A stretch of DNA of 64,000 nt from Aquisalinus luteolus (GTDB lineage Bacteria > Pseudomonadota > Alphaproteobacteria > Caulobacterales > Parvularculaceae): NCBI RefSeq assembly GCF_009712425.2, contig NZ_VCJR02000001.1, positions 310,001 through 374,000 of the forward strand. Direction: 5' to 3'. The first letter of the stretch is position 1, and the number at the start of each line of letters is the position of its first letter. A program made the translations under genes and the position numbers. This document shows positions 1 to 64,000 of this stretch, one piece after another. The notes beneath the pieces are model-generated. The model was not told where the DNA came from. It did not search any database and saw nothing but the letters and a program-made list of their open reading frames with translations.

Positions 1-696
1 GCGCTCCTGATCCTCGATCGAGGTCTCCCCATCGCGGCGCACGGCGTTGACCCTTACGCCGAAGGCGTCGCCCTCGCCGAAACGGCGGGCGATGTCAGCC
101 GCGCCATAGAACTGGCCTGCATTTTCGACACCGACGGTGTAGCGGTTCAATGGTTCCTCTCCGGCGCGCTTGGGCACAAGGTTGAAGGCACCGCCGACAC
201 CCGACCCGCCGGGTGCCGCGCCATTGAGGAAGGAGTTGGCGCCGCGGAAGACCTCGACCCGCTCCAGCAGTTCAGCGGCCACATACTGGCGCGGCAGGAT
301 GCCGTAGACACCGTTATAGGTCATGTCGTCGGAATAGACCGGGAAGCCGCGGATAACATAGAGCTCCTGGAAGTTGCCGAAACCCTTGGCCACGCGCACG
401 ACCGGGTCGTTCTGCAGCACATCGCCGACGCTTTTTGCCTGCTGGTCCTTGATCAACTGCTCGGTATAGGCCGTGCCGGCATAGGGCGCGTCCATATAGT
501 CGAGATTGCCAAGCAGGCCGGCGCGACCGCCCCGGGCGACCTGGTCGCCGGCATATTCGCCGGTCAGGTCGACCTGCGAGCCGCCGGTGACGACGATGAT
601 GTCCTCGTCCTCATCGGTGGCGCTATCCTGCGCATTGGCTGGCAGTGTCGCAGCGAGCAGGGCGATGGCGGAGACGGAGGAGATAAAGGATTTCAC
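1..696 (-). CDS. TonB-dependent siderophore receptor, N-terminal part
   Basis: This is the first 232 codons of an outer-membrane receptor that continues past the left edge. It starts at a GTG, with an AGGGG ribosome site about 9 bases upstream. Residues 1-23 look like a signal peptide ending in ANA. A TonB-box-like acidic stretch (EDIIVVTG) follows. The plug domain carries the usual features: SVGDVLQNDPVV, LYVIRGFPV and LERVEVFRGANSFLNG. The plug type is that of ferric-siderophore receptors, which import iron chelates using TonB energy. The ligand cannot be told from this part. A Fur-like box lies just upstream, so iron repression is likely. The beta barrel is outside the window. Confidence 0.9.
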   Translation of the reverse strand, partial: MKSFISSVSAIALLAATLPANAQDSATDEDEDIIVVTGGSQVDLTGEYAGDQVARGGRAGLLGNLDYMDAPYAGTAYTEQLIKDQQAKSVGDVLQNDPVVRVAKGFGNFQELYVIRGFPVYSDDMTYNGVYGILPRQYVAAELLERVEVFRGANSFLNGAAPGGSGVGGAFNLVPKRAGEEPLNRYTVGVENAGQFYGAADIARRFGEGDAFGVRVNAVRRDGETSIEDQER

Positions 697-727
697 TGAG
701 GGTACCCCTGAAACTGGAATCAAAACT

Positions 728-752
728 GAGAATGATAATGCGAGCTATTCGC
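728..752. promoter_or_regulatory. Fur-like box upstream of the TonB receptor
   Basis: The first 12 bases, GAGAATGATAAT, match the Fur consensus GATAATGATAAT at 11 of 12 positions. The right half is degenerate, though GAAT and ATTC at the edges form an imperfect dyad. It sits 32-56 bases upstream of the receptor's GTG. An iron-responsive operator is an inference from the motif and the gene type. Confidence 0.5.
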
Positions 753-897
753 AGAAACGGCGCGGGAATGCAATAGCTGCGTCATGGTTTTTTGAAGGTT
801 GAGGCTCGCGTGTTTCTTCATGGCAACAGCCGGAGTTGCTGGCCTAATCGCGGTTAATGGCTATAGTGAAGCCGATAGATTCTGGAGGAGAACACCC

Positions 898-1203
898 ATG
901 CGCCTTGCCATTCTTGCCATCACCGCCGCCTTCATCATCACCGGCTGCACCACCGTCGCAAAAAACTCCCTGCGCAACGATCTGCAGCGGATCGGCTTCT
1001 CGGAAAACATTTCGGTCTGCATGGCCGACCAGCTGGAAGACCGGCTTGATGGCGGTGACCTGCAGGAACTGGCATGGCACGTCTCCCGCCTGACCCGCGC
1101 GAATAACAGCCAGGCAGCGCTCGGCTCGCTGAAGCGGATCGACAACCCGCGCGTCATCGCTGCGGCGACCGCCTCGGCCTTGTCTTGCGCCCTTGCTCCG
1201 TAA
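898..1203 (+). CDS. small lipoprotein of unknown function
   Basis: The gene encodes 101 residues. I chose the ATG at 898, which has a GGAGGAG ribosome site, over an in-frame start 99 bases earlier. The N-terminus is a lipoprotein signal: a hydrophobic helix, then ITGC with the lipidated Cys near residue 17. The mature part is short and helical with two further Cys residues, one mid-protein (ISVCMADQL) and one near the C-terminus (ALSCAL), which could form a disulfide. The family is not recognised. It lies upstream of a beta-lactamase-fold hydrolase with a 45-base gap, so the two may be cotranscribed. Confidence 0.7.
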   Translation: MRLAILAITAAFIITGCTTVAKNSLRNDLQRIGFSENISVCMADQLEDRLDGGDLQELAWHVSRLTRANNSQAALGSLKRIDNPRVIAAATASALSCALAP

Positions 1204-1248
1204 GGTACTGGCCCTACCTCTATCCAAGGCAAACAATCAGGAAACCTG

Positions 1249-2367
1249 ATGCAATTGAACGGTAGAGCGAACCCGCGTTTCGAGCGCGTCCGCGACGTAT
1301 TCGAAGAAAACCTGGAAAGCGGCGAGGATCTCGGCGGCGGCGTCGCCGTGACCGTGGAGGGCGAGCTTGTCGTCAACCTGTCCGGCGGCTGGCAGGATCG
1401 AAAGAAGACCGAAAGCTGGACGCCGGAGACGATCGTCACGATCTATTCCTCCGGCAAGGCGGTGGTCGCGCTGCTGATAGCGCGGGAGGTCAGCGCCGGC
1501 CGTCTCGACTATGATGCGTCTGTTGCCAGCTACTGGCCGGAATTCGCCGCCGAGGGGAAGGGCGAGATCACGCTGGCGCAGGCCCTGTCGCACCAGAGCG
1601 GTATTCCGGGGTTTGCCGAGGAAATGGACCCCGCCCTGTGGCTCGACTGGGACGGGCTGTGCGCGAAGATCGCCGCTGCCACACCGATGTGGGAACCGGG
1701 CACGGCCAATGGCTATCATCCGCAGACGGTTGGTTTCATCGCCGGCGAGGTGCTGCGCCGTGTCACCGGCCGTACGGTCGGGCAGACCCTGCGCGAGGAT
1801 TTTTACGAGCCCCATGGCATCAAGGTGTTCTGTGGGCTGAGCGATGAAGAAATCCCGCTTGCCTCGCACATGACCAAGCCGACCTCCGCCCCTGTACTGG
1901 GCGAGATGAATGAATACAAGAAAGCCGCCTTCCTGACGCGCTGGGCATCGCCCGGCGGTGTGTCTCGCGAGGACTGGGCAAAAGCGGAAATGCCGGCCTC
2001 CAACATGCACGCGGATGCCGCCTCGCTTGCCCGGTTGATGAGTACCTTTGCGATGAAGGGTGAGTTCGAGGGTGAACGACTATTCTCCGAAGAGGTTTTA
2101 GAGCAGGCGGTAAAGCCGCGCATTACCGGCGATGATCTCGTCCTGCCCTTCGACCTGACCTGGGCTGCCGGGCTTATGTGCAATACCGAAGGCGCATATG
2201 GCCCGGAAGCGGCGGCGCGCGGGCACTACGGGTTTGGCGGCTCCTGCGTGTTCGCCGATCCGATCAACCGCGTCAGCTTCGCCTATGTGCCAAACAGGAT
2301 GTCGCCGCATCTTGTTGCCGACCCGCGCGCGATCAGCCTCATTAATGCTTTATACGAAAGTCTCTGA
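1249..2367 (+). CDS. serine hydrolase, beta-lactamase class C/EstB-like family
   Basis: The 372-residue protein has the penicillin-binding/class C beta-lactamase fold motifs. The S-x-x-K nucleophile motif is S67-S-G-K70. A LSHQSGIPGF segment follows, then NGYHPQTVGF in the position of the Y-x-N region, and HYGFGGS as the third, H-x-G motif. Members act as esterases, D-aminopeptidases or transesterases more often than as true beta-lactamases. No signal peptide is visible, so it is probably cytoplasmic, which argues against antibiotic resistance. The start has an AGGAAA ribosome site. The substrate is unknown. Confidence 0.88.
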   Translation: MQLNGRANPRFERVRDVFEENLESGEDLGGGVAVTVEGELVVNLSGGWQDRKKTESWTPETIVTIYSSGKAVVALLIAREVSAGRLDYDASVASYWPEFAAEGKGEITLAQALSHQSGIPGFAEEMDPALWLDWDGLCAKIAAATPMWEPGTANGYHPQTVGFIAGEVLRRVTGRTVGQTLREDFYEPHGIKVFCGLSDEEIPLASHMTKPTSAPVLGEMNEYKKAAFLTRWASPGGVSREDWAKAEMPASNMHADAASLARLMSTFAMKGEFEGERLFSEEVLEQAVKPRITGDDLVLPFDLTWAAGLMCNTEGAYGPEAAARGHYGFGGSCVFADPINRVSFAYVPNRMSPHLVADPRAISLINALYESL

Positions 2368-2394
2368 CACGCTGGCACGGACAGGAGAAATGCC

Positions 2395-2673
2395 ATGGGT
2401 ATGTTCTTTCTAGGTGTCGGTACGGTCATCGCCTTGATCGTCCTGCTTTTCCTGACAGCGGAAAAGAAGGACCCCGCCCTTGTGCAGGCGGATATCGATC
2501 AGGCGAAGGGTGCCATCACGCCGGATCTGGAATTTGAATTGCAGATGCTTCTGCGCAATGGCCGCAAGATCGAGGCGATCAAGCGCGTGCGCGAGGTTTC
2601 AGGCGTTGGGCCTTATGCCGCCAAACAGGCGGTGGATAGCCTGGCCCGGCGTATAGACGGATATTCTGCCTAG
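2395..2673 (+). CDS. membrane-anchored protein with ribosomal L7/L12 C-terminal-like domain
   Basis: The gene encodes 92 residues: an N-terminal membrane helix (about residues 3-20), a charged linker, and a C-terminal domain at about residues 45-87. That domain resembles the C-terminal domain of ribosomal protein L7/L12, with KIEAIKRVREVSGVG followed by AAKQAVD. In the ribosomal stalk this fold recruits translation GTPases. In small membrane-tethered versions its role is unknown. It is not the ribosomal protein itself, because it lacks the N-terminal dimerisation domain. The ribosome site AGGAGA is good. It is 27 bases after the hydrolase and overlaps the 3' end of the convergent epoxide-hydrolase-like gene by 4 bases. 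Confidence 0.8.
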   Translation: MGMFFLGVGTVIALIVLLFLTAEKKDPALVQADIDQAKGAITPDLEFELQMLLRNGRKIEAIKRVREVSGVGPYAAKQAVDSLARRIDGYSA

Positions 2674-3656
2674 GCCGGGAAGCGCCGCTCCAGCCAGTCG
2701 AGTATGGAGTGGTTGACGGCGTCAGGGTTCTCCCACATCGCCCAGTGGCCAGTGTCTGGCAGCAGCTGCTTTTCAAGATCTGGACACAGACCATCCATCG
2801 CGTCAGCCAGTTCCGGCGGCAGCATCATGTCCAGCTCCGCCATCAGCATCAGGCAGGGCTGGCTCACCGTAAGGTCGACACCCTCGGTAATCTCCCAGTT
2901 GCGGTCGATATTGCGATAGACATGGGTCGGCGTGCGATGGCCTGTCTGTGCATAGGTACGGGCAAAGACGGCGCGGTCTCCGGCGCCCATGATCAGTTTT
3001 TCGTCCGGATTGCCCGTAAATTTCTCGAACCGGTCCGGCAGGAACAGGGCCTGCGGCAGGACCTTCGGCCAGACGCTGCGTGGCGGCGTGACGGAGAAGA
3101 TGAATTGCGTGAACAGGTCTTCCTTGCCGCCAAAGACGCGGTCGGGCAGGTCTGCATCCTGGAACTGCACCATGTAATGCCGGTCGGTGCCGCGTTTGCG
3201 ATAAATTGTCAGTGGCGGGATCGGCGCTCGCGGCACATGGGGTGTGCAGATGCCGACCACACCTTCGATCAGGTCCGGGTGGCGGTAGGCCATGGGCCAG
3301 ACCAGCGCCCCGCCCCAGTCATGGCCGCAAAGAATGACTTTGTCATACCCCAGCGCCGGGATCAGCCGGGCAAGGTCGTCGGTCATGACGTCTGCGCTGT
3401 AGGGTGAGGCGTCATCAGGGCGGGACGAGCGCCCGAACCCTTTCATGTCGATCGCAATGGCGCGATAACCTGCTGCAGCCAGCTCCGGCATCACCAGCTT
3501 CCATGAATAGGCAAGCTCCGGCCAGCCATGCAGCAGCAGGATGGGGCGGCCATCCTCCGGTCCATCCTCATAGACGGCGAAAGTGACATCGCCCGCGGTC
3601 ACGAACCGGGCGTCGGGAAAATCGGGGCCTGAGTAATAGGCTGGAATATCGCTCAT
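2670..3656 (-). CDS. alpha/beta hydrolase, epoxide-hydrolase-like
   Basis: The 328-residue enzyme has the alpha/beta-hydrolase fold. The HGWP oxyanion motif is at residues 43-46, and the nucleophile elbow GHDWGG has Asp113 in the nucleophile position. An acid candidate lies in AELDMMLP and the catalytic His in DTGHWAMWE. An Asp nucleophile with HGxP is typical of soluble epoxide hydrolases and haloalkane dehalogenases, and HGxP favours the former. I placed the start at MSDIPAYY rather than 13 codons upstream because homologous proteins begin near here. It is monocistronic, convergent with the L7/L12-like gene. The substrate is not predictable. Confidence 0.88.
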   Translation of the reverse strand: MSDIPAYYSGPDFPDARFVTAGDVTFAVYEDGPEDGRPILLLHGWPELAYSWKLVMPELAAAGYRAIAIDMKGFGRSSRPDDASPYSADVMTDDLARLIPALGYDKVILCGHDWGGALVWPMAYRHPDLIEGVVGICTPHVPRAPIPPLTIYRKRGTDRHYMVQFQDADLPDRVFGGKEDLFTQFIFSVTPPRSVWPKVLPQALFLPDRFEKFTGNPDEKLIMGAGDRAVFARTYAQTGHRTPTHVYRNIDRNWEITEGVDLTVSQPCLMLMAELDMMLPPELADAMDGLCPDLEKQLLPDTGHWAMWENPDAVNHSILDWLERRFPA

Positions 3657-3708
3657 GGATCCGAATCTGTTGCCTCGGGCCCGCAAAATCAACAAGTCTC
3701 AGCAGTAT

Positions 3709-3987
3709 CTAGGCGGCGAGGCCTCCGGCGACATGGTCACGGATCCGATCCCGGCGCTGCCTGATGATCAGGGTGATCAGGTATGCGTCGAGCAGAACCC
3801 AGACAAAACCGATGAAAATGAAATAGCTGGCGATCTGCAACAGGGCCGTGCCCCATTTGCCCAGATAGAACCTGTGGGCTGAAATCCACCAGCCGAAAAT
3901 CCACAGCAGATAGGCGACGACCGGCGAAGGGGCGTCGTTGGTTACGCGCTGTTCGATGTAAATACGATCCTGAGTGTCGAGCACCAT
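3709..3987 (-). CDS. TM2-domain membrane protein
   Basis: The 92-residue protein carries a TM2 domain: a first helix with VVAYLLWIFGWWISAHRFYLGK, shown in part as AHRFYLGKWG, and a second helix (LLQIASYFIFIGFVWVLLDA) with a polar DAYLI motif. TM2 proteins are small two-helix membrane proteins with a conserved HRFYLG turn. Their bacterial function is mostly unknown. A charged, basic tail (RQRRDRIRDH) suggests the C-terminus is cytoplasmic. It lies just upstream of the epoxide-hydrolase-like gene on the same strand (52-base gap), so the two may be cotranscribed. Confidence 0.85.
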   Translation of the reverse strand: MVLDTQDRIYIEQRVTNDAPSPVVAYLLWIFGWWISAHRFYLGKWGTALLQIASYFIFIGFVWVLLDAYLITLIIRQRRDRIRDHVAGGLAA

Positions 3988-4141
3988 GGTTCCCGTTCCT
4001 GCAAAATCGCCCTCTTCATCTTAAATAGGAATGGCGGACTGGCCACGCAAGGCCGCGTCTATTGTGGAAAACCATGCCTTACGGTTCCTCGGCGGCCATT
4101 GGCCATAGGGGCGAAGCACGCCATGGTGCATCCTGGGTGTA

Positions 4142-6013
4142 ATGGTATGGATGGAAGCGGGTTTCGTGGCTGACACGGCGGCGGCACAGTCAGGTTTCGA
4201 GGAGAAAGCAGCGCTCGGTGACAAGCACGAGATGCTGCAGCACCTGTTCGGCTTTTCGTCCTTCCGTGACGGGCAGGAGCCAGTCATTGAGTCGCTGCTG
4301 CGCGGCGAGGATGTGCTCGCCGTGATGCCGACCGGCGCAGGAAAGTCGCTCTGCTTCCAGCTGCCTGCGATGATGAAGGACGGGTTCGCTGTCATCATCT
4401 CGCCCCTCATTGCCCTAATGGAAAACCAGGTCGCCCTGATGAAGGCGTCCGGCATTCCGGCGGGGATGATCCATTCAGGCCGCAGCCGGGCCGAAAATGT
4501 CGCTGACTGGCAAGGCGTCGCATCGGGCGAGATCAAGCTGCTCTACATGTCGCCGGAGCGGTTGCTGACCCCGCGCATGCGGCAAGCGCTGGGGAATATG
4601 CCTGTGTCCATGTTTGTCATCGACGAAGCCCACTGCATCAGCCAGTGGGGACATGATTTCCGCAAGGACTATCTCGGCCTTGCCGATTTGAAGACCCAGT
4701 TCCCGGGAGTGCCGCTCGCTGCCTTTACGGCAACTGCCGACGAGGCAACGCGCGGCGATATCGTCAGGCGTATCTTTCACGGTCAGGCCCGGCAATATGT
4801 GCAAGGCTTCGATCGCCCGAACATCGCGATCACGGTCGAGGAAAAGCGTTCTAGCGCGAAGCGACTGGAAACGCTGGTCAAGATGCGCGAGGGCGATCAG
4901 GGCATCGTCTATTGCCTGTCGCGCAAAGGCGCGGAACAGGCGGCTGAGTCCCTTCGCGCTGCCGGACACAATGCGCTCGCCTATCATGCGGGGCTGGAGG
5001 ATTACGACCGGGCCGAGCGGTTGAACCGGTTCCTGACAGAAGATGATCTCGTCATCTGTGCCACGGTTGCGTTCGGCATGGGCATCGACAAGCCGGATAT
5101 CCGCTATGTCATCCACATGAACCTGCCGGCGTCGATGGAAGCCTACTATCAGGAAATTGGCCGGGCCGGGCGCGATGGGGAGCCGGCGGAAGCGATCCTT
5201 CTGTATGGATATAATGACCTTCGCCTGCGCCGCACGATGATCGACGAGTCCGGTGCCGTTGAAGATGTCAAGCGGGTCGAACGTCATCGCCTCGATGCAC
5301 TGGCCGCCTTCTGCGAAGCGGTGACCTGTCGCCGGAATGTTTTGCTCTCCTACTTTGGCGATATGCGCGACGACCCATGCGGCAAGTGCGATATCTGCCG
5401 CACGCCGCCCGTCATGGCCGATGGCACGGCTGAGGCGAAGCTGGCGCTGGAGACAATCCTTGCCACCGGTGAGGTATATGGCCAGACCCATATCGTCGCT
5501 ATCCTGCGCGGGGCGGATACGGAAAAGGTGCGCAATGCCGGTCATGACCGGCTCGATACCCATGGCGCGGGCAAGGGCCGCACCGACAAGCAATGGCGCT
5601 CCCTTTTCCGGCAGATGTATGCTGACGGACTTTACGCCGTGGGCGGAGAGTTCGGCTCGCTGCAGCTGACTGCGAGAGGTCGACAGGTGCTGGCAGGGGC
5701 GCTGGAGGTTTCCTTCCGCCAGGATGACCTGGCGCAGGCCGGTGGCGGACGCAGCAAGACGCCTCTGGCTGAGGGGCAGGTTGATGCCAAGCTGTTGTCT
5801 GCGTTGAAGAAGAAACGCCTGGAGCTTGCGCGGGTCAAATCGGTCCCCGCCTATGTTATCTTCTCTGATCGCACGCTGATCGACATGGCCCAGAAGAAAC
5901 CGCTCGCCCGCGATGACTTCAACGAGGTTTTCGGCGTGGGAGACAAGAAGGCTGATGCCTATGCCGAAGACTTCATCAAGGTCATCGCGGACTATTGCGC
6001 AAGCGGAAGCTGA
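4142..6013 (+). CDS. recQ: ATP-dependent DNA helicase RecQ
   Basis: This 3'-to-5' DNA helicase acts in recombination and fork repair. Visible parts in order are GQEPV of motif 0, Walker A MPTGAGKS (residues 62-69), the DEAH box at 161-164 followed by CISQWGHDF, and helicase motifs V/VI (FGMGIDKPDIR, QEIGRAGRDG). A four-Cys zinc site (FCEAVTC and CGKCDIC), a winged helix and a C-terminal HRDC domain (about 545-620) complete the protein. Length (623) is normal for the family. The first 30 residues are poorly conserved, so the true start could be an in-frame ATG or GTG slightly later. It ends directly against the convergent tadG-like gene with no gap. Confidence 0.95.
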   Translation: MVWMEAGFVADTAAAQSGFEEKAALGDKHEMLQHLFGFSSFRDGQEPVIESLLRGEDVLAVMPTGAGKSLCFQLPAMMKDGFAVIISPLIALMENQVALMKASGIPAGMIHSGRSRAENVADWQGVASGEIKLLYMSPERLLTPRMRQALGNMPVSMFVIDEAHCISQWGHDFRKDYLGLADLKTQFPGVPLAAFTATADEATRGDIVRRIFHGQARQYVQGFDRPNIAITVEEKRSSAKRLETLVKMREGDQGIVYCLSRKGAEQAAESLRAAGHNALAYHAGLEDYDRAERLNRFLTEDDLVICATVAFGMGIDKPDIRYVIHMNLPASMEAYYQEIGRAGRDGEPAEAILLYGYNDLRLRRTMIDESGAVEDVKRVERHRLDALAAFCEAVTCRRNVLLSYFGDMRDDPCGKCDICRTPPVMADGTAEAKLALETILATGEVYGQTHIVAILRGADTEKVRNAGHDRLDTHGAGKGRTDKQWRSLFRQMYADGLYAVGGEFGSLQLTARGRQVLAGALEVSFRQDDLAQAGGGRSKTPLAEGQVDAKLLSALKKKRLELARVKSVPAYVIFSDRTLIDMAQKKPLARDDFNEVFGVGDKKADAYAEDFIKVIADYCASGS

Positions 6014-7702
6014 TTACTGGACAAGCTCTGCCAGTGTGCAGTGAACGACGTGGACGCGGACATCCGCTTCGCCCAGCCCGACGCCAAGTGTTTGCAGGAC
6101 GGAAGACAGCAACGTGTCGAGGGAGGGTGTAACATCCCCCAGGACTTCGCTGACAATACTGCCCAGGCCGCCAGGCACTGAAAGACCCAGCCCCAGAGCT
6201 TCGATGTCGATTTCAAGATCATCCAGCAGTGATTGCAATAACAACTCTGTGTACTGATTCGTTTGGGCAGTCTTTATTGTGCCTTGGCTGATGTCGGAGG
6301 CCGAAAAATACAGGTTTTGCGGTTGGCTGTTGGCCATTTCTGCATGTGCGCGAGCCTTCACGCGGGCCAATGTCAGGTTGAGGAGTGTCGCCTTGGCGGG
6401 TGACATGTCGCTGCTGAAGTCAGTGAAGTCGCTGTCATTTGTCGTGCCGATCCAGACCTGCGCGATGCCCGGGCGGGCGGCGATCGTTGCGCTGCTGCGG
6501 GACGGGTCGCGATAGGCGCAGCTGGCGCTGCTTATCCCGGCCTCTGCGGATGCAAGTTCAAGATATAATGGCAATGAGACGAGGCTGCCCTCGGGCAGGC
6601 TGTCGTCGCCAATTGAAACCAGCAGGCGCAACCGCGTCTGTGCTGTCCTGAGGGTGGTGCCCGATGGGCCGAGGCTCATCCATGTCCCGCTTTCCATCGG
6701 GCTGCCAATGGCAAGGTCAAGGGTGATGCCTGCAAGGCCGGGCAAGTCTGTATCAAGATCAACCTCAACCTGCCTTGTCCCGTTGGCGGCCATGGCGCTT
6801 ACAGAAAGCAACTCCATGACACCAATCTTTGCGGTCAGGGCCCTAACATTGATCGGGGAGCGTGCAAAGGACCCCAGATCGATAATGCTGTCCAGGCTGA
6901 ATGTTTGTGATGACCCTGACACGTCCTGGCCCAGCTTGCCCAGCGCCGTCCATGCGCCGCCTGAGCTGACGGCCTTCAGGGCAGACATGAGCTGTTGCTG
7001 GGTAATATCGGTCTGCAACACATCTTGATAGGTTCCTGCGGTGATATTCACTTCTCTCGCAAGGGCATCAAGAAAGCCCAACAGATCGACATCTGCCGAC
7101 GTGAGGGCGTTGTAGTCCATGACCGTCAGGTCGATATCGCTCCCAGTCAGTGCACCGAGCAAGTCATTGGCAATTCCGCCATCAAGGCTGGCAAGACGCG
7201 ATCCGACCGAGTAGGCGACGGCCGGCCTGATGGCTGCCGTTGCTGTCTTGGTGACGCGTTGCGGCTCTCTGTCGAGTGGATTGAAATGCGCTTTCATCGT
7301 GTCATTAACACTGACCCGAACGGCGTTATAGGGTTGCCGTCCGGCGGTAAAGCGTTCGCTCACGGAGAGCAGGGCATCTTCGAGATACTGTCCTCTTTCG
7401 ACCGTAACGTTGGCCGCGATTTTCTCCTGTTCCTGTTCAGGCGCGTCCGGATCGTCCAGCGAGGAAAGAGTGATGCCATTATCCGCCAGTGATGCAAGGG
7501 CGACCTGTTCTGCCTGCGTTATGGCCGAAGCGCCTGAAATGGCGGCCATGTCGGTGGCGTTCTGCAGCTTGCGCTGCTGGACGTTCATCGAGCCCTGGTC
7601 AAGTACGAGGCCGCAGAACATGACGGCGACGGGCAGGATGATGCCGGTGAAAATGGCAACATTGCCACCGGTTTCCCGAAAGATGGCGTGTGAATGTTTC
7701 AT
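6014..7702 (-). CDS. TadG-type pilus-assembly/secreted protein with TadG C-terminal-like region
   Basis: The 562-residue protein has one N-terminal membrane helix (IFTGIILPVAVMFCGLVLD) preceded by a short TGGNVA segment, as in TadE/TadF/TadG-like proteins. The remainder is a large exported region. The region around residues 150-340 (ALTSADVDLLGFLDALA and later PLYLELASAEA) resembles the C-terminal domain found in predicted membrane proteins of the TadG group. No von Willebrand A domain with a MIDAS motif is seen. Tad proteins build Flp pili for surface attachment, but no ATPase, secretin or prepilin gene is nearby. It overlaps the tadE-like gene by 4 bases, so they are translationally coupled. 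Confidence 0.75.
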   Translation of the reverse strand: MKHSHAIFRETGGNVAIFTGIILPVAVMFCGLVLDQGSMNVQQRKLQNATDMAAISGASAITQAEQVALASLADNGITLSSLDDPDAPEQEQEKIAANVTVERGQYLEDALLSVSERFTAGRQPYNAVRVSVNDTMKAHFNPLDREPQRVTKTATAAIRPAVAYSVGSRLASLDGGIANDLLGALTGSDIDLTVMDYNALTSADVDLLGFLDALAREVNITAGTYQDVLQTDITQQQLMSALKAVSSGGAWTALGKLGQDVSGSSQTFSLDSIIDLGSFARSPINVRALTAKIGVMELLSVSAMAANGTRQVEVDLDTDLPGLAGITLDLAIGSPMESGTWMSLGPSGTTLRTAQTRLRLLVSIGDDSLPEGSLVSLPLYLELASAEAGISSASCAYRDPSRSSATIAARPGIAQVWIGTTNDSDFTDFSSDMSPAKATLLNLTLARVKARAHAEMANSQPQNLYFSASDISQGTIKTAQTNQYTELLLQSLLDDLEIDIEALGLGLSVPGGLGSIVSEVLGDVTPSLDTLLSSVLQTLGVGLGEADVRVHVVHCTLAELVQ

Positions 7703-8142
7703 GGTGCGATGCTCCCGACCCTGACAGAGCTGGTCGCGGTCATCGTGCCTTGTGGCAGGCTCAGGCCTGTCAGCATGTTCAGCACAGGAAGATGGCTCGT
7801 ATCATAGCTGACAGTGATCGTTATGACCGAACTGTCCGGATGCGTGACCGTTGTCGCGATATGCTCAGCCTTGAGGAATGGGTGATCATTTGCCTTCGCT
7901 GCGATATGCGTCCGGGCCAGTCCTTCCTGTTCGGCCTGGTCGATCCCGCCGACGGCGCTGCGTGCTGCCTCTGCCGCAAGCTGTTGCATGGAATGTGAAG
8001 CGCTCAGATAGATTCCGAACCCGCACAAACCCGTCAGTAACAGGATGAAGACATTGGCGATGATCGCAAATTCTACTGCCGCAACGCCATTTTCGTCATT
8101 TCTGAAGCTGACGTGGCGAGCCCTCCCTGGATGCATACCCAT
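7699..8142 (-). CDS. TadE-like minor pseudopilin/pilus-assembly protein
   Basis: The 147-residue protein has the TadE signature: a short basic head ending in NGVAAVEFAI, with a conserved Glu inside the AVEFA motif. A hydrophobic helix (IIANVFILLLTGLCGFGIYL) follows, then a small periplasmic domain. The head resembles substrates of prepilin peptidases. TadE proteins are minor pseudopilins that work with TadF/TadG in Flp pilus biogenesis. Here it is paired only with the overlapping tadG-like gene downstream. The first codons up to about residue 14 are weakly supported and a later start is possible. Confidence 0.75.
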   Translation of the reverse strand: MGMHPGRARHVSFRNDENGVAAVEFAIIANVFILLLTGLCGFGIYLSASHSMQQLAAEAARSAVGGIDQAEQEGLARTHIAAKANDHPFLKAEHIATTVTHPDSSVITITVSYDTSHLPVLNMLTGLSLPQGTMTATSSVRVGSIAP

Positions 8143-8310
8143 GCCTCTCTCCTCAAAGAATCAGGTAGCGCTATTCTCGCTATACAACCAAAGGTAGAGT
8201 TATCGTATTGAAGTCCTGTAAACAATTTTCCAAAAATTTTATCGATCAGTGTCGTGGGCATGCTGCGTCAGGTGCTGGTCTTTCCCGCGAAACCGCCCTA
8301 AGCGACTAAT

Positions 8311-8718
8311 ATGACAAAGAAAATTGTGATCCCCGCCGGCTGGGAAAGGGTACAGCTGACATCCGATTTTGCCAACGAGGTCGGCCCGTTTTATCGCCGT
8401 AGCGAGCCTGTCGGGCTGGGCTTCGTGGCCGAGGCGCGTCATGCCAACAATAATGGCGTCGTCCATGGCGGGGCCCTGGCGACGCTCGCCGATATCGGCC
8501 TGTTCGTGATTGCCGCAGACGGGCGCGACCTGATGAATGGGGCGACATTGTCGCTGAACCTGAACTACCTTCAGCCAGGCAGGGTGGGCCGCTTCATCCA
8601 TTGCGAGGGGCGCATCGTGCGCGAAGGCTCGAGCATCATCTTCGTCGAGGGTTCGGTGAAGGACGGCACGGAAGAGCTGATCACCTTCAACGGGGTGATC
8701 AAGCGCTTCCGTCAATGA
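8311..8718 (+). CDS. PaaI-type hotdog thioesterase
   Basis: The 135-residue protein has the hotdog fold of acyl-CoA thioesterases. The conserved motif NNNGVVHGGALATLAD places HGG at residues 52-54. A beta-rich core (ATLSLNLNYLQPGRVG) and the closing strand (SSIIFVEGSVKDG) follow. Such enzymes hydrolyse aryl- or acyl-CoA to free CoA. It lies next to the convergent hbd gene and within a CoA-metabolism block, consistent with fatty-acid or aromatic-acid degradation. It ends 12 bases before the hbd stop. Confidence 0.87.
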   Translation: MTKKIVIPAGWERVQLTSDFANEVGPFYRRSEPVGLGFVAEARHANNNGVVHGGALATLADIGLFVIAADGRDLMNGATLSLNLNYLQPGRVGRFIHCEGRIVREGSSIIFVEGSVKDGTEELITFNGVIKRFRQ

Positions 8719-8730
8719 TCAGTAATAAGA

Positions 8731-9606
8731 CTACCTTGTCGCAACAGGTGTCTCACCGGAATAGTCATAGAAGCCGCGGCCGGTCTTGCGGCCGAGCCAG
8801 CCGGCCTCGACATATTTCACCAGCAGCGGGCAGGGCCGGTATTTGGAATCGGCGAGCCCTTCATATAGCACCTGCATGATTGACAGGCAGGTATCTAGGC
8901 CGATGAAGTCCGCCAGCTCCAGCGGGCCCATGGGGTGATTGGTGCCGAGCTTCATGCCGGTGTCGATCGCGTTCACGGTGCCGACGCCTTCATACAGCGT
9001 GTAAATCGCCTCGTTGATCATCGGCATCAGGATGCGGTTGACGATGAAGGCCGGGAAGTCTTCCGAGATCGCCATTGTCTTGCCGAGCTTGTCGACCAGT
9101 GCCTTGCCCGCCTCGAACGTCTCGCGGTTGGTGGCGATGCCGCGGATGACCTCGACCAGCTTCATCAGCGGGACCGGGTTCATGAAGTGAAGCCCGATGA
9201 ATTTCTCCGGCCGGTCGGTAACGGCAGCGAGCGCCGTGATGGAAATAGAGGAGGTGTTCGTGGCGATCAGCGCATCTTTTTTGAGGTGGGCGCACAAATC
9301 GCGGAAGATTTTCTTCTTCAGCTCGGCGTTTTCGGTCGCAGCCTCGATCACCAGGTCGCAATCGCCGAGGCCATCAAGGCCCGTCGTCGTGTCGATGCGC
9401 CCCAGGGCGGTCGTCATGTCGCTTTCCGAGATCTGCTCCTTGGCGACCTGGCGGCCCATGTTCTTTTCGATGGTCTTCAGCGCCTTTTGAAGCTGGTCTT
9501 CGTTGATGTCGCTGATCGTCACGTCATAGCCGGCAAGGCTGAAGACGTGTGCGATGCCATTACCCATCTGACCTGCGCCAATCACCCCGATTTTGTTGAT
9601 TTGCAT
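8731..9606 (-). CDS. hbd: 3-hydroxybutyryl-CoA dehydrogenase
   Basis: The 291-residue enzyme interconverts 3-hydroxyacyl-CoA and acetoacetyl-CoA with NAD(P), in beta-oxidation and hydroxybutyrate metabolism. The N-terminal Rossmann motif is [16 protein letters not shown] (residues 7-22), followed by an acidic residue ending beta-2 (TISDIN). The catalytic His lies in [15 protein letters not shown] and an SSISIT motif precedes it. The C-terminal helical dimerisation domain is complete ([26 protein letters not shown]). In many alphaproteobacteria it directly follows etfA; here a roughly 2.5-kb insert separates them. A TTGCTGC-N3-GCAA motif lies 37 bases upstream. Confidence 0.95.
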
Positions 9607-9642
9607 TTTTTTCTCCGATTTTTGCCGGACGATAACACCTTA

Positions 9643-9656
9643 TTGCGGTGCAGCAA
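9643..9656. promoter_or_regulatory. TGC-rich dyad (PhaR-like) upstream of hbd
   Basis: On the minus strand the site reads TTGCTGCACCGCAA, a TTGC-N6-GCAA dyad located 37 bases upstream of the hbd start. The core CTGC-N3-GCA resembles the CTGC-N3/4-GCAG sequence reported for PhaR of Paracoccus. The same core occurs before the SemiSWEET gene and before the acyl-CoA synthetase at 33510. That a PhaR-type regulator binds it is inference. Confidence 0.4.
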
Positions 9657-9748
9657 AGCATAACTCTCAGCTGTGTGTGGCCGTTTCTGCCACTTGGCAT
9701 ATTGCGCGAAGGTGCCTCGATACACATATATCTTTCGTGAGGTGCACT

Positions 9749-9862
9749 ATGGAAAAAATGAAGCAATTTCATCCTTTTGCCGGTGTGCTGACCAGCCTGT
9801 TCATCATTGCAGGCACTGTTGGCCTCTTGTCCGTCGCTGTCATTCTGGCCGGCTTTTACTAA
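9749..9862 (+). CDS. 37-residue single-helix membrane peptide
   Basis: A short frame starts at ATG with a GTGAGGTG ribosome-like site 5-12 bases upstream. The product begins MEKMKQFHPF and then has one hydrophobic helix (VLTSLFIIAGTVGLLSVAV) ending ILAGFY. The composition, with a charged head followed by a clean membrane segment, is unlike random frames in this GC-rich DNA. No family is recognised. Small inverted repeats follow the stop codon. It may be a small inner-membrane protein that tunes a neighbouring transporter, but that is speculation. Confidence 0.5.
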   Translation: MEKMKQFHPFAGVLTSLFIIAGTVGLLSVAVILAGFY

Positions 9863-9894
9863 GTCATCCCGAATGACTGCCCATGACACCGGTA

Positions 9895-9917
9895 CCGCCA
9901 TGAATAATTCATGGCGG
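9895..9917. repeat. perfect 10-bp inverted repeat (hairpin)
   Basis: CCGCCATGAA and TTCATGGCGG are separated by a 3-base loop. A smaller inverted repeat (AGTCAT/ATGACT, 9862-9878) directly follows the stop of the 37-residue gene. Neither is followed by a T-run, so this is a hairpin or binding site rather than a textbook terminator. Confidence 0.6.
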
Positions 9918-9970
9918 ATTGGCCGGGGACCCCTTGCCAACCACACCCATACGCTGTATCTATAAATTGA

Positions 9971-9987
9971 ATGCTGCAACGCAGCAA
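9971..9987. promoter_or_regulatory. TGC-rich palindrome (PhaR-like) before SemiSWEET gene
   Basis: TGCTGC-AAC-GCAGCA is a perfect 6-bp dyad with 3-base spacer and contains CTGC-N3-GCAG exactly. It ends 15 bases before the start codon of the transporter, next to the ribosome site, so a bound protein or an RNA fold here could block expression. The regulator is inferred from motif resemblance only. Confidence 0.45.
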
Positions 9988-10001
9988 AACAGGAGCAGAG
10001 T

Positions 10002-10313
10002 ATGACAATTGAACTTATCGGAATGCTCGCCGCCGTTCTGACGACGGCCTCTTTCGCCCCTCAAGCTATTCAGGTCCTTCGGACCAAGGAAACCGGTGCA
10101 ATCTCACTGGTTATGTACATCATGTTCACCACAGGTGTGCTGACCTGGTTCATCTATGGCCTGTTCATCGGCTCTCTGCCGGTGATCATTGCCAATGCCG
10201 TCACCCTGTTGCTGGCCGGGCTGATCCTGTTTCTCAAGGTCAACAGCCTGTTGCCGCGCGACTGGGCGGGACGCGCTCGCAACGTACTGTTCTCGCCTTT
10301 GCCCAGACTCTAG
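10002..10313 (+). CDS. SemiSWEET family sugar transporter
   Basis: The 103-residue protein has three predicted membrane helices and a PQ-loop motif in the first helix (TTASFAPQAIQVLRTK). ISLVMYIMF and TWFIYGLFIG follow, as in bacterial SemiSWEETs, which dimerise to form a sugar transport path. Length is slightly above the usual 85-100 because of a basic tail after the third helix. It has a good ribosome site (AGGAGC). It lies in the small insert between hbd and etfA. The sugar is not predictable. Confidence 0.88.
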   Translation: MTIELIGMLAAVLTTASFAPQAIQVLRTKETGAISLVMYIMFTTGVLTWFIYGLFIGSLPVIIANAVTLLLAGLILFLKVNSLLPRDWAGRARNVLFSPLPRL

Positions 10314-10354
10314 GAACACCCAGGCTTCAGGGAAAGTAATTCTGACAGTAAAAA

Positions 10355-10381
10355 GCCGCCCTTCAAGGGCGGCTTTTTTTT
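10355..10381. terminator. bidirectional intrinsic terminator
   Basis: A 7-bp GC stem (GCCGCCC/GGGCGGC, loop TTCAA) is followed by eight T on the plus strand and preceded by a run of A, so it can also end minus-strand transcription. It lies between the SemiSWEET gene and the convergent csbD-like gene. Confidence 0.9.
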
Positions 10382-10399
10382 GCAATGCGAGACGCAGAC

Positions 10400-10579
10400 T
10401 TACTTATCGTCGTCGGCCGCGTCTTTCACGTCACCGGCGGCCTTGCGAGCTTCGCCCTCGACCTTGTCTTTCTTGCCTTCGGCCTGAAGCTCTGCGTTGT
10501 CGGTCGCGGCGCCTGCGGCGTCCTTGGCGCGGCCTTCCATTTTCTTGGCTTCACCCTTGATGTGTTGTTCGTCAGTCAT
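10400..10579 (-). CDS. CsbD-like stress protein (copy 1)
   Basis: This 59-residue protein starts MTDEQHIKGEAKKMEGRAKD and has the CsbD pattern: GEAKKMEGRAKDAAG, then a second similar unit KVEGEARKAAGD. The composition is strongly charged and Ala/Lys/Glu-rich with no Cys or hydrophobic core. CsbD proteins are abundant general-stress proteins in several bacteria, with unknown molecular role. The start has a GGAGA ribosome site 5 bases upstream. A second copy lies at 11848-12033 beyond the hydrolase gene, and the two share a 28-base identical stretch, which points to duplication. Confidence 0.88.
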   Translation of the reverse strand: MTDEQHIKGEAKKMEGRAKDAAGAATDNAELQAEGKKDKVEGEARKAAGDVKDAADDDK

Positions 10580-10778
10580 GTCGATCTCCTTTCATCGCCT
10601 CGCTCCCTTGCTTTACCAACACGATGGCGGCGCCAGAGTTGCGTCTATCGACTTTGACGGAGTGGGTAATCACGGAATTTTCCCTGATTTTACATAAGCT
10701 TGAAAACATTCATGTTCTTAAGTCTTGCGCAGCCTGTAAACAGGTTTACATGATAAACCATAGCAAGGGAGAACTCTC

Positions 10779-11795
10779 ATGAAAGCACTGAAGATTGGTT
10801 TGGGCATTGTCGCGGGTCTTGCGGCAATTTATTTCGGGCTGGCGTCATGGCTGGTCTTTTCGCCTGGCGATGACCCTTTCGCCGATTACCCTATGGACGA
10901 GGCAAGCTGGCGCGGTATGCAGCAGGCGGGCGGTACGGTGATGACCCTTGATAAACCATTTGAGGAGCGGGTTTTTTCCGCCCGCGATGGCGAGCATCTC
11001 TTCACGCGTGTTTACGGTCCATCTACTGGCACGACTATCGTTTTCCTGCACGGCGTCGCGGCGGATTCGACCTATCTGAATAATGCTGCAGGGCTGTTGC
11101 ACGCAGCAACTAGGGCCCGGGTGATCACACCGGACATGCGCGGCGTAGGGCAGTCCGGCGGGGATCGATATACAGTAGACTATATCGGTCAGTATGAGGA
11201 TGACGTTGCCGACATGGTTGCCCAACTGCGAAAGGATAATCCGGATGAACGGATCATCCTCGCCGGACATTCCATGGGTGGCGGGGTCATGTTGCGCCAT
11301 GCTCTGCTGGATGATGCCGTTGCGCCCGATGCGTATCTGCTGTTCGCGCCGAATTTCGGTGAGGGGCCAACGCAGGCTGATCCGGCAGCGATGGATGAAC
11401 AGACACGGGCTTTCGTGCGGGCAATCGTCCATTTCGAGCTGAAGCGCTTCATTGGCCTGATCATGTTTGACAGTGTCGGCGTCAGCGCCCTCAACGACAA
11501 GCCGGTGCTGTACTTCAATGCGCCCCCGGAAATGCCGGCTTATTCCTTCTCGTCAGTGATGTCGGGCCAGCCGATCGCGCCTGCAGATACGTTTGTGGCC
11601 CTTGCAGCCATAGATGTACCGCTGCTGGTTCTGGTGGGAGAGAATGACGACACCTTCATCGCCTCGGCTTACGAGCCAATCGTGTCGGCAAACAGCGATG
11701 GTGAAACAGTGGTTGTGCCGGGACAAACCCATGGTGGGCTGATAAACGATCCGGCGGTCATGGACAGGGTGTCTGTCTGGATGGAGCGTTTCTAA
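10779..11795 (+). CDS. membrane-anchored alpha/beta hydrolase, lipase/lysophospholipase-like
   Basis: The 338-residue protein has an N-terminal membrane helix or uncleaved signal (residues 5-28) and an alpha/beta-hydrolase domain. The nucleophile elbow is GHSMGGG with Ser165, the oxyanion segment is FLHGVAAD, and the acid and His lie in VGENDDTF and GQTHGGL. The type resembles monoacylglycerol lipases or lysophospholipases (serine hydrolase subclass). The ribosome site GGGAGAA is good. It stands alone on the plus strand, flanked by two csbD-like genes on the minus strand. The substrate is unknown; a membrane lipid is plausible. Confidence 0.85.
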   Translation: MKALKIGLGIVAGLAAIYFGLASWLVFSPGDDPFADYPMDEASWRGMQQAGGTVMTLDKPFEERVFSARDGEHLFTRVYGPSTGTTIVFLHGVAADSTYLNNAAGLLHAATRARVITPDMRGVGQSGGDRYTVDYIGQYEDDVADMVAQLRKDNPDERIILAGHSMGGGVMLRHALLDDAVAPDAYLLFAPNFGEGPTQADPAAMDEQTRAFVRAIVHFELKRFIGLIMFDSVGVSALNDKPVLYFNAPPEMPAYSFSSVMSGQPIAPADTFVALAAIDVPLLVLVGENDDTFIASAYEPIVSANSDGETVVVPGQTHGGLINDPAVMDRVSVWMERF

Positions 11796-11817
11796 TATCA
11801 GCTTACGGAAGAATAAA

Positions 11818-11841
11818 GCCGCCCCGATATGGGGCGGCTTT
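11818..11841. terminator. intrinsic terminator (hydrolase/csbD copy 2)
   Basis: An 8-bp stem GCCGCCCC/GGGGCGGC with loop GATAT is followed by three T only. It lies between the stops of the convergent hydrolase and csbD copy 2 genes. The short T-run lowers confidence for strong termination. Confidence 0.7.
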
Positions 11842-11847
11842 GTCGTG

Positions 11848-12033
11848 TCAGTGTTTTTTCTTTGGCTTGGTGGCGTCTTTCAGGTCGCCCTTGGCCTTGC
11901 GGGCTTCGCCTTCCAGTTTGTCTTTCTTGCCTTTGGCCTGGAGCTTCGGATTGTCGGTCGCGCCACCGACGGCATCCTTCACGCGGCCTTCCATTTTCTT
12001 GGCTTCACCTTTGACATGATCGGTATTGGGCAT
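11848..12033 (-). CDS. CsbD-like stress protein (copy 2)
   Basis: This 61-residue protein begins MPNTDHVKGEAKKMEGRVKD and ends in a Lys-rich tail. I chose this ATG because GGAG lies 7 bases upstream; an ATG seven codons earlier would place that ribosome site inside the frame. The two-unit CsbD pattern (GEAKKMEGRVKDAVGG, then KLEGEARKAKGD) is clear. It is paralogous to the copy at 10400-10579, with an identical 28-base block in the DNA. CsbD proteins are general-stress proteins of unknown mechanism. Confidence 0.88.
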   Translation of the reverse strand: MPNTDHVKGEAKKMEGRVKDAVGGATDNPKLQAKGKKDKLEGEARKAKGDLKDATKPKKKH

Positions 12034-12137
12034 TTTCATCTCCATGGGGAACATTAGCGTCCCGGAGAAGAAACACCGACTCTGGGGAGCGGTTCGCAGG
12101 GCAAATATTAAAGTAACGATACAGATTAAACCTCATT

Positions 12138-12168
12138 AAAAAAGCCGGCGTCATGCGCCGGCTTTTTT
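12138..12168. terminator. bidirectional intrinsic terminator downstream of etfA
   Basis: The stem GCCGGCG/CGCCGGC with loop TCATG is flanked by A-run and T-run, so it can act on both strands. It follows the etfB-etfA operon, which is read on the minus strand. Confidence 0.85.
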
Positions 12169-12190
12169 GTCTTGATGGTGTCGCCTCGAT

Positions 12191-13120
12191 CTACAGCGCT
12201 TTTTCGAGTTCCGGCATCGCCTCGAACAGGTCGGCGACGAGGCCGTAGTCGGCGACCTGGAAGATCGGTGCTTCCTCGTCCTTGTTGATGGCGACGATGA
12301 CTTTGGAGTCCTTCATGCCCGCGAGGTGCTGGATCGCGCCGGAAATGCCGACGGCGATATAGAGCTCAGGCGCGACGACCTTGCCGGTCTGGCCGACCTG
12401 CATGTCGTTGGGCACATAGCCTGCATCGACGGCAGCGCGGGAAGCACCGACGGCGGCGCCCAGCTTGTCGGCGACCGGATAGATATATTTCTCGAAATTC
12501 TCGCCGGAGGCCAGCGCCCGGCCGCCGGAGATGACGATCTTCGCGCCCTGCAGTTCCGGGCGGTCGGACTTCGTCAGCTCTTCCTTGACGAATTCGGAGA
12601 TGGACGGGAATTCCGCCGCGCCGATGGTCTCGACACTGGCAGAGCCATCCATGGCCGGGGCATCAAAGGCCGTGCCGCGCACGGTGATGACCTTCTTGGC
12701 ATCCGAAGACTGTACGGTTGCGATGGCGTTACCGGCATAGATCGGACGCTGGAACGTGTCCGCGCTTTCAACGGCGATGATGTCGGAGACCTGCATCACG
12801 TCCAGCTTGGCGGCGACGCGTGGCATGTAATTCTTGCCGTCGGTGCCGGCCGGGGCCATCAGCACGTCATAGTCATCGGCCAGCGACAGGATCAGCGCCG
12901 CCATCGGCTCTGCCAGTTGCTTGGCGTAATGATCGTCTTCGGCGTGCAGCACCTTGGCAACGCCGGAGATCTTCGCGGCCTGCTCGGCGGCGGCACTGGC
13001 ACCGGATCCGGCGACAAGCACATGGATGTCACCACCGATTTTTGTTGCGGCACTGACGGTTTTCGCCGTCGCGTCGGAGAGGTGGTCGTTTGTGTGTTCG
13101 GCAATAACGAGAATGGTCAT
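12191..13120 (-). CDS. etfA: electron transfer flavoprotein, alpha subunit
   Basis: The 309-residue subunit binds FAD and passes electrons from acyl-CoA dehydrogenases to ETF-ubiquinone oxidoreductase. The N-terminal alpha/beta domain is followed by the C-terminal FAD domain, with VVSGGR-type [29 protein letters not shown] and the family signature ending in [20 protein letters not shown]. The length is normal. It starts 3 bases after the etfB stop, showing a coupled operon. The pair is terminated by the hairpin at 12138-12168. Confidence 0.97.
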
Positions 13121-13123
13121 GGC

Positions 13124-13873
13124 TTACAGAACCCCCGCTTCGTTTTTCAGTTTTTCGACGAGATCGGCAACGCTCCCGACCTTGATACCGGCTTCGCGTT
13201 TCGGCGGCTCGGTCACTTTCAGGGTCTTCAGGCGGGCGGTGATCTCGACGCCGTAATCGGACGGCGATTTCTTGTCGAGCGGCTTCTTCTTGGCCTTCAT
13301 GATGTTTGGCAGCGAGGCATAGCGCGGCTCGTTCAGGCGAAGGTCGGTGGTGACGACCGCCGGCAGGTTCAGGGCGACCGTTTGCAGGCCGCCATCGATC
13401 TCGCGGGTAACATGCAGCTTGTCGCCTTCCTTGGTGACGGCTGACGCGAACGTTCCCTGCGGCCAGCCCATCAGGGCGGCGAGCATCTGGCCGGTCTGGT
13501 TGCAGTCATCGTCGATCGCCTGCTTGCCCATGACGACCAGTTGCGGGCTTTCTTCCTCGCAAACTTTCGCCAGCAGCTTGGCAACCGACAGCGGTTCGAC
13601 GGTTTCGGTCGTCTCGATCAGGATCGCGCGGTCGGCGCCCATGGCGAGGGCCTGGCGCAGCTGGTCCTGGGCTTTCTCAGGGCCGATGGTGACGGCGATG
13701 ACTTCTTCTGCCGTACCGGCCTCTTTCAGGCGCACGGCTTCTTCGACGGCGATTTCGTCGAACGGGTTCATCGACATTTTCACGTTGGCGAGGTCGACAT
13801 CGGACTGGTCGGGCTTGACCCGGACCTTGACGTTATAGTCGATCACGCGCTTGACGGGGACGAGGACTTTCAA
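13124..13873 (-). CDS. etfB: electron transfer flavoprotein, beta subunit
   Basis: The 249-residue subunit pairs with EtfA and holds the AMP site. Visible motifs are [16 protein letters not shown] at the start, [17 protein letters not shown], and [17 protein letters not shown]. The C-terminal arm ([20 protein letters not shown]) is the family signature. It is the first gene of the etfBA operon. A CTGC-N3-GCGC sequence about 50 bases upstream is a weak version of the TGC-rich motif seen before hbd. Confidence 0.97.
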
Positions 13874-14028
13874 GGCATTTTCTCCTTCAGGTCGTTGTTA
13901 CGAGGCGAGAGTGGCAGGCTGGTCCTGCACTGCGCCGGATTGTTGCCCGGCACCCTAGTCGGGCCGTCCGGGCTTTTCAATTCGCGTATGCAGCAGATCA
14001 ACCAAACTCAGCCCAAGATCATCCCTGA

Positions 14029-14604
14029 TCATCGAGGCCGGTTCGCACCAGGCTGCCACAGCGTCTCTTCGCCTGTGTCACGGGCGAGCTGGCGGGCCGC
14101 GACAAACAGGAAATCAGACAATCTATTCAGATAGGTCGCGATGTGACGCGAGACAGCCTTGTCGCTGTCGTTCTCGATCAGCAGCCAGACATCCCGCTCG
14201 GCCCGCCGGGCGATGGCGCGGGCGAGATGGGCATTCGCCGCAGCGGCATTGCCAGCGGGCAGGATGAAGGATGTGAGTGGCGGAATGGTTTCATTCACCG
14301 CGTCGATGCGCTCCTCCAGCCAGGTGACCTGCTCCGGCGTGACGCGCAGCGCGCCCTCCAGCTCGCCCGGTGTCGCCAGATCGGCGCCGAGGTCGAAAAG
14401 GTCGTTCTGGATTGCGCCGAGAGGTTTTGAGAGGTCGTGACCGGCTGGCAGGGCGGCCAGTACCATGCCGATGGCAGCATTCAACTCGTCGACAGAGCCC
14501 ATGGCCCCGACGCGCGGATGGGTCTTGGCCACACGGTCACCGGTAACGAGACCGGTGGTGCCGTCATCGCCTGTACGGGTATAGATCTTGGTCAGTTTGA
14601 CCAT
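14029..14604 (-). CDS. ATP:cob(I)alamin adenosyltransferase, PduO type
   Basis: The 191-residue enzyme makes adenosylcobalamin, the cofactor of mutases such as methylmalonyl-CoA mutase. The ATP-binding signature YTRTGDDGTTGL is at residues 8-19. The conserved Arg/Glu helix (RRAERDVWLL) and NRLSDFLFVAAR near the C-terminus are present. It lies between the HIG1 gene and etfB on the same strand, the usual alphaproteobacterial order. This links it to propionate/odd-chain fatty-acid breakdown, though no mutase gene is in the window. Confidence 0.93.
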   Translation of the reverse strand: MVKLTKIYTRTGDDGTTGLVTGDRVAKTHPRVGAMGSVDELNAAIGMVLAALPAGHDLSKPLGAIQNDLFDLGADLATPGELEGALRVTPEQVTWLEERIDAVNETIPPLTSFILPAGNAAAANAHLARAIARRAERDVWLLIENDSDKAVSRHIATYLNRLSDFLFVAARQLARDTGEETLWQPGANRPR

Positions 14605-14617
14605 GGAAGACCGCCGA

Positions 14618-14821
14618 TCAGTTGCCTTGCGTCAGCAGCCACAGGAACAGCATCATCAGGGCGATAGCGATCGCCTGGAACAGGACGCGCAGCCGCATCA
14701 GGCGGTTGGAATTATTCTTCGCGAATTCCCCGCCCCTGGCGAGGGAATAGATGCCAAATCCGAGGGCACCCAGTGTTGCCAGCATGGCTATGGGGATCAG
14801 GACATATTGCAAAAAGCTCAT
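14618..14821 (-). CDS. HIG1-domain twin-transmembrane protein
   Basis: The 67-residue protein has two membrane helices (residues 5-27 and 46-64) joined by a loop with NNSNRLMRLRVLFQ. This matches the HIG1 signature in hypoxia-induced/Rcf proteins, which bind cytochrome c oxidase and respiratory supercomplexes in mitochondria. In alphaproteobacteria such proteins are often encoded near the PduO-etf genes, as here, 13 bases upstream of the adenosyltransferase start. A role at the oxidase is plausible because a complete oxidase operon is 5 kb away, but it is inferred. Confidence 0.85.
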   Translation of the reverse strand: MSFLQYVLIPIAMLATLGALGFGIYSLARGGEFAKNNSNRLMRLRVLFQAIAIALMMLFLWLLTQGN

Positions 14822-14925
14822 CGGTCTTACCTTTTTTCCTTGCCCCTTATATGTGTCTTTCAGGGCAAAGGGAAAGCCGCGCGCATGGTCGCAGCTTTGA
14901 GTGCTGTGTGATGATGGGCAGCCGC

Positions 14926-16836
14926 CTATTGACCGCCAGCACCGTCCTGGGAGATCGTATCGACGGAAGAGGCGATGGCCCGGCGTTCCGACGGGTGCGG
15001 GGCAGCGACGCTGGCAAGCCAGGTCATGACATCGACATCAGGAGCCTCTGCCTCGCCCAGCCCGCCGCGTGAAGGCGGTGCATCTAGTGGTGAGCGCATC
15101 TGGTCGAGGGTGAAGCTCATCGAGACCTCATAGGTGCGGTCGATCTGGTTGCGGAGATATTTCTGGGCGTCGTACCAGTCGCGCTTCTCGTCCGTTTCCT
15201 CGCAGGTGGCGAGTTCAACGCCGCGGGCGCCCCAGCGCCGTTCCGGGCAGTGATAGGGGTCGAAAGACATGTCGAACAGGCGGTCCATGACAGACGCGAG
15301 CGTCAGCTTGACCAATGACCCATCCATCCGCTTGTAGGCAATGCGGCAGGCCTGCTCTTCTTCCTCGAAAATATGCAACAGCTCGGCTGCCAGCTCAGGC
15401 CCGTTCGGCCCGGCATCGGCGACCAGCTGGCGGCTGATCCGCATCAGGTCGCGGAAGGCGGTCTTCAGACGGGCATCGCGCGACGGCGTCGAGTAGGATT
15501 CCCAGTCACCATAGGTGCCATAGATATTCGGGGGCAGGCGACCGGGATGGTCTTTGAGGTGCAGCTTGTCGCGGATTGCCTGGTCGACGGCAACGCGGCG
15601 GGCACGTACGTCGGAGCAGAGGCCCTGAAGCGCTGCCCGCATCTCGTAGCTCGGGTCGAACTTGTGATCCTGCTCGGCGAGGGCATACCGCACATAGTCG
15701 TAATACTGCATCGTGCGGCCCTGCCAGATGAATTCGCTGTTCTGCCAGTCGGTGACCGGATGCTCGCCATTGCCGTAATACTGGACGAGGGAATAGCCGG
15801 GCAGGCCGTCATTGCCCGCTGCCTCTATCCGCCCGCCAACATAAGTGCCGTCATCGCGCAGCTTCGCGCCGACAAGGCGGATCGGCCGCCAGGCCTTGAT
15901 GCCGCCGCCATGGTCCGGCCCGGTGCGCAGGAAGTTCGGGCCATAGAGCGTGCGCGTGACACTCATGTCCGGGTGGGAGGCGACGATCAGCGCGCGCCCG
16001 TCTTTCGTTACCTCATAGATCAGCCCGACATGACCGAAGACATCATAAGCGATCGAGCCCGGCACGACATGGTCGCGGGAGATTTCGACCGGGAAGAAAT
16101 CGTCATGGGTGCGTGAGCCATCGGGTTCCGGGTGTGTACGGAACATTGCAGTGGACACCTCGCCACCGATGCGCTGCAGCCATGTCGGCGCGTGGATCGG
16201 CCCGCTGCTGGCGGAGTCGATGACGACGCGCCGGTCGATGATGATATTGCCGCTATCCGAATAACGCAGGTCCTGGCCCGAGCCGTCGGCTGTCGCCACA
16301 ACATGCTGATAGGAGAAAGGCAGGCCGTTTTTCCACGCATAATAGGCGCGCAGGAAATAGGCCATGTCGGCGCAGTCGCCGAGATAAATGATTTCAGAGG
16401 ACAGGTCGCGATAAGGGTTCGCAGGGTCGCGGATGCATTCGTCGAGCGTCGAGCATTGCGAGCGGCCGATGGCGGTAACGAAGGCCTGATAGCCGCGCTC
16501 GTCGCCTTCGTCCCATTCGGTCTTGTATATGTGCCAGTAGTCGGTGGTGTTCCTTGCTGGCGGGATCAGCGCCATCAACTCGGCTGTATCGCCACCGAAC
16601 AGCTGTTCGGGTGGCTTGATTTCATTGCTGATGATGCGGTTAGGATTAACCGGTGCAGGATCCACCGGAGAGGAGGCCGGTATTGCAGGCGAAGGGGTCG
16701 GGCTCTCGACAGTGCCGTCCGCTGGCAGCAATGGCGGAAAGTCGAAACTATCGGCCTGATCCGACTGGGCATAGGAAAAGGCCAGCGTCGCGGTGGCGAG
16801 GCAGGCAAGTCCAGTAATCAGCCGTTTCAGTATCAC
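14926..16836 (-). CDS. exported papain-like (NlpC/P60- or transglutaminase-like) protein, unknown function
   Basis: The 636-residue protein starts with a signal peptide (residues 1-23, ending SYA). A Pro/Ser-rich linker (about 40-65) follows. The central region has a candidate thiol-hydrolase core: Cys155 at the head of a helix (LGDCADMAYFLRAYYAWK), His269 in a strand (FGHVGLIYEV) and a third polar residue near His288/Asp290. This Cys-helix, His-strand order fits papain-like NlpC/P60 or transglutaminase folds. The C-terminal 300 residues are helical with several Cys and no recognised domain. It may act on peptidoglycan or proteins in the periplasm. It is monocistronic on the minus strand. Confidence 0.7.
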   Translation of the reverse strand: MILKRLITGLACLATATLAFSYAQSDQADSFDFPPLLPADGTVESPTPSPAIPASSPVDPAPVNPNRIISNEIKPPEQLFGGDTAELMALIPPARNTTDYWHIYKTEWDEGDERGYQAFVTAIGRSQCSTLDECIRDPANPYRDLSSEIIYLGDCADMAYFLRAYYAWKNGLPFSYQHVVATADGSGQDLRYSDSGNIIIDRRVVIDSASSGPIHAPTWLQRIGGEVSTAMFRTHPEPDGSRTHDDFFPVEISRDHVVPGSIAYDVFGHVGLIYEVTKDGRALIVASHPDMSVTRTLYGPNFLRTGPDHGGGIKAWRPIRLVGAKLRDDGTYVGGRIEAAGNDGLPGYSLVQYYGNGEHPVTDWQNSEFIWQGRTMQYYDYVRYALAEQDHKFDPSYEMRAALQGLCSDVRARRVAVDQAIRDKLHLKDHPGRLPPNIYGTYGDWESYSTPSRDARLKTAFRDLMRISRQLVADAGPNGPELAAELLHIFEEEEQACRIAYKRMDGSLVKLTLASVMDRLFDMSFDPYHCPERRWGARGVELATCEETDEKRDWYDAQKYLRNQIDRTYEVSMSFTLDQMRSPLDAPPSRGGLGEAEAPDVDVMTWLASVAAPHPSERRAIASSVDTISQDGAGGQ

Positions 16837-16977
16837 TCTCTCAAGCCCCCAAAGCCCGCGACATGGTTACCCAACACTCACCATCTGTAACGGTTCTGGC
16901 AAGAGCCGTTAAGCGTGCGCCGCAAAAAAGAGGCCTCTGTGACCTGAAATCCTCGTGATCAGGGGTATCCTGCTGCT

Positions 16978-17847
16978 TCAGGAGTGGAACCAGCGCTGCC
17001 GGATGGTTGCCGGGGTTTCCCCCGCCTCGCGCAGGGCGCGTATGGTCAGGGACTGGTCACGCTTGGAGAATTTCTTGCCGTCACGGCCGGTTAGCAGGCG
17101 ATGGTGGCGGTAAATCGGCTCCGGGAAGCCCAGCAGGCGCTGGATCAGCCGGTGAAGGTGCGTGGAAAAGAACAGGTCCTGCCCGCGAATCACATGGGTT
17201 ATGCCTTGCAGGGCGTCGTCATGGGTACAGGCGAGGTGATAGCTGGTGCCGATATCCTTGCGGGCGATGATGACGTCGCCGAAAATTTCCGGAGTGGCGT
17301 GGATTTCACCGGATTCGCCGCTCGGCCCTTCGCCTTCCTCAATGAAGGACAGCGTGTCGAAATCGTCGCCGAGATGCTGGCGGACGGCGTCCATGGACAG
17401 GCGCCAGGCGAAGGGCTCGCCCGCCCGGAGCTTTTCCTGCTCCATTTCCGCGGGCAGCGGACCGCCCATGAAGACCGGTCCCTCCGGGCCCTCAGCGCCC
17501 AGATGCGGCGCCCGGGTGATCTCCGCTGCAATCTCCTTGCGGGTGAGGAAGCAGCGATAGACGAGCATTTTCTCGATCAGCGGGGCGAGAGCCGCATCAT
17601 AGTCGGCCAGATGCTGCGACTGGATCCGCACCGGCTCGTCCCATTCCAGCCCCAGCCAGGCGAGATCTTCCAGCTTGGCTTGGGTATATTCCGGCAGGCA
17701 GCGTGTCCGATCGATATCCTCGATGCGCAGGATGAAGCGTCCGCCTGCAGCCTGCGCCGCTTCCCAGACCTGAAGGGCCGCAAAGGCCGTGCCCACATGC
17801 ATATGGCCGGTGGGCGAGGGGGCAAAGCGGGTGACGAAATCGCTCAT
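16978..17847 (-). CDS. gluQ: glutamyl-Q tRNA(Asp) synthetase
   Basis: The 289-residue enzyme attaches glutamate to queuosine in tRNA(Asp). It resembles the catalytic half of GluRS: a HIGH-like SPTGHMHVG at residues 11-19 and a KMSKS-like GKKFSKRD near the C-terminus, with no anticodon-binding domain. The start MSDFVTRFAPSP is the family's usual one. The zinc knuckle is degenerate: only Cys99 of the expected C-x-C remains (YRCFLTRK), and the later Tyr/Cys ligands are absent. It overlaps the CPBP gene by 4 bases and belongs to a tldD-CPBP-gluQ operon. Confidence 0.93.
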   Translation of the reverse strand: MSDFVTRFAPSPTGHMHVGTAFAALQVWEAAQAAGGRFILRIEDIDRTRCLPEYTQAKLEDLAWLGLEWDEPVRIQSQHLADYDAALAPLIEKMLVYRCFLTRKEIAAEITRAPHLGAEGPEGPVFMGGPLPAEMEQEKLRAGEPFAWRLSMDAVRQHLGDDFDTLSFIEEGEGPSGESGEIHATPEIFGDVIIARKDIGTSYHLACTHDDALQGITHVIRGQDLFFSTHLHRLIQRLLGFPEPIYRHHRLLTGRDGKKFSKRDQSLTIRALREAGETPATIRQRWFHS

Positions 17848-18335
17848 GCGCCGATAAACTGTTCGCCGCCGAACAGCCCTTTCCAGCCAGTCACCGTCAG
17901 CCAGTGCATCAGGGTCGCCGGCACGATGCTCCGTGTCATGACCGTTGACATCGTGCAGGCGAGGCCGAGACCCGCTGCGATGATCAGGAAGCGTGGATCG
18001 AAAAAGAGGATGCGGACTTCGGCCAAGAACAGCCACGCGTTCAGTGGGTGCCAGAGAATGAAGAGAGCAAGTGATATAGCGCCCCAGAAGAAGGCCCGAC
18101 CGCGCGTCGCCCAGAGCAGAGGAGCCCGAAAAAAAAGCTCCTCCAGCAGGGAAGGGATCACTAGCGCGATGAGCGCCATTGCGAGGAGACCGCTGCCATC
18201 CGGCTGCCAACGCAAAATGCCTGTCTCCAGACCGAACAGAACCGAAATTGCAGCAAAAAGAAAATAGATCAGCCCACTGAGCAACCAGCCCCGCCTGTCA
18301 GGCAGGGCGGTGAGGCGTTGTAGTCCCCCCGGCAA
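17844..18335 (-). CDS. CPBP-family intramembrane glutamic protease
   Basis: The 163-residue protein has about four membrane helices and the CPBP (CAAX-protease/bacteriocin-processing) motifs: EELFFR with Glu65-Glu66 and a later FILWHPLNAW with His96. Members of this family include prenyl-protein proteases and bacteriocin self-immunity proteins. The bacterial substrate is usually unknown. It starts at a TTG 4 bases after the tldD stop and overlaps gluQ by 4 bases, so it is translationally coupled to both. The start codon is the weakest point. Confidence 0.83.
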   Translation of the reverse strand: MPGGLQRLTALPDRRGWLLSGLIYFLFAAISVLFGLETGILRWQPDGSGLLAMALIALVIPSLLEELFFRAPLLWATRGRAFFWGAISLALFILWHPLNAWLFLAEVRILFFDPRFLIIAAGLGLACTMSTVMTRSIVPATLMHWLTVTGWKGLFGGEQFIGA

Positions 18336-18339
18336 CGGC

Positions 18340-19758
18340 TTACGCTCCGGCGCCGCCGACGGTCAGCTTGTCGATCTTCAGGCTTGGCTGGCCGACGCCG
18401 ACTGGCACGCCCTGTCCGCCCTTGCCGCAGACACCGATGCCGGGGTCGAGGGCAAGGTCGTTGCCAATCATCGAAACCTGGTGGAGGACGCTCGGGCCAT
18501 TGCCGATCAGCGCAACGTTTTTCAGCGGCGCGCCGACTTTGCCGTTCTGCACGCGATACGCCTCGGTGCAGTTGAACACGAACTTGCCGGAGGTGATGTC
18601 GACCTGGCCGCCGGAGAAGTTGACGGCGAAGATGCCGTCTTTCACCGAGGCGATCATCTCTTCCTGAGTATGATTGCCGGCGAGCATGAAGGTGTTCGTC
18701 ATGCGCGGCATCGGCTGGTATTCATAGCTCTCGCGGCGGCCATTGCCGGTCGCCTTCATGCCCATCAGCCGGGCATTCAGCCGGTCCTGCATGTAGCCGG
18801 TCAGGATACCGTCTTCGATCAGCGTGGTGCGCGAGGTCGGGGTGCCTTCATCGTCCACCGTCAGCGAGCCGCGGCGCTTTTCCATGGTGCCATCGTCGAT
18901 GACGGTGACGCCCGGGGCGGCAACGCGCTGGCCCATCAGGCCGGCAAAGGCGGAGGTGCCCTTGCGGTTGAAATCGCCTTCAAGGCCATGGCCGACAGCC
19001 TCGTGCAGCAGGACGCCGGTCCAGCCATTGCCGAGCACGACTTCCATCTCGCCCGCGGGGGCAGCTTCTGCTTCGAGATTGACCAGCGCCTGTCGCAGGG
19101 CCTCGTCTACCTGCGGTTTCCACGCGGTCGGGTCGATATAGGTGGCATAGCCCTGACGACCGCCAAAGCCACAGGAGCCTGATTCCTGCCGGTCGCCATC
19201 GCCGGCGGTGACAGAGACGTTGAGACGGACGAGGGGGCGCACATCGCGCACCAGCTGGCCGCCGGGGCGCATGATCTCGACAACAACCCACTCGCCGGCG
19301 AGCGAGCAGGAGACCTGCCGCACGCGGCTGTCGAGATCACGGGCATAGGAATTGATCTCTTCCAGCAGGCGGGTCTTGGTCGCGAAATCGACTTCTTCCA
19401 GCGGATTGGTATCCTCGTAAAGCCGCAGATTGGTCTTGGCCGGGCCGTCGGCGAGGGTGCCGGTATGGCCGGAGCGGATCGCCTGCACCGAATCAGCCGC
19501 ACGGCGCAGGGCTGCCTCGGAAAACTCCGACGTATGGGCATAGCCGGTCGTCTCGCCGAGGACCGAGCGCAGGCCGAAGCCCGAGGAGACGTCGTAACTG
19601 GCTGTTTTCAGACGGTTATCGTCGAAAACGAAGGCCTCCGACTGGGAATATTCGAGGTAAAGCTCGCCATCATCGGTCTGGTGCAGCGCGTCGTCGAGAA
19701 TCGCCTGAGTGCGGGAACGGTCGAGGTCTGTGCGGGAAAAGAAAAAGGAATCTGACAT
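18340..19758 (-). CDS. tldD: metalloprotease TldD
   Basis: The 472-residue protein is TldD, which acts with TldE/PmbA as a zinc protease of small unfolded peptides. The metal motif is HEAVGHGLEGD with His252, Glu253 and His257. The C-terminal domain contains GVCGKGGQGVPVG, with the Cys metal ligand. Length is normal. It is divergent from coxB, a common alphaproteobacterial arrangement, and leads a tldD-CPBP-gluQ operon. The partner tldE is not in the window. Confidence 0.96.
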   Translation of the reverse strand: MSDSFFFSRTDLDRSRTQAILDDALHQTDDGELYLEYSQSEAFVFDDNRLKTASYDVSSGFGLRSVLGETTGYAHTSEFSEAALRRAADSVQAIRSGHTGTLADGPAKTNLRLYEDTNPLEEVDFATKTRLLEEINSYARDLDSRVRQVSCSLAGEWVVVEIMRPGGQLVRDVRPLVRLNVSVTAGDGDRQESGSCGFGGRQGYATYIDPTAWKPQVDEALRQALVNLEAEAAPAGEMEVVLGNGWTGVLLHEAVGHGLEGDFNRKGTSAFAGLMGQRVAAPGVTVIDDGTMEKRRGSLTVDDEGTPTSRTTLIEDGILTGYMQDRLNARLMGMKATGNGRRESYEYQPMPRMTNTFMLAGNHTQEEMIASVKDGIFAVNFSGGQVDITSGKFVFNCTEAYRVQNGKVGAPLKNVALIGNGPSVLHQVSMIGNDLALDPGIGVCGKGGQGVPVGVGQPSLKIDKLTVGGAGA

Positions 19759-20030
19759 GCCTCATATGTGAGCCAAGCGCAGCACCTGCGCAAGGGGTGC
19801 CAGTTGCGCCTTGATGTGCCGCGTGCCTGGCATATGCAAATTGTGAAGAGGGCAGCCGGACCATGTGCCTTCCGGTGATCCCCGTTGCAGGTGAAAAGAA
19901 GCCTGTTCTTCCGGAAAAAATCCCGGTAAAGGCGCTTGATGCGACCATTTATCCGGCGCATAAGCGGTGCAAATTATCGAGGGATGGGCGTATAAGACGC
20001 TCACGTTCAGCCAGACTGACAAAAAACGGA

Positions 20031-21224
20031 ATGAAGTCCGAGATGACAATGACGAATATCTTCAAGACCTCCATCGCCACGCTGGCCATTCTTGCCGGTA
20101 CGACGCTGTTGGCCGCGCATGCCCAGGTTCCCACGGATGGCGAGCTTGGCTTCCAGGCTGCCGCGACGCCGCTGGCAGAGGAAGTGCACCGTTTCCACAA
20201 TGTGGTGCTGTTGCCTATCATCACCTTCATCAGCCTTTTCGTGCTCGGGCTGCTGATCTGGGTCATCTTGCGCTATAACCGCCGCGCCAATCCGGTCGCC
20301 CGCAAGTTTTCGCACAACACGACGGTCGAGGTTCTGTGGACGCTGATCCCGATCTTCATTCTCGCCTACATCGCTGTTTTCTCCTTCGACCTGCTGTACA
20401 AGGAAGACGTCCTGCCTGACGGGCAAAAGGTGAGCTATGTCAGCGATGGTACATCGACGGCCTATGCGTTCGAGAATGACTTCCAGCAAGACCGTATGGT
20501 CACGCAGTCCAGGCATATGGAAGTCTATGTGACATCGCCTGCAGGTGAGCGCACCAGGCTCGCCAGTGACGCCTACTCCCTTGAGGGGCTTGGCACGCCG
20601 GAAGTTCTTGTCAGTCTTGAAAGCGCACCGGCTGCCGGTTCAGAGATCACCGTTGTCGGTGGCCGTTCGCGTATAGGCCGCGGCAAGTTTCTCGACCTCT
20701 TCGGCGAGGACAATTCCGAGATCGCGACCCGCCCGACCCTGACGATCAAGGCGACAGGGTATCAGTGGGGCTGGAACTATGCCTATCCAGATTACGGCGA
20801 CTTCGAGTTCGACGCCCTGCTGGCCCAGAAAGATGATCTGGAAGATTCCTCGCTCTACCTGCTAGCCGCAACGAATGACATCGTCGTTCCTGCCGGCGAG
20901 ACGGTGCGCATCATCACCACGGCGCGCGACGTGATTCACTCCTGGGCGATGCCGGCCTTCACGCTGAAGATCGACGCCGTGCCGGGCCGCCTGAACGAAA
21001 CCTGGTTCCGTGCGCCGTCAACGCCGGGCACGACCTATTACGGCCAGTGCTCCGAGATCTGCGGCAAGGACCACGCCTATATGCCGATTGGCCTGCGGGT
21101 CGTCTCCGATGCCGAATTCGAGGCATGGGTCGACGAGCAGCGCGCGCTGGCTGGCATGGACCCGTATTTTGACAATGAAACAAGACTTGCCGACGCTGCC
21201 GACAGCAGCGACGCGGCCCAGTAA
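20031..21224 (+). CDS. coxB: cytochrome c oxidase subunit II, with insertion
   Basis: With the ATG at 20031 the protein has 397 residues: signal peptide (about 1-32), two membrane helices (57-80 and 99-119), and a C-terminal CuA domain. Copper ligands are visible: His303 (DVIHSWAMP), Cys340, Glu342, Cys344, His348 and Met351 (YYGQCSEICGKDHAYMPIG). The electron-entry aromatic region is GYQWGWNYAYP at 243-253. An insertion of about 105 residues (129-234) separates helix 2 from the CuA domain; most family members have only a short link there. ATGs at 20043 and 20049 are other possible starts. It is first in the oxidase operon. Confidence 0.95.
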   Translation: MKSEMTMTNIFKTSIATLAILAGTTLLAAHAQVPTDGELGFQAAATPLAEEVHRFHNVVLLPIITFISLFVLGLLIWVILRYNRRANPVARKFSHNTTVEVLWTLIPIFILAYIAVFSFDLLYKEDVLPDGQKVSYVSDGTSTAYAFENDFQQDRMVTQSRHMEVYVTSPAGERTRLASDAYSLEGLGTPEVLVSLESAPAAGSEITVVGGRSRIGRGKFLDLFGEDNSEIATRPTLTIKATGYQWGWNYAYPDYGDFEFDALLAQKDDLEDSSLYLLAATNDIVVPAGETVRIITTARDVIHSWAMPAFTLKIDAVPGRLNETWFRAPSTPGTTYYGQCSEICGKDHAYMPIGLRVVSDAEFEAWVDEQRALAGMDPYFDNETRLADAADSSDAAQ

Positions 21225-21241
21225 GAAGACAAGAGGGTTAA

Positions 21242-22903
<1,662 letters not shown>

Positions 22904-22930
22904 GGCAATCGGGATCATCACCTGAACGAG

Positions 22931-22957
22931 GGCCGGGCTGTATCAGCCCGGCCTTTT
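22931..22957 (+). terminator. hairpin terminator after ctaD
   Basis: A perfect 10-bp stem GGCCGGGCTG/CAGCCCGGCC with loop TAT is followed by four T. It lies between ctaD and ctaB and probably lowers transcription of the assembly genes relative to the structural pair coxB-ctaD. Confidence 0.85.
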
Positions 22958-23021
22958 CATATGCTCTTTCAGGCAGGGCTATCTTGTCCTGGGCGGGCAA
23001 AAAGAGCATAAGCAGCCGGAA

Positions 23022-23951
23022 ATGACCGACCATCTGACAGACGATCAAAACGAGACGCTGGCCTTCAACCTGGCTCAGCCCGGCGATTATTTCGCGCTGT
23101 TGAAGCCGCGTGTGATGTCGCTCGTCATCTTCACCGCGCTGGTCGGCATGGTCGCCGCACCGGGTGCCATCGACAACTGGCCTTTAGCGCTGATCTCCCT
23201 GCTTGCCATCTCTGTCGGGGCAGGGGCCTCCGGCGCGCTGAACATGTGGTGGGATTCAGACATCGACGCCGTCATGTCCCGCACGAAGGGCCGGCCGATC
23301 CCCTCCGGCAAGGTCCAGCGCGCAGACGCCTTCGGTTTCGGGCTGTTCCTGTCGGTCCTGTCGGTCATCGTTCTGGCGCTCGCCGCCAATTACCTGGCCG
23401 CCGGTCTCCTGGCCTTCACCATCTTCTTTTATGCCGTCATCTATTCGATGTTTCTGAAGCGCTCGACACCGCAGAACATCGTGATCGGCGGCGCGGCAGG
23501 GGCCTTGCCGCCGGTTGTCGGCTGGGCGGCGGTCACCGGCACGGCGCCGCTGGAAGCCTGGCTCCTCTTCGCCATCATCTTCTTCTGGACGCCGCCGCAT
23601 TTCTGGGCGCTGTCCCTGTTCAAGAGCGAGGATTACGAGGCAGCGGGCATCCCGATGATGCCGAACGTCAAGGGTGAGGCCCGCACGAAGCTGGAAATCC
23701 TGATCTACACCGTGATCGTCGCGGCGATTGCTATCACGCCGGTCTTCTTCGCGTTCGCCAGCTGGCTCTATGGTGCCGTCGCCGTGATTCTGGGGGGCGT
23801 GTTCCTCGCCGGATCGATCCGCTTGTATGCGGCGAAGGACGAGGCTGCGACGATGCGTGCCTCCAAATCCCTGTTCGGTTTCTCTATATTCTACCTATTC
23901 CTGATCTATGCCGCCTTGCTGGCGGAACACCTGCTGGGGCTGCATGGCTGA
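23022..23951 (+). CDS. ctaB: protoheme IX farnesyltransferase
   Basis: The 309-residue membrane enzyme converts heme b to heme O for the oxidase. It has a UbiA prenyltransferase fold with eight to nine helices. The first Asp-rich motif is [19 protein letters not shown] and the second region is [19 protein letters not shown]. Length is normal. It begins an assembly gene group (ctaB, CoxF-like, ctaG) and its stop overlaps the next start by 8 bases. No ctaA gene (heme A synthase) is visible in the window. Confidence 0.96.
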
Positions 23952-24267
23952 CAATAACGACAAGAAGACGGAAATTGCTGAAGGCGCTGTAGAGGACCGG
24001 CGCTACCGCGCTCAGTCCACGGATGAGGCTGCGGAACAGCTCGATCGCGACGCTGCGGAAAGCGACAGCGGCCAGGGGCATACCGGGCATGATGACTTCC
24101 TCTCTGCACGCGATGCCCGCGCCACGGGCGAACATTACCGCATGACGCCAGAGGAAGAGAAAAGCCGGAAGCGCCGCTCCATCGCCATCGCGCTCGGCAT
24201 CGTCGCTTTTGTCGTCCTGATCTATCTCATCACCATGCTGCGCCTTGCCGAGAATGTTGGAGGCTGA
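23944..24267 (+). CDS. CoxF-like small membrane protein of the oxidase operon
   Basis: The 107-residue protein has a long charged N-terminal part (residues 1-80, rich in Asp, Glu and Arg) and one C-terminal membrane helix in [21 protein letters not shown]. The segment [18 protein letters not shown] followed by LRLAENVGG resembles the short CoxF proteins found between ctaB and ctaG in alphaproteobacteria, which are usually only about 50 residues. The roughly 60-residue acidic extension is unusual. It overlaps ctaB by 8 bases and is 3 bases from ctaG. Its role in assembly is inferred from position. Confidence 0.75.
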
Positions 24268-24270
24268 TCG

Positions 24271-24840
24271 ATGAATCGTAATTCGAAAACCGCGCTGACT
24301 GTCTGTGTGGTTGTGGCCGGCATGGTCGGCATGTCGTTCGCCGCTGTGCCCGCCTATCGCGCCTTCTGCCAGATCACAGGCTTTGATGGCACGACACAGC
24401 GTGCCGATGCACCGTCCCGCACTGTTATCGACCGGGAGATCACCGTGCGCTTCGACGCAACGACGGCCGACGGGCTGCCATGGCATTTCAAGCCGCAGCA
24501 GGTCTCCCAGACCTCAAAGGTCGGTCAGACCAATCTTGCCTATTACTCCGCGACCAATAATTCCGACGAGCCGGTCATCGGTACGGCCACCTTCAATGTC
24601 CAGCCGGCCAAGGCGGGTCTTTATTTCCGCAAGATCGAGTGCTTCTGCTTCACCGAGCAGGTGCTGCTGCCGGGCGAGACGATGGACATGCCGGTTACCT
24701 ATTTCGTCGATCCGGCGATCGAGGACGAGGACAATCTCGACGATGTCTTCGAGATCACGCTGTCCTACACCTTCTATCGCGATGAAAAGGCCGAAGCACG
24801 CGAACTCGCTGCCCTGCCGGGACAATCCGGCGACCTTTGA
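24271..24840 (+). CDS. ctaG: cytochrome c oxidase copper chaperone CtaG (Cox11)
   Basis: The 189-residue protein inserts copper into the CuB site of subunit I. It has one N-terminal membrane helix (residues 9-29) and a periplasmic domain with the copper motif IECFCFTEQ. The preceding FQPAKAG-like NVQPAKAGLYF and the following LLPGETMDMPVTYFVDP are family hallmarks. AYRAFCQITGF after the helix contains another conserved Cys. It lies in the usual place between the CoxF-like gene and ctaE. Confidence 0.96.
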   Translation: MNRNSKTALTVCVVVAGMVGMSFAAVPAYRAFCQITGFDGTTQRADAPSRTVIDREITVRFDATTADGLPWHFKPQQVSQTSKVGQTNLAYYSATNNSDEPVIGTATFNVQPAKAGLYFRKIECFCFTEQVLLPGETMDMPVTYFVDPAIEDEDNLDDVFEITLSYTFYRDEKAEARELAALPGQSGDL

Positions 24841-24974
24841 TCTTTTCCGGACCGTAGGGCCAAAATGTCCCGCCTGAAAACGGCATTGACCGTTTGAAAT
24901 TCCTGCACAAGCAGGCTAGAGAACCCTCTAAATGTCTTTATGACGTCGCGTTAAGATAAGAAGGATACTGCCCG

Positions 24975-25922
24975 ATGGCCGGTGCCGTTAAACACGATTA
25001 TCACCTCGTCAATCCGAGCCCTTGGCCGCTCCTCGGCTCTGTTTCCGCCATGATCATGATGCTGGGCGCCGTAACCTGGGCGCATTCAGGTGCCAATGAG
25101 AACGGCGTAGAGGTTGCAGGCCTTTTTGCCCTCAAGGGTAACTGGATCTTCTTCTTCGGTCTTGCCGGCGTCCTTTTCACCATGTTCGGCTGGTGGCGCG
25201 ACATCATCAAGGAAAGCCTCAAGGGCGAGAACACTGCGCCGGTCATCCGCATCGGCCTGCGCTATGGTATGGTGCTGTTCATCGCTTCCGAGGTCATGTT
25301 CTTCGCCGCCTGGTTCTGGGCGTTCTTCGGGGCAGCCCTGTTCCCGGGCGCTGGCGATCCGGTCTTGCTGGCGGACGGCACACAGATGCTGAACGCCAAT
25401 GGCGATCCGGCTTACATGATGAATGAAGGCCGCTTCTATGCCACGGGCGCGCAATGGCCGCCGGTTGGTGTCGAGCCGCTGTCCGCATGGCAGCTGCCAT
25501 TGATCAACACGCTGATCCTGCTGCTCTCCGGCACGACCGTCACATGGGCGCACCACGCCATCACCATTGGCGACCAGAAGGGTTTCGTTCAGGGCCTCGC
25601 CATCACCATCGCGCTCGGCGTCTTCTTCTCCTTCCTGCAGGCTGTCGAGTATTACGAGGCAATCGCCTATGGCCTGTTCTCGTTCTCCGGCGGCATCTAT
25701 GGCGGCTCCTTCTTCATGGCGACGGGCTTCCACGGCCTGCACGTGATCATCGGCACGCTGTTCCTTGCTGTCTGCCTTGGCCGTGCCCTTGCCGGTCACT
25801 TCACCAAGGACCGTCACTTCGGTTTCGAAGCTGCGGCCTGGTACTGGCACTTCGTCGACGTCGTCTGGCTGTTCCTGTTTGCTGCCATTTATGTGCTCGG
25901 CAATCAGGGCCTGCTGTCCTAG
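24975..25922 (+). CDS. ctaE: cytochrome c oxidase subunit III
   Basis: The 315-residue subunit has seven membrane helices and stabilises the oxidase core. Recognisable parts are YHLVNPSPWPL at the start, RYGMVLFIASEVMFFAAWFWAFF with the lipid-site region, TWAHHAI, and the last helices FHGLHVIIGTLFLAVCL and WYWHFVDVVWLFLFAAIYV. A loop after helix 3 is somewhat long. It starts 134 bases after ctaG, and this gap has no clear terminator. The next gene begins 6 bases after its stop. Confidence 0.97.
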   Translation: MAGAVKHDYHLVNPSPWPLLGSVSAMIMMLGAVTWAHSGANENGVEVAGLFALKGNWIFFFGLAGVLFTMFGWWRDIIKESLKGENTAPVIRIGLRYGMVLFIASEVMFFAAWFWAFFGAALFPGAGDPVLLADGTQMLNANGDPAYMMNEGRFYATGAQWPPVGVEPLSAWQLPLINTLILLLSGTTVTWAHHAITIGDQKGFVQGLAITIALGVFFSFLQAVEYYEAIAYGLFSFSGGIYGGSFFMATGFHGLHVIIGTLFLAVCLGRALAGHFTKDRHFGFEAAAWYWHFVDVVWLFLFAAIYVLGNQGLLS

Positions 25923-25928
25923 GCGTCC

Positions 25929-26336
25929 TTGGCCTATTATCCGCCTGTTTCCCCCCTTTCAGCGGGCATGGCATGCAAATGCCCCCGCTGCGGTCAGGGC
26001 AGGCTGTTCGACGGCTTCCTGAAGGTCGCAGAGCGGTGCCCGCGCTGCGGCCTTGACTATTCCCGCGCAGATTCCGGTGACGGGCCGGCCATCTTTCTCT
26101 TGTTCATTGTCGGGTTCATCGCCGTGCTGGTGCTGATCCTGCTGCGCTTCGGGTTCGGGGCACCGGCATGGGCGGCTTTGCTGGCCTCGCTGCTGTCCTG
26201 TGTCTTTGCGACATGGATATCGATCCGTCCCCTGAAGGCTTACATGATCGCCCTGCAATATGCCAACAAGGCACGTGAAGGGCAGCTGACAGAGGAAGGC
26301 AGCGACTGGTCCGATACCGATGGGGATGGGCGCTGA
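25929..26336 (+). CDS. DUF983 zinc-ribbon membrane protein
   Basis: The 135-residue protein (from a TTG at 25929; an ATG at 25968 is the alternative) has an N-terminal zinc ribbon with two C-P-R-C pairs (CKCPRCGQG and ERCPRCGLDY), then two membrane helices. DUF983 proteins are found beside surf1 or ctaE in most alphaproteobacterial oxidase operons. Their role in oxidase biogenesis is suspected but not shown. The stop overlaps the surf1 start by one base (TGATG), so translation is coupled. Confidence 0.9.
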   Translation: MAYYPPVSPLSAGMACKCPRCGQGRLFDGFLKVAERCPRCGLDYSRADSGDGPAIFLLFIVGFIAVLVLILLRFGFGAPAWAALLASLLSCVFATWISIRPLKAYMIALQYANKAREGQLTEEGSDWSDTDGDGR

Positions 26337-27106
26337 TGGCGTTCCGGTTCAAGCCTGTCCTGACGGTTTTTGCGCTGGTTGGCCTTGCCATCCTCATCTC
26401 GCTCGGCACATGGCAATTGCAGCGCCTTGAATGGAAGCGTGATCTCATTCAGACGGTCGAGACGCGCCTCGACCAGCAGCCAATCCCCTATGGTATCGCG
26501 CGTGACCGGCAGGCGCTGGGCGAATCCATGACCTATACGCCGGTGACGATTTCCGGCACTTATCTGCACGAGGAAGAGCGCCATGTCTTCGGAACCTATG
26601 AAGGCGAGCCGGGATGGAATGTCTTCACGCCGCTACAGGTAACGGCACCGGGTGCCGCCGTGGCGCCCCGCCATATCTGGGTCAATCGCGGCTTCGTCCC
26701 CGATCGGCTGAAGGACGCCGAATCTCGCATCGAGGGGCAGGTCGAAGGCACTGTCACGGTCACCGGCCTGTTCCGGATGCCTGAGGAACCAGCAGGTGTC
26801 GCCGGCATGGTCAGTGCACCGAGTAATCCCGAAAGCAATCAGTGGTATGTACGCGACCCGCGCCTGTTCGGCGCTGTTCCCATAATCGATGAGGATGGCG
26901 AGGTGACCGGCACAATCCTCTATGAAGATGGCGGTACCGGCACGTATATCGACAGCTTCGGGGCGGAGAACACGGCCAACTGGCCGCGCGGCGGTACCAC
27001 ACGGGTCACCTTCACCAACAGGCATCTCGAATATGCATGGACGTGGTTCGGCCTCGCAGCGACGCTACTGGCAATGTTTGTCCTTTTCTCGATGAAGCGC
27101 GACTGA
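26336..27106 (+). CDS. surf1: SURF1 family cytochrome oxidase assembly protein
   Basis: The 256-residue protein has two membrane helices, one at each end, with a periplasmic domain between. The first helix ends in the SURF1 signature LGTWQLQRLEWK. The second is at about residues 236-253 (WTWFGLAATLLAMFVLFS) and is preceded by FTNRHLEYAWTW. Bacterial Surf1 binds heme A and helps place it in subunit I. It is the last gene of the oxidase cluster; the BCCT gene follows after 48 bases. Confidence 0.95.
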   Translation: MAFRFKPVLTVFALVGLAILISLGTWQLQRLEWKRDLIQTVETRLDQQPIPYGIARDRQALGESMTYTPVTISGTYLHEEERHVFGTYEGEPGWNVFTPLQVTAPGAAVAPRHIWVNRGFVPDRLKDAESRIEGQVEGTVTVTGLFRMPEEPAGVAGMVSAPSNPESNQWYVRDPRLFGAVPIIDEDGEVTGTILYEDGGTGTYIDSFGAENTANWPRGGTTRVTFTNRHLEYAWTWFGLAATLLAMFVLFSMKRD

Positions 27107-27154
27107 ATTTCGTGTCGGTTGCGCTGAGGGGCAGGGCTGTTAAGCTCGCCCGCA

Positions 27155-28684
27155 ATGACTTCCTTTATCAGACGTTACGCCCTGCACGCGATCATTGGCC
27201 TGCTCGCGGCGCTCAGCATTTTCTCTCCCGGCGCGGTCACTTCTGCCATGCAGGCGGCGGCAGGCTGGTTCCTCCTCCACTTCGACTGGCTGACGCTGGG
27301 CGTCTCCTCGCTCGCCGTTATCGCATGTCTTGCCGCGGCGCTCGGACCTTGGGGCAGCATGCGGCTCGGCACGGCAGGATCGAAGCCTGAATTCTCGACC
27401 CTGTCATGGATGTCGATGCTGTTTGCCGCCGGCATGGGCGCGGGGCTCGTCTTCTGGGGGGCGGCGGAACCGCTGATCTTCACCGTCTCTCCACCGCCCG
27501 GAACCGCGCCACCGGAAACGGAGGCTGCGATCCGGCAGGCCTATGCGCTGACCATGTTTCACTGGGCGTTCCAGGCCTGGGCGATCTATACCGTCGCCGC
27601 GCTTGCCGTTGCCTATATGGCGTTTCGGCTGGGCAAGCCGCCGCTGCCGAGCGTCGTTTTCGGGTTCCTGCCGCGCTGGGCGAAGGTTCTCATAGACATG
27701 ATCGCGTTGATGGCGGTGATCTTCGGTGTCATCGCCTCGATCGGGCAGGGCGGCCTGCAGATGGGCGCAGGCGTCGAGATCATCAGCGGTGTTGAGGGCA
27801 TCGACGGGCCGGTCCTGCAATCTGTGCTGATCCTGATCCTCGGTGGTGTGTTCCTGCTTTCTGCCTGGGGCGGGCTGAAACGCGGCATCGAGCCGCTTTC
27901 CGGCTTCAACATGATCCTCGTCGTCGTGCTCGCGATCTTCGTCTTCGCAGTTGGGCCGACGCGCGAGCTGATCGGCACGATGGGGGACATGGCGGCCGCC
28001 TATCTTGGCGATATCGTGCCGCTGTCCTTCACGCTGCGCCCGGAAGGGGTGGCGCGCGAGTGGACCCGCGATTGGTCGCTGACATACTTTTTGTGGTGGA
28101 TCGCGTGGACGCCCTTTGTCAGCGTCTTCATCGCCCGGGTCAGCCGTGGACGGACGATCCGCCAGTTCGTGCTCGGTGCTATGCTGGTGCCATGCATAGT
28201 CACGTTGTTGTGGTTCGCGATCATGGGCGGCACGGCGATTTCCCTGCAGCTGGAACAGGGTGTCGATCTCGGCGTCAGCGATTTCTCCACAGCTGCCATG
28301 GCGACCTACATGATGCTGGAGCAGTTGCCGCTGACACTGATCACCCAGATCGTCGCCTTCACGCTGGTCTTCATCTTCCTTGTAACCAGCGCAGATTCCG
28401 GCGCCTATGTCATGGCGATGTTTTCGGCCCGCACCGATTTGTCGCCCCCGCGCTGGGAACGGATATTCTGGGGCGTGGTGCTGATCGCGCTGACCATTGG
28501 TGCGCTGTTGTCAGCACAGGGACAGATGGCGACGCGAGCCTTTGCCGTGGTTGGGTCTATTCCGCTGTGCTTCCTGATGGCGGCACAGACAATCGCCGCA
28601 GGCACTACGATCTGGCGCGACTGGCGGGCCAGGCACGACGTCACCGAGCAATCCGATGAAGGGTCTAGCGCTCCGTCAGCTTGA
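27155..28684 (+). CDS. BCCT family betaine/choline/carnitine-type transporter
   Basis: The 509-residue protein has twelve predicted helices. The glycine-rich GMGAGLVFWGAAEPL motif and FHWAFQAWAIYTVAAL are those of the betaine-choline-carnitine transporter family. The signature WDWSLTYFLWWIAWTP-type segment is DWSLTYFLWWIAWTPFVS followed by RVSRGRTIRQF. Such carriers import osmolytes or methylated amines with sodium or protons. The Trp-rich box for trimethylammonium is present, so betaine-like substrates are likely. Its 3' end overlaps the convergent OmpA-like gene by 20 bases. Confidence 0.94.
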   Translation: MTSFIRRYALHAIIGLLAALSIFSPGAVTSAMQAAAGWFLLHFDWLTLGVSSLAVIACLAAALGPWGSMRLGTAGSKPEFSTLSWMSMLFAAGMGAGLVFWGAAEPLIFTVSPPPGTAPPETEAAIRQAYALTMFHWAFQAWAIYTVAALAVAYMAFRLGKPPLPSVVFGFLPRWAKVLIDMIALMAVIFGVIASIGQGGLQMGAGVEIISGVEGIDGPVLQSVLILILGGVFLLSAWGGLKRGIEPLSGFNMILVVVLAIFVFAVGPTRELIGTMGDMAAAYLGDIVPLSFTLRPEGVAREWTRDWSLTYFLWWIAWTPFVSVFIARVSRGRTIRQFVLGAMLVPCIVTLLWFAIMGGTAISLQLEQGVDLGVSDFSTAAMATYMMLEQLPLTLITQIVAFTLVFIFLVTSADSGAYVMAMFSARTDLSPPRWERIFWGVVLIALTIGALLSAQGQMATRAFAVVGSIPLCFLMAAQTIAAGTTIWRDWRARHDVTEQSDEGSSAPSA

Positions 28685-29663
28685 ACTCGATCCGGCGGTT
28701 CCGGGCGAGATCGCCGCCCTGTACCAGCGGGTGGTTGGAACCGAAACCGGCAGCGACCAGACGCCGTTCAGGCACGGAATTCTGGGCGAGGAAGCGTACG
28801 ACCGACATGGCCCGCTCCGATGACAGCTGGAGGTTATCCTCGAAATAGGCGCGGCAGCCCGGCCCCAGCGGCTGGGAATCGGCGTGGCCATCGACCCGCA
28901 GCACCCAGTTCACCTCGCTCGGGATATCGTCCTGAATATCAAGGAGCACGACCGCGAGCTTGCGCAGTTCTGCCTGCCCCGCCGGGCTGATTGTCGCCGA
29001 GCAGGAGCCGAACAGGATATCGCTCTCGAACACGAAACGGTCGCCGACGACGCGAACATCGTCCCGGTCGCCCAAGGCCTCGCGCAGCGCCTCGAAAAAG
29101 CGCGAGCGTACATCGGCCAGCTCCTGCACCTTGCGGGCAAGGGCGGCGTTGAGGCGCGATGACAGGTTCTCGATCTGCGCTTGTTGCTCAGCGTCCTTGG
29201 CCTCTGCCGCTTCCAGCGCTTCCTGCAGGGAGGCAAGCTGGCGGCGCAGGGCGGCGAGCTGGGCGTTCAGCGTCGCGATCTCGGATTTCTGTTCCTCGCT
29301 CAGCGCCTTTTCCGCTTCCAGCTCCTCGGCGGAGGCGGCGACGGCGCTCTGGGATTCGGCGAGCGCCGCAGTCAGGCCCGCGAGTTCATCGTCCTTCTGT
29401 TCGATCGTGTCCTGCAGGGCTAGGACGCGCTGGCGCAACTGGTCGCGCTCGGTCTCGGCCAGCCCCAGCTGGTCGGCGAGCGAGGCGATGCGCGCCTGCA
29501 ACCGTTCAAGTTCTGTTTCCTTGGAGGTCAGTTCCTCGCCCAGATAGAACTGGGCGACGACGAAGATCGACAAGACGAACATGACGACGAGCAATAGCGT
29601 CGACAATCCGTCGACAAAGCCCGGCCATATATTGGCGTCCTGGCGTGAGCGGCGGCGGGCCAT
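28665..29663 (-). CDS. MotB/OmpA-like peptidoglycan-binding stator protein
   Basis: The 332-residue protein has a short basic N-terminus, one membrane helix (about residues 17-37), a long coiled coil (about 43-190) and a C-terminal OmpA/MotB domain. The helix begins WPGFVDGLSTLLLVV with Asp18 in the position of the proton-carrying Asp of MotB/TolR/ExbD. The OmpA domain is seen in RVDGHADSQPL, NLQLSSERAMSVVRFL and RNRRIEFKL. With the MotA-like gene 3 bases upstream it should form a proton-driven envelope motor. It is not flagellar by context. Confidence 0.9.
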   Translation of the reverse strand: MARRRSRQDANIWPGFVDGLSTLLLVVMFVLSIFVVAQFYLGEELTSKETELERLQARIASLADQLGLAETERDQLRQRVLALQDTIEQKDDELAGLTAALAESQSAVAASAEELEAEKALSEEQKSEIATLNAQLAALRRQLASLQEALEAAEAKDAEQQAQIENLSSRLNAALARKVQELADVRSRFFEALREALGDRDDVRVVGDRFVFESDILFGSCSATISPAGQAELRKLAVVLLDIQDDIPSEVNWVLRVDGHADSQPLGPGCRAYFEDNLQLSSERAMSVVRFLAQNSVPERRLVAAGFGSNHPLVQGGDLARNRRIEFKLTER

Positions 29664-29666
29664 GGT

Positions 29667-30662
29667 TTACCGGCCCTTGTTGGGAGAATTCGGCGCAGGC
29701 GGTGTGTCCTCGGCGGGCACGCCCTCGATCAGCGTGCGGCCAAGCATGCGGATCTCGCGGCGCACGTCCTCGCTCGCCTTGGTCTGCGCTTCGGACTGCG
29801 CATTGGCGAGGCGGGTGACCGCAGCCTCGATACGCTGCAGGCCTGAGAGCAGGTCTTCGGGCTTGCCGACTTCCATGGAAGCGCGGTCGCCGCCGCTGGA
29901 GGTCGTGACGGTTTCGGTGATGCCGGACAGCCAGTCTTCAAGGTCCGTATAAAAACGGTTCTGCGCCTGACCGGCCTGGATATCGAGGAAGCCGATGATC
30001 AGCGATCCGGCGAGACCGAATAGGGATGAGGAGAACGCCGTGCCCATGCCGGAGAGCGGCGCCTGCAGCCCGTTGATCAGCTGGCGCACGGCATCGCCGG
30101 CTTCACCCCCGCCACCGGCAGAGGCCAGAGAGCCGATCACCAGCGCAACGGAAGAGACGACCTGCAACAGGCCCCAGAACGTGCCAAGCAGGCCGAGAAA
30201 GACCAGCAGGTTGGAGATATAGCGACCGAACTCGCGGCCCTCGTCAACACGCTGGCCGAGGGAATCGAGGATCGCCCGGGTCGAGGCCTGCGACAGGCGG
30301 CCGCCGCGCTCGTCTGCATCGAGCAGCATACGCGACATGGCGCCGATCAGCGCTGGCGGGCGGGGAAGGCGGGTGCGTGACGGATCAACGGAATTGCGGA
30401 ATGAATTGACCCAGCTGACAGCTGGCCCGACGACGGCGGCTTGGCGAAGATTGTAGATGATGCCGAGGCCGAGGACGAACAGGATCAGCCCGTTCAAGGC
30501 GACGTTGGCCTGGAATGCCTCGACCAGCAGGTTCGTCGGCTGTGGGCTGAGTGGCGACAGGTAGAACGCGATCGCGCCGACACCTGCGAGGAAGATGACC
30601 ATGTTGATGATGTAACCGCCGGGTCCGTTGAAACGGACGGATCGGTCGAGAGAGCGTGACAT
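29667..30662 (-). CDS. MotA/TolQ/ExbB-like proton-channel protein
   Basis: The 331-residue protein has three or four membrane helices. The conserved pair is at about residues 148-180 (LLVFLGLLGTFWGLLQVVSSV) and 205-230 (GTAFSSSLFGLAGSLIIGFLD), with the GLLGTFWGL and GMGTAFSSSLFGL patterns of MotA/ExbB channels. The C-terminal part is a coiled, charged tail ending in a Pro-rich stretch. It is the upstream gene of a two-gene operon with the OmpA-like protein. Its force-driven target is unknown. Similar AB pairs occur in alphaproteobacteria without flagellar genes nearby. Confidence 0.88.
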   Translation of the reverse strand: MSRSLDRSVRFNGPGGYIINMVIFLAGVGAIAFYLSPLSPQPTNLLVEAFQANVALNGLILFVLGLGIIYNLRQAAVVGPAVSWVNSFRNSVDPSRTRLPRPPALIGAMSRMLLDADERGGRLSQASTRAILDSLGQRVDEGREFGRYISNLLVFLGLLGTFWGLLQVVSSVALVIGSLASAGGGGEAGDAVRQLINGLQAPLSGMGTAFSSSLFGLAGSLIIGFLDIQAGQAQNRFYTDLEDWLSGITETVTTSSGGDRASMEVGKPEDLLSGLQRIEAAVTRLANAQSEAQTKASEDVRREIRMLGRTLIEGVPAEDTPPAPNSPNKGR

Positions 30663-31092
30663 GCGTTAATACCCCTTCATACAACACGGGACCCCACAGC
30701 CCCGCCCAAACTCGTCGTCGGGCAGGCAGGCCTGTTTCAGAATAACGGAAAACACCGTGCCGTGAAGCCAAAGCTAGTGATTCTTTGTGTCGTTTTTCCG
30801 GTTATTGTCACGTTTTGCGACAGTTTTTCGGTCTTTTGACCTGATCAACCTAGCTTATCCAGAGGAGTCGCACTGATTGCGCTGTAGAATGATATCTCAG
30901 TATTTTCAATAGATTATGAGATTTTCGCACCCGTTTAGGGGCGAACTCTGTGCACTTTTTAGGCACTCAGTGCATGTTTTCTCTTGCGCACTCAGTGCAG
31001 TCGTGTCACTAATGTGAAGGAAATGTGACACATATGTTTCGTTTCGATGACAAATCCATACCGAAACCCGACTTTATAAGGGAGCAAACATT
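30663..31092. other. 430-base intergenic region between motor pair and exported protein
   Basis: I found no convincing coding frame here. The part near 30750-30960 is relatively AT-rich and includes promoter-like stretches. The notable content is a pair of identical 12-base palindromic units at 30963-30999 and a GTGCAC at 30950-30955. The divergent arrangement means the promoters of the motor operon (minus strand) and of the 31093 gene (plus strand) both lie here. Confidence 0.7.
30963..30999. promoter_or_regulatory. tandem palindromic operators GCACTCAGTGCA
   Basis: GCACTCAGTGCA occurs at 30963-30974 and again at 30988-30999. Each unit contains the perfect dyad GCACT-C-AGTGC. The centre-to-centre spacing is 25 bases, near two and a half helical turns. 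They lie about 95-130 bases upstream of the exported-protein start. Repeated dyads with fixed spacing are typical of cooperative transcription-factor binding. The factor is not known. Confidence 0.6.
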
Positions 31093-31485
31093 ATGACGAA
31101 AAACACTCTGAAAACCTGTCTCGCCGCCGCAGCCTGCCTCATCGCCATGCCGGCCATGAGCGCTTTCGCCGGCGATTTCTCTGCACAGCCTGCCAGCTAT
31201 GACAGCAAGGCCGTGAACTATATCGAATCGCGCCTGAGCGATTCCGTCGGCGCCACAGTGCGCCAGGCCAGCCAGCCTTATCAGGTTGTCGCCAAGCTGA
31301 AAGGCAACAAGGAATACAATTGCTGGGCTGTCGATTATGACGTCCGCGCCGACCTCGGCCGCTCGTCCCGCGGCGCGGGCACCTACACGGTGCTGTTCTA
31401 CAATGGCAAGGCAGTTGCCCTGACAAGCGACCTGCGCACCCGCGTAACCCGCGTGCAGACCGACGCCGTATACGCCTCGCGTTGA
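31093..31485 (+). CDS. small exported protein of unknown function
   Basis: The 130-residue protein has a clear signal peptide: KNTLKTCLAAAACLIAMPAMSAFAG, cleaved near AFA-G (residue 26), shown in part as AMPAMSAFAG. The mature part is about 104 residues with beta-rich segments (YQVVAKLKGNKEYNCWAVDY, YTVLFYNGKAVAL). It has one Cys in the mature domain. I do not recognise the family. It is a monocistronic gene with a GGGAGC ribosome site, a strong terminator downstream, and tandem palindromes in its promoter region. A tightly regulated periplasmic protein is the best description. Confidence 0.8.
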   Translation: MTKNTLKTCLAAAACLIAMPAMSAFAGDFSAQPASYDSKAVNYIESRLSDSVGATVRQASQPYQVVAKLKGNKEYNCWAVDYDVRADLGRSSRGAGTYTVLFYNGKAVALTSDLRTRVTRVQTDAVYASR

Positions 31486-31512
31486 TATCAAATCATCATC
31501 TGATCAAGCAAA

Positions 31513-31540
31513 AGCCTCCCGGTTTTCGGGGGGCTTTTTT
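31513..31540 (+). terminator. intrinsic terminator after exported-protein gene
   Basis: A 9-bp stem (AGCCTCCCG/CGGGGGGCT with one G-T pair, loop GTTTT) is followed by five more T. It lies 28 bases after the stop codon. Confidence 0.88.
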
Positions 31541-31608
31541 GTTGGCGCGGGTTGACCCCGGGCAGCCCGTCGCGCAACGGTTGCAGCGTGACTTCGGCGG
31601 CTCGAAAA

Positions 31609-32202
31609 ATGCGCATTGGACTGATGCTGGCGCTATTGGCAGCAATGTTGCCGTCATGCGTCAGTGATCCGTACAGCCCGCTTTATGCCTTTCTTGAGCC
31701 GGTCGATGATAAGGCAGTCGTCTCCAAACGTCTGGATGCCGTCGGTTACCGTCCATATGTCATCGGACGCAGCATCACCTACGCGACGCTGCGACGGCGC
31801 AATGACGATACGTCGGATGATTTCAGGACCATCATTGCGGTCGACAAGGACATCGCCTGTCCGGCGCAGGGTGGAGCACCGATTTTCATCTCGGCGGAAT
31901 ATGAAGGTAATATCGAGCAAGCTTGTGCGCATACGGCGGAGCAGTTGAAACGGCTCGAGCGCCACGTACCCTTCGCTTTTCATGACTTTCCGATCATTAT
32001 CGTTTCCGCCAACTACCGGTCCTACATCTATGAGTGGCCGCGCGTAACTGTTCGCGATGGCGGGCTGATCCTGCGCGTTCACGAAGATGGCAACTCCGAT
32101 CCTTTGGCTTGGACGACCTTTTTCCATGTGCGCCATCATGCCCAGACCTATGTCGATTATCCGTGGACCCTGCCACCATCACGCCAGCGCACACTGCTGT
32201 GA
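31609..32202 (+). CDS. lipoprotein of unknown function
   Basis: The 197-residue protein begins with a lipoprotein signal: MRIGLMLALLAAMLPSC with the Cys at residue 17. The mature part has no recognised domain; it includes a YGRS-like VIGRSITYATLRRR segment and a Cys pair (Cys in KDIACPAQ and EQACAHT). I chose the ATG at 31609 because the signal fits there. The codon choice looks less GC-biased than in neighbouring genes, suggesting recent acquisition, but I have not counted it. An 11-base palindrome GCAACGGTTGC lies at 31574-31584, just upstream. Confidence 0.72.
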   Translation: MRIGLMLALLAAMLPSCVSDPYSPLYAFLEPVDDKAVVSKRLDAVGYRPYVIGRSITYATLRRRNDDTSDDFRTIIAVDKDIACPAQGGAPIFISAEYEGNIEQACAHTAEQLKRLERHVPFAFHDFPIIIVSANYRSYIYEWPRVTVRDGGLILRVHEDGNSDPLAWTTFFHVRHHAQTYVDYPWTLPPSRQRTLL

Positions 32203-32220
32203 GAAATCGAGGGCAATATC

Positions 32221-32514
32221 GTGGGTATATGCGCAGCAGAGTTTTACGACGTCGACACGACGAGAAGCAGCACCGATATTTTCATCGATCCGCCACGGCC
32301 TGACGAGATCAGGCAAATAGCCAAGGTAAAGCCGAAAATATCTGCCTTGCTCTTCGCAGGGCGGGGCAGAGGCGTGCCGCAGGAGATCCGGCGGCTCGAC
32401 TGGTACCGACAGAACTCACCCAACATGACGGGTGCGTGGCTTGCCGAATATCTGTCAAAAGAGAATGGCAGCGCCTGCGCCCTCTTGGCAGGGCTGACTA
32501 CCGCCCCAGAATGA
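32221..32514 (+). CDS. doubtful hypothetical protein
   Basis: A 97-codon frame begins at a GTG 18 bases after the lipoprotein stop and overlaps the last 17 bases of the convergent suhB gene. The product is hydrophilic (for example DIFIDPPRPDEIRQIAKVK) with no signal peptide and no recognised domain. It could be a cotranscribed small protein or a chance frame. The lack of a clear ribosome site and of any recognisable family keeps confidence low. Confidence 0.35.
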   Translation: MGICAAEFYDVDTTRSSTDIFIDPPRPDEIRQIAKVKPKISALLFAGRGRGVPQEIRRLDWYRQNSPNMTGAWLAEYLSKENGSACALLAGLTTAPE

Positions 32515-33292
32515 TCTTGCGGGCGGCGTCCTGCAGTTCGCCATTGGTGGCGAGGACGGCGCCAGTCAGGTGCGGCTTGTCGTCCGTGCCGTCGAGATGG
32601 GTCACCATGCCGCCTGCCTCGCGCACGAGCACGATTCCGGCGGTCACGTCCCAGGCATTGATGCCGCGTTCCCAATAGGCATCGTAGCGGCCCTTGGCGA
32701 CATAGGCGAGGTCGAGGGCGGCGGAGCCCATGCGGCGGGCACCGGCGGTCTCTTTCGTCACCCGGTCGATCTCTTCAAGGACCGGCCCGCAATTCAGCTT
32801 GCCCTTGTAGGGCAGACCGCAGCCGAACAGGCACTCGGTCAAATCCTTCTTGTTCGACACCCGGATGCGGTTGTCGTTGTGATAGGCGCCTTCGCCCTTC
32901 TCGGCATAGAACAGGTCGTCCGTGATCGGATTGTACACAACCCCCGCATATGGCTGGCGGTCGCGCTCAAGGCCGATCGAGACCGAGCAGTGCGGCACGT
33001 TGTGCAGGAAGTTGGTTGTGCCGTCCAGCGGGTCGACGATGAAGCGGTTGGAATTGTCGCTGCCTTCGACATCGCCGCGCTCTTCCATCAGGAAGCCGTA
33101 TTTCGGGCGGGCCTTCGACAGGGACTGGAAGATGATCTCCTCGGCGCGCAGGTCGGCGGCGGAGACGAAGTCCGCGGCGCCCTTGCGGCTGACCTGCAGG
33201 GCCTCGACCTCGTAGAAGTCGCGACGCAGGGACTTGCCGGCCTCGCGGGCGGCGGTGATCATGACGTTGAGGGTGGCGGACAGATGGGCCAT
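32498..33292 (-). CDS. suhB: inositol monophosphatase family protein
   Basis: The 264-residue enzyme is a magnesium-dependent phosphatase of the inositol-monophosphatase family. Metal ligands appear as Glu70 (GFLMEERG), Asp87 and Asp90 (VDPLDGTTNF), and Asp in the C-terminal WDVTAGIVLVREAGG. I placed the start at MAHLSATLNV because the family begins here; the extra 34 upstream codons are low-complexity. In many bacteria SuhB also modulates rRNA antitermination, which may be its main role. It is divergent from an acyl-CoA synthetase gene. Confidence 0.94.
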   Translation of the reverse strand: MAHLSATLNVMITAAREAGKSLRRDFYEVEALQVSRKGAADFVSAADLRAEEIIFQSLSKARPKYGFLMEERGDVEGSDNSNRFIVDPLDGTTNFLHNVPHCSVSIGLERDRQPYAGVVYNPITDDLFYAEKGEGAYHNDNRIRVSNKKDLTECLFGCGLPYKGKLNCGPVLEEIDRVTKETAGARRMGSAALDLAYVAKGRYDAYWERGINAWDVTAGIVLVREAGGMVTHLDGTDDKPHLTGAVLATNGELQDAARKIILGR

Positions 33293-33408
33293 TTCGGGTA
33301 TCTTTCGGAAAATCGGGGAAGTCGCGCGCACCATAGCGCCAGATAAACGAGGCGCAAGCCCGGATATGGTTGGCGAGGGCCTTGTCTGGCCCACAATGTC
33401 GCGGGTGA

Positions 33409-33422
33409 TTGCTGCTATGCAA
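33409..33422. promoter_or_regulatory. TGC-rich dyad before acyl-CoA synthetase
   Basis: The site TTGCTGCTATGCAA is a TTGC-N6-GCAA dyad with the TGCTGC-N3-GCA core seen before hbd and the SemiSWEET gene. It lies 88 bases upstream of the synthetase start and 117 bases from suhB. Control by a PhaR-like factor is inferred. Confidence 0.4.
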
Positions 33423-33509
33423 CTGCGTTAAACCGTTTTGTGCGGCGGGCCGGTCGGTTAGAGTGGGGACAACGATAACAAAATCCCCCACATACCGTGA
33501 AAGACCACA

Positions 33510-35228
33510 ATGACAGTTGCACCGATTACCGGCCCTGAATTGCAGGAAAAGATTGACGCCAAACTGGCCGAGGGCGGCCTGTTCGCCACCATGCCGATCA
33601 CCGTGCGCGGAGTCGAATACCCGCGCGTCTTCGCCGCTTCGAACATGTCCCTGCGCGACCTGATGGCGATGAAGGCAGCCGAGTTCAAGGACGCCGAATT
33701 CATGGTCTATGAGGATGAGCGCTACACGATCGGCGAGGTCTGGCAGAAGGCCTGCCGCCTGGCGCAGGTGCTGATTGGCGACTATGGCATCAAGCCCGCC
33801 GACCGGGTCGTCATCGCCATGCGGAACTATCCGGAATGGTGCATCGCCTATCTGGGCATCATCGCTGCGGGCGCGACCGTCGTGCCGCTGAACGCCTGGT
33901 GGCGGGAGGAAGAGCTGCATTACGGTATGCGCGATTGCGAGGCAAGACTCGTGATCGGCGATGCCAAACGCCTCGGCTATCTCGCGCCGGTCAAGGAAGA
34001 GATGGGCCTGACCTTCATCGCAGCGCGCGAACCGTCGGAGCATGCCGATGCCGACCTTGAGGACCTGATCGCCAATGCCCCGTCGGCGGACATGCCGCAG
34101 GTCGCCATCGATGCCGACAGCGATTTCTGCATTCTGTACACGTCGGGCTCTACCGGCAGGCCGAAAGGCGCGATGCTAACCCATCGCAGCGTCATCAACG
34201 CCGTCCTGTCCTGGTCGTTCCTGCAGCAGGTGGTCAACGAGCTGCGGCCCGATGCAAAGATCATCGTGGAAAATGCGGTGATCCTGCTGTCGCTGCCTTT
34301 GTTCCATGTTACCGCCTCGCATTCGGTTTTCCTGCTGTCATGGCTGACCGGGCGCAAGATCGTGTTCATGTATCGCTGGGATGTGGATGAGGCACTGCGC
34401 CTCATCAAGCAGGAAAAGATCACCAATCTCGCCGTCGTGCCGACCCAGTCCCACGAGGTCATCGAACATGCCAAGCCGGGCGATCTCGACACCGTGACGG
34501 ATATCGTCACGGGCGGTGCCAAACGCCCCGCCCATCATGTCGCCGAGATGACGGATAAATTTCCGGCAGTGCGGGCATCCTCCGGCTACGGACTGACGGA
34601 GACGAATGCCCTTGGTTGCCATAATGGCCTCAGCGAGTATCTTGCAAAGCCGGACTCGGCTGGCCGTCCTATCCCGCCGGTGACGGAGTTCAAGATCTTC
34701 AACGACAAGATGGAAGAGATGCCGCCCGGTGAGGTTGGTGAGATCTGCGTCAAGTCCCCCGCCACCTTCCGCGGCTATCTGGCGATGCCCAAAGAAACAG
34801 AAAAGGCCCTGACGAAAGATGGCTGGTTCCGCACTGGCGACCTCGGCAAGATCGATGAGGAGGGCTTCCTCTATATCGTCGACCGCCTGAAGGAGTTGAT
34901 TATCCGCGGCGGGGAGAATGTCTCCTGCCTCGAGGTCGAGAACGAGATCTACAAGTTCGATGGTGTGCAGGAAACAGCGGTTTTCGGCGTGCCGGATGAG
35001 AAGATGGGCGAAGTCGTCGGCGCAGTCGTCTATGCCGGTGAGGGCAAGACAATCGATCCACAGGCGCTGCGCGACTTCCTGTTGCAGCATGTCGCCGGCT
35101 TCAAGGTGCCGGAGAAGATCTGGATATCGCCGCAGAAACTGCCGCGCGGCTCGACTGATAAGCTCGACAAGAAATTCATCGCCAAGACGGCGATCCAGTT
35201 CCCGCCGCATCTGGATGCGACCAAGTGA
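33510..35228 (+). CDS. acyl-CoA synthetase (class I adenylate-forming)
   Basis: The 572-residue enzyme activates a carboxylic acid to its acyl-CoA through an acyl-adenylate. The P-loop-like motif YTSGSTGRPKGAMLTHRS is near residue 210. A10-type motifs follow: GYGLTETNALG, FRTGDLGKIDEEGFLYIVDR and RGGENVSCLEVE. The last Lys-containing motif is LPRGSTDKLDKK. The order and spacing fit long-chain or steroid-type fatty-acyl-CoA ligases, but chain length cannot be read. Its stop overlaps the GTG start of the hotdog gene by 3 bases, so the two are coupled. Confidence 0.92.
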   Translation: MTVAPITGPELQEKIDAKLAEGGLFATMPITVRGVEYPRVFAASNMSLRDLMAMKAAEFKDAEFMVYEDERYTIGEVWQKACRLAQVLIGDYGIKPADRVVIAMRNYPEWCIAYLGIIAAGATVVPLNAWWREEELHYGMRDCEARLVIGDAKRLGYLAPVKEEMGLTFIAAREPSEHADADLEDLIANAPSADMPQVAIDADSDFCILYTSGSTGRPKGAMLTHRSVINAVLSWSFLQQVVNELRPDAKIIVENAVILLSLPLFHVTASHSVFLLSWLTGRKIVFMYRWDVDEALRLIKQEKITNLAVVPTQSHEVIEHAKPGDLDTVTDIVTGGAKRPAHHVAEMTDKFPAVRASSGYGLTETNALGCHNGLSEYLAKPDSAGRPIPPVTEFKIFNDKMEEMPPGEVGEICVKSPATFRGYLAMPKETEKALTKDGWFRTGDLGKIDEEGFLYIVDRLKELIIRGGENVSCLEVENEIYKFDGVQETAVFGVPDEKMGEVVGAVVYAGEGKTIDPQALRDFLLQHVAGFKVPEKIWISPQKLPRGSTDKLDKKFIAKTAIQFPPHLDATK

Positions 35229-35689
35229 GCGATACGCCGGAAGGTAAGCCAGAGCCGCTCGTCAGCCGCGAGGCGCTGTCCTATGTGGTTTCGCAGCAGA
35301 CCTTCTCTAACTGGACGGGCGTAACGGTCAACAGGGTCGAGTACGGACTGGTCGAACTGGAAATGCCGTTCCGGCGCGAGGACATGGCCCAGCATCACGG
35401 TTTCCTGCACGGGGCGATGATCGGCTTCCTTGTCGACAATGTCTGCGCTTACACCGCCGCGACGGTGGTCGGGGACGTGCTGACGGCGCAATATTCGGTG
35501 AACTTCCTGCGGCCTGGCATCGGGGCGAAATTCATCGCCCGGGGGCAGATGGTCTCCCGCTCGAAGCGGCAGGTCGTGGTCCGCGCGGACATCTTCGCCG
35601 TGCAGGAGGGCGAGGAAAAGCTGATCGCCATCGGCGATTCCGTCGTCATGCCGGCGGGTGAGCGCAATGAAGTCCGTGAGCTGAAATAG
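35225..35689 (+). CDS. PaaI-type hotdog thioesterase, coupled to acyl-CoA synthetase
   Basis: The 154-residue protein has the hotdog acyl-CoA thioesterase pattern: the central helix motif AQHHGFLHGAMIGFLVDN with HGA in place of HGG, a long strand VLTAQYSVNFLRPGIG, and the closing VRADIFAVQEG. It starts at a GTG overlapping the synthetase stop, so one transcript gives a ligase and a thioesterase, a pairing that suggests control of the acyl-CoA pool. The substrate is likely that of the ligase upstream. Confidence 0.87.
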   Translation: MSDTPEGKPEPLVSREALSYVVSQQTFSNWTGVTVNRVEYGLVELEMPFRREDMAQHHGFLHGAMIGFLVDNVCAYTAATVVGDVLTAQYSVNFLRPGIGAKFIARGQMVSRSKRQVVVRADIFAVQEGEEKLIAIGDSVVMPAGERNEVRELK

Positions 35690-35701
35690 TCAACTTCTCG
35701 G

Positions 35702-36646
35702 TTAACCCCGCCGATGCGCGCTGCGATAGGTCTTCAGCAGCGTATCCGTGTCGACCTGTGTGTAGCGCTGGGTGGCGGCGAGCGAAGAGTGGCCGAGCAG
35801 TTCCTGCAGCGCGCGCAAATCGGCGCCTTCGCCTAGCAAATGTGTCGCAAAGGAGTGGCGCAGGGCGTGGGGCGTGACGGTCGCCGGCAGGCCGAGACCG
35901 CGGCGCAGCGTCGCCGTCAGTTCCTGTGCCATGCGCGGCGTCATCGCGCGGCCGGTCTTGGACCAGAACAGCGGCGGCACTTGCCCGTCCCAGCGCGCGA
36001 TGAAGTGTCGGGCAGTCTGGTCGGCCAGCACAGCCTTGCGATAGGTCGCAATCGCCTGTTTCACCTGAGGCAGCACAGGGAGCATGCGCGACTTCGAGCC
36101 CTTGCCGGTCACGGTCAGGCTGTTGCCCATGTCGCCCTCGGCCCAGGTCAGGTCCAGCGCCTCGGACACGCGCAGGCCCATGCCATAGAGCAGGGTCAGC
36201 ATTGCGACGTCGCGGGCATTTTCCCAGCCCTTTTCCGGATCGGCGGCGCTGCCGATCATCGCGTCCATATCGGGCCGTGTCAGCGGCTTGGGCAGGCGCG
36301 GCGGCAGCTTGGGCGAGCGCAACGCGGCGAGCGCGGGATTGGTCATGCCCGTCTCCTTGCGCAGGAAGCGATAGAACGACTTGATCGCCGAAAGGTCGAG
36401 CCGCAGCGTCTGCGCTGTCAGCCCTTCGCCCTTGCGCAGGGCGAGAAAAGCGCGGAAGTCGCGTGTCTCCAGCGCACCGAAAGTGGTCCCGGTGATTGCC
36501 TCGCCCAGATGGCCGGACAGGAAATCCGAAAACAGGTCCAGCGTGTGCAGATAGTTGCGCGCCGTGCGCGGGCTCATCCGCCGCTCGGTATCTAGCCAGC
36601 GGGCATAATCGGCGCGGAGGATGGCAAAGGGGCGGGCACTGCTCAT
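35702..36646 (-). CDS. xerC: tyrosine recombinase XerC
   Basis: The 314-residue recombinase resolves chromosome dimers at dif with XerD. The N-terminal SAM-like DNA-binding domain is seen at residues about 10-100. Catalytic residues are visible: Arg in YGMGLRVSEALDLTW, Lys in GKGSKSRMLPV, His and Arg in TPHALRHSFATHLL, the second His in LGHSSLAATQRY and the Tyr at its end. I placed the start at MSSARPFAIL; upstream codons are not conserved-looking. No mobile-element features surround it, so a chromosomal Xer role is preferred over an integrase. Confidence 0.9.
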   Translation of the reverse strand: MSSARPFAILRADYARWLDTERRMSPRTARNYLHTLDLFSDFLSGHLGEAITGTTFGALETRDFRAFLALRKGEGLTAQTLRLDLSAIKSFYRFLRKETGMTNPALAALRSPKLPPRLPKPLTRPDMDAMIGSAADPEKGWENARDVAMLTLLYGMGLRVSEALDLTWAEGDMGNSLTVTGKGSKSRMLPVLPQVKQAIATYRKAVLADQTARHFIARWDGQVPPLFWSKTGRAMTPRMAQELTATLRRGLGLPATVTPHALRHSFATHLLGEGADLRALQELLGHSSLAATQRYTQVDTDTLLKTYRSAHRRG

Positions 36647-36777
36647 GAAGTTATCAGACCAGCTTGTGGTTAACCCGTCATTAAGCCTTTCCATCAGGCC
36701 TTCTAGACGGCCCAATTGACCCGATGTGGCCGCATCAATATAGGATAGCCGTTTGATTTCAGCGGCAGGGGCCTCGC

Positions 36778-37887
36778 TTGGACGGGCAAGATCACAGCAG
36801 GACAGAGAAAAAAGGATGGCGGCGCCTGTGGCCATTCCTCGCCTGGCTCTGCGTGTTCTATACGACGTGGCTGATTGTCGTCAGCGGCTTCGGCTTCTGG
36901 GACGAGGTCCTCAGCCACTGGCCGATTTCGCTCGCCATGATGGCCGGGTCTTATTTTGCCGGGTCTACGCCCATGGGCGGCGGCACGGTCGGTTTTCCGG
37001 TCCTCGTCTTGCTGTTCGACCAGCCTGCGTCGCTGGGGCGCAATTTCGGCCTCGCAATCCAGTCCGTCGGCATGATCTCGGCGACCATCTATATCCTGTC
37101 GTCGCGCACGCCCATCGACCTGCGCCTGCTGCGCCCGGCGCTTATCGGCACGCTTATCGGCACGCCGCTGGGCGCGGCGCTGATTGCGCCTTATGCCCCT
37201 GACCTGACGGTCAAGCTGATCTTCGCTGTCGTTTGGGCTGGGTTCGGTGTCATCCATTTCCTGAAACTGCGCGCGATCCTGAAGCCGGACGGCACGCGCG
37301 ACCCCCATGGCAAACTGGATACCCCCATCGGCCTCGCCATCGGCGTGACCGGCGGGGTTGTCGCCTCGCTGACCGGGGTCGGCATCGACATGATGATCTA
37401 TGCCGTGCTGGTGCTGTTCTATCGCGAGGACCTGAAGATCGCGATCCCGACCTCGGTCATCCTCATGGCGGTCACCTCGGTCATCGGAATCCTGTCCAAT
37501 ATCATCCTGTCACGGATCAATCCCGGCCTGTATTATCTCTCGCCGGAAGTGGCGTGGAATTTTCTCGCCGCCGCGCCGGTCGTGGCGCTGGGCGCGCCGC
37601 TTGGTGCCATCGTCGTCAACCGGTTACCGCGGGCACCGACGCTGTTGATCGTCTGCACGCTCTGCATCGTGCAATATGTCTGGACAGTGCTGAAGGAACA
37701 GGTCTCCCTACCAGTCTTCGCATTATCACTCGCCGGCATCGTGCTGATGAACGTCATCTTCCTGTGGCTGTTCAGGATGGGGGAAAAGAACACGCACCGA
37801 TCACGGCGTGGGACTGGCGATGTTGCTTATGCAGGTCTTCGGGCGGGAGACGATAAGGAAAAAAGCGAATCCAAATCCGAAGGGTGA
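36778..37887 (+). CDS. TauE/SafE-family sulfite/anion exporter
   Basis: The 369-residue protein has about eight membrane helices in two repeats, each with a Gly/Pro-rich turn: STPMGGGTVGFPVLVLL and VTGGVVASLTGVGIDMM. This is the TauE/SafE (DUF81) fold, whose members export sulfite, sulfoacetate or other organic anions. The N-terminus is basic and starts at a TTG, because an in-frame stop lies just upstream. The C-terminal tail is charged and Lys/Glu-rich. It is divergent from xerC. The substrate is not identifiable. Confidence 0.87.
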   Translation: MDGQDHSRTEKKGWRRLWPFLAWLCVFYTTWLIVVSGFGFWDEVLSHWPISLAMMAGSYFAGSTPMGGGTVGFPVLVLLFDQPASLGRNFGLAIQSVGMISATIYILSSRTPIDLRLLRPALIGTLIGTPLGAALIAPYAPDLTVKLIFAVVWAGFGVIHFLKLRAILKPDGTRDPHGKLDTPIGLAIGVTGGVVASLTGVGIDMMIYAVLVLFYREDLKIAIPTSVILMAVTSVIGILSNIILSRINPGLYYLSPEVAWNFLAAAPVVALGAPLGAIVVNRLPRAPTLLIVCTLCIVQYVWTVLKEQVSLPVFALSLAGIVLMNVIFLWLFRMGEKNTHRSRRGTGDVAYAGLRAGDDKEKSESKSEG

Positions 37888-37911
37888 TTACTCGCCTGAT
37901 TACTGGCCCGG

Positions 37912-38508
37912 TTATTGGCCCAGCTTGGTCATCAAGTATTGGGCGTCCTTCATATAGGAGGCCGAAACCTGGTCGAGCGTGTCGAGCGCCTTGTCGAGCT
38001 TGCCGAGGATGCGGGCAACCTCTGCCGTATCGGCAAAGCCCTCGATCGGCGGCGGCAGGTCGATGCTGTCATCGGAGACACTGAGGCGGGTCGGGAAGAC
38101 GGTATAGGTGCTGGTCGCGTTCAGGCTCGCAGTGATGCCTTCCGCTGTCGGGCCGAGCAGGGCTGAGGCTTCTTCCTCGGCCCCGGCGATCAGTCGTTCG
38201 ATGGAGTTGCGCAGCTCGTCATATTGCTCGGCCAGAAGCGCACGGCCGGCGAGATCCTCGATCACATTGGCACGCAGCACCAGATGGCAGGCTTCGACGA
38301 TCACATCGCGCAGCTGGTCGAGCAGGTAGAAAGAGGCTTCGATCGCGCGCAGCGTATGGCGCAGATCCTGGCTCTGGCGGGGGACAGGTTTCTCGGTGGA
38401 TTTGAGCGGATTGTTCAGCGCCCGGGCGAGCGAACGCATGACATCTTCGGCTTCCTGTTCCGGTGTTTTCAGGGCTGCCGCACTGTCCTGGCGCTTTTTC
38501 CCGATCAC
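37912..38508 (-). CDS. flagellin-like protein of unknown function
   Basis: The 198-residue protein is mostly helical. Residues 51-118 (LRAIEASFYLLDQLRDVIVEA, then LLAEQYDELRNSIERL and LLG) follow the heptad and residue pattern of the flagellin D1 spoke. Residues 125-137 (ITASLNATSTYTV) resemble the beta hairpin after it, and residues 161-190 (TAEVARILGKLDKALDTL) resemble the C-terminal flagellin helix with its Ala/Leu/Thr pattern. The first 45 residues are charged and disordered-looking rather than the D0/N-terminal helix of true flagellins. So it may be a reduced, non-filament flagellin relative. No flagellar genes are nearby. Function unknown. Confidence 0.6.
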   Translation of the reverse strand: MIGKKRQDSAAALKTPEQEAEDVMRSLARALNNPLKSTEKPVPRQSQDLRHTLRAIEASFYLLDQLRDVIVEACHLVLRANVIEDLAGRALLAEQYDELRNSIERLIAGAEEEASALLGPTAEGITASLNATSTYTVFPTRLSVSDDSIDLPPPIEGFADTAEVARILGKLDKALDTLDQVSASYMKDAQYLMTKLGQ

Positions 38509-38632
38509 GACATACTCCGCTATAAACGTGAGCCTTATTGATATCGCAACATTCGTTTAAGCGGCGTTAAGACGGGTGGGGGGCGAGCATACGCCGCATT
38601 GTCAACCACCAAACTGGATCAAATGATGAAAA

Positions 38633-40744
38633 TCACTCAGCCGCAGGTGCCGGGCGGCGGAACAGCGAAGAGCGACCTTCCAGCAGCCAGCCGATGACGA
38701 ACAACCCGCCGATCAGCGCCAGCCAGGCCCATGCGGGTGCGAGGGGGCGGGCGCTAACGGACTCCAGCCGTTCAGCATCGCGGTCGATGATGCCGGCCCA
38801 GCCGGAGTCGTCGCCACGCCCCGTTGCCGGGCGGCCTTCACGCACCTGACGGATAGATGGCACGCGCACGCTGCCTCCCTGACGAACGGCGTACTCACCG
38901 CCGCCACTTGCCTCGACCAACGGCGCCAGGAATTCATTCGTAGACAGGACGCGGGCATATTCAGGCGGGGCGGCAAGACCGAGGGCGGTGACGTCGAACA
39001 GGTTCCTGCCGTCCGATGTTTCCGTCGCCGCCGTATAGAGTCCAGGTTCAGCGTTTTCATAGATCGCCGACCACTCGCCGGGGCCGTCTTCTTCCAGCTC
39101 CAGCCTCACGCTTTCCTCGCTGGGCAAGCGCAGTGTGACGGGTTCGATGTTGTCTTCCATCGTGCGGCGCGTGATCGCGATGCGGCCATTCTCCGCATCG
39201 GCGGTGAGGACCACAGACTCTTCCTCCAGCTCCGGCTCCTTCATCAGCCAGTGGACCAGGCGTCTCAGCATCTCCCGGTGCGGGCCACCGCCATCGAAGG
39301 CTCTGGCCCACAACCAGACATGGTCGGAGAGCAACAGGCCGACCCGGCCTTCGCCGACCCGGTCGACGATCATCAGCGGCGCACCATCCGGCGTTTCCAT
39401 CAGGCTGCGTCCGCCGCGCGGCGTCACGCCGATGACGCGCATCCAGCGGCCCCAGTCTCCTGCATCGTCCAAAGTGGCGGTGACCGGGTGGCGCTGCCCG
39501 TCATCGCTCAGCATAGGGATGAAAGGCTCGTTCTCGACCGCACCGTTGGGCAGGGCGGGCAGGATATAGGCAAGGTTGCGGCGGCCGGCGAGGGAGGATT
39601 CGCCGATAAACTCCGGGCCGGAAGCGATCAGCATCGCGCCGCCATTCTCCACATAGCGGGAGATATTGTCGAAATGCAGCGGGCTCATAACACCGCGATA
39701 AGTATAGCGGTCGAAGATCAGCACATCGAACTGGTCCAGTTTTTCCAGGAACAGCTCGTTCTCGGGGAAGCGGATCAGCGCGAGGTCCTCGACCGGCGCG
39801 ACGCGAGGCTTGGTCGCAGGCTTCAGGATGGTGAAGTGGATCAGGTCGACAGCGGGGTCGGACTTCAGCAGATTGCGCCACACGCGCTCGCCGGCATGGG
39901 GCTCGCCTGAGACGAGCAGCACGCGCAGCCGGTCGCGGATGACGGAGATCTGGATGACGGCGCGGTTGTTGCGGGTCGTCAGCTCGCCATCGACGCTGTC
40001 CGCGGTCAGCTCGATCACCGTCTTGCCCGGGCGGGGCAGGGGGGCGGTCAGGGTCAGTTCCTCGCCGACCTGCACGGTGCGGCTGACGACTTCCTCGCCA
40101 TTGACGCGCAGGTAGACATTGGCGAGCCGGCCATCGAAGCCATAGTCGGCAACCTTGAAGCGGATTTCCGCTTCCTCGTTGACGATGCCGAAGCGCGGTG
40201 CACTGAGAATTTCCACGACGCGGTCCTGTTCGTCCTCTCGTCCTGTCAGCATCAGGTGGACGGGCGCGGTGATGCCGAGACTCTGGGCGGTGGGAATTTC
40301 ATCGGCGCTCTGGCCGTCGGTGACGACAAAGACGCCCGAGAGCTGGCCGCGCGGCACATCGGCAAGGCCGGAGGAGATCGCCTCACCAAGGCGCGTTTCC
40401 TGGCGGCCCTCCACGCTGACCTCACGCACTTCCATGTCGGGCAGATTGGCGAGTCGCTGGCGCAAGACTTCCACTGTCTCGCCGGTGACGATATTGCGGG
40501 CATCCAGCTCCTGGCTGGCGCTCACATCGGTGACGATCAGCGCGATATCGGGCAGGGGCGTCGTCGTTTCCTGCAACAGGCGCGGCTGGGCCAGCAGGAC
40601 CAGCAATCCGGCCAGTGCAACGAGGCGGAACAGGCCCCCGACCGGCGAGCGGACGATCATGTATATCGCGATGAGGCCACTGACCGCCGCCAGCGCCCAG
40701 AACCAGGTAAGCGGGATCATGGGGGAGAAGACGAGACCGCTCAT
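38633..40744 (-). CDS. large membrane protein with vWA-like and amidotransferase-like regions (MoxR operon)
   Basis: The 703-residue protein has two N-terminal membrane helices (residues 9-27 and 33-50) and one near the C-terminus (about 675-695), so most of it is periplasmic. Residues 60-170 look like a von Willebrand A domain with the DxSxS pattern in VTDVSASQELD and a later VFVVTDGQSAD. A middle region (about 310-490) resembles glutamine-amidotransferase-like domains seen in such proteins (FDVLIFDRYTYRG, NGGAMLIASGPEF, DHVWLWARAFDGGG). It overlaps the BatA/DUF4159 gene by 4 bases. Together with MoxR and DUF58 it is thought to act in assembly or maturation of envelope complexes, but substrates are unknown. 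Confidence 0.82.
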   Translation of the reverse strand: MSGLVFSPMIPLTWFWALAAVSGLIAIYMIVRSPVGGLFRLVALAGLLVLLAQPRLLQETTTPLPDIALIVTDVSASQELDARNIVTGETVEVLRQRLANLPDMEVREVSVEGRQETRLGEAISSGLADVPRGQLSGVFVVTDGQSADEIPTAQSLGITAPVHLMLTGREDEQDRVVEILSAPRFGIVNEEAEIRFKVADYGFDGRLANVYLRVNGEEVVSRTVQVGEELTLTAPLPRPGKTVIELTADSVDGELTTRNNRAVIQISVIRDRLRVLLVSGEPHAGERVWRNLLKSDPAVDLIHFTILKPATKPRVAPVEDLALIRFPENELFLEKLDQFDVLIFDRYTYRGVMSPLHFDNISRYVENGGAMLIASGPEFIGESSLAGRRNLAYILPALPNGAVENEPFIPMLSDDGQRHPVTATLDDAGDWGRWMRVIGVTPRGGRSLMETPDGAPLMIVDRVGEGRVGLLLSDHVWLWARAFDGGGPHREMLRRLVHWLMKEPELEEESVVLTADAENGRIAITRRTMEDNIEPVTLRLPSEESVRLELEEDGPGEWSAIYENAEPGLYTAATETSDGRNLFDVTALGLAAPPEYARVLSTNEFLAPLVEASGGGEYAVRQGGSVRVPSIRQVREGRPATGRGDDSGWAGIIDRDAERLESVSARPLAPAWAWLALIGGLFVIGWLLEGRSSLFRRPAPAAE

Positions 40745-43548
40745 TGATCGGCCTCCTCTCCCAGTTGTTCCAGCAGGGCTTCGGCCTGTAGCTGGTCTAC
40801 CTTGTAATTCCCGGTCAGGGCGACCATCGCCATGTTGATCCCGGCACGGAAGGCAAGTTCGCGCTGGCGATACCCGCCGGGACCCATCGGGCGCAACGGC
40901 CGCTGATACTGGTCGACCGCCCAGGCGGCGGCCCAGTCGCGCCCGCCGATGATGATCGGCGTGACCCCGTCATTGAGATTGCCGACGGCGCCCTGTGCCT
41001 CGACCCAGACCGGGCCCTGGTCGCTGCGCCCCGGCAGGTCGTCCATCAGATAGAAGGAGCGCCCGAGCACGTGCCCGCTCGGCATCGGTTCCAGAGGCGG
41101 CACGTTCATCAGCTCTAGGATATTGCGCAGGGCCAGCCCCTCGGGCGTTTGCGAATTGCCGATGACGCGTTCGCCGTCGCGCGTGTCGAACACGATCAAC
41201 CCGCCATTGGCCATGAAGGCTTCGATGCGGGCGAGAACATCCTCGGCAGGCACAGGCGTTGTCGCCGTCACCGGCCAGTACAGCATCGGGTAGAGGGACA
41301 GGTCGTCCGTCGCCAGAGTGATCCCGACAGGGTCCGCCGGTTCCAGCGCTGTGCGGCGGGCAAGCTCGAAGGACAGGCCGCGCAGGCCGGCATCCGATAG
41401 CGTGTCGATTTCACGGTCGCCGGTGATGACATAGGCAAGGCGGGTGTTCAGCGCCGACTCGATTGCCTTGCGGTCGATGGGCGGGCGCTCCTGCGCCATT
41501 GCGTCTCCTGTCGGGGAGATGGTGATCGCGCAGGCAGCCAATATGATTGCTGCCGTGCCCGCTCTCTTGAGCCCCGGGATCAGCTTGTTCTGCAACAGCA
41601 TCGTGTACAGCATTTCAGCGATGACGAGCAGGATCGCGGCGATGAAGAACCAGCGCGCAAGCGTCACCGGCTGGCGCTCCTGATAAAGCCGCGGGCGGGC
41701 ATTGCCATAGGCGCCGATGGCAGCGAGCGGGCCGAGACTGGTCTGCGCCGTAACGGCATTGACCGCGAGCGGCGTATCGGGGCTGCCATAGAGGCCGGGC
41801 AGCATGTCAGCGCTGGCGCCTTCGCTTGCTTGCGCTGCGGTGATGGGCTCTGCCGTGTCTGCCGGGTCGGTCAGCGTGCCAAAGCCATCCAGCACCCGGT
41901 AAGGGGCGAAAGTCTGGTCCGGGTCGAGGCTTGCTGCCTCCGTCACTGACAGGGCCGTCAGACGGCGGAGCATTTCGACGAACAGGCCAGACACGGGCAG
42001 TTCAGACCAGCTCGGGCTCGCTGTGACATGGAACAGCACCAGCATGCCTTCGCCGCGCGGGCGGGCAGTGACCAGCGGCGTGCCATCGGCGAGATACGCC
42101 CAGCTGCGCTCTGCTGTGTCTGCGCCAGGGCGGGCGAGAATCTGGCGCCGCACGACGATCTCAGGGTCGATCTCCATATCGCCGAACGGACTGTCCTCGG
42201 CAAAGCCGCCAAGGCTCTGCGGTTCTTCCCATGTCAGGGCGCCACCGAATGCCCGGCCGCCGCCGCGCAGGGGCACGGGCAGCAATTCACTCTCCGCCGC
42301 GCGGCTCGCGTCCTGCGCGACATCGGCCAGCGTCGGCCCGGCAAAGCGGATCAGCACGCCGCCATCCTCGACCCACTGGCCCAGTGCCTCTGCGTCGCCG
42401 GGGCGCAGGCGGCCGATATCGTCGAGAAAGATCACGGTCGCGTCGGAGGCGGCCAGATCGCCGATCGTGCCATCGGTGAACAGCGCATAGGGCGCCAGCG
42501 CCTGTCGGATATAGAAGCTGCCATCGAGAAGGGTGCCGGATAGCTGCTCGCCGGACCCGGCAATACCGACGAGGGACCGGCGGGAGGAGGCATCAGCCAG
42601 TTGCACCGCCCCGGCGGAGCGCTCCCCGGCGATCCTGACCGCGCCGATCTCGTTGCGCAGGGTCAGCGGCAGGTCGATATCGGTGCGGGTGGTCGTTGCG
42701 CCTTCGGCCACGGTAAAGCTCGCCTGTTGCAGCAGACGGCCATCGCGGGCGCTAACGTTCAGTGTACCGCTCAAGTCGGCTTGCGCGGGTTCGGAAAGAG
42801 TGACCACCGCTTCCAGCCGGTCAGCGCGATAGGCGATGGAGGTCAACGCCTGCACGCCAGGTTGCACCGCGTCAAGCTGCTCGCGATAGATGCTGACGCG
42901 GCCAAGTTCGCCGAGCCTGTTGGCGAACTGGCGCTCCGGCAGATCGCTGCCGGTATAGACACCATCGGACAGCCAGCGAATATCGCCACTGCCGTCAAAA
43001 CTTTGGGACAGCTCACGCAGCAGCGGGATTGTCTCACCGCGTTCCGGTGCCAGCGCGCGCGGACTGACGCTATCGGCATAACGCGACAAATCTTCCGGTG
43101 TCATCGGTCCACGGAGGGCTTCTTCCTGGCGGGAGGTTTCCAGCGGCGTTGTCGTCAGTACCCAGATCTGCCGGTCGGTGTCGGCAGTTTCCGCGGCTAT
43201 GGCTGCGAGGGCGGTGCGGCGCAGCTGCCATGTGTCAGCGGCCGGCCAGCCATCATCGAGGACGACCAGTACCGGCCCTGTGCCGCCAGTTTCCTCCGGC
43301 GCATGCAGGCGCGGCCCGGCAAGGCCGATGATCAGCCCGGCCAGCGCCAGCATGCGTAACAGCAAAAGCGGCCATGGCGTGCGGCTCGGCGTCTCTTCCC
43401 TGTTGCGCAGCTGGCGCAGGAAGAACAGGCCGGGAAAGCGTGTGCGTTTGGGTGCCTGCGGCACGGCGCGCAACAGCAGCCACAGCACGGGCAGGACAGC
43501 GAGTGCGACCAGCACTAAAGGTGCAGCGAAACTCAGGGAGCCGATCAT
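40741..43548 (-). CDS. BatA-like membrane protein with DUF4159 domain (MoxR operon)
   Basis: The 935-residue protein begins with the BatA N-terminal module: two helices (residues 5-27 and 60-80) with RTRFPGLFFLRQLRNREETPSR between. A degenerate vWA-like region (VLDDGWPAADTW, with VLTTTP) follows. A further helix lies at about residues 635-652, and the C-terminal DUF4159 domain (about 690-925) has FELARRTALEP, LYPMLYWPVTA and GGLIVFDTRDG. Start and stop abut the DUF58 gene without a gap. It is a core member of the MoxR operon of unknown function. Exact domain borders are approximate. Confidence 0.87.
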   Translation of the reverse strand: MIGSLSFAAPLVLVALAVLPVLWLLLRAVPQAPKRTRFPGLFFLRQLRNREETPSRTPWPLLLLRMLALAGLIIGLAGPRLHAPEETGGTGPVLVVLDDGWPAADTWQLRRTALAAIAAETADTDRQIWVLTTTPLETSRQEEALRGPMTPEDLSRYADSVSPRALAPERGETIPLLRELSQSFDGSGDIRWLSDGVYTGSDLPERQFANRLGELGRVSIYREQLDAVQPGVQALTSIAYRADRLEAVVTLSEPAQADLSGTLNVSARDGRLLQQASFTVAEGATTTRTDIDLPLTLRNEIGAVRIAGERSAGAVQLADASSRRSLVGIAGSGEQLSGTLLDGSFYIRQALAPYALFTDGTIGDLAASDATVIFLDDIGRLRPGDAEALGQWVEDGGVLIRFAGPTLADVAQDASRAAESELLPVPLRGGGRAFGGALTWEEPQSLGGFAEDSPFGDMEIDPEIVVRRQILARPGADTAERSWAYLADGTPLVTARPRGEGMLVLFHVTASPSWSELPVSGLFVEMLRRLTALSVTEAASLDPDQTFAPYRVLDGFGTLTDPADTAEPITAAQASEGASADMLPGLYGSPDTPLAVNAVTAQTSLGPLAAIGAYGNARPRLYQERQPVTLARWFFIAAILLVIAEMLYTMLLQNKLIPGLKRAGTAAIILAACAITISPTGDAMAQERPPIDRKAIESALNTRLAYVITGDREIDTLSDAGLRGLSFELARRTALEPADPVGITLATDDLSLYPMLYWPVTATTPVPAEDVLARIEAFMANGGLIVFDTRDGERVIGNSQTPEGLALRNILELMNVPPLEPMPSGHVLGRSFYLMDDLPGRSDQGPVWVEAQGAVGNLNDGVTPIIIGGRDWAAAWAVDQYQRPLRPMGPGGYRQRELAFRAGINMAMVALTGNYKVDQLQAEALLEQLGEEADQ

Positions 43549-44445
43549 CTACACCACCTCCGGCATCAGCGCGCGATAAAGCGCGGCAAGCGCCGTCTGC
43601 GCCGGGTGGTCGGTGCGGTGGGTGGAGAACGTCCAGCCATAATGGGTACACAGGTCGGAAATCGTGCCGCGATGGGCCTTGTAAATCCGGGTATAGTCAT
43701 TGGCGATGGCCCCGGCATTGCCGAACAGCAGCGGGCTCTCGCCGCCGCGTGTAGGCAGGAACTCCGTGCGGCCCGAGAAAGGGAAATCCTCCTCATTCGG
43801 ATCGACGACCTGAATGAGGTGAGCACGGGCATGGTCGAGGGCGAGGCTCTTCAGCCGCTCTTCCAGCGCCTCGATCGGCGTATAGAAATCGCTGATCAGC
43901 ACATAGCGCTTGTGGCCCGGCGTCTCGATCTGCGGCGGCAGGCCGTCATCGTCCTGCGGCATGCCGAGCAGTTTCTCCGCGAACAGTTCAGGCGCGCGGC
44001 GACCGATGAAGGGACGGCGGCCGGACCCGGCGAGGCCGATCCGTTCGCCGGCGCGGGCCAGCAGGGAGGCGAGGGCCGTCGCCAGTATCTGCGCGCGCCA
44101 GCGCTTGGTCGGGATCGCGTCCGAGGACGCATAGTCAAGGCTCGCCCCGGCATCGCACCAGATCCACAGCGTGGCGGCGACTTCCCATTCCTGCTGGCGC
44201 ACATAGAGCCGGTCGGCGACGCGGGCGGACTGGCGCCAGTCGATCTGTGAATAGCTGTCGCCCTGCACGTAGGGCCGGTATTGCCAGAAGGTCTCGCCGG
44301 GCCCGGCGCGGCGGCGGCCATGTACCCCGGCGAGCACCGTCGCGGCCAGCTGCTCTGCCTCCAGCAGCAGCGGCGGCAGGGCACTGGCCAGCGTTTCGGC
44401 CTGGCCGCGCAGGTGGTGCAGTCTGTCCTGTGGGTTTGGGGCCAT
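43549..44445 (-). CDS. DUF58-domain protein (MoxR operon)
   Basis: The 298-residue protein contains DUF58, with the hallmark segment QYRPYVQGDSYSQIDWRQSARVADRLYVRQQEWE (shown here as GDSYSQIDWRQSAR) followed by a vWA-like core: LWIWCDAGASLDYAS and VLISDFYTPIEALEERL. DUF58 proteins are partners of MoxR AAA+ ATPases and are thought to help maturation of complexes at the membrane. It is 9 bases downstream of moxR and directly abuts the BatA/DUF4159 gene. No membrane helix is obvious. Confidence 0.9.
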   Translation of the reverse strand: MAPNPQDRLHHLRGQAETLASALPPLLLEAEQLAATVLAGVHGRRRAGPGETFWQYRPYVQGDSYSQIDWRQSARVADRLYVRQQEWEVAATLWIWCDAGASLDYASSDAIPTKRWRAQILATALASLLARAGERIGLAGSGRRPFIGRRAPELFAEKLLGMPQDDDGLPPQIETPGHKRYVLISDFYTPIEALEERLKSLALDHARAHLIQVVDPNEEDFPFSGRTEFLPTRGGESPLLFGNAGAIANDYTRIYKAHRGTISDLCTHYGWTFSTHRTDHPAQTALAALYRALMPEVV

Positions 44446-44454
44446 AAAGAGGGC

Positions 44455-45453
44455 CTAGACCTCCCGCTTGACCAGATCGGCAATGACCTTGTCGGTCGTC
44501 AGTCCCTCGGCGCGGGCACGGAAGGTCAGCGCCATGCGGTGACGCAGGACCGGCGCGGCGAGGGCAGCGAGGTCATCGAGGCTCGGCGCTTCGCGCTCGT
44601 CGATCAGGGCGCGGGCGCGCATGGCGAGCGACAGGGCCTGGGTCGCGCGCGGGCCGGGCCCCCAGGCGATGGTGTCGCCCATCTTGCCGGAGCCGTCGCC
44701 GGTCGGGCGGGCGGCGCGGACGAGGCGCAGGATCGCATCGACCAGCTTCTCGCCAATAGGCATCTTGCGGACCATGGCCTGTGCGGCGATCAGGTCGGCG
44801 GGGCCCATGACGGCGGTCAGTTCCTTCTTCACCGTGCCGGTGGTCGCAGCCAGCATCTGGCGCTCGGCGGCTTCGGACGGGTAATCGACATTGACCTGCA
44901 ACAGGAAGCGGTCGAGCTGGGCTTCCGGCAGCGGATAAGTGCCTTCCTGCTCGATCGGGTTCTGGGTTGCCAGCACATGGAAGGGCTCTGGCAGGTCGCG
45001 GCGTTCGCCTGCGATTGTGACGTGATGCTCCTGCATCGCCTGCAGCAGTGCCGACTGGGTGCGCGGGCTGGCGCGGTTGATCTCGTCGGCCATCAGCAGC
45101 TGGCAGAAGATCGGCCCCTTTATGAAGCGGAAGGACCGCTCGCCGGTCTGGGATTCTTCCAGAACCTCTGCGCCAAGCACGTCGGCGGGCATGAGGTCGG
45201 GGGTGAACTGCACCCGCTTGTCGGCGAGGCCGGTAACCTTGGCCATGGAGGTGACGAGCAGGGTCTTGGCAAGGCCCGGCGCCCCGACCAGGAGCGCATG
45301 GCCGCCGGCGACGAGGGCGGTCAGAACCTCGTTGATCACGTCTTCTTGGCCGAAAATCACCTCGCCCAGCGATCCGCGCACGGTGCGCAGCTTGACGGAG
45401 AGTTGTTCGAATTCTTCCAGAATGTCGTCTGCCTGTCCGCCGTCAACTGCCAT
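44455..45453 (-). CDS. MoxR-like AAA+ ATPase
   Basis: The 332-residue ATPase has Walker A GAPGLAKT (in LLVGAPGLAKTLLV), Walker B LLMADEINRASPRTQSALL, sensor motifs (LATQNPIEQEGTYPLPEAQLDRF in part: NPIEQEGTYPLPE) and the C-terminal lid domain. MoxR proteins act as chaperone-like ATPases that activate other complexes. It is the first gene of the four-gene minus-strand operon MoxR, DUF58, BatA-DUF4159, vWA/amidotransferase-like. It is divergent from sppA with about 200 bases between them. Confidence 0.95.
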   Translation of the reverse strand: MAVDGGQADDILEEFEQLSVKLRTVRGSLGEVIFGQEDVINEVLTALVAGGHALLVGAPGLAKTLLVTSMAKVTGLADKRVQFTPDLMPADVLGAEVLEESQTGERSFRFIKGPIFCQLLMADEINRASPRTQSALLQAMQEHHVTIAGERRDLPEPFHVLATQNPIEQEGTYPLPEAQLDRFLLQVNVDYPSEAAERQMLAATTGTVKKELTAVMGPADLIAAQAMVRKMPIGEKLVDAILRLVRAARPTGDGSGKMGDTIAWGPGPRATQALSLAMRARALIDEREAPSLDDLAALAAPVLRHRMALTFRARAEGLTTDKVIADLVKREV

Positions 45454-45652
45454 ATGCTCGCCTTAGCTCCTGAAACTGTTGAGAAATCCCGTATTAGACT
45501 TGCGCCTGATCCGGGAGCACCGGTTTTCCCCCGTATGATGCAATTTGACAACGAAAAGTACCGTAAATGGACAGATCGTCATCTTGAGGGATTGAATATT
45601 AACCTCGTCTGGCCAAGATTATACAAAGAGTATTCGTATGGTGAGGGGCTAA

Positions 45653-47587
45653 ATGGCTGACAGCGATAATAAACTGACCTTCTGGGGTTTCTTCAAGACG
45701 ATCATCAAAGCGGTCATTGGCATCGCCCTGTTCCTGCAGGCGATGGTTTTCATTTTCATCATGATCATTTTCGTCGCCTTTATCGGTGGTGTTGCGACCC
45801 AGATGGGTGGCGGCGGCAACCAGCAGGGCCCGTCCCTGAAAGTGCCGGAAGGCGCAGCCCTCGTCCTGAACCCGGCTGGCGTGCTGGTCGAGCAGGCTGC
45901 CGCGATCGACCCGGTCGAACAGGCCCTGGCCGAGGCCTATGGCGCCGGTCAGCCGCCGGAAGTCGAGGTCCACGATATCATCCGCGTCATTCGCGCCGCG
46001 AAGGACGACAGCCGTATCAAGGCCATGGTCCTCGACCTCGGCCAGCTCTACGTGCCTTCCTATGCCGCTTCCAAGTTGCATGACATCGCTGCCGAGATCG
46101 ACGCCTTCAAGGAGAGCGGCAAAACGGTCGTGGCAGTCGGCGACTATTACAGCCAAGAGCAATACCTGCTTGCCTCCCATGCCGATCACATCATGCTGCA
46201 CGACTATGGCAGCTTGCTGATCTATGGCTATGGCAGCTATGGCACCTACCTGAAATCGCTGTTCGAGCGGTTCAACGTCACCAATCACGAGTTCCGCGTC
46301 GGTACCTACAAGTCCGCGCTGGAGCCCTATACCCGCGATGACATGTCTGAGCCCGCGAAGGAAGCCAACCGCGCCTATCTCAGCGTACTGTGGCGTGAAT
46401 ATACCAGCGGTATCGAAGCTGCCCGCGGCCTGCCTGCCGGTACGATCGCCAGCTATGCCGACGATGCGGTCGAGATCATCGATGCTGCCGATGGCGACCT
46501 CGCCATGGCCGCCGTGAATGTCGGCCTCGTCGATGAGCTGCGTGACCGCGAAGGCCAGAAGCAATACCTGATCGACCTTGTCGGCAAGGATCGCGAAGGC
46601 AAGAGCTTCAAGGGTGTCGGGTTCCGCACCTATCTCGTCTCTGCTGCTGCGCCGGAGAACACATCTGCGCCGGATATTGCCGTCGTAACAGCCGCCGGCA
46701 CTATCGTCGACGGTGACCTGCCGTTTGGTGTCGCTGCCGGTGACACGATCGCCCGTTACCTGAAACAGGCGCGCGAAGACGAGAACGTCAAGGCCGTCGT
46801 CCTGCGTGTCGACAGCCCGGGCGGTTCTGCCTTTGCCTCTGAAGTGATGCGGACCGAAGTGCTTGCGCTACAGGAAGCCGGCAAGCCTGTCGTCGTCTCC
46901 ATGGGCTCGCTCGCCGCGTCCGGTGGCTACTGGATCTCCGCCAATGCGGACGAGATCTGGGCCGCACCGACGACGATCACCGGTTCCATCGGTATCTTCG
47001 GCTTCGTCCAGACCTTCGAGAACACGGTCGGCGAATATGGTGTCTACACGGATGGTGTCGGCACGACCGACCTGTCGCCGATCATCGCTGCGGGCATCGG
47101 GCCGTTGCCGGAAGAGTTCGGCGCGATCATGCAGCGTTCGACCGAAAACGGTTATGACCGCTTCCTCAATGTCGTTTCCACCGGTCGTGACCTGACCAAG
47201 GAGGAAGTCGATGCCATTGGCCAGGGCCGCGTCTGGATCGGCGAGACGGCACTGGATATCGGTCTGGTCGACAATCTGGGCTCGCTCGACGATGCCGTTG
47301 CTTCCGCTGCCGCACTTGCCGGTATCGAAGGCGATTATGATCTCGTCGAGATGCATGAGAGCAAGTCGCGCTTCGAGAAGTTCCTTGAAAATCTCGCCGC
47401 CGAAAGCAAGGCCCTGTTCAACGGCCAGGCCTATGACGACACTGAAATGTTCGGCAGCTATCTTGCCGATTACCAGCAGCCTGCACTGAAGCAGATGATC
47501 CAGAAGGTCGCTGACGAGGCTCGTTATTACGAGGCTTACAATGATCCGAACAATCTCTACGTTCGTTGTCTGGAGTGCGAACTCTAG
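45653..47587 (+). CDS. sppA: signal peptide peptidase SppA, long type
   Basis: The 644-residue membrane serine protease degrades leftover signal peptides. It has one N-terminal helix (about residues 17-45) and two repeated protease domains, as in the 67-kDa type. The catalytic pair is Lys220 (VGTYKSALEPYTRDDMS) and Ser423 (MGSLAASGGYWISANADE). Length matches the long-type family. It is divergent from the MoxR operon and read together with the following DUF1285-NUDIX-CCA group, though a 73-base gap precedes DUF1285. Low-frequency signal peptides of the exported proteins here are natural substrates. Confidence 0.94.
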   Translation: MADSDNKLTFWGFFKTIIKAVIGIALFLQAMVFIFIMIIFVAFIGGVATQMGGGGNQQGPSLKVPEGAALVLNPAGVLVEQAAAIDPVEQALAEAYGAGQPPEVEVHDIIRVIRAAKDDSRIKAMVLDLGQLYVPSYAASKLHDIAAEIDAFKESGKTVVAVGDYYSQEQYLLASHADHIMLHDYGSLLIYGYGSYGTYLKSLFERFNVTNHEFRVGTYKSALEPYTRDDMSEPAKEANRAYLSVLWREYTSGIEAARGLPAGTIASYADDAVEIIDAADGDLAMAAVNVGLVDELRDREGQKQYLIDLVGKDREGKSFKGVGFRTYLVSAAAPENTSAPDIAVVTAAGTIVDGDLPFGVAAGDTIARYLKQAREDENVKAVVLRVDSPGGSAFASEVMRTEVLALQEAGKPVVVSMGSLAASGGYWISANADEIWAAPTTITGSIGIFGFVQTFENTVGEYGVYTDGVGTTDLSPIIAAGIGPLPEEFGAIMQRSTENGYDRFLNVVSTGRDLTKEEVDAIGQGRVWIGETALDIGLVDNLGSLDDAVASAAALAGIEGDYDLVEMHESKSRFEKFLENLAAESKALFNGQAYDDTEMFGSYLADYQQPALKQMIQKVADEARYYEAYNDPNNLYVRCLECEL

Positions 47588-47660
47588 CGTCTGCTGACGA
47601 AATCGGAAATCATGTCGGGGCCGGGATGGACAAAACCATTTCCGGCCCCAGTTCTATTAT

Positions 47661-48227
47661 ATGACTGACTTGCTCGCACTCGCCGCTTCCATGTCCGACC
47701 TGCAGGGCGATGGCCCGCTGCCGCCGGTCGAGAAGTGGAACCCGGACCATTGCGGTGAGATCGATATCACGATCCGCCGCGACGGCGTCTGGGTGCATGA
47801 AGGCTCGCCCATCGGCCGCCCCAAACTCGTCCGGCTGTTCTCAACCGTGCTGAAGCGCGAAGGTGATGACTATTTCCTCGTCACGCCGGTGGAAAAGTTG
47901 CAGCTGGCGGTGGAGGATGTGCCCTTCCTTGCCGTCGGCATGGAGGTAGAAGGGGAAGGCGAGGACCGGACCCTCCGTTTCCGGACCAATGTCGGCGACG
48001 AAGTTGTCGCCGGGCCAGATCATCCGATCACCTTTCGCCGCGATGTACAGGAAAGGACTGAGGAGGGGGCTCTCGTACCATACGTCGAGGTGCGAAGCGG
48101 ACTGCAGGCGCGGCTGACGCGCACGCTCTATTATGATTTTGTCACGCTCCTGCAGGGCGATCCGCCTTTCCTGCGCAGCGCGGGTGCTGTATTCCCTTAT
48201 GAGGAAAGCGATTCCCGGAAGCCCTGA
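47661..48227 (+). CDS. DUF1285 family protein
   Basis: The 188-residue protein belongs to DUF1285: the N-terminal GEIDITIRRDGVWVHEGSPIGRPKLVRLFSTVL (in part GVWVHEGSPIGRPKLV), a middle segment VTPVEKLQLAVEDVPFL, and the C-terminal YYDFVTLLQGD. The fold is beta-rich and the role unknown. In alphaproteobacteria it is commonly linked to the MoxR operon, NUDIX and CCA transferase genes, as in this window. It begins 73 bases after sppA and ends 1 base before the NUDIX gene. Confidence 0.9.
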   Translation: MTDLLALAASMSDLQGDGPLPPVEKWNPDHCGEIDITIRRDGVWVHEGSPIGRPKLVRLFSTVLKREGDDYFLVTPVEKLQLAVEDVPFLAVGMEVEGEGEDRTLRFRTNVGDEVVAGPDHPITFRRDVQERTEEGALVPYVEVRSGLQARLTRTLYYDFVTLLQGDPPFLRSAGAVFPYEESDSRKP

Positions 48228-48228
48228 C

Positions 48229-48912
48229 ATGACGCTCACACCTTCTTCGCCACGAAGGCCATCAACCAAGCGGCAGCAGCCCGCGCCCCGGCCCGGCCAT
48301 TGGCGCACGCAGCTGGCCGCAGGCATGGCCGAGGAAGTGGCGCGCGAGGACCGGATGTTGTTCCAGGAACTCAATCCCCATCTGGAATTCCCGCCGATCC
48401 TGAAGGAAAAGCCGAAGACATTTCGCGAGGCCGCGGTGCTGATCCCGATCATCGACAGGCCGGAAGCGCCGACAGTGCTGTTCACCCTGCGCTCATCGGA
48501 TCTTCCCTCCCATGCCGGGCAGATTTCCTTTCCCGGCGGACGGGTAGAGGAGGCGGACGAGAACATGGTCGCGACCGCGCTGCGCGAGACCCATGAGGAA
48601 GTCGGCATCCCGCCCCACCGGGTCGAGGTCGTCGGCGAGATGGGCGTCCATTTCGGCGGGCAGGGCTATGCCGTCACGCCTGTTGTCGGCATCATTCATC
48701 CGTCTACGTCCTTCATGCCTTGTCCTGACGAGGTCCATGATTTGTTCGAGGTGCCGCTCGACCACCTCGCCGACGAGGCGAACCACATCATCGAGCAGCG
48801 CAGATTCGGTGATATAGACTATTCAATGTTCGCCGTGCCCTATCAGGACTGGCACATCTGGGGACTGACTGCCGGCATCGTGCACACGCTGATGCGGGTG
48901 ATGAAGGCCTGA
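48229..48912 (+). CDS. NUDIX hydrolase, CoA pyrophosphatase type
   Basis: The 227-residue enzyme hydrolyses CoA-type pyrophosphates. The NUDIX box is seen in GGRVEEADENMVATALRETHEEVGI (GGRVEEADENMVATALRETH in part), with the REThEE core. The upstream LLTxR-type segment LFTLRSSDLPSHAGQISFPGG is the UPF0035/CoA-diphosphatase signature. The start at 48229 gives a basic, Pro-rich head. It is one base after the DUF1285 stop and its stop is 1 base before the CCA transferase start, so it lies in a tight operon. Confidence 0.92.
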   Translation: MTLTPSSPRRPSTKRQQPAPRPGHWRTQLAAGMAEEVAREDRMLFQELNPHLEFPPILKEKPKTFREAAVLIPIIDRPEAPTVLFTLRSSDLPSHAGQISFPGGRVEEADENMVATALRETHEEVGIPPHRVEVVGEMGVHFGGQGYAVTPVVGIIHPSTSFMPCPDEVHDLFEVPLDHLADEANHIIEQRRFGDIDYSMFAVPYQDWHIWGLTAGIVHTLMRVMKA

Positions 48913-48913
48913 T

Positions 48914-50194
48914 TTGTCCCTGCCGTCTCTCATATCCCTGCCAGAGAAGGCCACCGCATCTTTTTCCTGGGTTGCACACAAGCCCCTGCAAGAGATTCTG
49001 AAGGCGCTCGACGCGGCAGGTGGGGCACCGATGTTCGTCGGCGGGTGTGTGCGCGACAGTCTCTACGGCATGCCACCTGATTTCGACGATCCCGACGCCC
49101 GCAACGATATCGACATCGCTACGGTGCTGACGCCGGATCAAACGGTGAAAGCGCTGAAGGCCGCTGGCACAAAGGCTGTGCCGACGGGCATCGAGCACGG
49201 CACGATCACGGGCGTCAACAAGGGCATGGTCGCCGAGATAACCACCCTTCGGGCCGATATCACCACCGATGGCCGCCATGCCGAGGTGGAGTTCACTACC
49301 GACTGGGATCAGGACTGGCGCCGCCGCGACTTCACCATCAACGCGATGTACCTGACGCCGAATTTGCAGCTCTATGACCCCGCTGGCGGTCTCGACGCGC
49401 TGGAGCGCAAGGCGGTGTACTTCATCGGCGAGGCGGAAGAACGCATCAGGGAAGATTACCTCCGTATCCTGCGCTTTTACCGCTTCTCTGCCCGCTATGC
49501 CGATGAACTGGATGAGACCGGCTCCGCCGCTTGTCGCGCCCTGCGCGAAGGGCTGGACATGATTTCCAAGGAACGTATCGGGCAGGAGATGATGAAGATC
49601 CTCTCCGGGCCACGACGCGGCTTCATCCTGCCCGCCATGGAGGCCGATGGCATCCTCGAGCGCGTCTGGCCGCATCCGGCGGATATCAATGTCGTCTCGG
49701 GCCTTACCGAAATGCCTGAGGCGGTCGCGGCGGAAGTGATGCTGGCCGGGCTGTGGCCATCCGCCGACCCCGGGGGTATCGGCGCGGCACTACGCCTGTC
49801 CAATGCCCAGAATGCAAGGCGACGCGACGCGCTGGAAGCGGCCTCAGCCTTCACCGACCTGGCGCCAGACGAGCGACAGGCCCGCGTGCTCGTCTATCAT
49901 TTCGGCGCCCGCGCCTTCCGCGACGGGGCGCTCATTGCCATGGCCCGCTTTGGTGAGGCAGCAGAGGCCGACTATGACAATTGGCATGCAGCGCTGGCGC
50001 TGGCCGATAACTGGCATGTGCCGGATTTGCCGATCGCCGCGCAGCAGCTGATCGATGATGGTCTGGAGCCAGGCCCCGATCTCGGTGCAGCCCTGAAGCG
50101 AGCCGAGGCGCTATGGATCGAGCGCGATTTCCCGGTTGACGACATGTCGCTTGCGGCGATCAGGCAGAAAGCCGTTCAGCAGGCGGACGATTAA
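48914..50194 (+). CDS. CCA tRNA nucleotidyltransferase
   Basis: The 426-residue enzyme adds or repairs the 3' CCA of tRNAs. The nucleotidyltransferase core has MFVGGCVRDSLYGM, then NDIDIATVLTPDQ with the metal-binding Asp pair, and RRRDFTINAMYL. The C-terminal helical domain begins near residue 190 with EERIREDYLRILRFYRFSARY. It starts at a TTG one base after the NUDIX stop and shares 4 bases with the convergent glycosyltransferase. Family members of this size often combine polymerase and tRNA-binding domains; no HD domain is obvious. Confidence 0.93.
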   Translation: MSLPSLISLPEKATASFSWVAHKPLQEILKALDAAGGAPMFVGGCVRDSLYGMPPDFDDPDARNDIDIATVLTPDQTVKALKAAGTKAVPTGIEHGTITGVNKGMVAEITTLRADITTDGRHAEVEFTTDWDQDWRRRDFTINAMYLTPNLQLYDPAGGLDALERKAVYFIGEAEERIREDYLRILRFYRFSARYADELDETGSAACRALREGLDMISKERIGQEMMKILSGPRRGFILPAMEADGILERVWPHPADINVVSGLTEMPEAVAAEVMLAGLWPSADPGGIGAALRLSNAQNARRRDALEAASAFTDLAPDERQARVLVYHFGARAFRDGALIAMARFGEAAEADYDNWHAALALADNWHVPDLPIAAQQLIDDGLEPGPDLGAALKRAEALWIERDFPVDDMSLAAIRQKAVQQADD

Positions 50195-51237
50195 TCCTCA
50201 TCCACGGGCAGCGGCCGCATATCCGGCGCACGGGTCAGCAGCTTTCCGAGGGAAAACGTCATCATCCCGGCAATCGCCCGCCATGACATGATGCGCTGTT
50301 CCTGCAGCTCCTTTCGTGCCGCCCAGGCATCCTGCGCCTCGAAGAACGCATCCATCATGCCGCGCCAATACGCCCCGGCGACGCCCAGTGGCACGGCGCG
50401 GGCAAGGAAGAACAGGTTCGCCAGCACATGGATGGGAAACATCAGCCAGATCAACGGTGAGGGCATGCAGCGTATGAAGGTCCAGATACGGTTGCGGGTG
50501 CCGTGATAGACGGTGAAGGCGCTGCGCCGCCCGGTGATGCCCGAGCCTTCATGCAGGATCGTCGCGTCATGCACCAGCACGGCGCGTTCATCCATCAGCC
50601 GGGCCCTGAAGCCGAAATCGACATCTTCATTGTAACAGAAAAAGCTTTCCGCGAACCCGCCCAGCTTTCTGAACAACGCAGCGTCATAGAGGCTCGCTGC
50701 AGCACAGGGTGCGAAAATCTCCTCGTCCTGCATAGGGATCAGCGCCGTAGACGCACCATAGCCGCCGCGATAGGCGATGCCGCTGGCGTGATAGACATCG
50801 CCGAGGCCGTCGAGCCGGTCGCGGTCAGCCATATCGATCTGCACCGAACCGAACAGCTTCACCCCCGGGTGCCGCTCCGTCGCCGCCACCAGGCGTTCCA
50901 GCCAGTCCGGGCGCACCATGGTGTCGGGGTTGAGCAGGGCGAGCCATTTGCCCTTCGCCGCCTGCGCCGCACGGTTCATACCCCCGGCAAAGCCGAGATT
51001 TTCCCCTGTCTTGATCACCGTTGCATTGTCCGGCAGGCTCTGCGCCGCCACCGAGCCGTCTTCAGAGCCATTATCGAGCAGGATGATCTCAAAGTCCCTG
51101 AAGGTCTGCGACGACAGGGCCGCAAGGCACCGCGAGAGCCGCTGCGCACCGGTATTGTAGCTGACGATCAGCACCGAAACGGCGGGGCCTGCGCTGCTGC
51201 GATCAACTGTCTGTGATGATGGGTAAGGCTCTGACAT
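50191..51237 (-). CDS. family 2 glycosyltransferase
   Basis: The 348-residue protein has a GT2 (GT-A) domain: VSVLIVSYNTGAQRLSRCLAALSSQTF, shown in part as SVLIVSYNTGAQRL, with the nucleotide-binding LLDNGSEDGS and the metal motif region ALLNPDTMVRPDWL. The C-terminal part has a membrane-associated helix pair (MPSPLIWLMFPIHVLANLFFLARAV). Such enzymes build surface glycans using nucleotide sugars. It is convergent with the CCA transferase and stands alone. The acceptor is unknown, and no polysaccharide cluster is seen nearby. Confidence 0.88.
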   Translation of the reverse strand: MSEPYPSSQTVDRSSAGPAVSVLIVSYNTGAQRLSRCLAALSSQTFRDFEIILLDNGSEDGSVAAQSLPDNATVIKTGENLGFAGGMNRAAQAAKGKWLALLNPDTMVRPDWLERLVAATERHPGVKLFGSVQIDMADRDRLDGLGDVYHASGIAYRGGYGASTALIPMQDEEIFAPCAAASLYDAALFRKLGGFAESFFCYNEDVDFGFRARLMDERAVLVHDATILHEGSGITGRRSAFTVYHGTRNRIWTFIRCMPSPLIWLMFPIHVLANLFFLARAVPLGVAGAYWRGMMDAFFEAQDAWAARKELQEQRIMSWRAIAGMMTFSLGKLLTRAPDMRPLPVDED

Positions 51238-51351
51238 TACACCGGTTTCGCTTCAATCGCACTGTGCATAACGGTTGCAGGGACCCTTTGTCTGCGACAG
51301 ACTATGCCCCGAAACAAGCCAAAAAGACGACCCATAGGAAGGAAGACCCAC

Positions 51352-53106
51352 ATGCAAGGCCTGATGATGGACACCCCCCTGTTGATTTCGGGGATTTTGA
51401 AGCATGCCGTGCGCACCTTCGCCGACCAGGAAATCGTGACCAGCCTCGTCGAAGGCGGCAAGCACCGATATACCTACAAACAGGCCGAAGAGCGCATCTG
51501 CCAGCTCGCCCATGCGCTGCAGAAAATGGGCGTGAAAATGGGCGACCGGGTCGGCGTCATCGGCTGGAATACCCATCGCCAGCTTGAGCTTTATTACGCG
51601 ATCAGCTCAATCGGCGCTGTCTGTCACACCATCAATCCGCGCCTCGGGCCGGAAAATGCCGGTTTCGTCATCAACCATGCCGGCGACAAGTTCATGTTCT
51701 ACGACATCACCTTCGCGCCGCTGGTCGAGGCGCTGGGACCGCACCTGAAAACGGTCGAGAAGTATGTCGTGATGACCGACAAGGACCATGCGCCGGAATC
51801 GAAACTGAACCCTGAAACCTATGAAGAGCTCATCGCGGGTGAGGAGAAGACATTCGACTGGCCGCTGTTCGACGAGAACACGGCGAGCGGCATGTGCTAT
51901 ACCTCCGGCACGACGGGCCAGCCCAAGGGCGTTCTTTATTCCCATCGTTCCACGGTAATCCAGACCTTCGTCACCTCGCTCGCGACCTCCTTCGGCGCAG
52001 ACCATACCGACACCATCCTGCCGGTCGTGCCGATGTTCCACGTCAACGCCTGGAACGTGCCCTATTCGGCGCTGATGGGCGGGGCGAAACTGGTCCTGCC
52101 TGGGCCGGGCATGGATGGCGAGAGCCTGCATACGTTGATCGAGGAAGAGGGGGTGACCTATTCCCTCGGTGTGCCGACGATCTGGCTCGGCCTGCTCGGC
52201 TATGTCAATGCCGCAGGCAAGACGTTCAGTACCATGAAATACACCCTCGTCGGCGGCGCAGCCTTGTCGGAGAAGATCGTCAAGGGCTACGAGGCCCATG
52301 GCGTACGCGTGCGCCAAGGCTGGGGCATGACGGAAATGTCGCCAACCGGCACCGTCAATTTCGAGGAAAAAGGCTTCTACGACCAGCCGCAGGAAGAGCG
52401 CCTCCCGAAACAGCTCAAGCAGGGCAAGGCGCTGCCATTCGTGGAAATGCGGCTCGTCTCCGATGAAGGCAGGATCCTGCCCCATGACGGCGAGACGTCA
52501 GGCCACCTTCAGGTGCGTGGTCCATCGATCCTGTCGGCCTATTACAATTACGAGGGCGACACGCTGACGCCGGACGGCTGGTTCGACACGGGCGACGTCG
52601 CCGTCATCGATCCGGAAGGCATGATGTCGATCACCGACCGGGCCAAGGACGTGATAAAGTCTGGTGGCGAATGGATCTCCACTATCGATATCGAGAATGC
52701 GGCACTCTCGCACCCTGAGGTCGTCAACGCTGCCGTGATCGGCATCGCTCATCCTAAATGGGACGAGCGCCCGCTGCTGATCTGTCAGCCCGCGCCTGAC
52801 ACCACGCCGGATGCGGAGGAAGTGCGCCAGTTTGTCTGCAAGCAGGTGCCGAAAATCTCCTGCCCGGATGCTGTGGAATTCGTGAAGGAAATCCCCATTG
52901 GCGCGACCGGCAAGGTGCTGAAGACCAGGCTGCGCGAGATGTTCAAGGATTACGTGCTGCCGGAATTCCGGGAAGGTGGCTCTGCGCCAGCAGAAACCTC
53001 CAGCTCCAATGATGCAAAGGAGCTGGAGATGACGCGCAAAACCAATACCAAGCCTGGGTCTACTCGTCCTCAGTCTGGTCCGTTTTCTTTCTTCCGCCGA
53101 AAATAG
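51352..53106 (+). CDS. fatty-acyl-CoA synthetase, AMP-forming
   Basis: The 584-residue enzyme makes acyl-CoA from a fatty acid, CoA and ATP. The ATP motif is [19 protein letters not shown], with [25 protein letters not shown] and [14 protein letters not shown] later, and [12 protein letters not shown] at the C-terminus. This order fits medium/long-chain fatty-acyl-CoA synthetases. I chose the ATG at 51352 because a strong AGGAAGGAAG ribosome site precedes it. A roughly 40-residue basic, low-complexity tail (ending FFRRK) extends past the usual end and overlaps the asmA 3' end by 47 bases. Confidence 0.92.
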
Positions 53107-55264
53107 CATCGAGGGCCCGCTCTTTCAGCTGGTCCTCGACTGACTTTTCCTCTTCTTCAGGCGCGAGGTTTGCTTCCTCGTCGGTCACGCAATCGGCGGG
53201 ATCCTCAGCGGTGCATTCCTCGGCGTCCGTCGCCGGCTGTGCGGCGCCGGGCCGGGTGATTCCGAGGGCTTTTTCCAGTTCGGACCGGGCGCGGTTCTGC
53301 AGCGCGTCCTGAACGCTCTCGCCTTCACCAACGGCGACGCCGTTCTTGTTCAGCAGGTTCTTGATCCGGCCCGAGGCGACTTCCTGCAGCAGCACCTGCG
53401 TATTGAAGCCGACGGTCGGCTCGTTGAACGTGCCGCCGATCATCAGCGGCAGGTTCAGCTGCCGCCCTGTCTCGTCCTGCAGGCTCTGGAACACGGTCGG
53501 GACGAAAGCCATGTCGATCGTCTGGGTCGGCAAGTTCACCGTGCCATCGCCGGAGATCATGTAGAGCGGTCCGCGCAGCATGATGTTCTGGGAGCTGACG
53601 ACACCGTTGGAAATCGAGAAGGGCGATTGCAGCTCATTGAACTGCGTCTCCGAACTTGGGCCACGAGCTTCGGACACGGCGGTGACCAGCACTTGCGGGT
53701 TGAAGCTGAACTGGCCGTTCTCTGCCGACAGGCCGGAGATTAGGGTCGAGGCAGTCTGGATGATCTTGCCGAGGTCGATACCCTCCATCGCGCCTTTGTC
53801 GAGCGCAATGGTACCCTGACCGTTCAGAGCACTGATCATGGCGGCGACATTGTTGCCGCCGGTCGAGAGGTTCGCCTGCACGCCGCCAATGCCGGTCAGG
53901 CGGTTCAGGCCCATGACGTCGCGGGCAAAGCTCTGGGCGTTCAGGCCCTTCAGGTCGAGCACGCTTTCGACGCGTGGCGTATTGCCGGCGGCATTGACCA
54001 TGACTGACGCACTGCCGCCGCCATCATAGAGATTGACCTCGTTGAGATTGGCGTTGAGCACGCCATTATTGATGCGCAGGCCCAGCTGGCTGCGGCCGAA
54101 CTTCATCGTCGGCAGGGTGATACCCTCCGTCGTCGCCGTGATGTCGGCATTGACGGCATTCAGTGCCGAGAAATCGATCGGCGTCGTCGGCCAGGCCGGG
54201 AAGCCGGCATCCTTGTCCTCGCGGTTGGCCTTCTGCGCTTCGGTTTCAGGCGGCAGGTAAGGCGTCAGGTCCATCTGCGAGAGGGCGATATCACCCGTCA
54301 CGGTCGGCTTGGCACCACCCCAGGCAAAGTCGAGATCGCCATTGCCTGTGATCTGATCAAACGTGATATCGGCATTGGAGAAGGACAGGCGTTCATCCGT
54401 GCCCGCCACATCGCCACTGACCTTTAGCCGGTCGAAGCCCTGGTCGACATCGATCCCCATACCCAGCGTCGCCAGTAGGCTCTTCAGGGACGGCGCATCG
54501 ATATCCAGCTGCCCGTCATAAGACAGCTCGCCGCCGGCAAGATTGATATCGGCATCGACGACATTGTCCTCAACGGAAAAGTCGAGGCCGATCACCGTCG
54601 CGGCATTGTTCATCAGGCTCCGCGGTGTGGTGATGGTCGCGTCCAGCGTCGCAGGGCGGCCCTGGAAGGTCATCGTGCCGTCTGCGGACAGTGCCTCGTC
54701 CAGGGAAGCCAGCTCGATCTCGATATTGGCGTCGCGTGCCTCGAAGGTCTGGTCGCTGGCCCGGTCGCGATAGACGATTACGCCGTCGATGATGCGCACA
54801 TCGCCGAGGCGGATATCCTTTAGCGGCCCTTCGTCATCTGACGTTGTTTCTTCCTCGGCAGGGGTTGCTTCATCTTCCGCGCCAAGCGCCCAGTTGACCT
54901 CGCCATCGGCGCGGCGCTCGAGATAGATTTCCGGCTCGGTCAGTACGAAGCGGTCGATCTCGACATTACCGGAGAACAGCGGGAACAGCTTCACGCCGAT
55001 ATCGGCACTGCCGACGGAGACGAAATATTCATCGGTCATGCCTTCGGCATTGGCGATGGTAAGATTGTCGACCGTAAAGGCCGGGTTGGGGAACAGCGCC
55101 GCCTTCGGCACTTCGCCGATTGTGACCTCGCGGCCCAGCATGTTGCTCGCCTCGCGCTCCAGCCTGTCCTTGTAGGCCGAGGCAGGAATGAACATCGGCG
55201 CGACCAGCAGGCCGATCACGATGAGAACGATGAGGGCGCCGAGCCCGGCGAGAATCTTGCGCAT
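53060..55264 (-). CDS. AsmA family membrane-anchored protein
   Basis: The 734-residue protein has one N-terminal helix (residues 4-24), then a very long periplasmic beta-rich region with repeated short hydrophobic strands, typical of AsmA/YhjG lipid-transport-like proteins. The AsmA C-terminal domain is seen in LNRLTGIGGVQANLSTGGN, GTIALDKGAMEGIDLGKII and PLYMISGDGTVNLPTQT. The C-terminal 80 residues are acidic and low complexity. AsmA-type proteins are thought to bridge the periplasm and move phospholipids to the outer membrane. It is monocistronic. Confidence 0.9.
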   Translation of the reverse strand: MRKILAGLGALIVLIVIGLLVAPMFIPASAYKDRLEREASNMLGREVTIGEVPKAALFPNPAFTVDNLTIANAEGMTDEYFVSVGSADIGVKLFPLFSGNVEIDRFVLTEPEIYLERRADGEVNWALGAEDEATPAEEETTSDDEGPLKDIRLGDVRIIDGVIVYRDRASDQTFEARDANIEIELASLDEALSADGTMTFQGRPATLDATITTPRSLMNNAATVIGLDFSVEDNVVDADINLAGGELSYDGQLDIDAPSLKSLLATLGMGIDVDQGFDRLKVSGDVAGTDERLSFSNADITFDQITGNGDLDFAWGGAKPTVTGDIALSQMDLTPYLPPETEAQKANREDKDAGFPAWPTTPIDFSALNAVNADITATTEGITLPTMKFGRSQLGLRINNGVLNANLNEVNLYDGGGSASVMVNAAGNTPRVESVLDLKGLNAQSFARDVMGLNRLTGIGGVQANLSTGGNNVAAMISALNGQGTIALDKGAMEGIDLGKIIQTASTLISGLSAENGQFSFNPQVLVTAVSEARGPSSETQFNELQSPFSISNGVVSSQNIMLRGPLYMISGDGTVNLPTQTIDMAFVPTVFQSLQDETGRQLNLPLMIGGTFNEPTVGFNTQVLLQEVASGRIKNLLNKNGVAVGEGESVQDALQNRARSELEKALGITRPGAAQPATDAEECTAEDPADCVTDEEANLAPEEEEKSVEDQLKERALDAIFGGRKKTDQTEDE

Positions 55265-55357
55265 TGTCTGTTCCTCTCAAATCCGCCTGATGTCTTCCAT
55301 CTAGGGCGCAACTGTGCCGCTATTGTGACAGCAAACGCGCCGCCTCAGAAACGCTAT

Positions 55358-55555
55358 TTACTTACGCTTACGGCTGGCGCCGCGTACCTGTTCCGCAGCG
55401 GCCATGATTTCCTCAGCGATTTCGATGGCATCGTCAGGCTCGAAGTCCATCGGCAGGTCGATAGTGCTGGAGGATATATAGAGCCGGACCATGCCCTGGT
55501 CAGTCGCGCCGATCTGCAGGTCGGCTTCATCATCGCTTTGCTTGTTGATACCCAT
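55358..55555 (-). CDS. small acidic protein, DUF6324-like
   Basis: The 65-residue protein starts MGINKQSDDEADLQIGATDQ and has GMVRLYISSS and DDAIEIAEEIMAAAEQV. This pattern agrees with the small DUF6324-type proteins of alphaproteobacteria as I remember them; the domain number is uncertain. The role is unknown. It has a GGAA ribosome site a few bases upstream. It lies alone between asmA and recA. Confidence 0.65.
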   Translation of the reverse strand: MGINKQSDDEADLQIGATDQGMVRLYISSSTIDLPMDFEPDDAIEIAEEIMAAAEQVRGASRKRK

Positions 55556-55640
55556 CTGGAAATTCCTTTTTGTCTGCGGGGGTATTTAGCACTTCGGCCC
55601 GAGAATCATAGTACCCGTCTTCGTATAGTCGACCAAATCG

Positions 55641-55720
55641 AAACACAAACAGAACAAATCAGCAAAACTAAATATTTTCAGTGGTTTACGCCTCTTGCAA
55701 AATGAGAACAAAGCTGGTAC
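55641..55720. promoter_or_regulatory. possible LexA (SOS) sites upstream of recA
   Basis: Two near-matches to the alphaproteobacterial SOS direct repeat GAAC-N7-GAAC (GTTC-N7-GTTC on the other strand) occur: AAAC-N7-GAAC at 55641-55655 and GAAC-N7-GTAC at 55706-55720. Each differs by one base. The second is 52 bases upstream of the recA start. LexA control of recA is general knowledge; which of the two is used is not known. Confidence 0.5.
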
Positions 55721-55771
55721 AAAAAGAAACAGTTTGAGCGTCAACACAAGTCATGAGAGAAGAGGCGGCAT

Positions 55772-56851
55772 ATGACTAAAAGCAGTTTGAGAGTGGTTGA
55801 AGGCGGGGATATGGACAAGAAAAAGGCGCTCGACGCAGCCCTGTCACAGATCGACAAGGCATTTGGCAAGGGCTCGGTCATGCGGCTGGGCGAGAAGGAC
55901 AAGATCGTCGAGATCGAATCGATTTCGACCGGCTCCCTTGGCCTCGACATTGCGCTCGGCATTGGCGGCCTGCCCAAGGGCCGGATCGTCGAGATCTATG
56001 GGCCGGAAAGCTCGGGCAAGACGACCATGGCACTGCATGTCGCTGCCGAGACCCAGAAAAAGGGCGGTGTCGCTGCCTTCATCGATGCCGAGCACGCGCT
56101 CGACCCGATCTATGCCCGCAAGCTCGGCGTCAGTCTCGAAGATCTGCTTATCTCGCAGCCAGATACGGGCGAGCAGGCGCTGGAGATCGCCGATACGCTG
56201 GTGCGGTCCGGCGCGGTTGACGTGCTGATCATCGACTCCGTCGCTGCGCTGACGCCGCGGGCGGAACTGGAAGGCGAAATGGGCGATTCGCTGCCCGGCC
56301 TTCAGGCAAGGTTGATGAGCCAGGCACTGCGCAAGCTGACCGGCTCGATCTCCAAATCCAATTGCATGGTCATCTTCATCAACCAGATCCGGATGAAGAT
56401 CGGCGTCATGTTCGGTTCGCCGGAAACGACGACCGGCGGCAATGCCTTGAAATTCTACGCTTCCGTCCGTCTCGATATCCGCCGCATCGGCTCGATCAAG
56501 CAGCGCGACGAGTTTGTCGGCAACCAGACACGGGTGAAGGTCGTCAAGAACAAGGTCGCCCCGCCGTTCAAGCAGGTCGAGTTCGACATCATGTATGGCG
56601 AGGGTGTGTCCAAGACAGGTGAGCTTGTCGATCTCGGCGTGCTTGCCAATGTCGTGGAGAAATCCGGTTCCTGGTATTCGTACAATTCCGAGCGCATAGG
56701 CCAGGGCCGCGAGAATGCCAAGCAGTTCCTGAAAGAGAATCCGGAGATCGCCGACCAGATCGAACGGGCCGTGCGCCAGAATGCCGGCCTTATCGCCGAG
56801 GACATGCTGGTCCAACCGGGTGGCGAGGATGACGAGGCAGCCGAAGCCTGA
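55772..56851 (+). CDS. recA: DNA recombinase RecA
   Basis: The 359-residue protein is the strand-exchange recombinase and SOS co-protease. Walker A is GPESSGKTT (residues 77-85). The Walker B region [22 protein letters not shown] and the L2 loop [25 protein letters not shown] ([17 protein letters not shown] in part) are conserved. The C-terminus is acidic, as usual. The ATG at 55772 has GAGAGAAGAGG upstream; a second ATG at codon 14 is a less likely start. A terminator follows at 56879. Confidence 0.98.
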
Positions 56852-56878
56852 TCATTTCCAAGCATTGATTGAACTATC

Positions 56879-56910
56879 AAGGCACCGGTCCGGCAGGGCG
56901 GGTGCCTTTT
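56879..56910 (+). terminator. terminator after recA
   Basis: An 8-bp stem AAGGCACC/GGTGCCTT with a 14-base GC-rich loop is followed by TTTTC and a further T-rich run. It lies 28 bases after the recA stop. Confidence 0.75.
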
Positions 56911-56927
56911 CATTTTCGGGGGCATAC

Positions 56928-56955
56928 TTGACATAATTAGGAATTGCCCTAATTA
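56928..56955 (+). promoter_or_regulatory. promoter with palindromic operator of the sdpR-like gene
   Basis: A consensus -35 box TTGACA (56928-56933) is followed by an 8-bp inverted repeat TAATTAGG-N6-CCTAATTA (56934-56955) that covers the region between the -35 and -10 boxes. The start codon follows 11 bases after the repeat. An ArsR-type repressor bound here would block RNA polymerase, which fits autorepression. Confidence 0.7.
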
Positions 56956-56966
56956 GTTATTTGCCT

Positions 56967-57290
56967 ATGGATACCGCATTCAAAGCCCTGGCCCATCCGG
57001 CCCGCCGCAAGATCCTCTCGCTGTTGCGCGAGCGGGAGATGACCGCCGGTGAACTCGCCGACCATTTCGACTTTTCCAAGCCGACCCTGTCTGGTCACTT
57101 CGCCATCCTGAAGGAGGCGGACCTCGTCACGACAGAGCGCCAGGGCACGAGCATCGTCTACCAGCTCAATATCTCCGTCAGTGAAGAGATCATCGCTGCT
57201 GTTCTGGACATTGTCGGCACCCGTGACGCCACGAAAAAGCCTGCCAAGGGAAAGGGCCGCCCCAACTCGACAGGGGAGGTGTCGTCGTGA
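56967..57290 (+). CDS. ArsR/SdpR-family transcriptional regulator
   Basis: The 107-residue protein is a winged-helix ArsR-family repressor: LAHPARRKILSLLREREMT in part LAHPARRKILSLL, the recognition helix FDFSKPTLSGHFAIL, and the wing LVTTERQGTSIVYQL. It lacks the Cys metal-binding motif of true ArsR. The best match by pairing is SdpR, which represses the sdpRI operon in Bacillus. Its stop overlaps the GTG start of the sdpI-like gene. The start ATG (56967) follows almost directly on the promoter/operator. Confidence 0.88.
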   Translation: MDTAFKALAHPARRKILSLLREREMTAGELADHFDFSKPTLSGHFAILKEADLVTTERQGTSIVYQLNISVSEEIIAAVLDIVGTRDATKKPAKGKGRPNSTGEVSS

Positions 57291-57949
57291 ATATACGTGG
57301 CAGCCTCATCATCACCGGGATCGTTATCGTCGCAATGGCAGTGGCCAGTGTCTGGGCCTTCTTCCAGCCTGGCCCCCACGAGGTACCGGTCCACTGGGGC
57401 TTGTCCGGTGAACCGGACCGCTATGCTTCAAGGCTCAACGCTCTCGTCTCGTTGCCACTGGTCGCGCTGGCCATCTCTGCAATCCTGGCGATTGCCGGGA
57501 AAGTCGACCCGCGCCGCGCCAATATCGAACGCTCGGGTCCCGCCTATCGCATCGCCTGGCTCGGCACACTCGGCATGCTCGCCATCGGTCACGGTGTCAT
57601 TGTCGCGACGGCACTTGGCCAGGACGTGCCGGTCGCCCGCATCATCGGTGCCGCCGTCGGCGTATTGCTTGTCGCGCTCGGTGACGTCATCGGCAAGTCG
57701 AAAAGCAATTTCACCGTCGGGGTCAGGACGCCATGGACCCTGTCGAGCGAGCGGTCCTGGAACAAGACCAATCGCGCCGGCGGGCGTCTCTTCGTCGCCA
57801 TCGGCATTCTTGGCGCGGTCAGTGCCTTCCTTGCACCGCCTTGGGTCACGCTCTCGATCTTTCTCGGCGGGTCGATCGCTATTGCCGGCTTTTCCCTCGT
57901 CTATTCATGGATCGTCTGGCGGGAGGAGCGTCGAGGTACACCCGGCTAG
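57287..57949 (+). CDS. SdpI-family membrane protein
   Basis: The 220-residue protein has about six membrane helices. DUF1648-like VPVHWGLSGEPDRYASR follows the first helix. The SdpI region GKSKSNFTVGVRTPWTLSSERSWNKTNRAGG is seen in part as FTVGVRTPWTLSSERSW. In Bacillus SdpI is an immunity protein and signal receptor that binds SdpR. Here no SDP toxin gene is nearby. It starts at a GTG overlapping the regulator by 4 bases. The likely role is envelope-stress sensing or immunity to an outside toxin. Confidence 0.88.
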   Translation: MNIRGSLIITGIVIVAMAVASVWAFFQPGPHEVPVHWGLSGEPDRYASRLNALVSLPLVALAISAILAIAGKVDPRRANIERSGPAYRIAWLGTLGMLAIGHGVIVATALGQDVPVARIIGAAVGVLLVALGDVIGKSKSNFTVGVRTPWTLSSERSWNKTNRAGGRLFVAIGILGAVSAFLAPPWVTLSIFLGGSIAIAGFSLVYSWIVWREERRGTPG

Positions 57950-58007
57950 ATGTGCTGGCTATAACCACAAGAGAACTATTGCTTGTCGTCCCGCGCCCGA
58001 TTAAATC

Positions 58008-60686
58008 ATGGGCGCTATGACAAGTGTAAATGACATTCGCTCCGCCTTTCTTGATTACTTCGCCGGCCGCGGCCACGAAAAGGTTCAGTCTGCGCCGCTC
58101 GTGCCGCAGAACGACCCGACGCTGATGTTCGTCAATGCCGGCATGGTGCCGTTCAAGAACGTCTTCACGGGCGCCGAGCAGCGCGATTATTCGCGTGCGA
58201 CCTCATCGCAGAAATGTGTCCGCGCCGGCGGCAAGCACAACGACCTCGACAATGTCGGCTACACCGCCCGTCACCACACCTTCTTCGAGATGCTCGGCAA
58301 CTTCTCCTTCGGCGACTATTTCAAGGAAGAGGCGATCGAAAGCGCGTGGACGCTGATCACGAAGGAATTCGGTCTCGACCCGGCAAAACTACTTGTTACC
58401 ATCTACCATACCGATGACGAAGCCGCCGACCTGTGGAAGAAGATCGCCGGGTTCGGCGATGACAAGATCATCCGCATTCCGACCTCTGACAATTTCTGGT
58501 CGATGGGCGATACCGGCCCCTGCGGGCCATGCTCTGAAATCTTTTACGACCACGGCCCGGACATCCCCGGCGGCCCGCCCGGATCGCCGGAGGAAGATGG
58601 CGACCGCTTCATCGAGATCTGGAACCTCGTCTTCATGCAGTTCGAACGCCATGAGGGTGGCAAGCAGACAGACCTGCCCAAGCCATCCATCGACACCGGG
58701 ATGGGGCTGGAGCGCATCTCCGCCGTGCTGCAGGGCGTGCATGATAATTATGACATCGACCTGTTCCGTACGCTGATTGAGGCCTCGGCCGAACTGACAG
58801 GCAAGCCGGTCGATGGCGAGTTCACCGCCGCGCACCGTGTCGTCGCCGACCATCTGCGCGCCTCGTCCTTCCTAATCGCCGATGGCGTCTCGCCGTCGAA
58901 TGAGGGCCGGGGCTATGTCCTGCGCCGGATCATGCGCCGCGCCATGCGCTATGCGCACCATCTGGGCGCGAAAGAGCCGCTGCTGGCCCGCCTCGCGCCG
59001 GTGCTGCGCCAAGAGATGGGCAACCATTTCCCCGAGCTGCATCGCGCGTCGAGCCTGATCGAGCAGACGCTGCGCTCGGAAGAAGAGAAATTCCATTCGC
59101 TGCTCGATCGCGGCCTCAAGATCCTCGCCGAGGAAACCGCCGGCATGAGCAAGGGCGACAAGCTGCCCGGCGAGGCCGCGTTCAAGCTCTATGACACATA
59201 CGGCTTTCCGCTCGACCTTACGCAGGATGCGCTGCGCCGCGAGGGCTTCGGTGTCGACGAGGAAGGCTTTACCAAGGCCATGGACGCCCAGCGCGCCGCC
59301 GCCCGTGCCTCCTGGGCCGGGTCCGGTGAGGAAGCGACGGAGAAAGTCTGGTTCGACATCCGCGCCGAGGCTGGTCCGACGGAATTCATCGGCTACGTGC
59401 ACACGGACGCCGAAGGCATCGTCAAGGCGATCGTCAAAGGCGGCGAGATCGTCGAGGAAGCAGGCGAGGGTGACGACATCGAGTTCGTCGTCAACCAGAC
59501 GCCGTTCTATGCCGAATCAGGTGGCCAGACTGGCGACACCGGCAGGGCGTATACGGATAATGGTGCCGAAATCGAGGTGACGAGCCTACGCAAGCGCGCC
59601 GGTGTCCTGCACGGTCATGGCGGCAAGATCGTCAAGGGGTCGCTGGCGAAGGGTGAAGCCGTGCGCCTTGTCATCGACACAGAACGCCGCGACGCGATCC
59701 GCGCCAATCACTCCGGCACGCACCTCGTTCACCGGGCGCTGCGCAATGTGCTGGGCGATCATGTTACCCAGAAGGGTTCTCTGGTCCTGCCGGATCGGTT
59801 CCGCTTTGATTTCTCCCACAATGCACCGCTCACCGATGACGAGATCGAGCGTATCGAGACGGAGGTCAACCGCGTCATCCGCCAGAACGATGCTGCCGAG
59901 ACCCGTATCCTGCCTTATGACGATGCAGTCGAGGCCGGGGCCATGGCCCTGTTCGGCGAGAAGTACGATGACGATGTCCGTGTGCTGAGCATGGGTCATG
60001 ACCTGGAAGATGCCAGAAAGCCCTATTCGATGGAGCTGTGCGGCGGCACCCACGTCTCGCGTACTGGCGATGTCGCGCTGTTCACCATCGTCAATGAGGG
60101 CGGTGTTGCCGCCGGTATCCGCCGGATCGAGGCGATGACCGGCGAAGGCGCGCGGCAATATCTGAAGGACGAGGCGCGCAAGGCGAAGCTGGCCGCCGAC
60201 GCCCTGAAGACGACGCCGGGCGAGCTGGCTGACCGCGCCAAGGCTCTCGCCGATGAACGTCGCAAGCTGGAACGCGAAGTCACAGAGCTGCGCAAGAAGG
60301 TCGCCCTCGCCTCTGCAATGGGGGATGGTGGCGCTTCCAATGGTGCTTCATCGGAAGCCGAGGACATCGGCGGCATAAAGTTCGTCGGCCGCGTGCTCGA
60401 CGGCGTGCCCGCAAAGGAATTGCGCGGCATGGTCGATGAGGCCAAGTCGAAGCTTGGTGAGGGTGTCGCGGCCTTCATCGCTGTCAATGACGGCAAGGCT
60501 GCGATCACCATCGGCGTTACCGAGGAGCTGTCAAAGAAAGTTTCCGCCGTTGATCTCGTTCGCGCCGGCGCAGAAGCCATCGGCGGCAAGGGCGGCGGCG
60601 GCCGCCCGGACATGGCCCAGGCCGGTGGCCCCAATGGCGGCGAAGCGGCCAAGGCCATCGACGCGATCCGCGCTGCCCTCGGCTGA
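58008..60686 (+). CDS. alaS: alanyl-tRNA synthetase
   Basis: The 892-residue enzyme charges tRNA(Ala). The catalytic domain has motif 1 to 3 segments such as [23 protein letters not shown] and [13 protein letters not shown]. The editing domain has [12 protein letters not shown] with zinc ligands and [11 protein letters not shown]. The C-terminal DHHA1 region ([22 protein letters not shown] in part [13 protein letters not shown]) and a Gly-rich tail complete it. The start may be 58008 or the ATG three codons later. It is followed by hairpins before an SDR gene. Confidence 0.98.
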
Positions 60687-60708
60687 TCCATTTCCATCTC
60701 TTGCAGTA

Positions 60709-60758
60709 GCGACTGACAAAAACCGTTCAGTCGCGCACGCTTCCGGTTTATGACCGGA
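60709..60758. repeat. two inverted repeats between alaS and SDR gene
   Basis: GCGACTGA/TCAGTCGC (60709-60716 and 60727-60734, 10-base loop) and TCCGGT/ACCGGA (60742-60747 and 60753-60758, 5-base loop). Neither is followed by a clear T-run. They may be a weak terminator for alaS or operators for the SDR gene. Confidence 0.5.
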
Positions 60759-60787
60759 GGGCAAGAAAACTTGGAAGGGATCAGGAT

Positions 60788-61573
60788 ATGGGTCGTCTCG
60801 ACGGGAAAAAGGCATTCATCACCGGCGCAGCGCAGGGGCTTGGTGCCTGTTTCGCGCGCATGTTCGCTGAAGAGGGCGCACTCGTCGCGCTGACCGATGT
60901 GCAGGGTGACAAGGTCGCCGAGACTGCAGAGGCGATCAACAAGGACTTCCCCGGCGCTGCCTTCGCGTTCGAGCATGATGTCACCGATCACGACCAGTGG
61001 AAATCTGTGCTCGCAGAAGCCAATGAGGCGATGCGTGGCATCTCCGTGCTCGTCAACAATGCCGGCATCGGCACCATGGCGAATATCGAGGCGGAGACTT
61101 GGGAAGGCTATCGCAAGGTCATGGATATCGACCTCGATTCGATCTTCATCGGCACACAAGCGGCATTGCCCTACTTGAAGAAAAATTCACCAGCTTCGAT
61201 CATCAACATCTCCTCCGTAGCCGGACTGATGGCCGATGCGAACCTGCTGTCCTACAATGTCGCCAAGGCCGGTGTCGCAATGATGTCGAAATCCGTCGCG
61301 CTGCATTGTGCAAAGGCAGGCTATGAGATCATCTGCAACTCGGTCCATCCGGTCTTCACCCGCACACCGATGATCGATCCGATCGTGCAGATGGGCGGCG
61401 GCGGCGAGGAGGGGGAAGCCAAGCTGTCCCGCGGTATCCCGATGAAGCGCCTCGGCGAGCCTGAGGAAGTCGGCCACATGGTGGTATATCTGGCCAGCGA
61501 CGAGGCGAAATTCGTCACGGGGTCGGAATTCCGCATCGATGGCGGCATGACGGCGGGGCGCGTTGGAAAATAG
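60788..61573 (+). CDS. short-chain dehydrogenase/reductase
   Basis: The 261-residue SDR enzyme has the glycine-rich NAD(P) motif TGAAQGLGACFARMF (residues 12-26), NNAGIG at 90-95, Ser142 or 143 and the catalytic Tyr156-x3-Lys160 (YNVAK). An Asp after beta-2 (TDVQG) suggests NAD over NADP. The C-terminal LRIDGGMTAG-type segment is present as FRIDGGMTAGR. Sequence flavour is that of cyclopentanol or 3-beta-hydroxysteroid dehydrogenases. The substrate is unknown. It has a good AAGGGA ribosome site. Confidence 0.92.
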   Translation: MGRLDGKKAFITGAAQGLGACFARMFAEEGALVALTDVQGDKVAETAEAINKDFPGAAFAFEHDVTDHDQWKSVLAEANEAMRGISVLVNNAGIGTMANIEAETWEGYRKVMDIDLDSIFIGTQAALPYLKKNSPASIINISSVAGLMADANLLSYNVAKAGVAMMSKSVALHCAKAGYEIICNSVHPVFTRTPMIDPIVQMGGGGEEGEAKLSRGIPMKRLGEPEEVGHMVVYLASDEAKFVTGSEFRIDGGMTAGRVGK

Positions 61574-61590
61574 CTTGCGGTTCGCCGAAG

Positions 61591-62040
61591 CTATTTTTCG
61601 CCGCGTTTAACTGGCCTGAGGATTTGCGTGAAAAAGAAAGCAAAAAGAAAAAAGAAGAAACCATTACTGTAATGTGACCAGCGAGAGTAGAGCGGGCTTG
61701 ATGACCACTGTGCATAGGTTTCCAGATCACGTGTCAGCCACATTTCACCCAGTCCAACCAATGCAAGAAGGCACATCAGGGCAGCAGATAGAAGAACCAT
61801 TCTGCTGCCTGTCCATGAAGATGTGTCTGGGACGCGCGCGACTTTTCTCATCAGCATCCAGTCAAGAACGATGAAACCGATGGTCAGAGCCTGAAAGGCC
61901 ATTGCATACCAATACAGTGTACGACGTAATTCTTTGGATATCTCTGGAGAGGGATGGAGCCAAGTAAGCACGCAAAAAGCGATAAAGGTGATGAGGAACG
62001 GTACCGCCCTCCAGTATCCGCCTTTTATCGTGTTTTTCAT
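61591..62040 (-). CDS. membrane protein of unknown function
   Basis: The 149-residue protein has four predicted membrane helices (about residues 12-29, 46-64, 80-99 and 124-143). The loops are short, with WTGSRM and WSHYSN between helices. No family is recognised. Its start overlaps the stop of the upstream sulfurtransferase gene by 4 bases, so it is translationally coupled to it. Codon use includes more A/T-ending codons than the flanking genes, which suggests a lineage-specific gene. A protein linked to sulfur metabolism is only a guess. Confidence 0.75.
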   Translation of the reverse strand: MKNTIKGGYWRAVPFLITFIAFCVLTWLHPSPEISKELRRTLYWYAMAFQALTIGFIVLDWMLMRKVARVPDTSSWTGSRMVLLSAALMCLLALVGLGEMWLTRDLETYAQWSSSPLYSRWSHYSNGFFFFLFAFFFTQILRPVKRGEK

Positions 62041-62894
62041 TCAGCTTTTACAATCTCGCTGTCCTTGTGGCCGGCCCATTCGGTCCAGGAGCCGTCATAC
62101 AGCGCCCGGTTGTCGTGGCCCACGGCGGCGAGAGCCAGCGAGATGATCGCGGCGGTGACGCCGGAACCACAGGTGGTGATGACCGGCTTGCGCCCGGCTA
62201 CCCCGGTAGCGGCAAAGAGCAGGTCCAGCTTGTTACGGGAGACGAGCGCTCCGTTTTCGATCAGGTCGCTGGCGGGCAGGCTGACCGCGCCCGGCATGTG
62301 GCCGGAAGGCAGGCCCTCGCGCGGTTCCGGGTCACGCCCCTCGAACCGGCCGCGGGGGCGGGCATCGAGGATCAGCGCATCGCCCTTCGCGATCTCGTGG
62401 CGCATGTCGGCGAGGTCCAGCACGTGGCGGGCGTTGAACACCGGGTGGAAATTGGCGGGCTTGGTTAGCGGCGTTGCATCGGTCACCTCGAACCCCGCTG
62501 CCTTCCATGCGGGCAGGCCGCCTTCGAGGATGCGCACATTCTCCGCACCCATAATGGAGAAGGTCCACCACACCCGGGCGGCGGAGAACAGCCCGACGCT
62601 GTCATAGATGATAATTGTATCATCTTCGCTGATGCCCATCGCACCGGCCGCATCGGCGAACATTTCCGGCTCGGGCAGCATGTGCGGCAGGGGCAGGGAG
62701 GTGTCGGCAACGCGGTCTATGTCAAAAAAGACTGCACCCGGAATATGACCGGCCTTGAACTCGGCCCTCGCGTCGCGCCCGGCAGACGGCATGTGCCATG
62801 AGCCATCGACGATCTTCACATCGCCCCGGCCCAGATTGGCGGCCAGCCAGTCAGGCGAGACGAAGAGTTCCGGATAGTCGAGGCTTGCGCTCAT
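62037..62894 (-). CDS. sseA: 3-mercaptopyruvate sulfurtransferase
   Basis: The 285-residue protein has two rhodanese domains. The active-site loop is CGSGVTAAI with Cys242; the CGSGVTA form distinguishes mercaptopyruvate sulfurtransferases from thiosulfate sulfurtransferases (CRxGxR/T). The N-terminal domain has the usual VDGSWHMP, with HIPGAVFFDID shortly after. It transfers sulfur from 3-mercaptopyruvate to thiols or cyanide. It is 4 bases downstream of purB and overlaps the unknown membrane-protein gene. Confidence 0.95.
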   Translation of the reverse strand: MSASLDYPELFVSPDWLAANLGRGDVKIVDGSWHMPSAGRDARAEFKAGHIPGAVFFDIDRVADTSLPLPHMLPEPEMFADAAGAMGISEDDTIIIYDSVGLFSAARVWWTFSIMGAENVRILEGGLPAWKAAGFEVTDATPLTKPANFHPVFNARHVLDLADMRHEIAKGDALILDARPRGRFEGRDPEPREGLPSGHMPGAVSLPASDLIENGALVSRNKLDLLFAATGVAGRKPVITTCGSGVTAAIISLALAAVGHDNRALYDGSWTEWAGHKDSEIVKAE

Positions 62895-62898
62895 CTGT

Positions 62899-64000
62899 CT
62901 ATCCGAACACCCGCTTGAAGATCACATCGACATTCTTGGTGTGGTAGTCGAGATCGAACAGCGCTTCCAGTTCGTCGACGGGCAGCTTGTCGGTGACGTC
63001 CTTGTCGGCCTTCAAATTGTCGAGGAACAGCCCCTCGCCGCGCCAGGCCGGCATGGCGTTGCGCTGCACGAAAGAATAGGCATCCTCGCGGCTTGCACCA
63101 GCCTGCGTCAGCGCCAGCAGGACGCGCTGGGAGAAGATCAGCCCGTTGAGCGAGTTCATGTTGGCCAGCATCCGCTCCGGATAGACGACGAGGTTCTCGA
63201 CCACGCCGGCGAGGCGGTTGAGGGCAAAGTCCAGATGGATTGTCGCATCCGGCCCGATGCCGCGCTCGACGGAGGAGTGGGAGATATCGCGCTCATGCCA
63301 CAGGGCGACGTTCTCCATAGCCGGGGTCACGCACATGCGCACCAGCCGGGCAAGGCCGGTCAGGTTCTCGGTCAGCACCGGATTACGCTTGTGCGGCATG
63401 GCGGATGAGCCCTTCTGGCCCTTGGAGAAGAACTCCTCGGCTTCCAGAACCTCCGTGCGCTGAAGGTGACGGATTTCTGTCGCGATGTTCTCGATCGACG
63501 AAGCGATAAGGCCGAGAGCCGCAAAGAACGCCGCATGGCGGTCGCGCGGGATGACCTGGGTGGAGATCGGCTCCGGCTTCAGGCCCAGTTTCTCGGCGAC
63601 ATGTTCCTCGACTGACGGATCGATATTGGCAAAGGTACCGACGGCACCGGAGATGGCGCAGACTGCGATTTCCTCGCGCGCGGCTTCGAGACGCTTTTTC
63701 CCGCGCTCCATCTCGGCATAGAAACGCGCCATTTTCAGGCCGAAGGTGACAGGTTCTGCATGAATGCCATGGCTGCGCCCGACACAGACGGTGTCCTTGT
63801 GCTCCAGCGCGCGCTTCTTTAGCGCCGCCAGAACCTTGTCCATATCTGCGAGCAGCATGTCGGCGGCGCGGGTCAGCTGCACGGACAGGCAGGTGTCGAG
63901 CACGTCCGACGAGGTCATGCCCTGATGCACGAATCGCGCTTCCGGGCCGACGATCTCGGCGAGGTGCGTCAGGAAGGCGATAACGTCATGCTTGGTGACG
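62899..64000 (-). CDS. purB: adenylosuccinate lyase, C-terminal part
   Basis: The frame runs open to the right edge, so this is the 3' 366 codons of purB. The lyase signature GSSAMPHKRNP is clear, and the conserved HDVIAFL segment near the edge and the TSSDV motif next to it belong to the N-terminal part of the active site. The enzyme cleaves adenylosuccinate and SAICAR in purine synthesis. It ends 4 bases before sseA, so the two may be cotranscribed. Confidence 0.96.
   Translation of the reverse strand, partial: VTKHDVIAFLTHLAEIVGPEARFVHQGMTSSDVLDTCLSVQLTRAADMLLADMDKVLAALKKRALEHKDTVCVGRSHGIHAEPVTFGLKMARFYAEMERGKKRLEAAREEIAVCAISGAVGTFANIDPSVEEHVAEKLGLKPEPISTQVIPRDRHAAFFAALGLIASSIENIATEIRHLQRTEVLEAEEFFSKGQKGSSAMPHKRNPVLTENLTGLARLVRMCVTPAMENVALWHERDISHSSVERGIGPDATIHLDFALNRLAGVVENLVVYPERMLANMNSLNGLIFSQRVLLALTQAGASREDAYSFVQRNAMPAWRGEGLFLDNLKADKDVTDKLPVDELEALFDLDYHTKNVDVIFKRVFG

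Follow-up and report, generated by a model that had tools for sequence, protein, structure and literature searches.

Which gene do two identical palindromes in the middle of a divergent intergenic region serve, and what binds them? In the 64-kb window (the whole stretch of DNA that was analysed) the 430 bases at 30663-31092 separate a MotA/ExbB-like gene, followed by the gene of an OmpA-domain partner (together, the motor pair), from a gene starting at 31093 that encodes a small exported protein. This region holds both copies of GCACTCAGTGCA, at 30963-30974 and 30988-30999, with a start-to-start distance of 25 bp. A sequence-only reading of the same DNA had described two identical GCACTCAGTGC palindromes with this spacing, which the sequence confirms.

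Two identical palindromes in a divergent region

Is the pair more than an accident of composition? Base composition predicts 0.07 exact GCACTNAGTGC sites in a stretch of 64 kb and, for pairs within 60 bp, a count of 5e-6. The window contains the pair, no third exact site and two sites with one mismatch, at 30870 and 54156. The pairing of the GCACTCAGTGC copies is far beyond chance. Could the palindromes nevertheless be neutral, or act through the structure of the DNA, as a hairpin or terminator does? Chance inverted repeats do occur, and the window has 113 perfect 5-1-5 dyads, among which GCACTNAGTGC is the sole same-arm pair within 60 bp. However, the position, spacing and register of the dyads are conserved across genera and no terminator was called at them, which makes this explanation very improbable.

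A genome scan for GCACTNAGTGC was suggested in the sequence-only reading. The 3.68-Mb genome has exact matches at three sites, the window pair and one more, which lies upstream of a nadA-like gene and is taken as chance, and GCACTNAGTGC was rejected as a genome-wide motif on that count. The scan probably yields just one more site because this spelling is a local divergence of a palindrome found in the relatives, GCGCA-N5-TGCGC.

The small exported protein and its neighbours

The features of the region are collected in Table 1. Comparisons were made with 62 genomes of the family of the window (f1, by inference Parvularculaceae). A first search for homologues of the 31093 protein had matches in 14 of 41 genomes, and a profile search had them in 33 of the 62 family genomes, its own included. 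Between the window and G004, the sister genome from the same genus Aquisalinus, the gene has a dN/dS of ~0.15. The protein belongs to no Pfam or NCBIfam family; its structural model, of modest confidence (mean pLDDT 69), has one helix and an antiparallel sheet, and a comparison with the PDB gave no match at E 0.001. The terminator-like hairpin behind the gene is not significant by itself, as shuffles average 1.0 calls, and an Rfam search returned three matches, all under their gathering scores. Downstream of the hairpin, an ORF at 31552-32202 is lipoprotein-like and has no Pfam or NCBIfam match. On the other side of the intergenic region, the MotA/ExbB-like gene is found in 57 of the 62 family genomes; its product has no Pfam match and a weak ZorA-like NCBIfam match far under the cut-off.

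Table 1. Features of the locus in window coordinates; dyad scores are positions of the 10-position core of GCGCA-N5-TGCGC
Feature	Coordinates	Strand	Remarks
OmpA-domain partner	28665..29663	-	NCBIfam PRK09039 peptidoglycan-binding protein
MotA/ExbB-like inner-membrane protein	29667..30662	-	By inspection; divergent neighbour of the 31093 gene
Distal dyad TCGCACTGATTGCGC	30868..30882	.	9/10; 9/10 in G004; perfect core in G003 and G005
Upstream dyad-like site GCGAACTCTGTGCAC	30941..30955	.	8/10; identical in G004
Dyad 1	30961..30975 (first GCACTNAGTGC copy 30963-30973)	.	6/10 against the family consensus
-35-like hexamer TTGCGC	30984..30989	+	Putative, from alignment with relatives; overlaps dyad 2
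Dyad 2 GCGCACTCAGTGCAG	30986..31000 (second GCACTNAGTGC copy 30988-30998)	.	8/10
Array with 11-bp period	31004..31052	+	TGTCA 31004, TGAAG 31015, TGACA 31026, TTTCG 31037 (degenerate), TGACA 31048
-10-like CACTAA	31007..31012	+	Putative, weak; 17 bp downstream of the -35; TAGTTA there in G003 and G005
130-aa exported protein	31093..31485	+	AxA-type signal peptide by inspection
Terminator-like hairpin	31515..31533	+	Two overlapping calls in the region

Conservation in the sister genome and in the family

The sequence-only reading had made its case depend in part on conservation in relatives. G004 keeps both dyads, at a spacing of 24, and across genera their position, spacing and register are kept as well. 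The central base has changed from C to G in both G004 copies, a change that a symmetric site tolerates. Identity to G004 is 93% over 30941-31055, 55% over 30885-30940 and 69% over 30663-30860, with 88% for the 31093 coding sequence; the distal dyad reaches 84% over 30866-30884 between poorly conserved flanks.

Other genera carry GCGCA-N5-TGCGC at the place of the window's dyads. Sites were scored against this family consensus at 10 core positions in a 15-bp frame. Of the 33 genomes in which the small protein has a match, 30 had their regions upstream of the small gene analysed (G058, G064 and G070 were left out). A dyad with 9 or 10 of the 10 positions is present in 28 of these 30, and TGACA repeats in 27. 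With one mismatch allowed, 28 of the 30 regions together hold 48 sites with the N5 spacer, where dinucleotide shuffles give 1.0; N3 (16 sites) and N14 (14 sites) are both raised, and the rest give 1-7 sites where shuffles give 1-2. TGAC pairs are most frequent at spacings of 11 bp (37 pairs), 22 bp (28) and 33 bp (19), for which shuffles give 0.07-0.17. The best dyads upstream of the small gene in G043 and G050 do not exceed 7/10, and G041, G046 and G056 fail the array cut of at least 13 of 16, a score never reached by shuffles.

How do these elements lie relative to a promoter? In 24 of the 30 regions a dyad of at least 9/10 stands within 40 bp upstream of TTGAC, and 19 of these regions have the two 7-8 bp apart. 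A second dyad overlaps the -35/-10 spacer in some lineages, that of the window included. Two dyads at 25 bp are seen in the window, G003 and G005, and many promoters of the tiny genes described below also have two; several relatives have only one near the promoter. Unlike most relatives, the window lacks TTGAC at its promoter, and a promoter scan of the locus called no consensus promoter, the -10-like CACTAA included. Relative to the array, dyad 1 lies at -54 and dyad 2 at -29, exactly where G003 and G005 have perfect dyads. The assignment of dyad 1 thus depends mainly on its position and on its conservation in G004, not on its consensus score. Taken by sequence, the window's dyads look like a local, diverged form of a family-wide promoter.

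A probable composite promoter before small exported and membrane proteins

This putative promoter is a composite of GCGCA-N5-TGCGC dyads by a TTGAC-like -35, followed by 11-bp TGACA direct repeats over the -10 and the start. A strict pattern of it matches in 37 of the 62 family genomes and its reversed control in none. Neither G000, the window's own genome, nor G004 has a match, because their sites have diverged. Is the composite a property of the family? Among 299 genomes drawn from the order, the strict pattern was found in 36 of the 60 that belong to the family and in six of the 239 from other families; all six of the latter matches are inside open frames of 193-681 codons, and six of 50 family loci lie in frames that long.

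The matches in the 37 genomes were merged by hand into 52 places (a contig end may have split a single locus into G046:C79 and G046:C288). At 49 of these, inspection shows that the next gene encodes a small exported or membrane protein. By eye, the products fall into window-type exported proteins (12, with the gene not visible at G046:C79, where the contig ends), tiny proteins that have one hydrophobic segment (30, two of which are encoded on the strand opposite to the pattern), other tiny hydrophobic proteins (three) and UrcA-like exported proteins (five), while one place is unclear (G045:C31) and one is inside a gene (G045:C10); hydropathy was computed for 13 of the proteins. At G045:C31 (L112/L215) the composite stands by the motor gene, and the short ORF behind it is perhaps the remnant of a small exported gene.

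The window's genome has a second, looser copy of the promoter (G000:C1, near 413,045, ~39 kb past the window end), and so does G004. It precedes a 54-aa protein, MAHITDDTGYHG..., with one hydrophobic segment and no Pfam match, whose gene adjoins rpsD (L223, L219). The dyads singled out in the sequence-only reading were thus real and paired, but the array, the overlap with the -35-like element and this second promoter at a tiny gene had been missed there. The second copy was located via TGACA pairs, after a profile of 12 tiny proteins had missed it; a stricter, poorly designed pattern for tiny-gene promoters matches in five of the 62 family genomes. TGACA pairs number 9 against 0 in a control for G000, 6 against 0 for G004 and 12 against 7 for G005; with no enrichment in G005, such pairs by themselves make an imperfect marker. 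A three-unit TGACA pattern has no match in the window's own genome. One TGACA pair is shared by L237 (G000:C2:96407) and L234 (G004), and in G000 an ammonium-transporter-like gene follows it at ~74 bp.

Exact dyads are few, 87 in the 62 family genomes or ~1.4 each, against 10 for the control. Outside composites, 17 loci were scanned and the dyad was seen in 16: L205 is by another tiny gene, L211 by a window-type small gene and L214 by a phoU-like gene, and the remaining ones are inside or beside unrelated genes. In G024 (L069/L214) the exact dyad comes after TTGAC, upstream of the gene read as phoU-like.

What follows the promoter is not always the same protein. Even at the motor-gene locus unrelated small proteins stand behind it: the product is an exported protein in g1, g2, g4 and g7 and a tiny membrane protein in g5, and in G009 and G017 the composite promoter adjacent to the motor gene precedes a different tiny protein. 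This leads to a tentative, somewhat speculative reading, in which a promoter cassette peculiar to one family (inferred to be Parvularculaceae) joins the operators of two envelope-type signalling systems and is kept while the small protein is replaced. If so, the conserved unit of the response would be the promoter and not its product. The comparisons make an isolated palindrome part of a regulatory unit that spans the lineage and has a rule for membership that can be tested. They draw attention to tiny proteins, exported or in the membrane, for which family libraries gave nothing or sub-threshold matches. The unit also offers a direct route to the regulator, and raises a further question: why would short, fast-changing proteins follow one strongly kept promoter?

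Which gene do the dyads serve?

The composite stands before genes for small exported or membrane proteins, the second copy in the window's genome included, and for this reason the dyads are most likely operators of the 31093 gene. We consider it probable, from these sequence comparisons, that they act within a family-conserved composite promoter that drives the small exported protein. The sequence-only reading had left the choice between the 31093 gene, the motor pair or both; the first is the most likely target, and the motor pair is weakly supported.

But could the divergent motor pair be the target, alone or together with the 31093 gene, and the place of the dyads beside the small gene be secondary? 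The two genes are not always neighbours. Among the 30 genomes, the small-gene locus is beside the motor gene in 18 and on another contig in 10 (G046 is ambiguous, as its contig ends in the promoter, and no motor gene was found in G021). In nine of the 10 genomes with the motor gene on another contig, the dyad is still upstream of the small gene, although another contig is not proof of distance because most of these genomes are drafts. The converse comparison started from the motor gene: 48 upstream regions were taken, the start was found in 38, and 21 of these are not beside the small gene. Control of the motor pair would be favoured by a perfect core within 330 bp in four of the 21 (G006, G058, G010 and G054), by a 9-of-10 core in two more (G052 and G060), and by the conservation of the distal dyad in G003, G004 and G005. 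However, the other 15 have neither a perfect nor a 9-of-10 core, five further g3 genomes have no core near the motor gene, the dyad accompanies the small gene away from the motor gene's contig, and the second promoter copy is by the tiny gene that adjoins rpsD. Control of the motor pair or of both genes is therefore unlikely as the main role of the dyads; the motor pair may be regulated by them, but not as a rule.

Known systems and candidate regulators

Assuming that the dyads are operators of the small gene, which proteins would bind them and the array? The closest published parallel for the dyads is NmpR of Myxococcus xanthus, an NtrC-like regulator reported to bind GCGCA-N5-TGCGC in tandem pairs and to work with sigma-54 (PMC11841059). 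The likeness is in the identical consensus and half-site spacing, present in the relatives (28 of the 30 upstream regions), while the window's matches are loose. Unlike NmpR sites, the family dyads flank a sigma-70-like -35 (TTGAC in relatives) and touch the predicted core promoter, and the phylum is different. NtrX sites have been described as GCA-N9-TGC at envelope genes of Rhodobacter sphaeroides (PMC7240162) and as CAA-N2-5-TTG in S. meliloti (PMC9223101). The dyads share the symmetry of these sites of an NtrC-family regulator, but by inspection the family core is GCG-N9-CGC with an inner CA...TG, and CAA...TTG is not its conserved core.

For the array, the parallel is CenR. In R. sphaeroides, CenR sites are reported as TGA-N8-TGA, with 28 of 31 lying upstream of the -35 and with mostly envelope and exported targets; they are placed upstream of the -35 at activated genes and over the core promoter at repressed genes (PMC9275681). 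The array resembles these sites in its TGA-N8-TGA direct repeat, 11-bp period, gene-wise orientation and mostly envelope and exported targets. It differs from most of them in having three to five units over the -10 and the start, and a more fixed TGACA spelling. If the start is where it is predicted, the array would lie as at CenR-repressed genes. A matrix built from the 31 published CenR sites places overlapping array sites 9th, 15th (on the minus strand), 22nd and 30th among the 127,972 of the window, with eight places elsewhere in it ahead of them.

By analogy, the likeliest binders would be a Fis-type response regulator and a CenR-like regulator. A dimeric regulator with a Fis-type helix-turn-helix (a response regulator of the NtrC, NtrX or RegA class) would bind the paired dyads, and a CenR-like response regulator of the OmpR family would bind the TGACA repeats head to tail. 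Binding at dyad 2 and at the array would most likely repress, since both overlie the likely core promoter, while activation would be possible from a dyad that lies upstream of the -35. Agreement of the two signals would then make the promoter release or fire the small envelope protein. Does the genome encode such proteins? Four Fis-type matches were found in it and three were read, as RegA, an NtrC-like regulator and an NtrX that lacks the GAFTGA motif. Each of them has Fis-type helices; among 10 genomes searched, counterparts of the three also occur outside the family. No perfect dyad, as might mark autoregulation of the ntrX, regA or NtrC-like genes, was seen at the 13 regulator loci scanned (of 14; L287 was excluded), and outside large frames these loci have three 9-of-10 dyads, two near regA and one in the G048 ntrYX stretch.

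Would a dedicated one-component repressor, for example of the TetR or MarR type, account for the dyads just as well? The low number of exact dyads per genome would suit such a protein, as would their nearly perfect symmetry and their overlap with the likely core promoter. The paired sites published for NmpR, with the same 5-N5-5 geometry and consensus, argue instead for a two-component Fis-type regulator, and the dedicated repressor is a plausible but somewhat doubtful alternative.

The array can also be read on the other strand. The Pho box is TGTCA-N6-TGTCA, and TGACA-N6-TGACA is its reverse complement; binding by PhoB would also fit the phoU-like gene that follows the exact dyad in G024. 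Such a box would, however, point away from the small gene, toward which the repeats read TGACA, and no phosphate gene was noticed behind the composite promoters, so that a Pho box is rather unlikely. A Pho box oriented toward the gene was set aside on the same direction of the repeats.

UrcA offers another comparison. In Caulobacter the UrcA promoter is reported to be bound by UzcR, with the motif CATTAC-N6-TTAA (PMC8963506), and the composites of genus g3 precede UrcA-like exported proteins; that of G020 matches TIGR04433 with an E of 0.00019, under the curated cut-off, and the other four were recognized by eye. The UzcR motif was set aside, as by inspection it is not the conserved sequence and is unlike both dyad and array. 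The ChvI motif was compared with the promoter elements and also set aside.

Each element resembles a known one. What looks new is how they are combined, that the combination is nearly confined to one family, and that it goes with small exported proteins. In the literature, judged on titles and abstract openings, no description of this promoter in the family appeared. The recognition region of NtrX reads FICMERSALHRKL in L270 (G000) and L269 (G005), and the others that were read have FIGMERSALHRKL or YIGMERSALHRKL.
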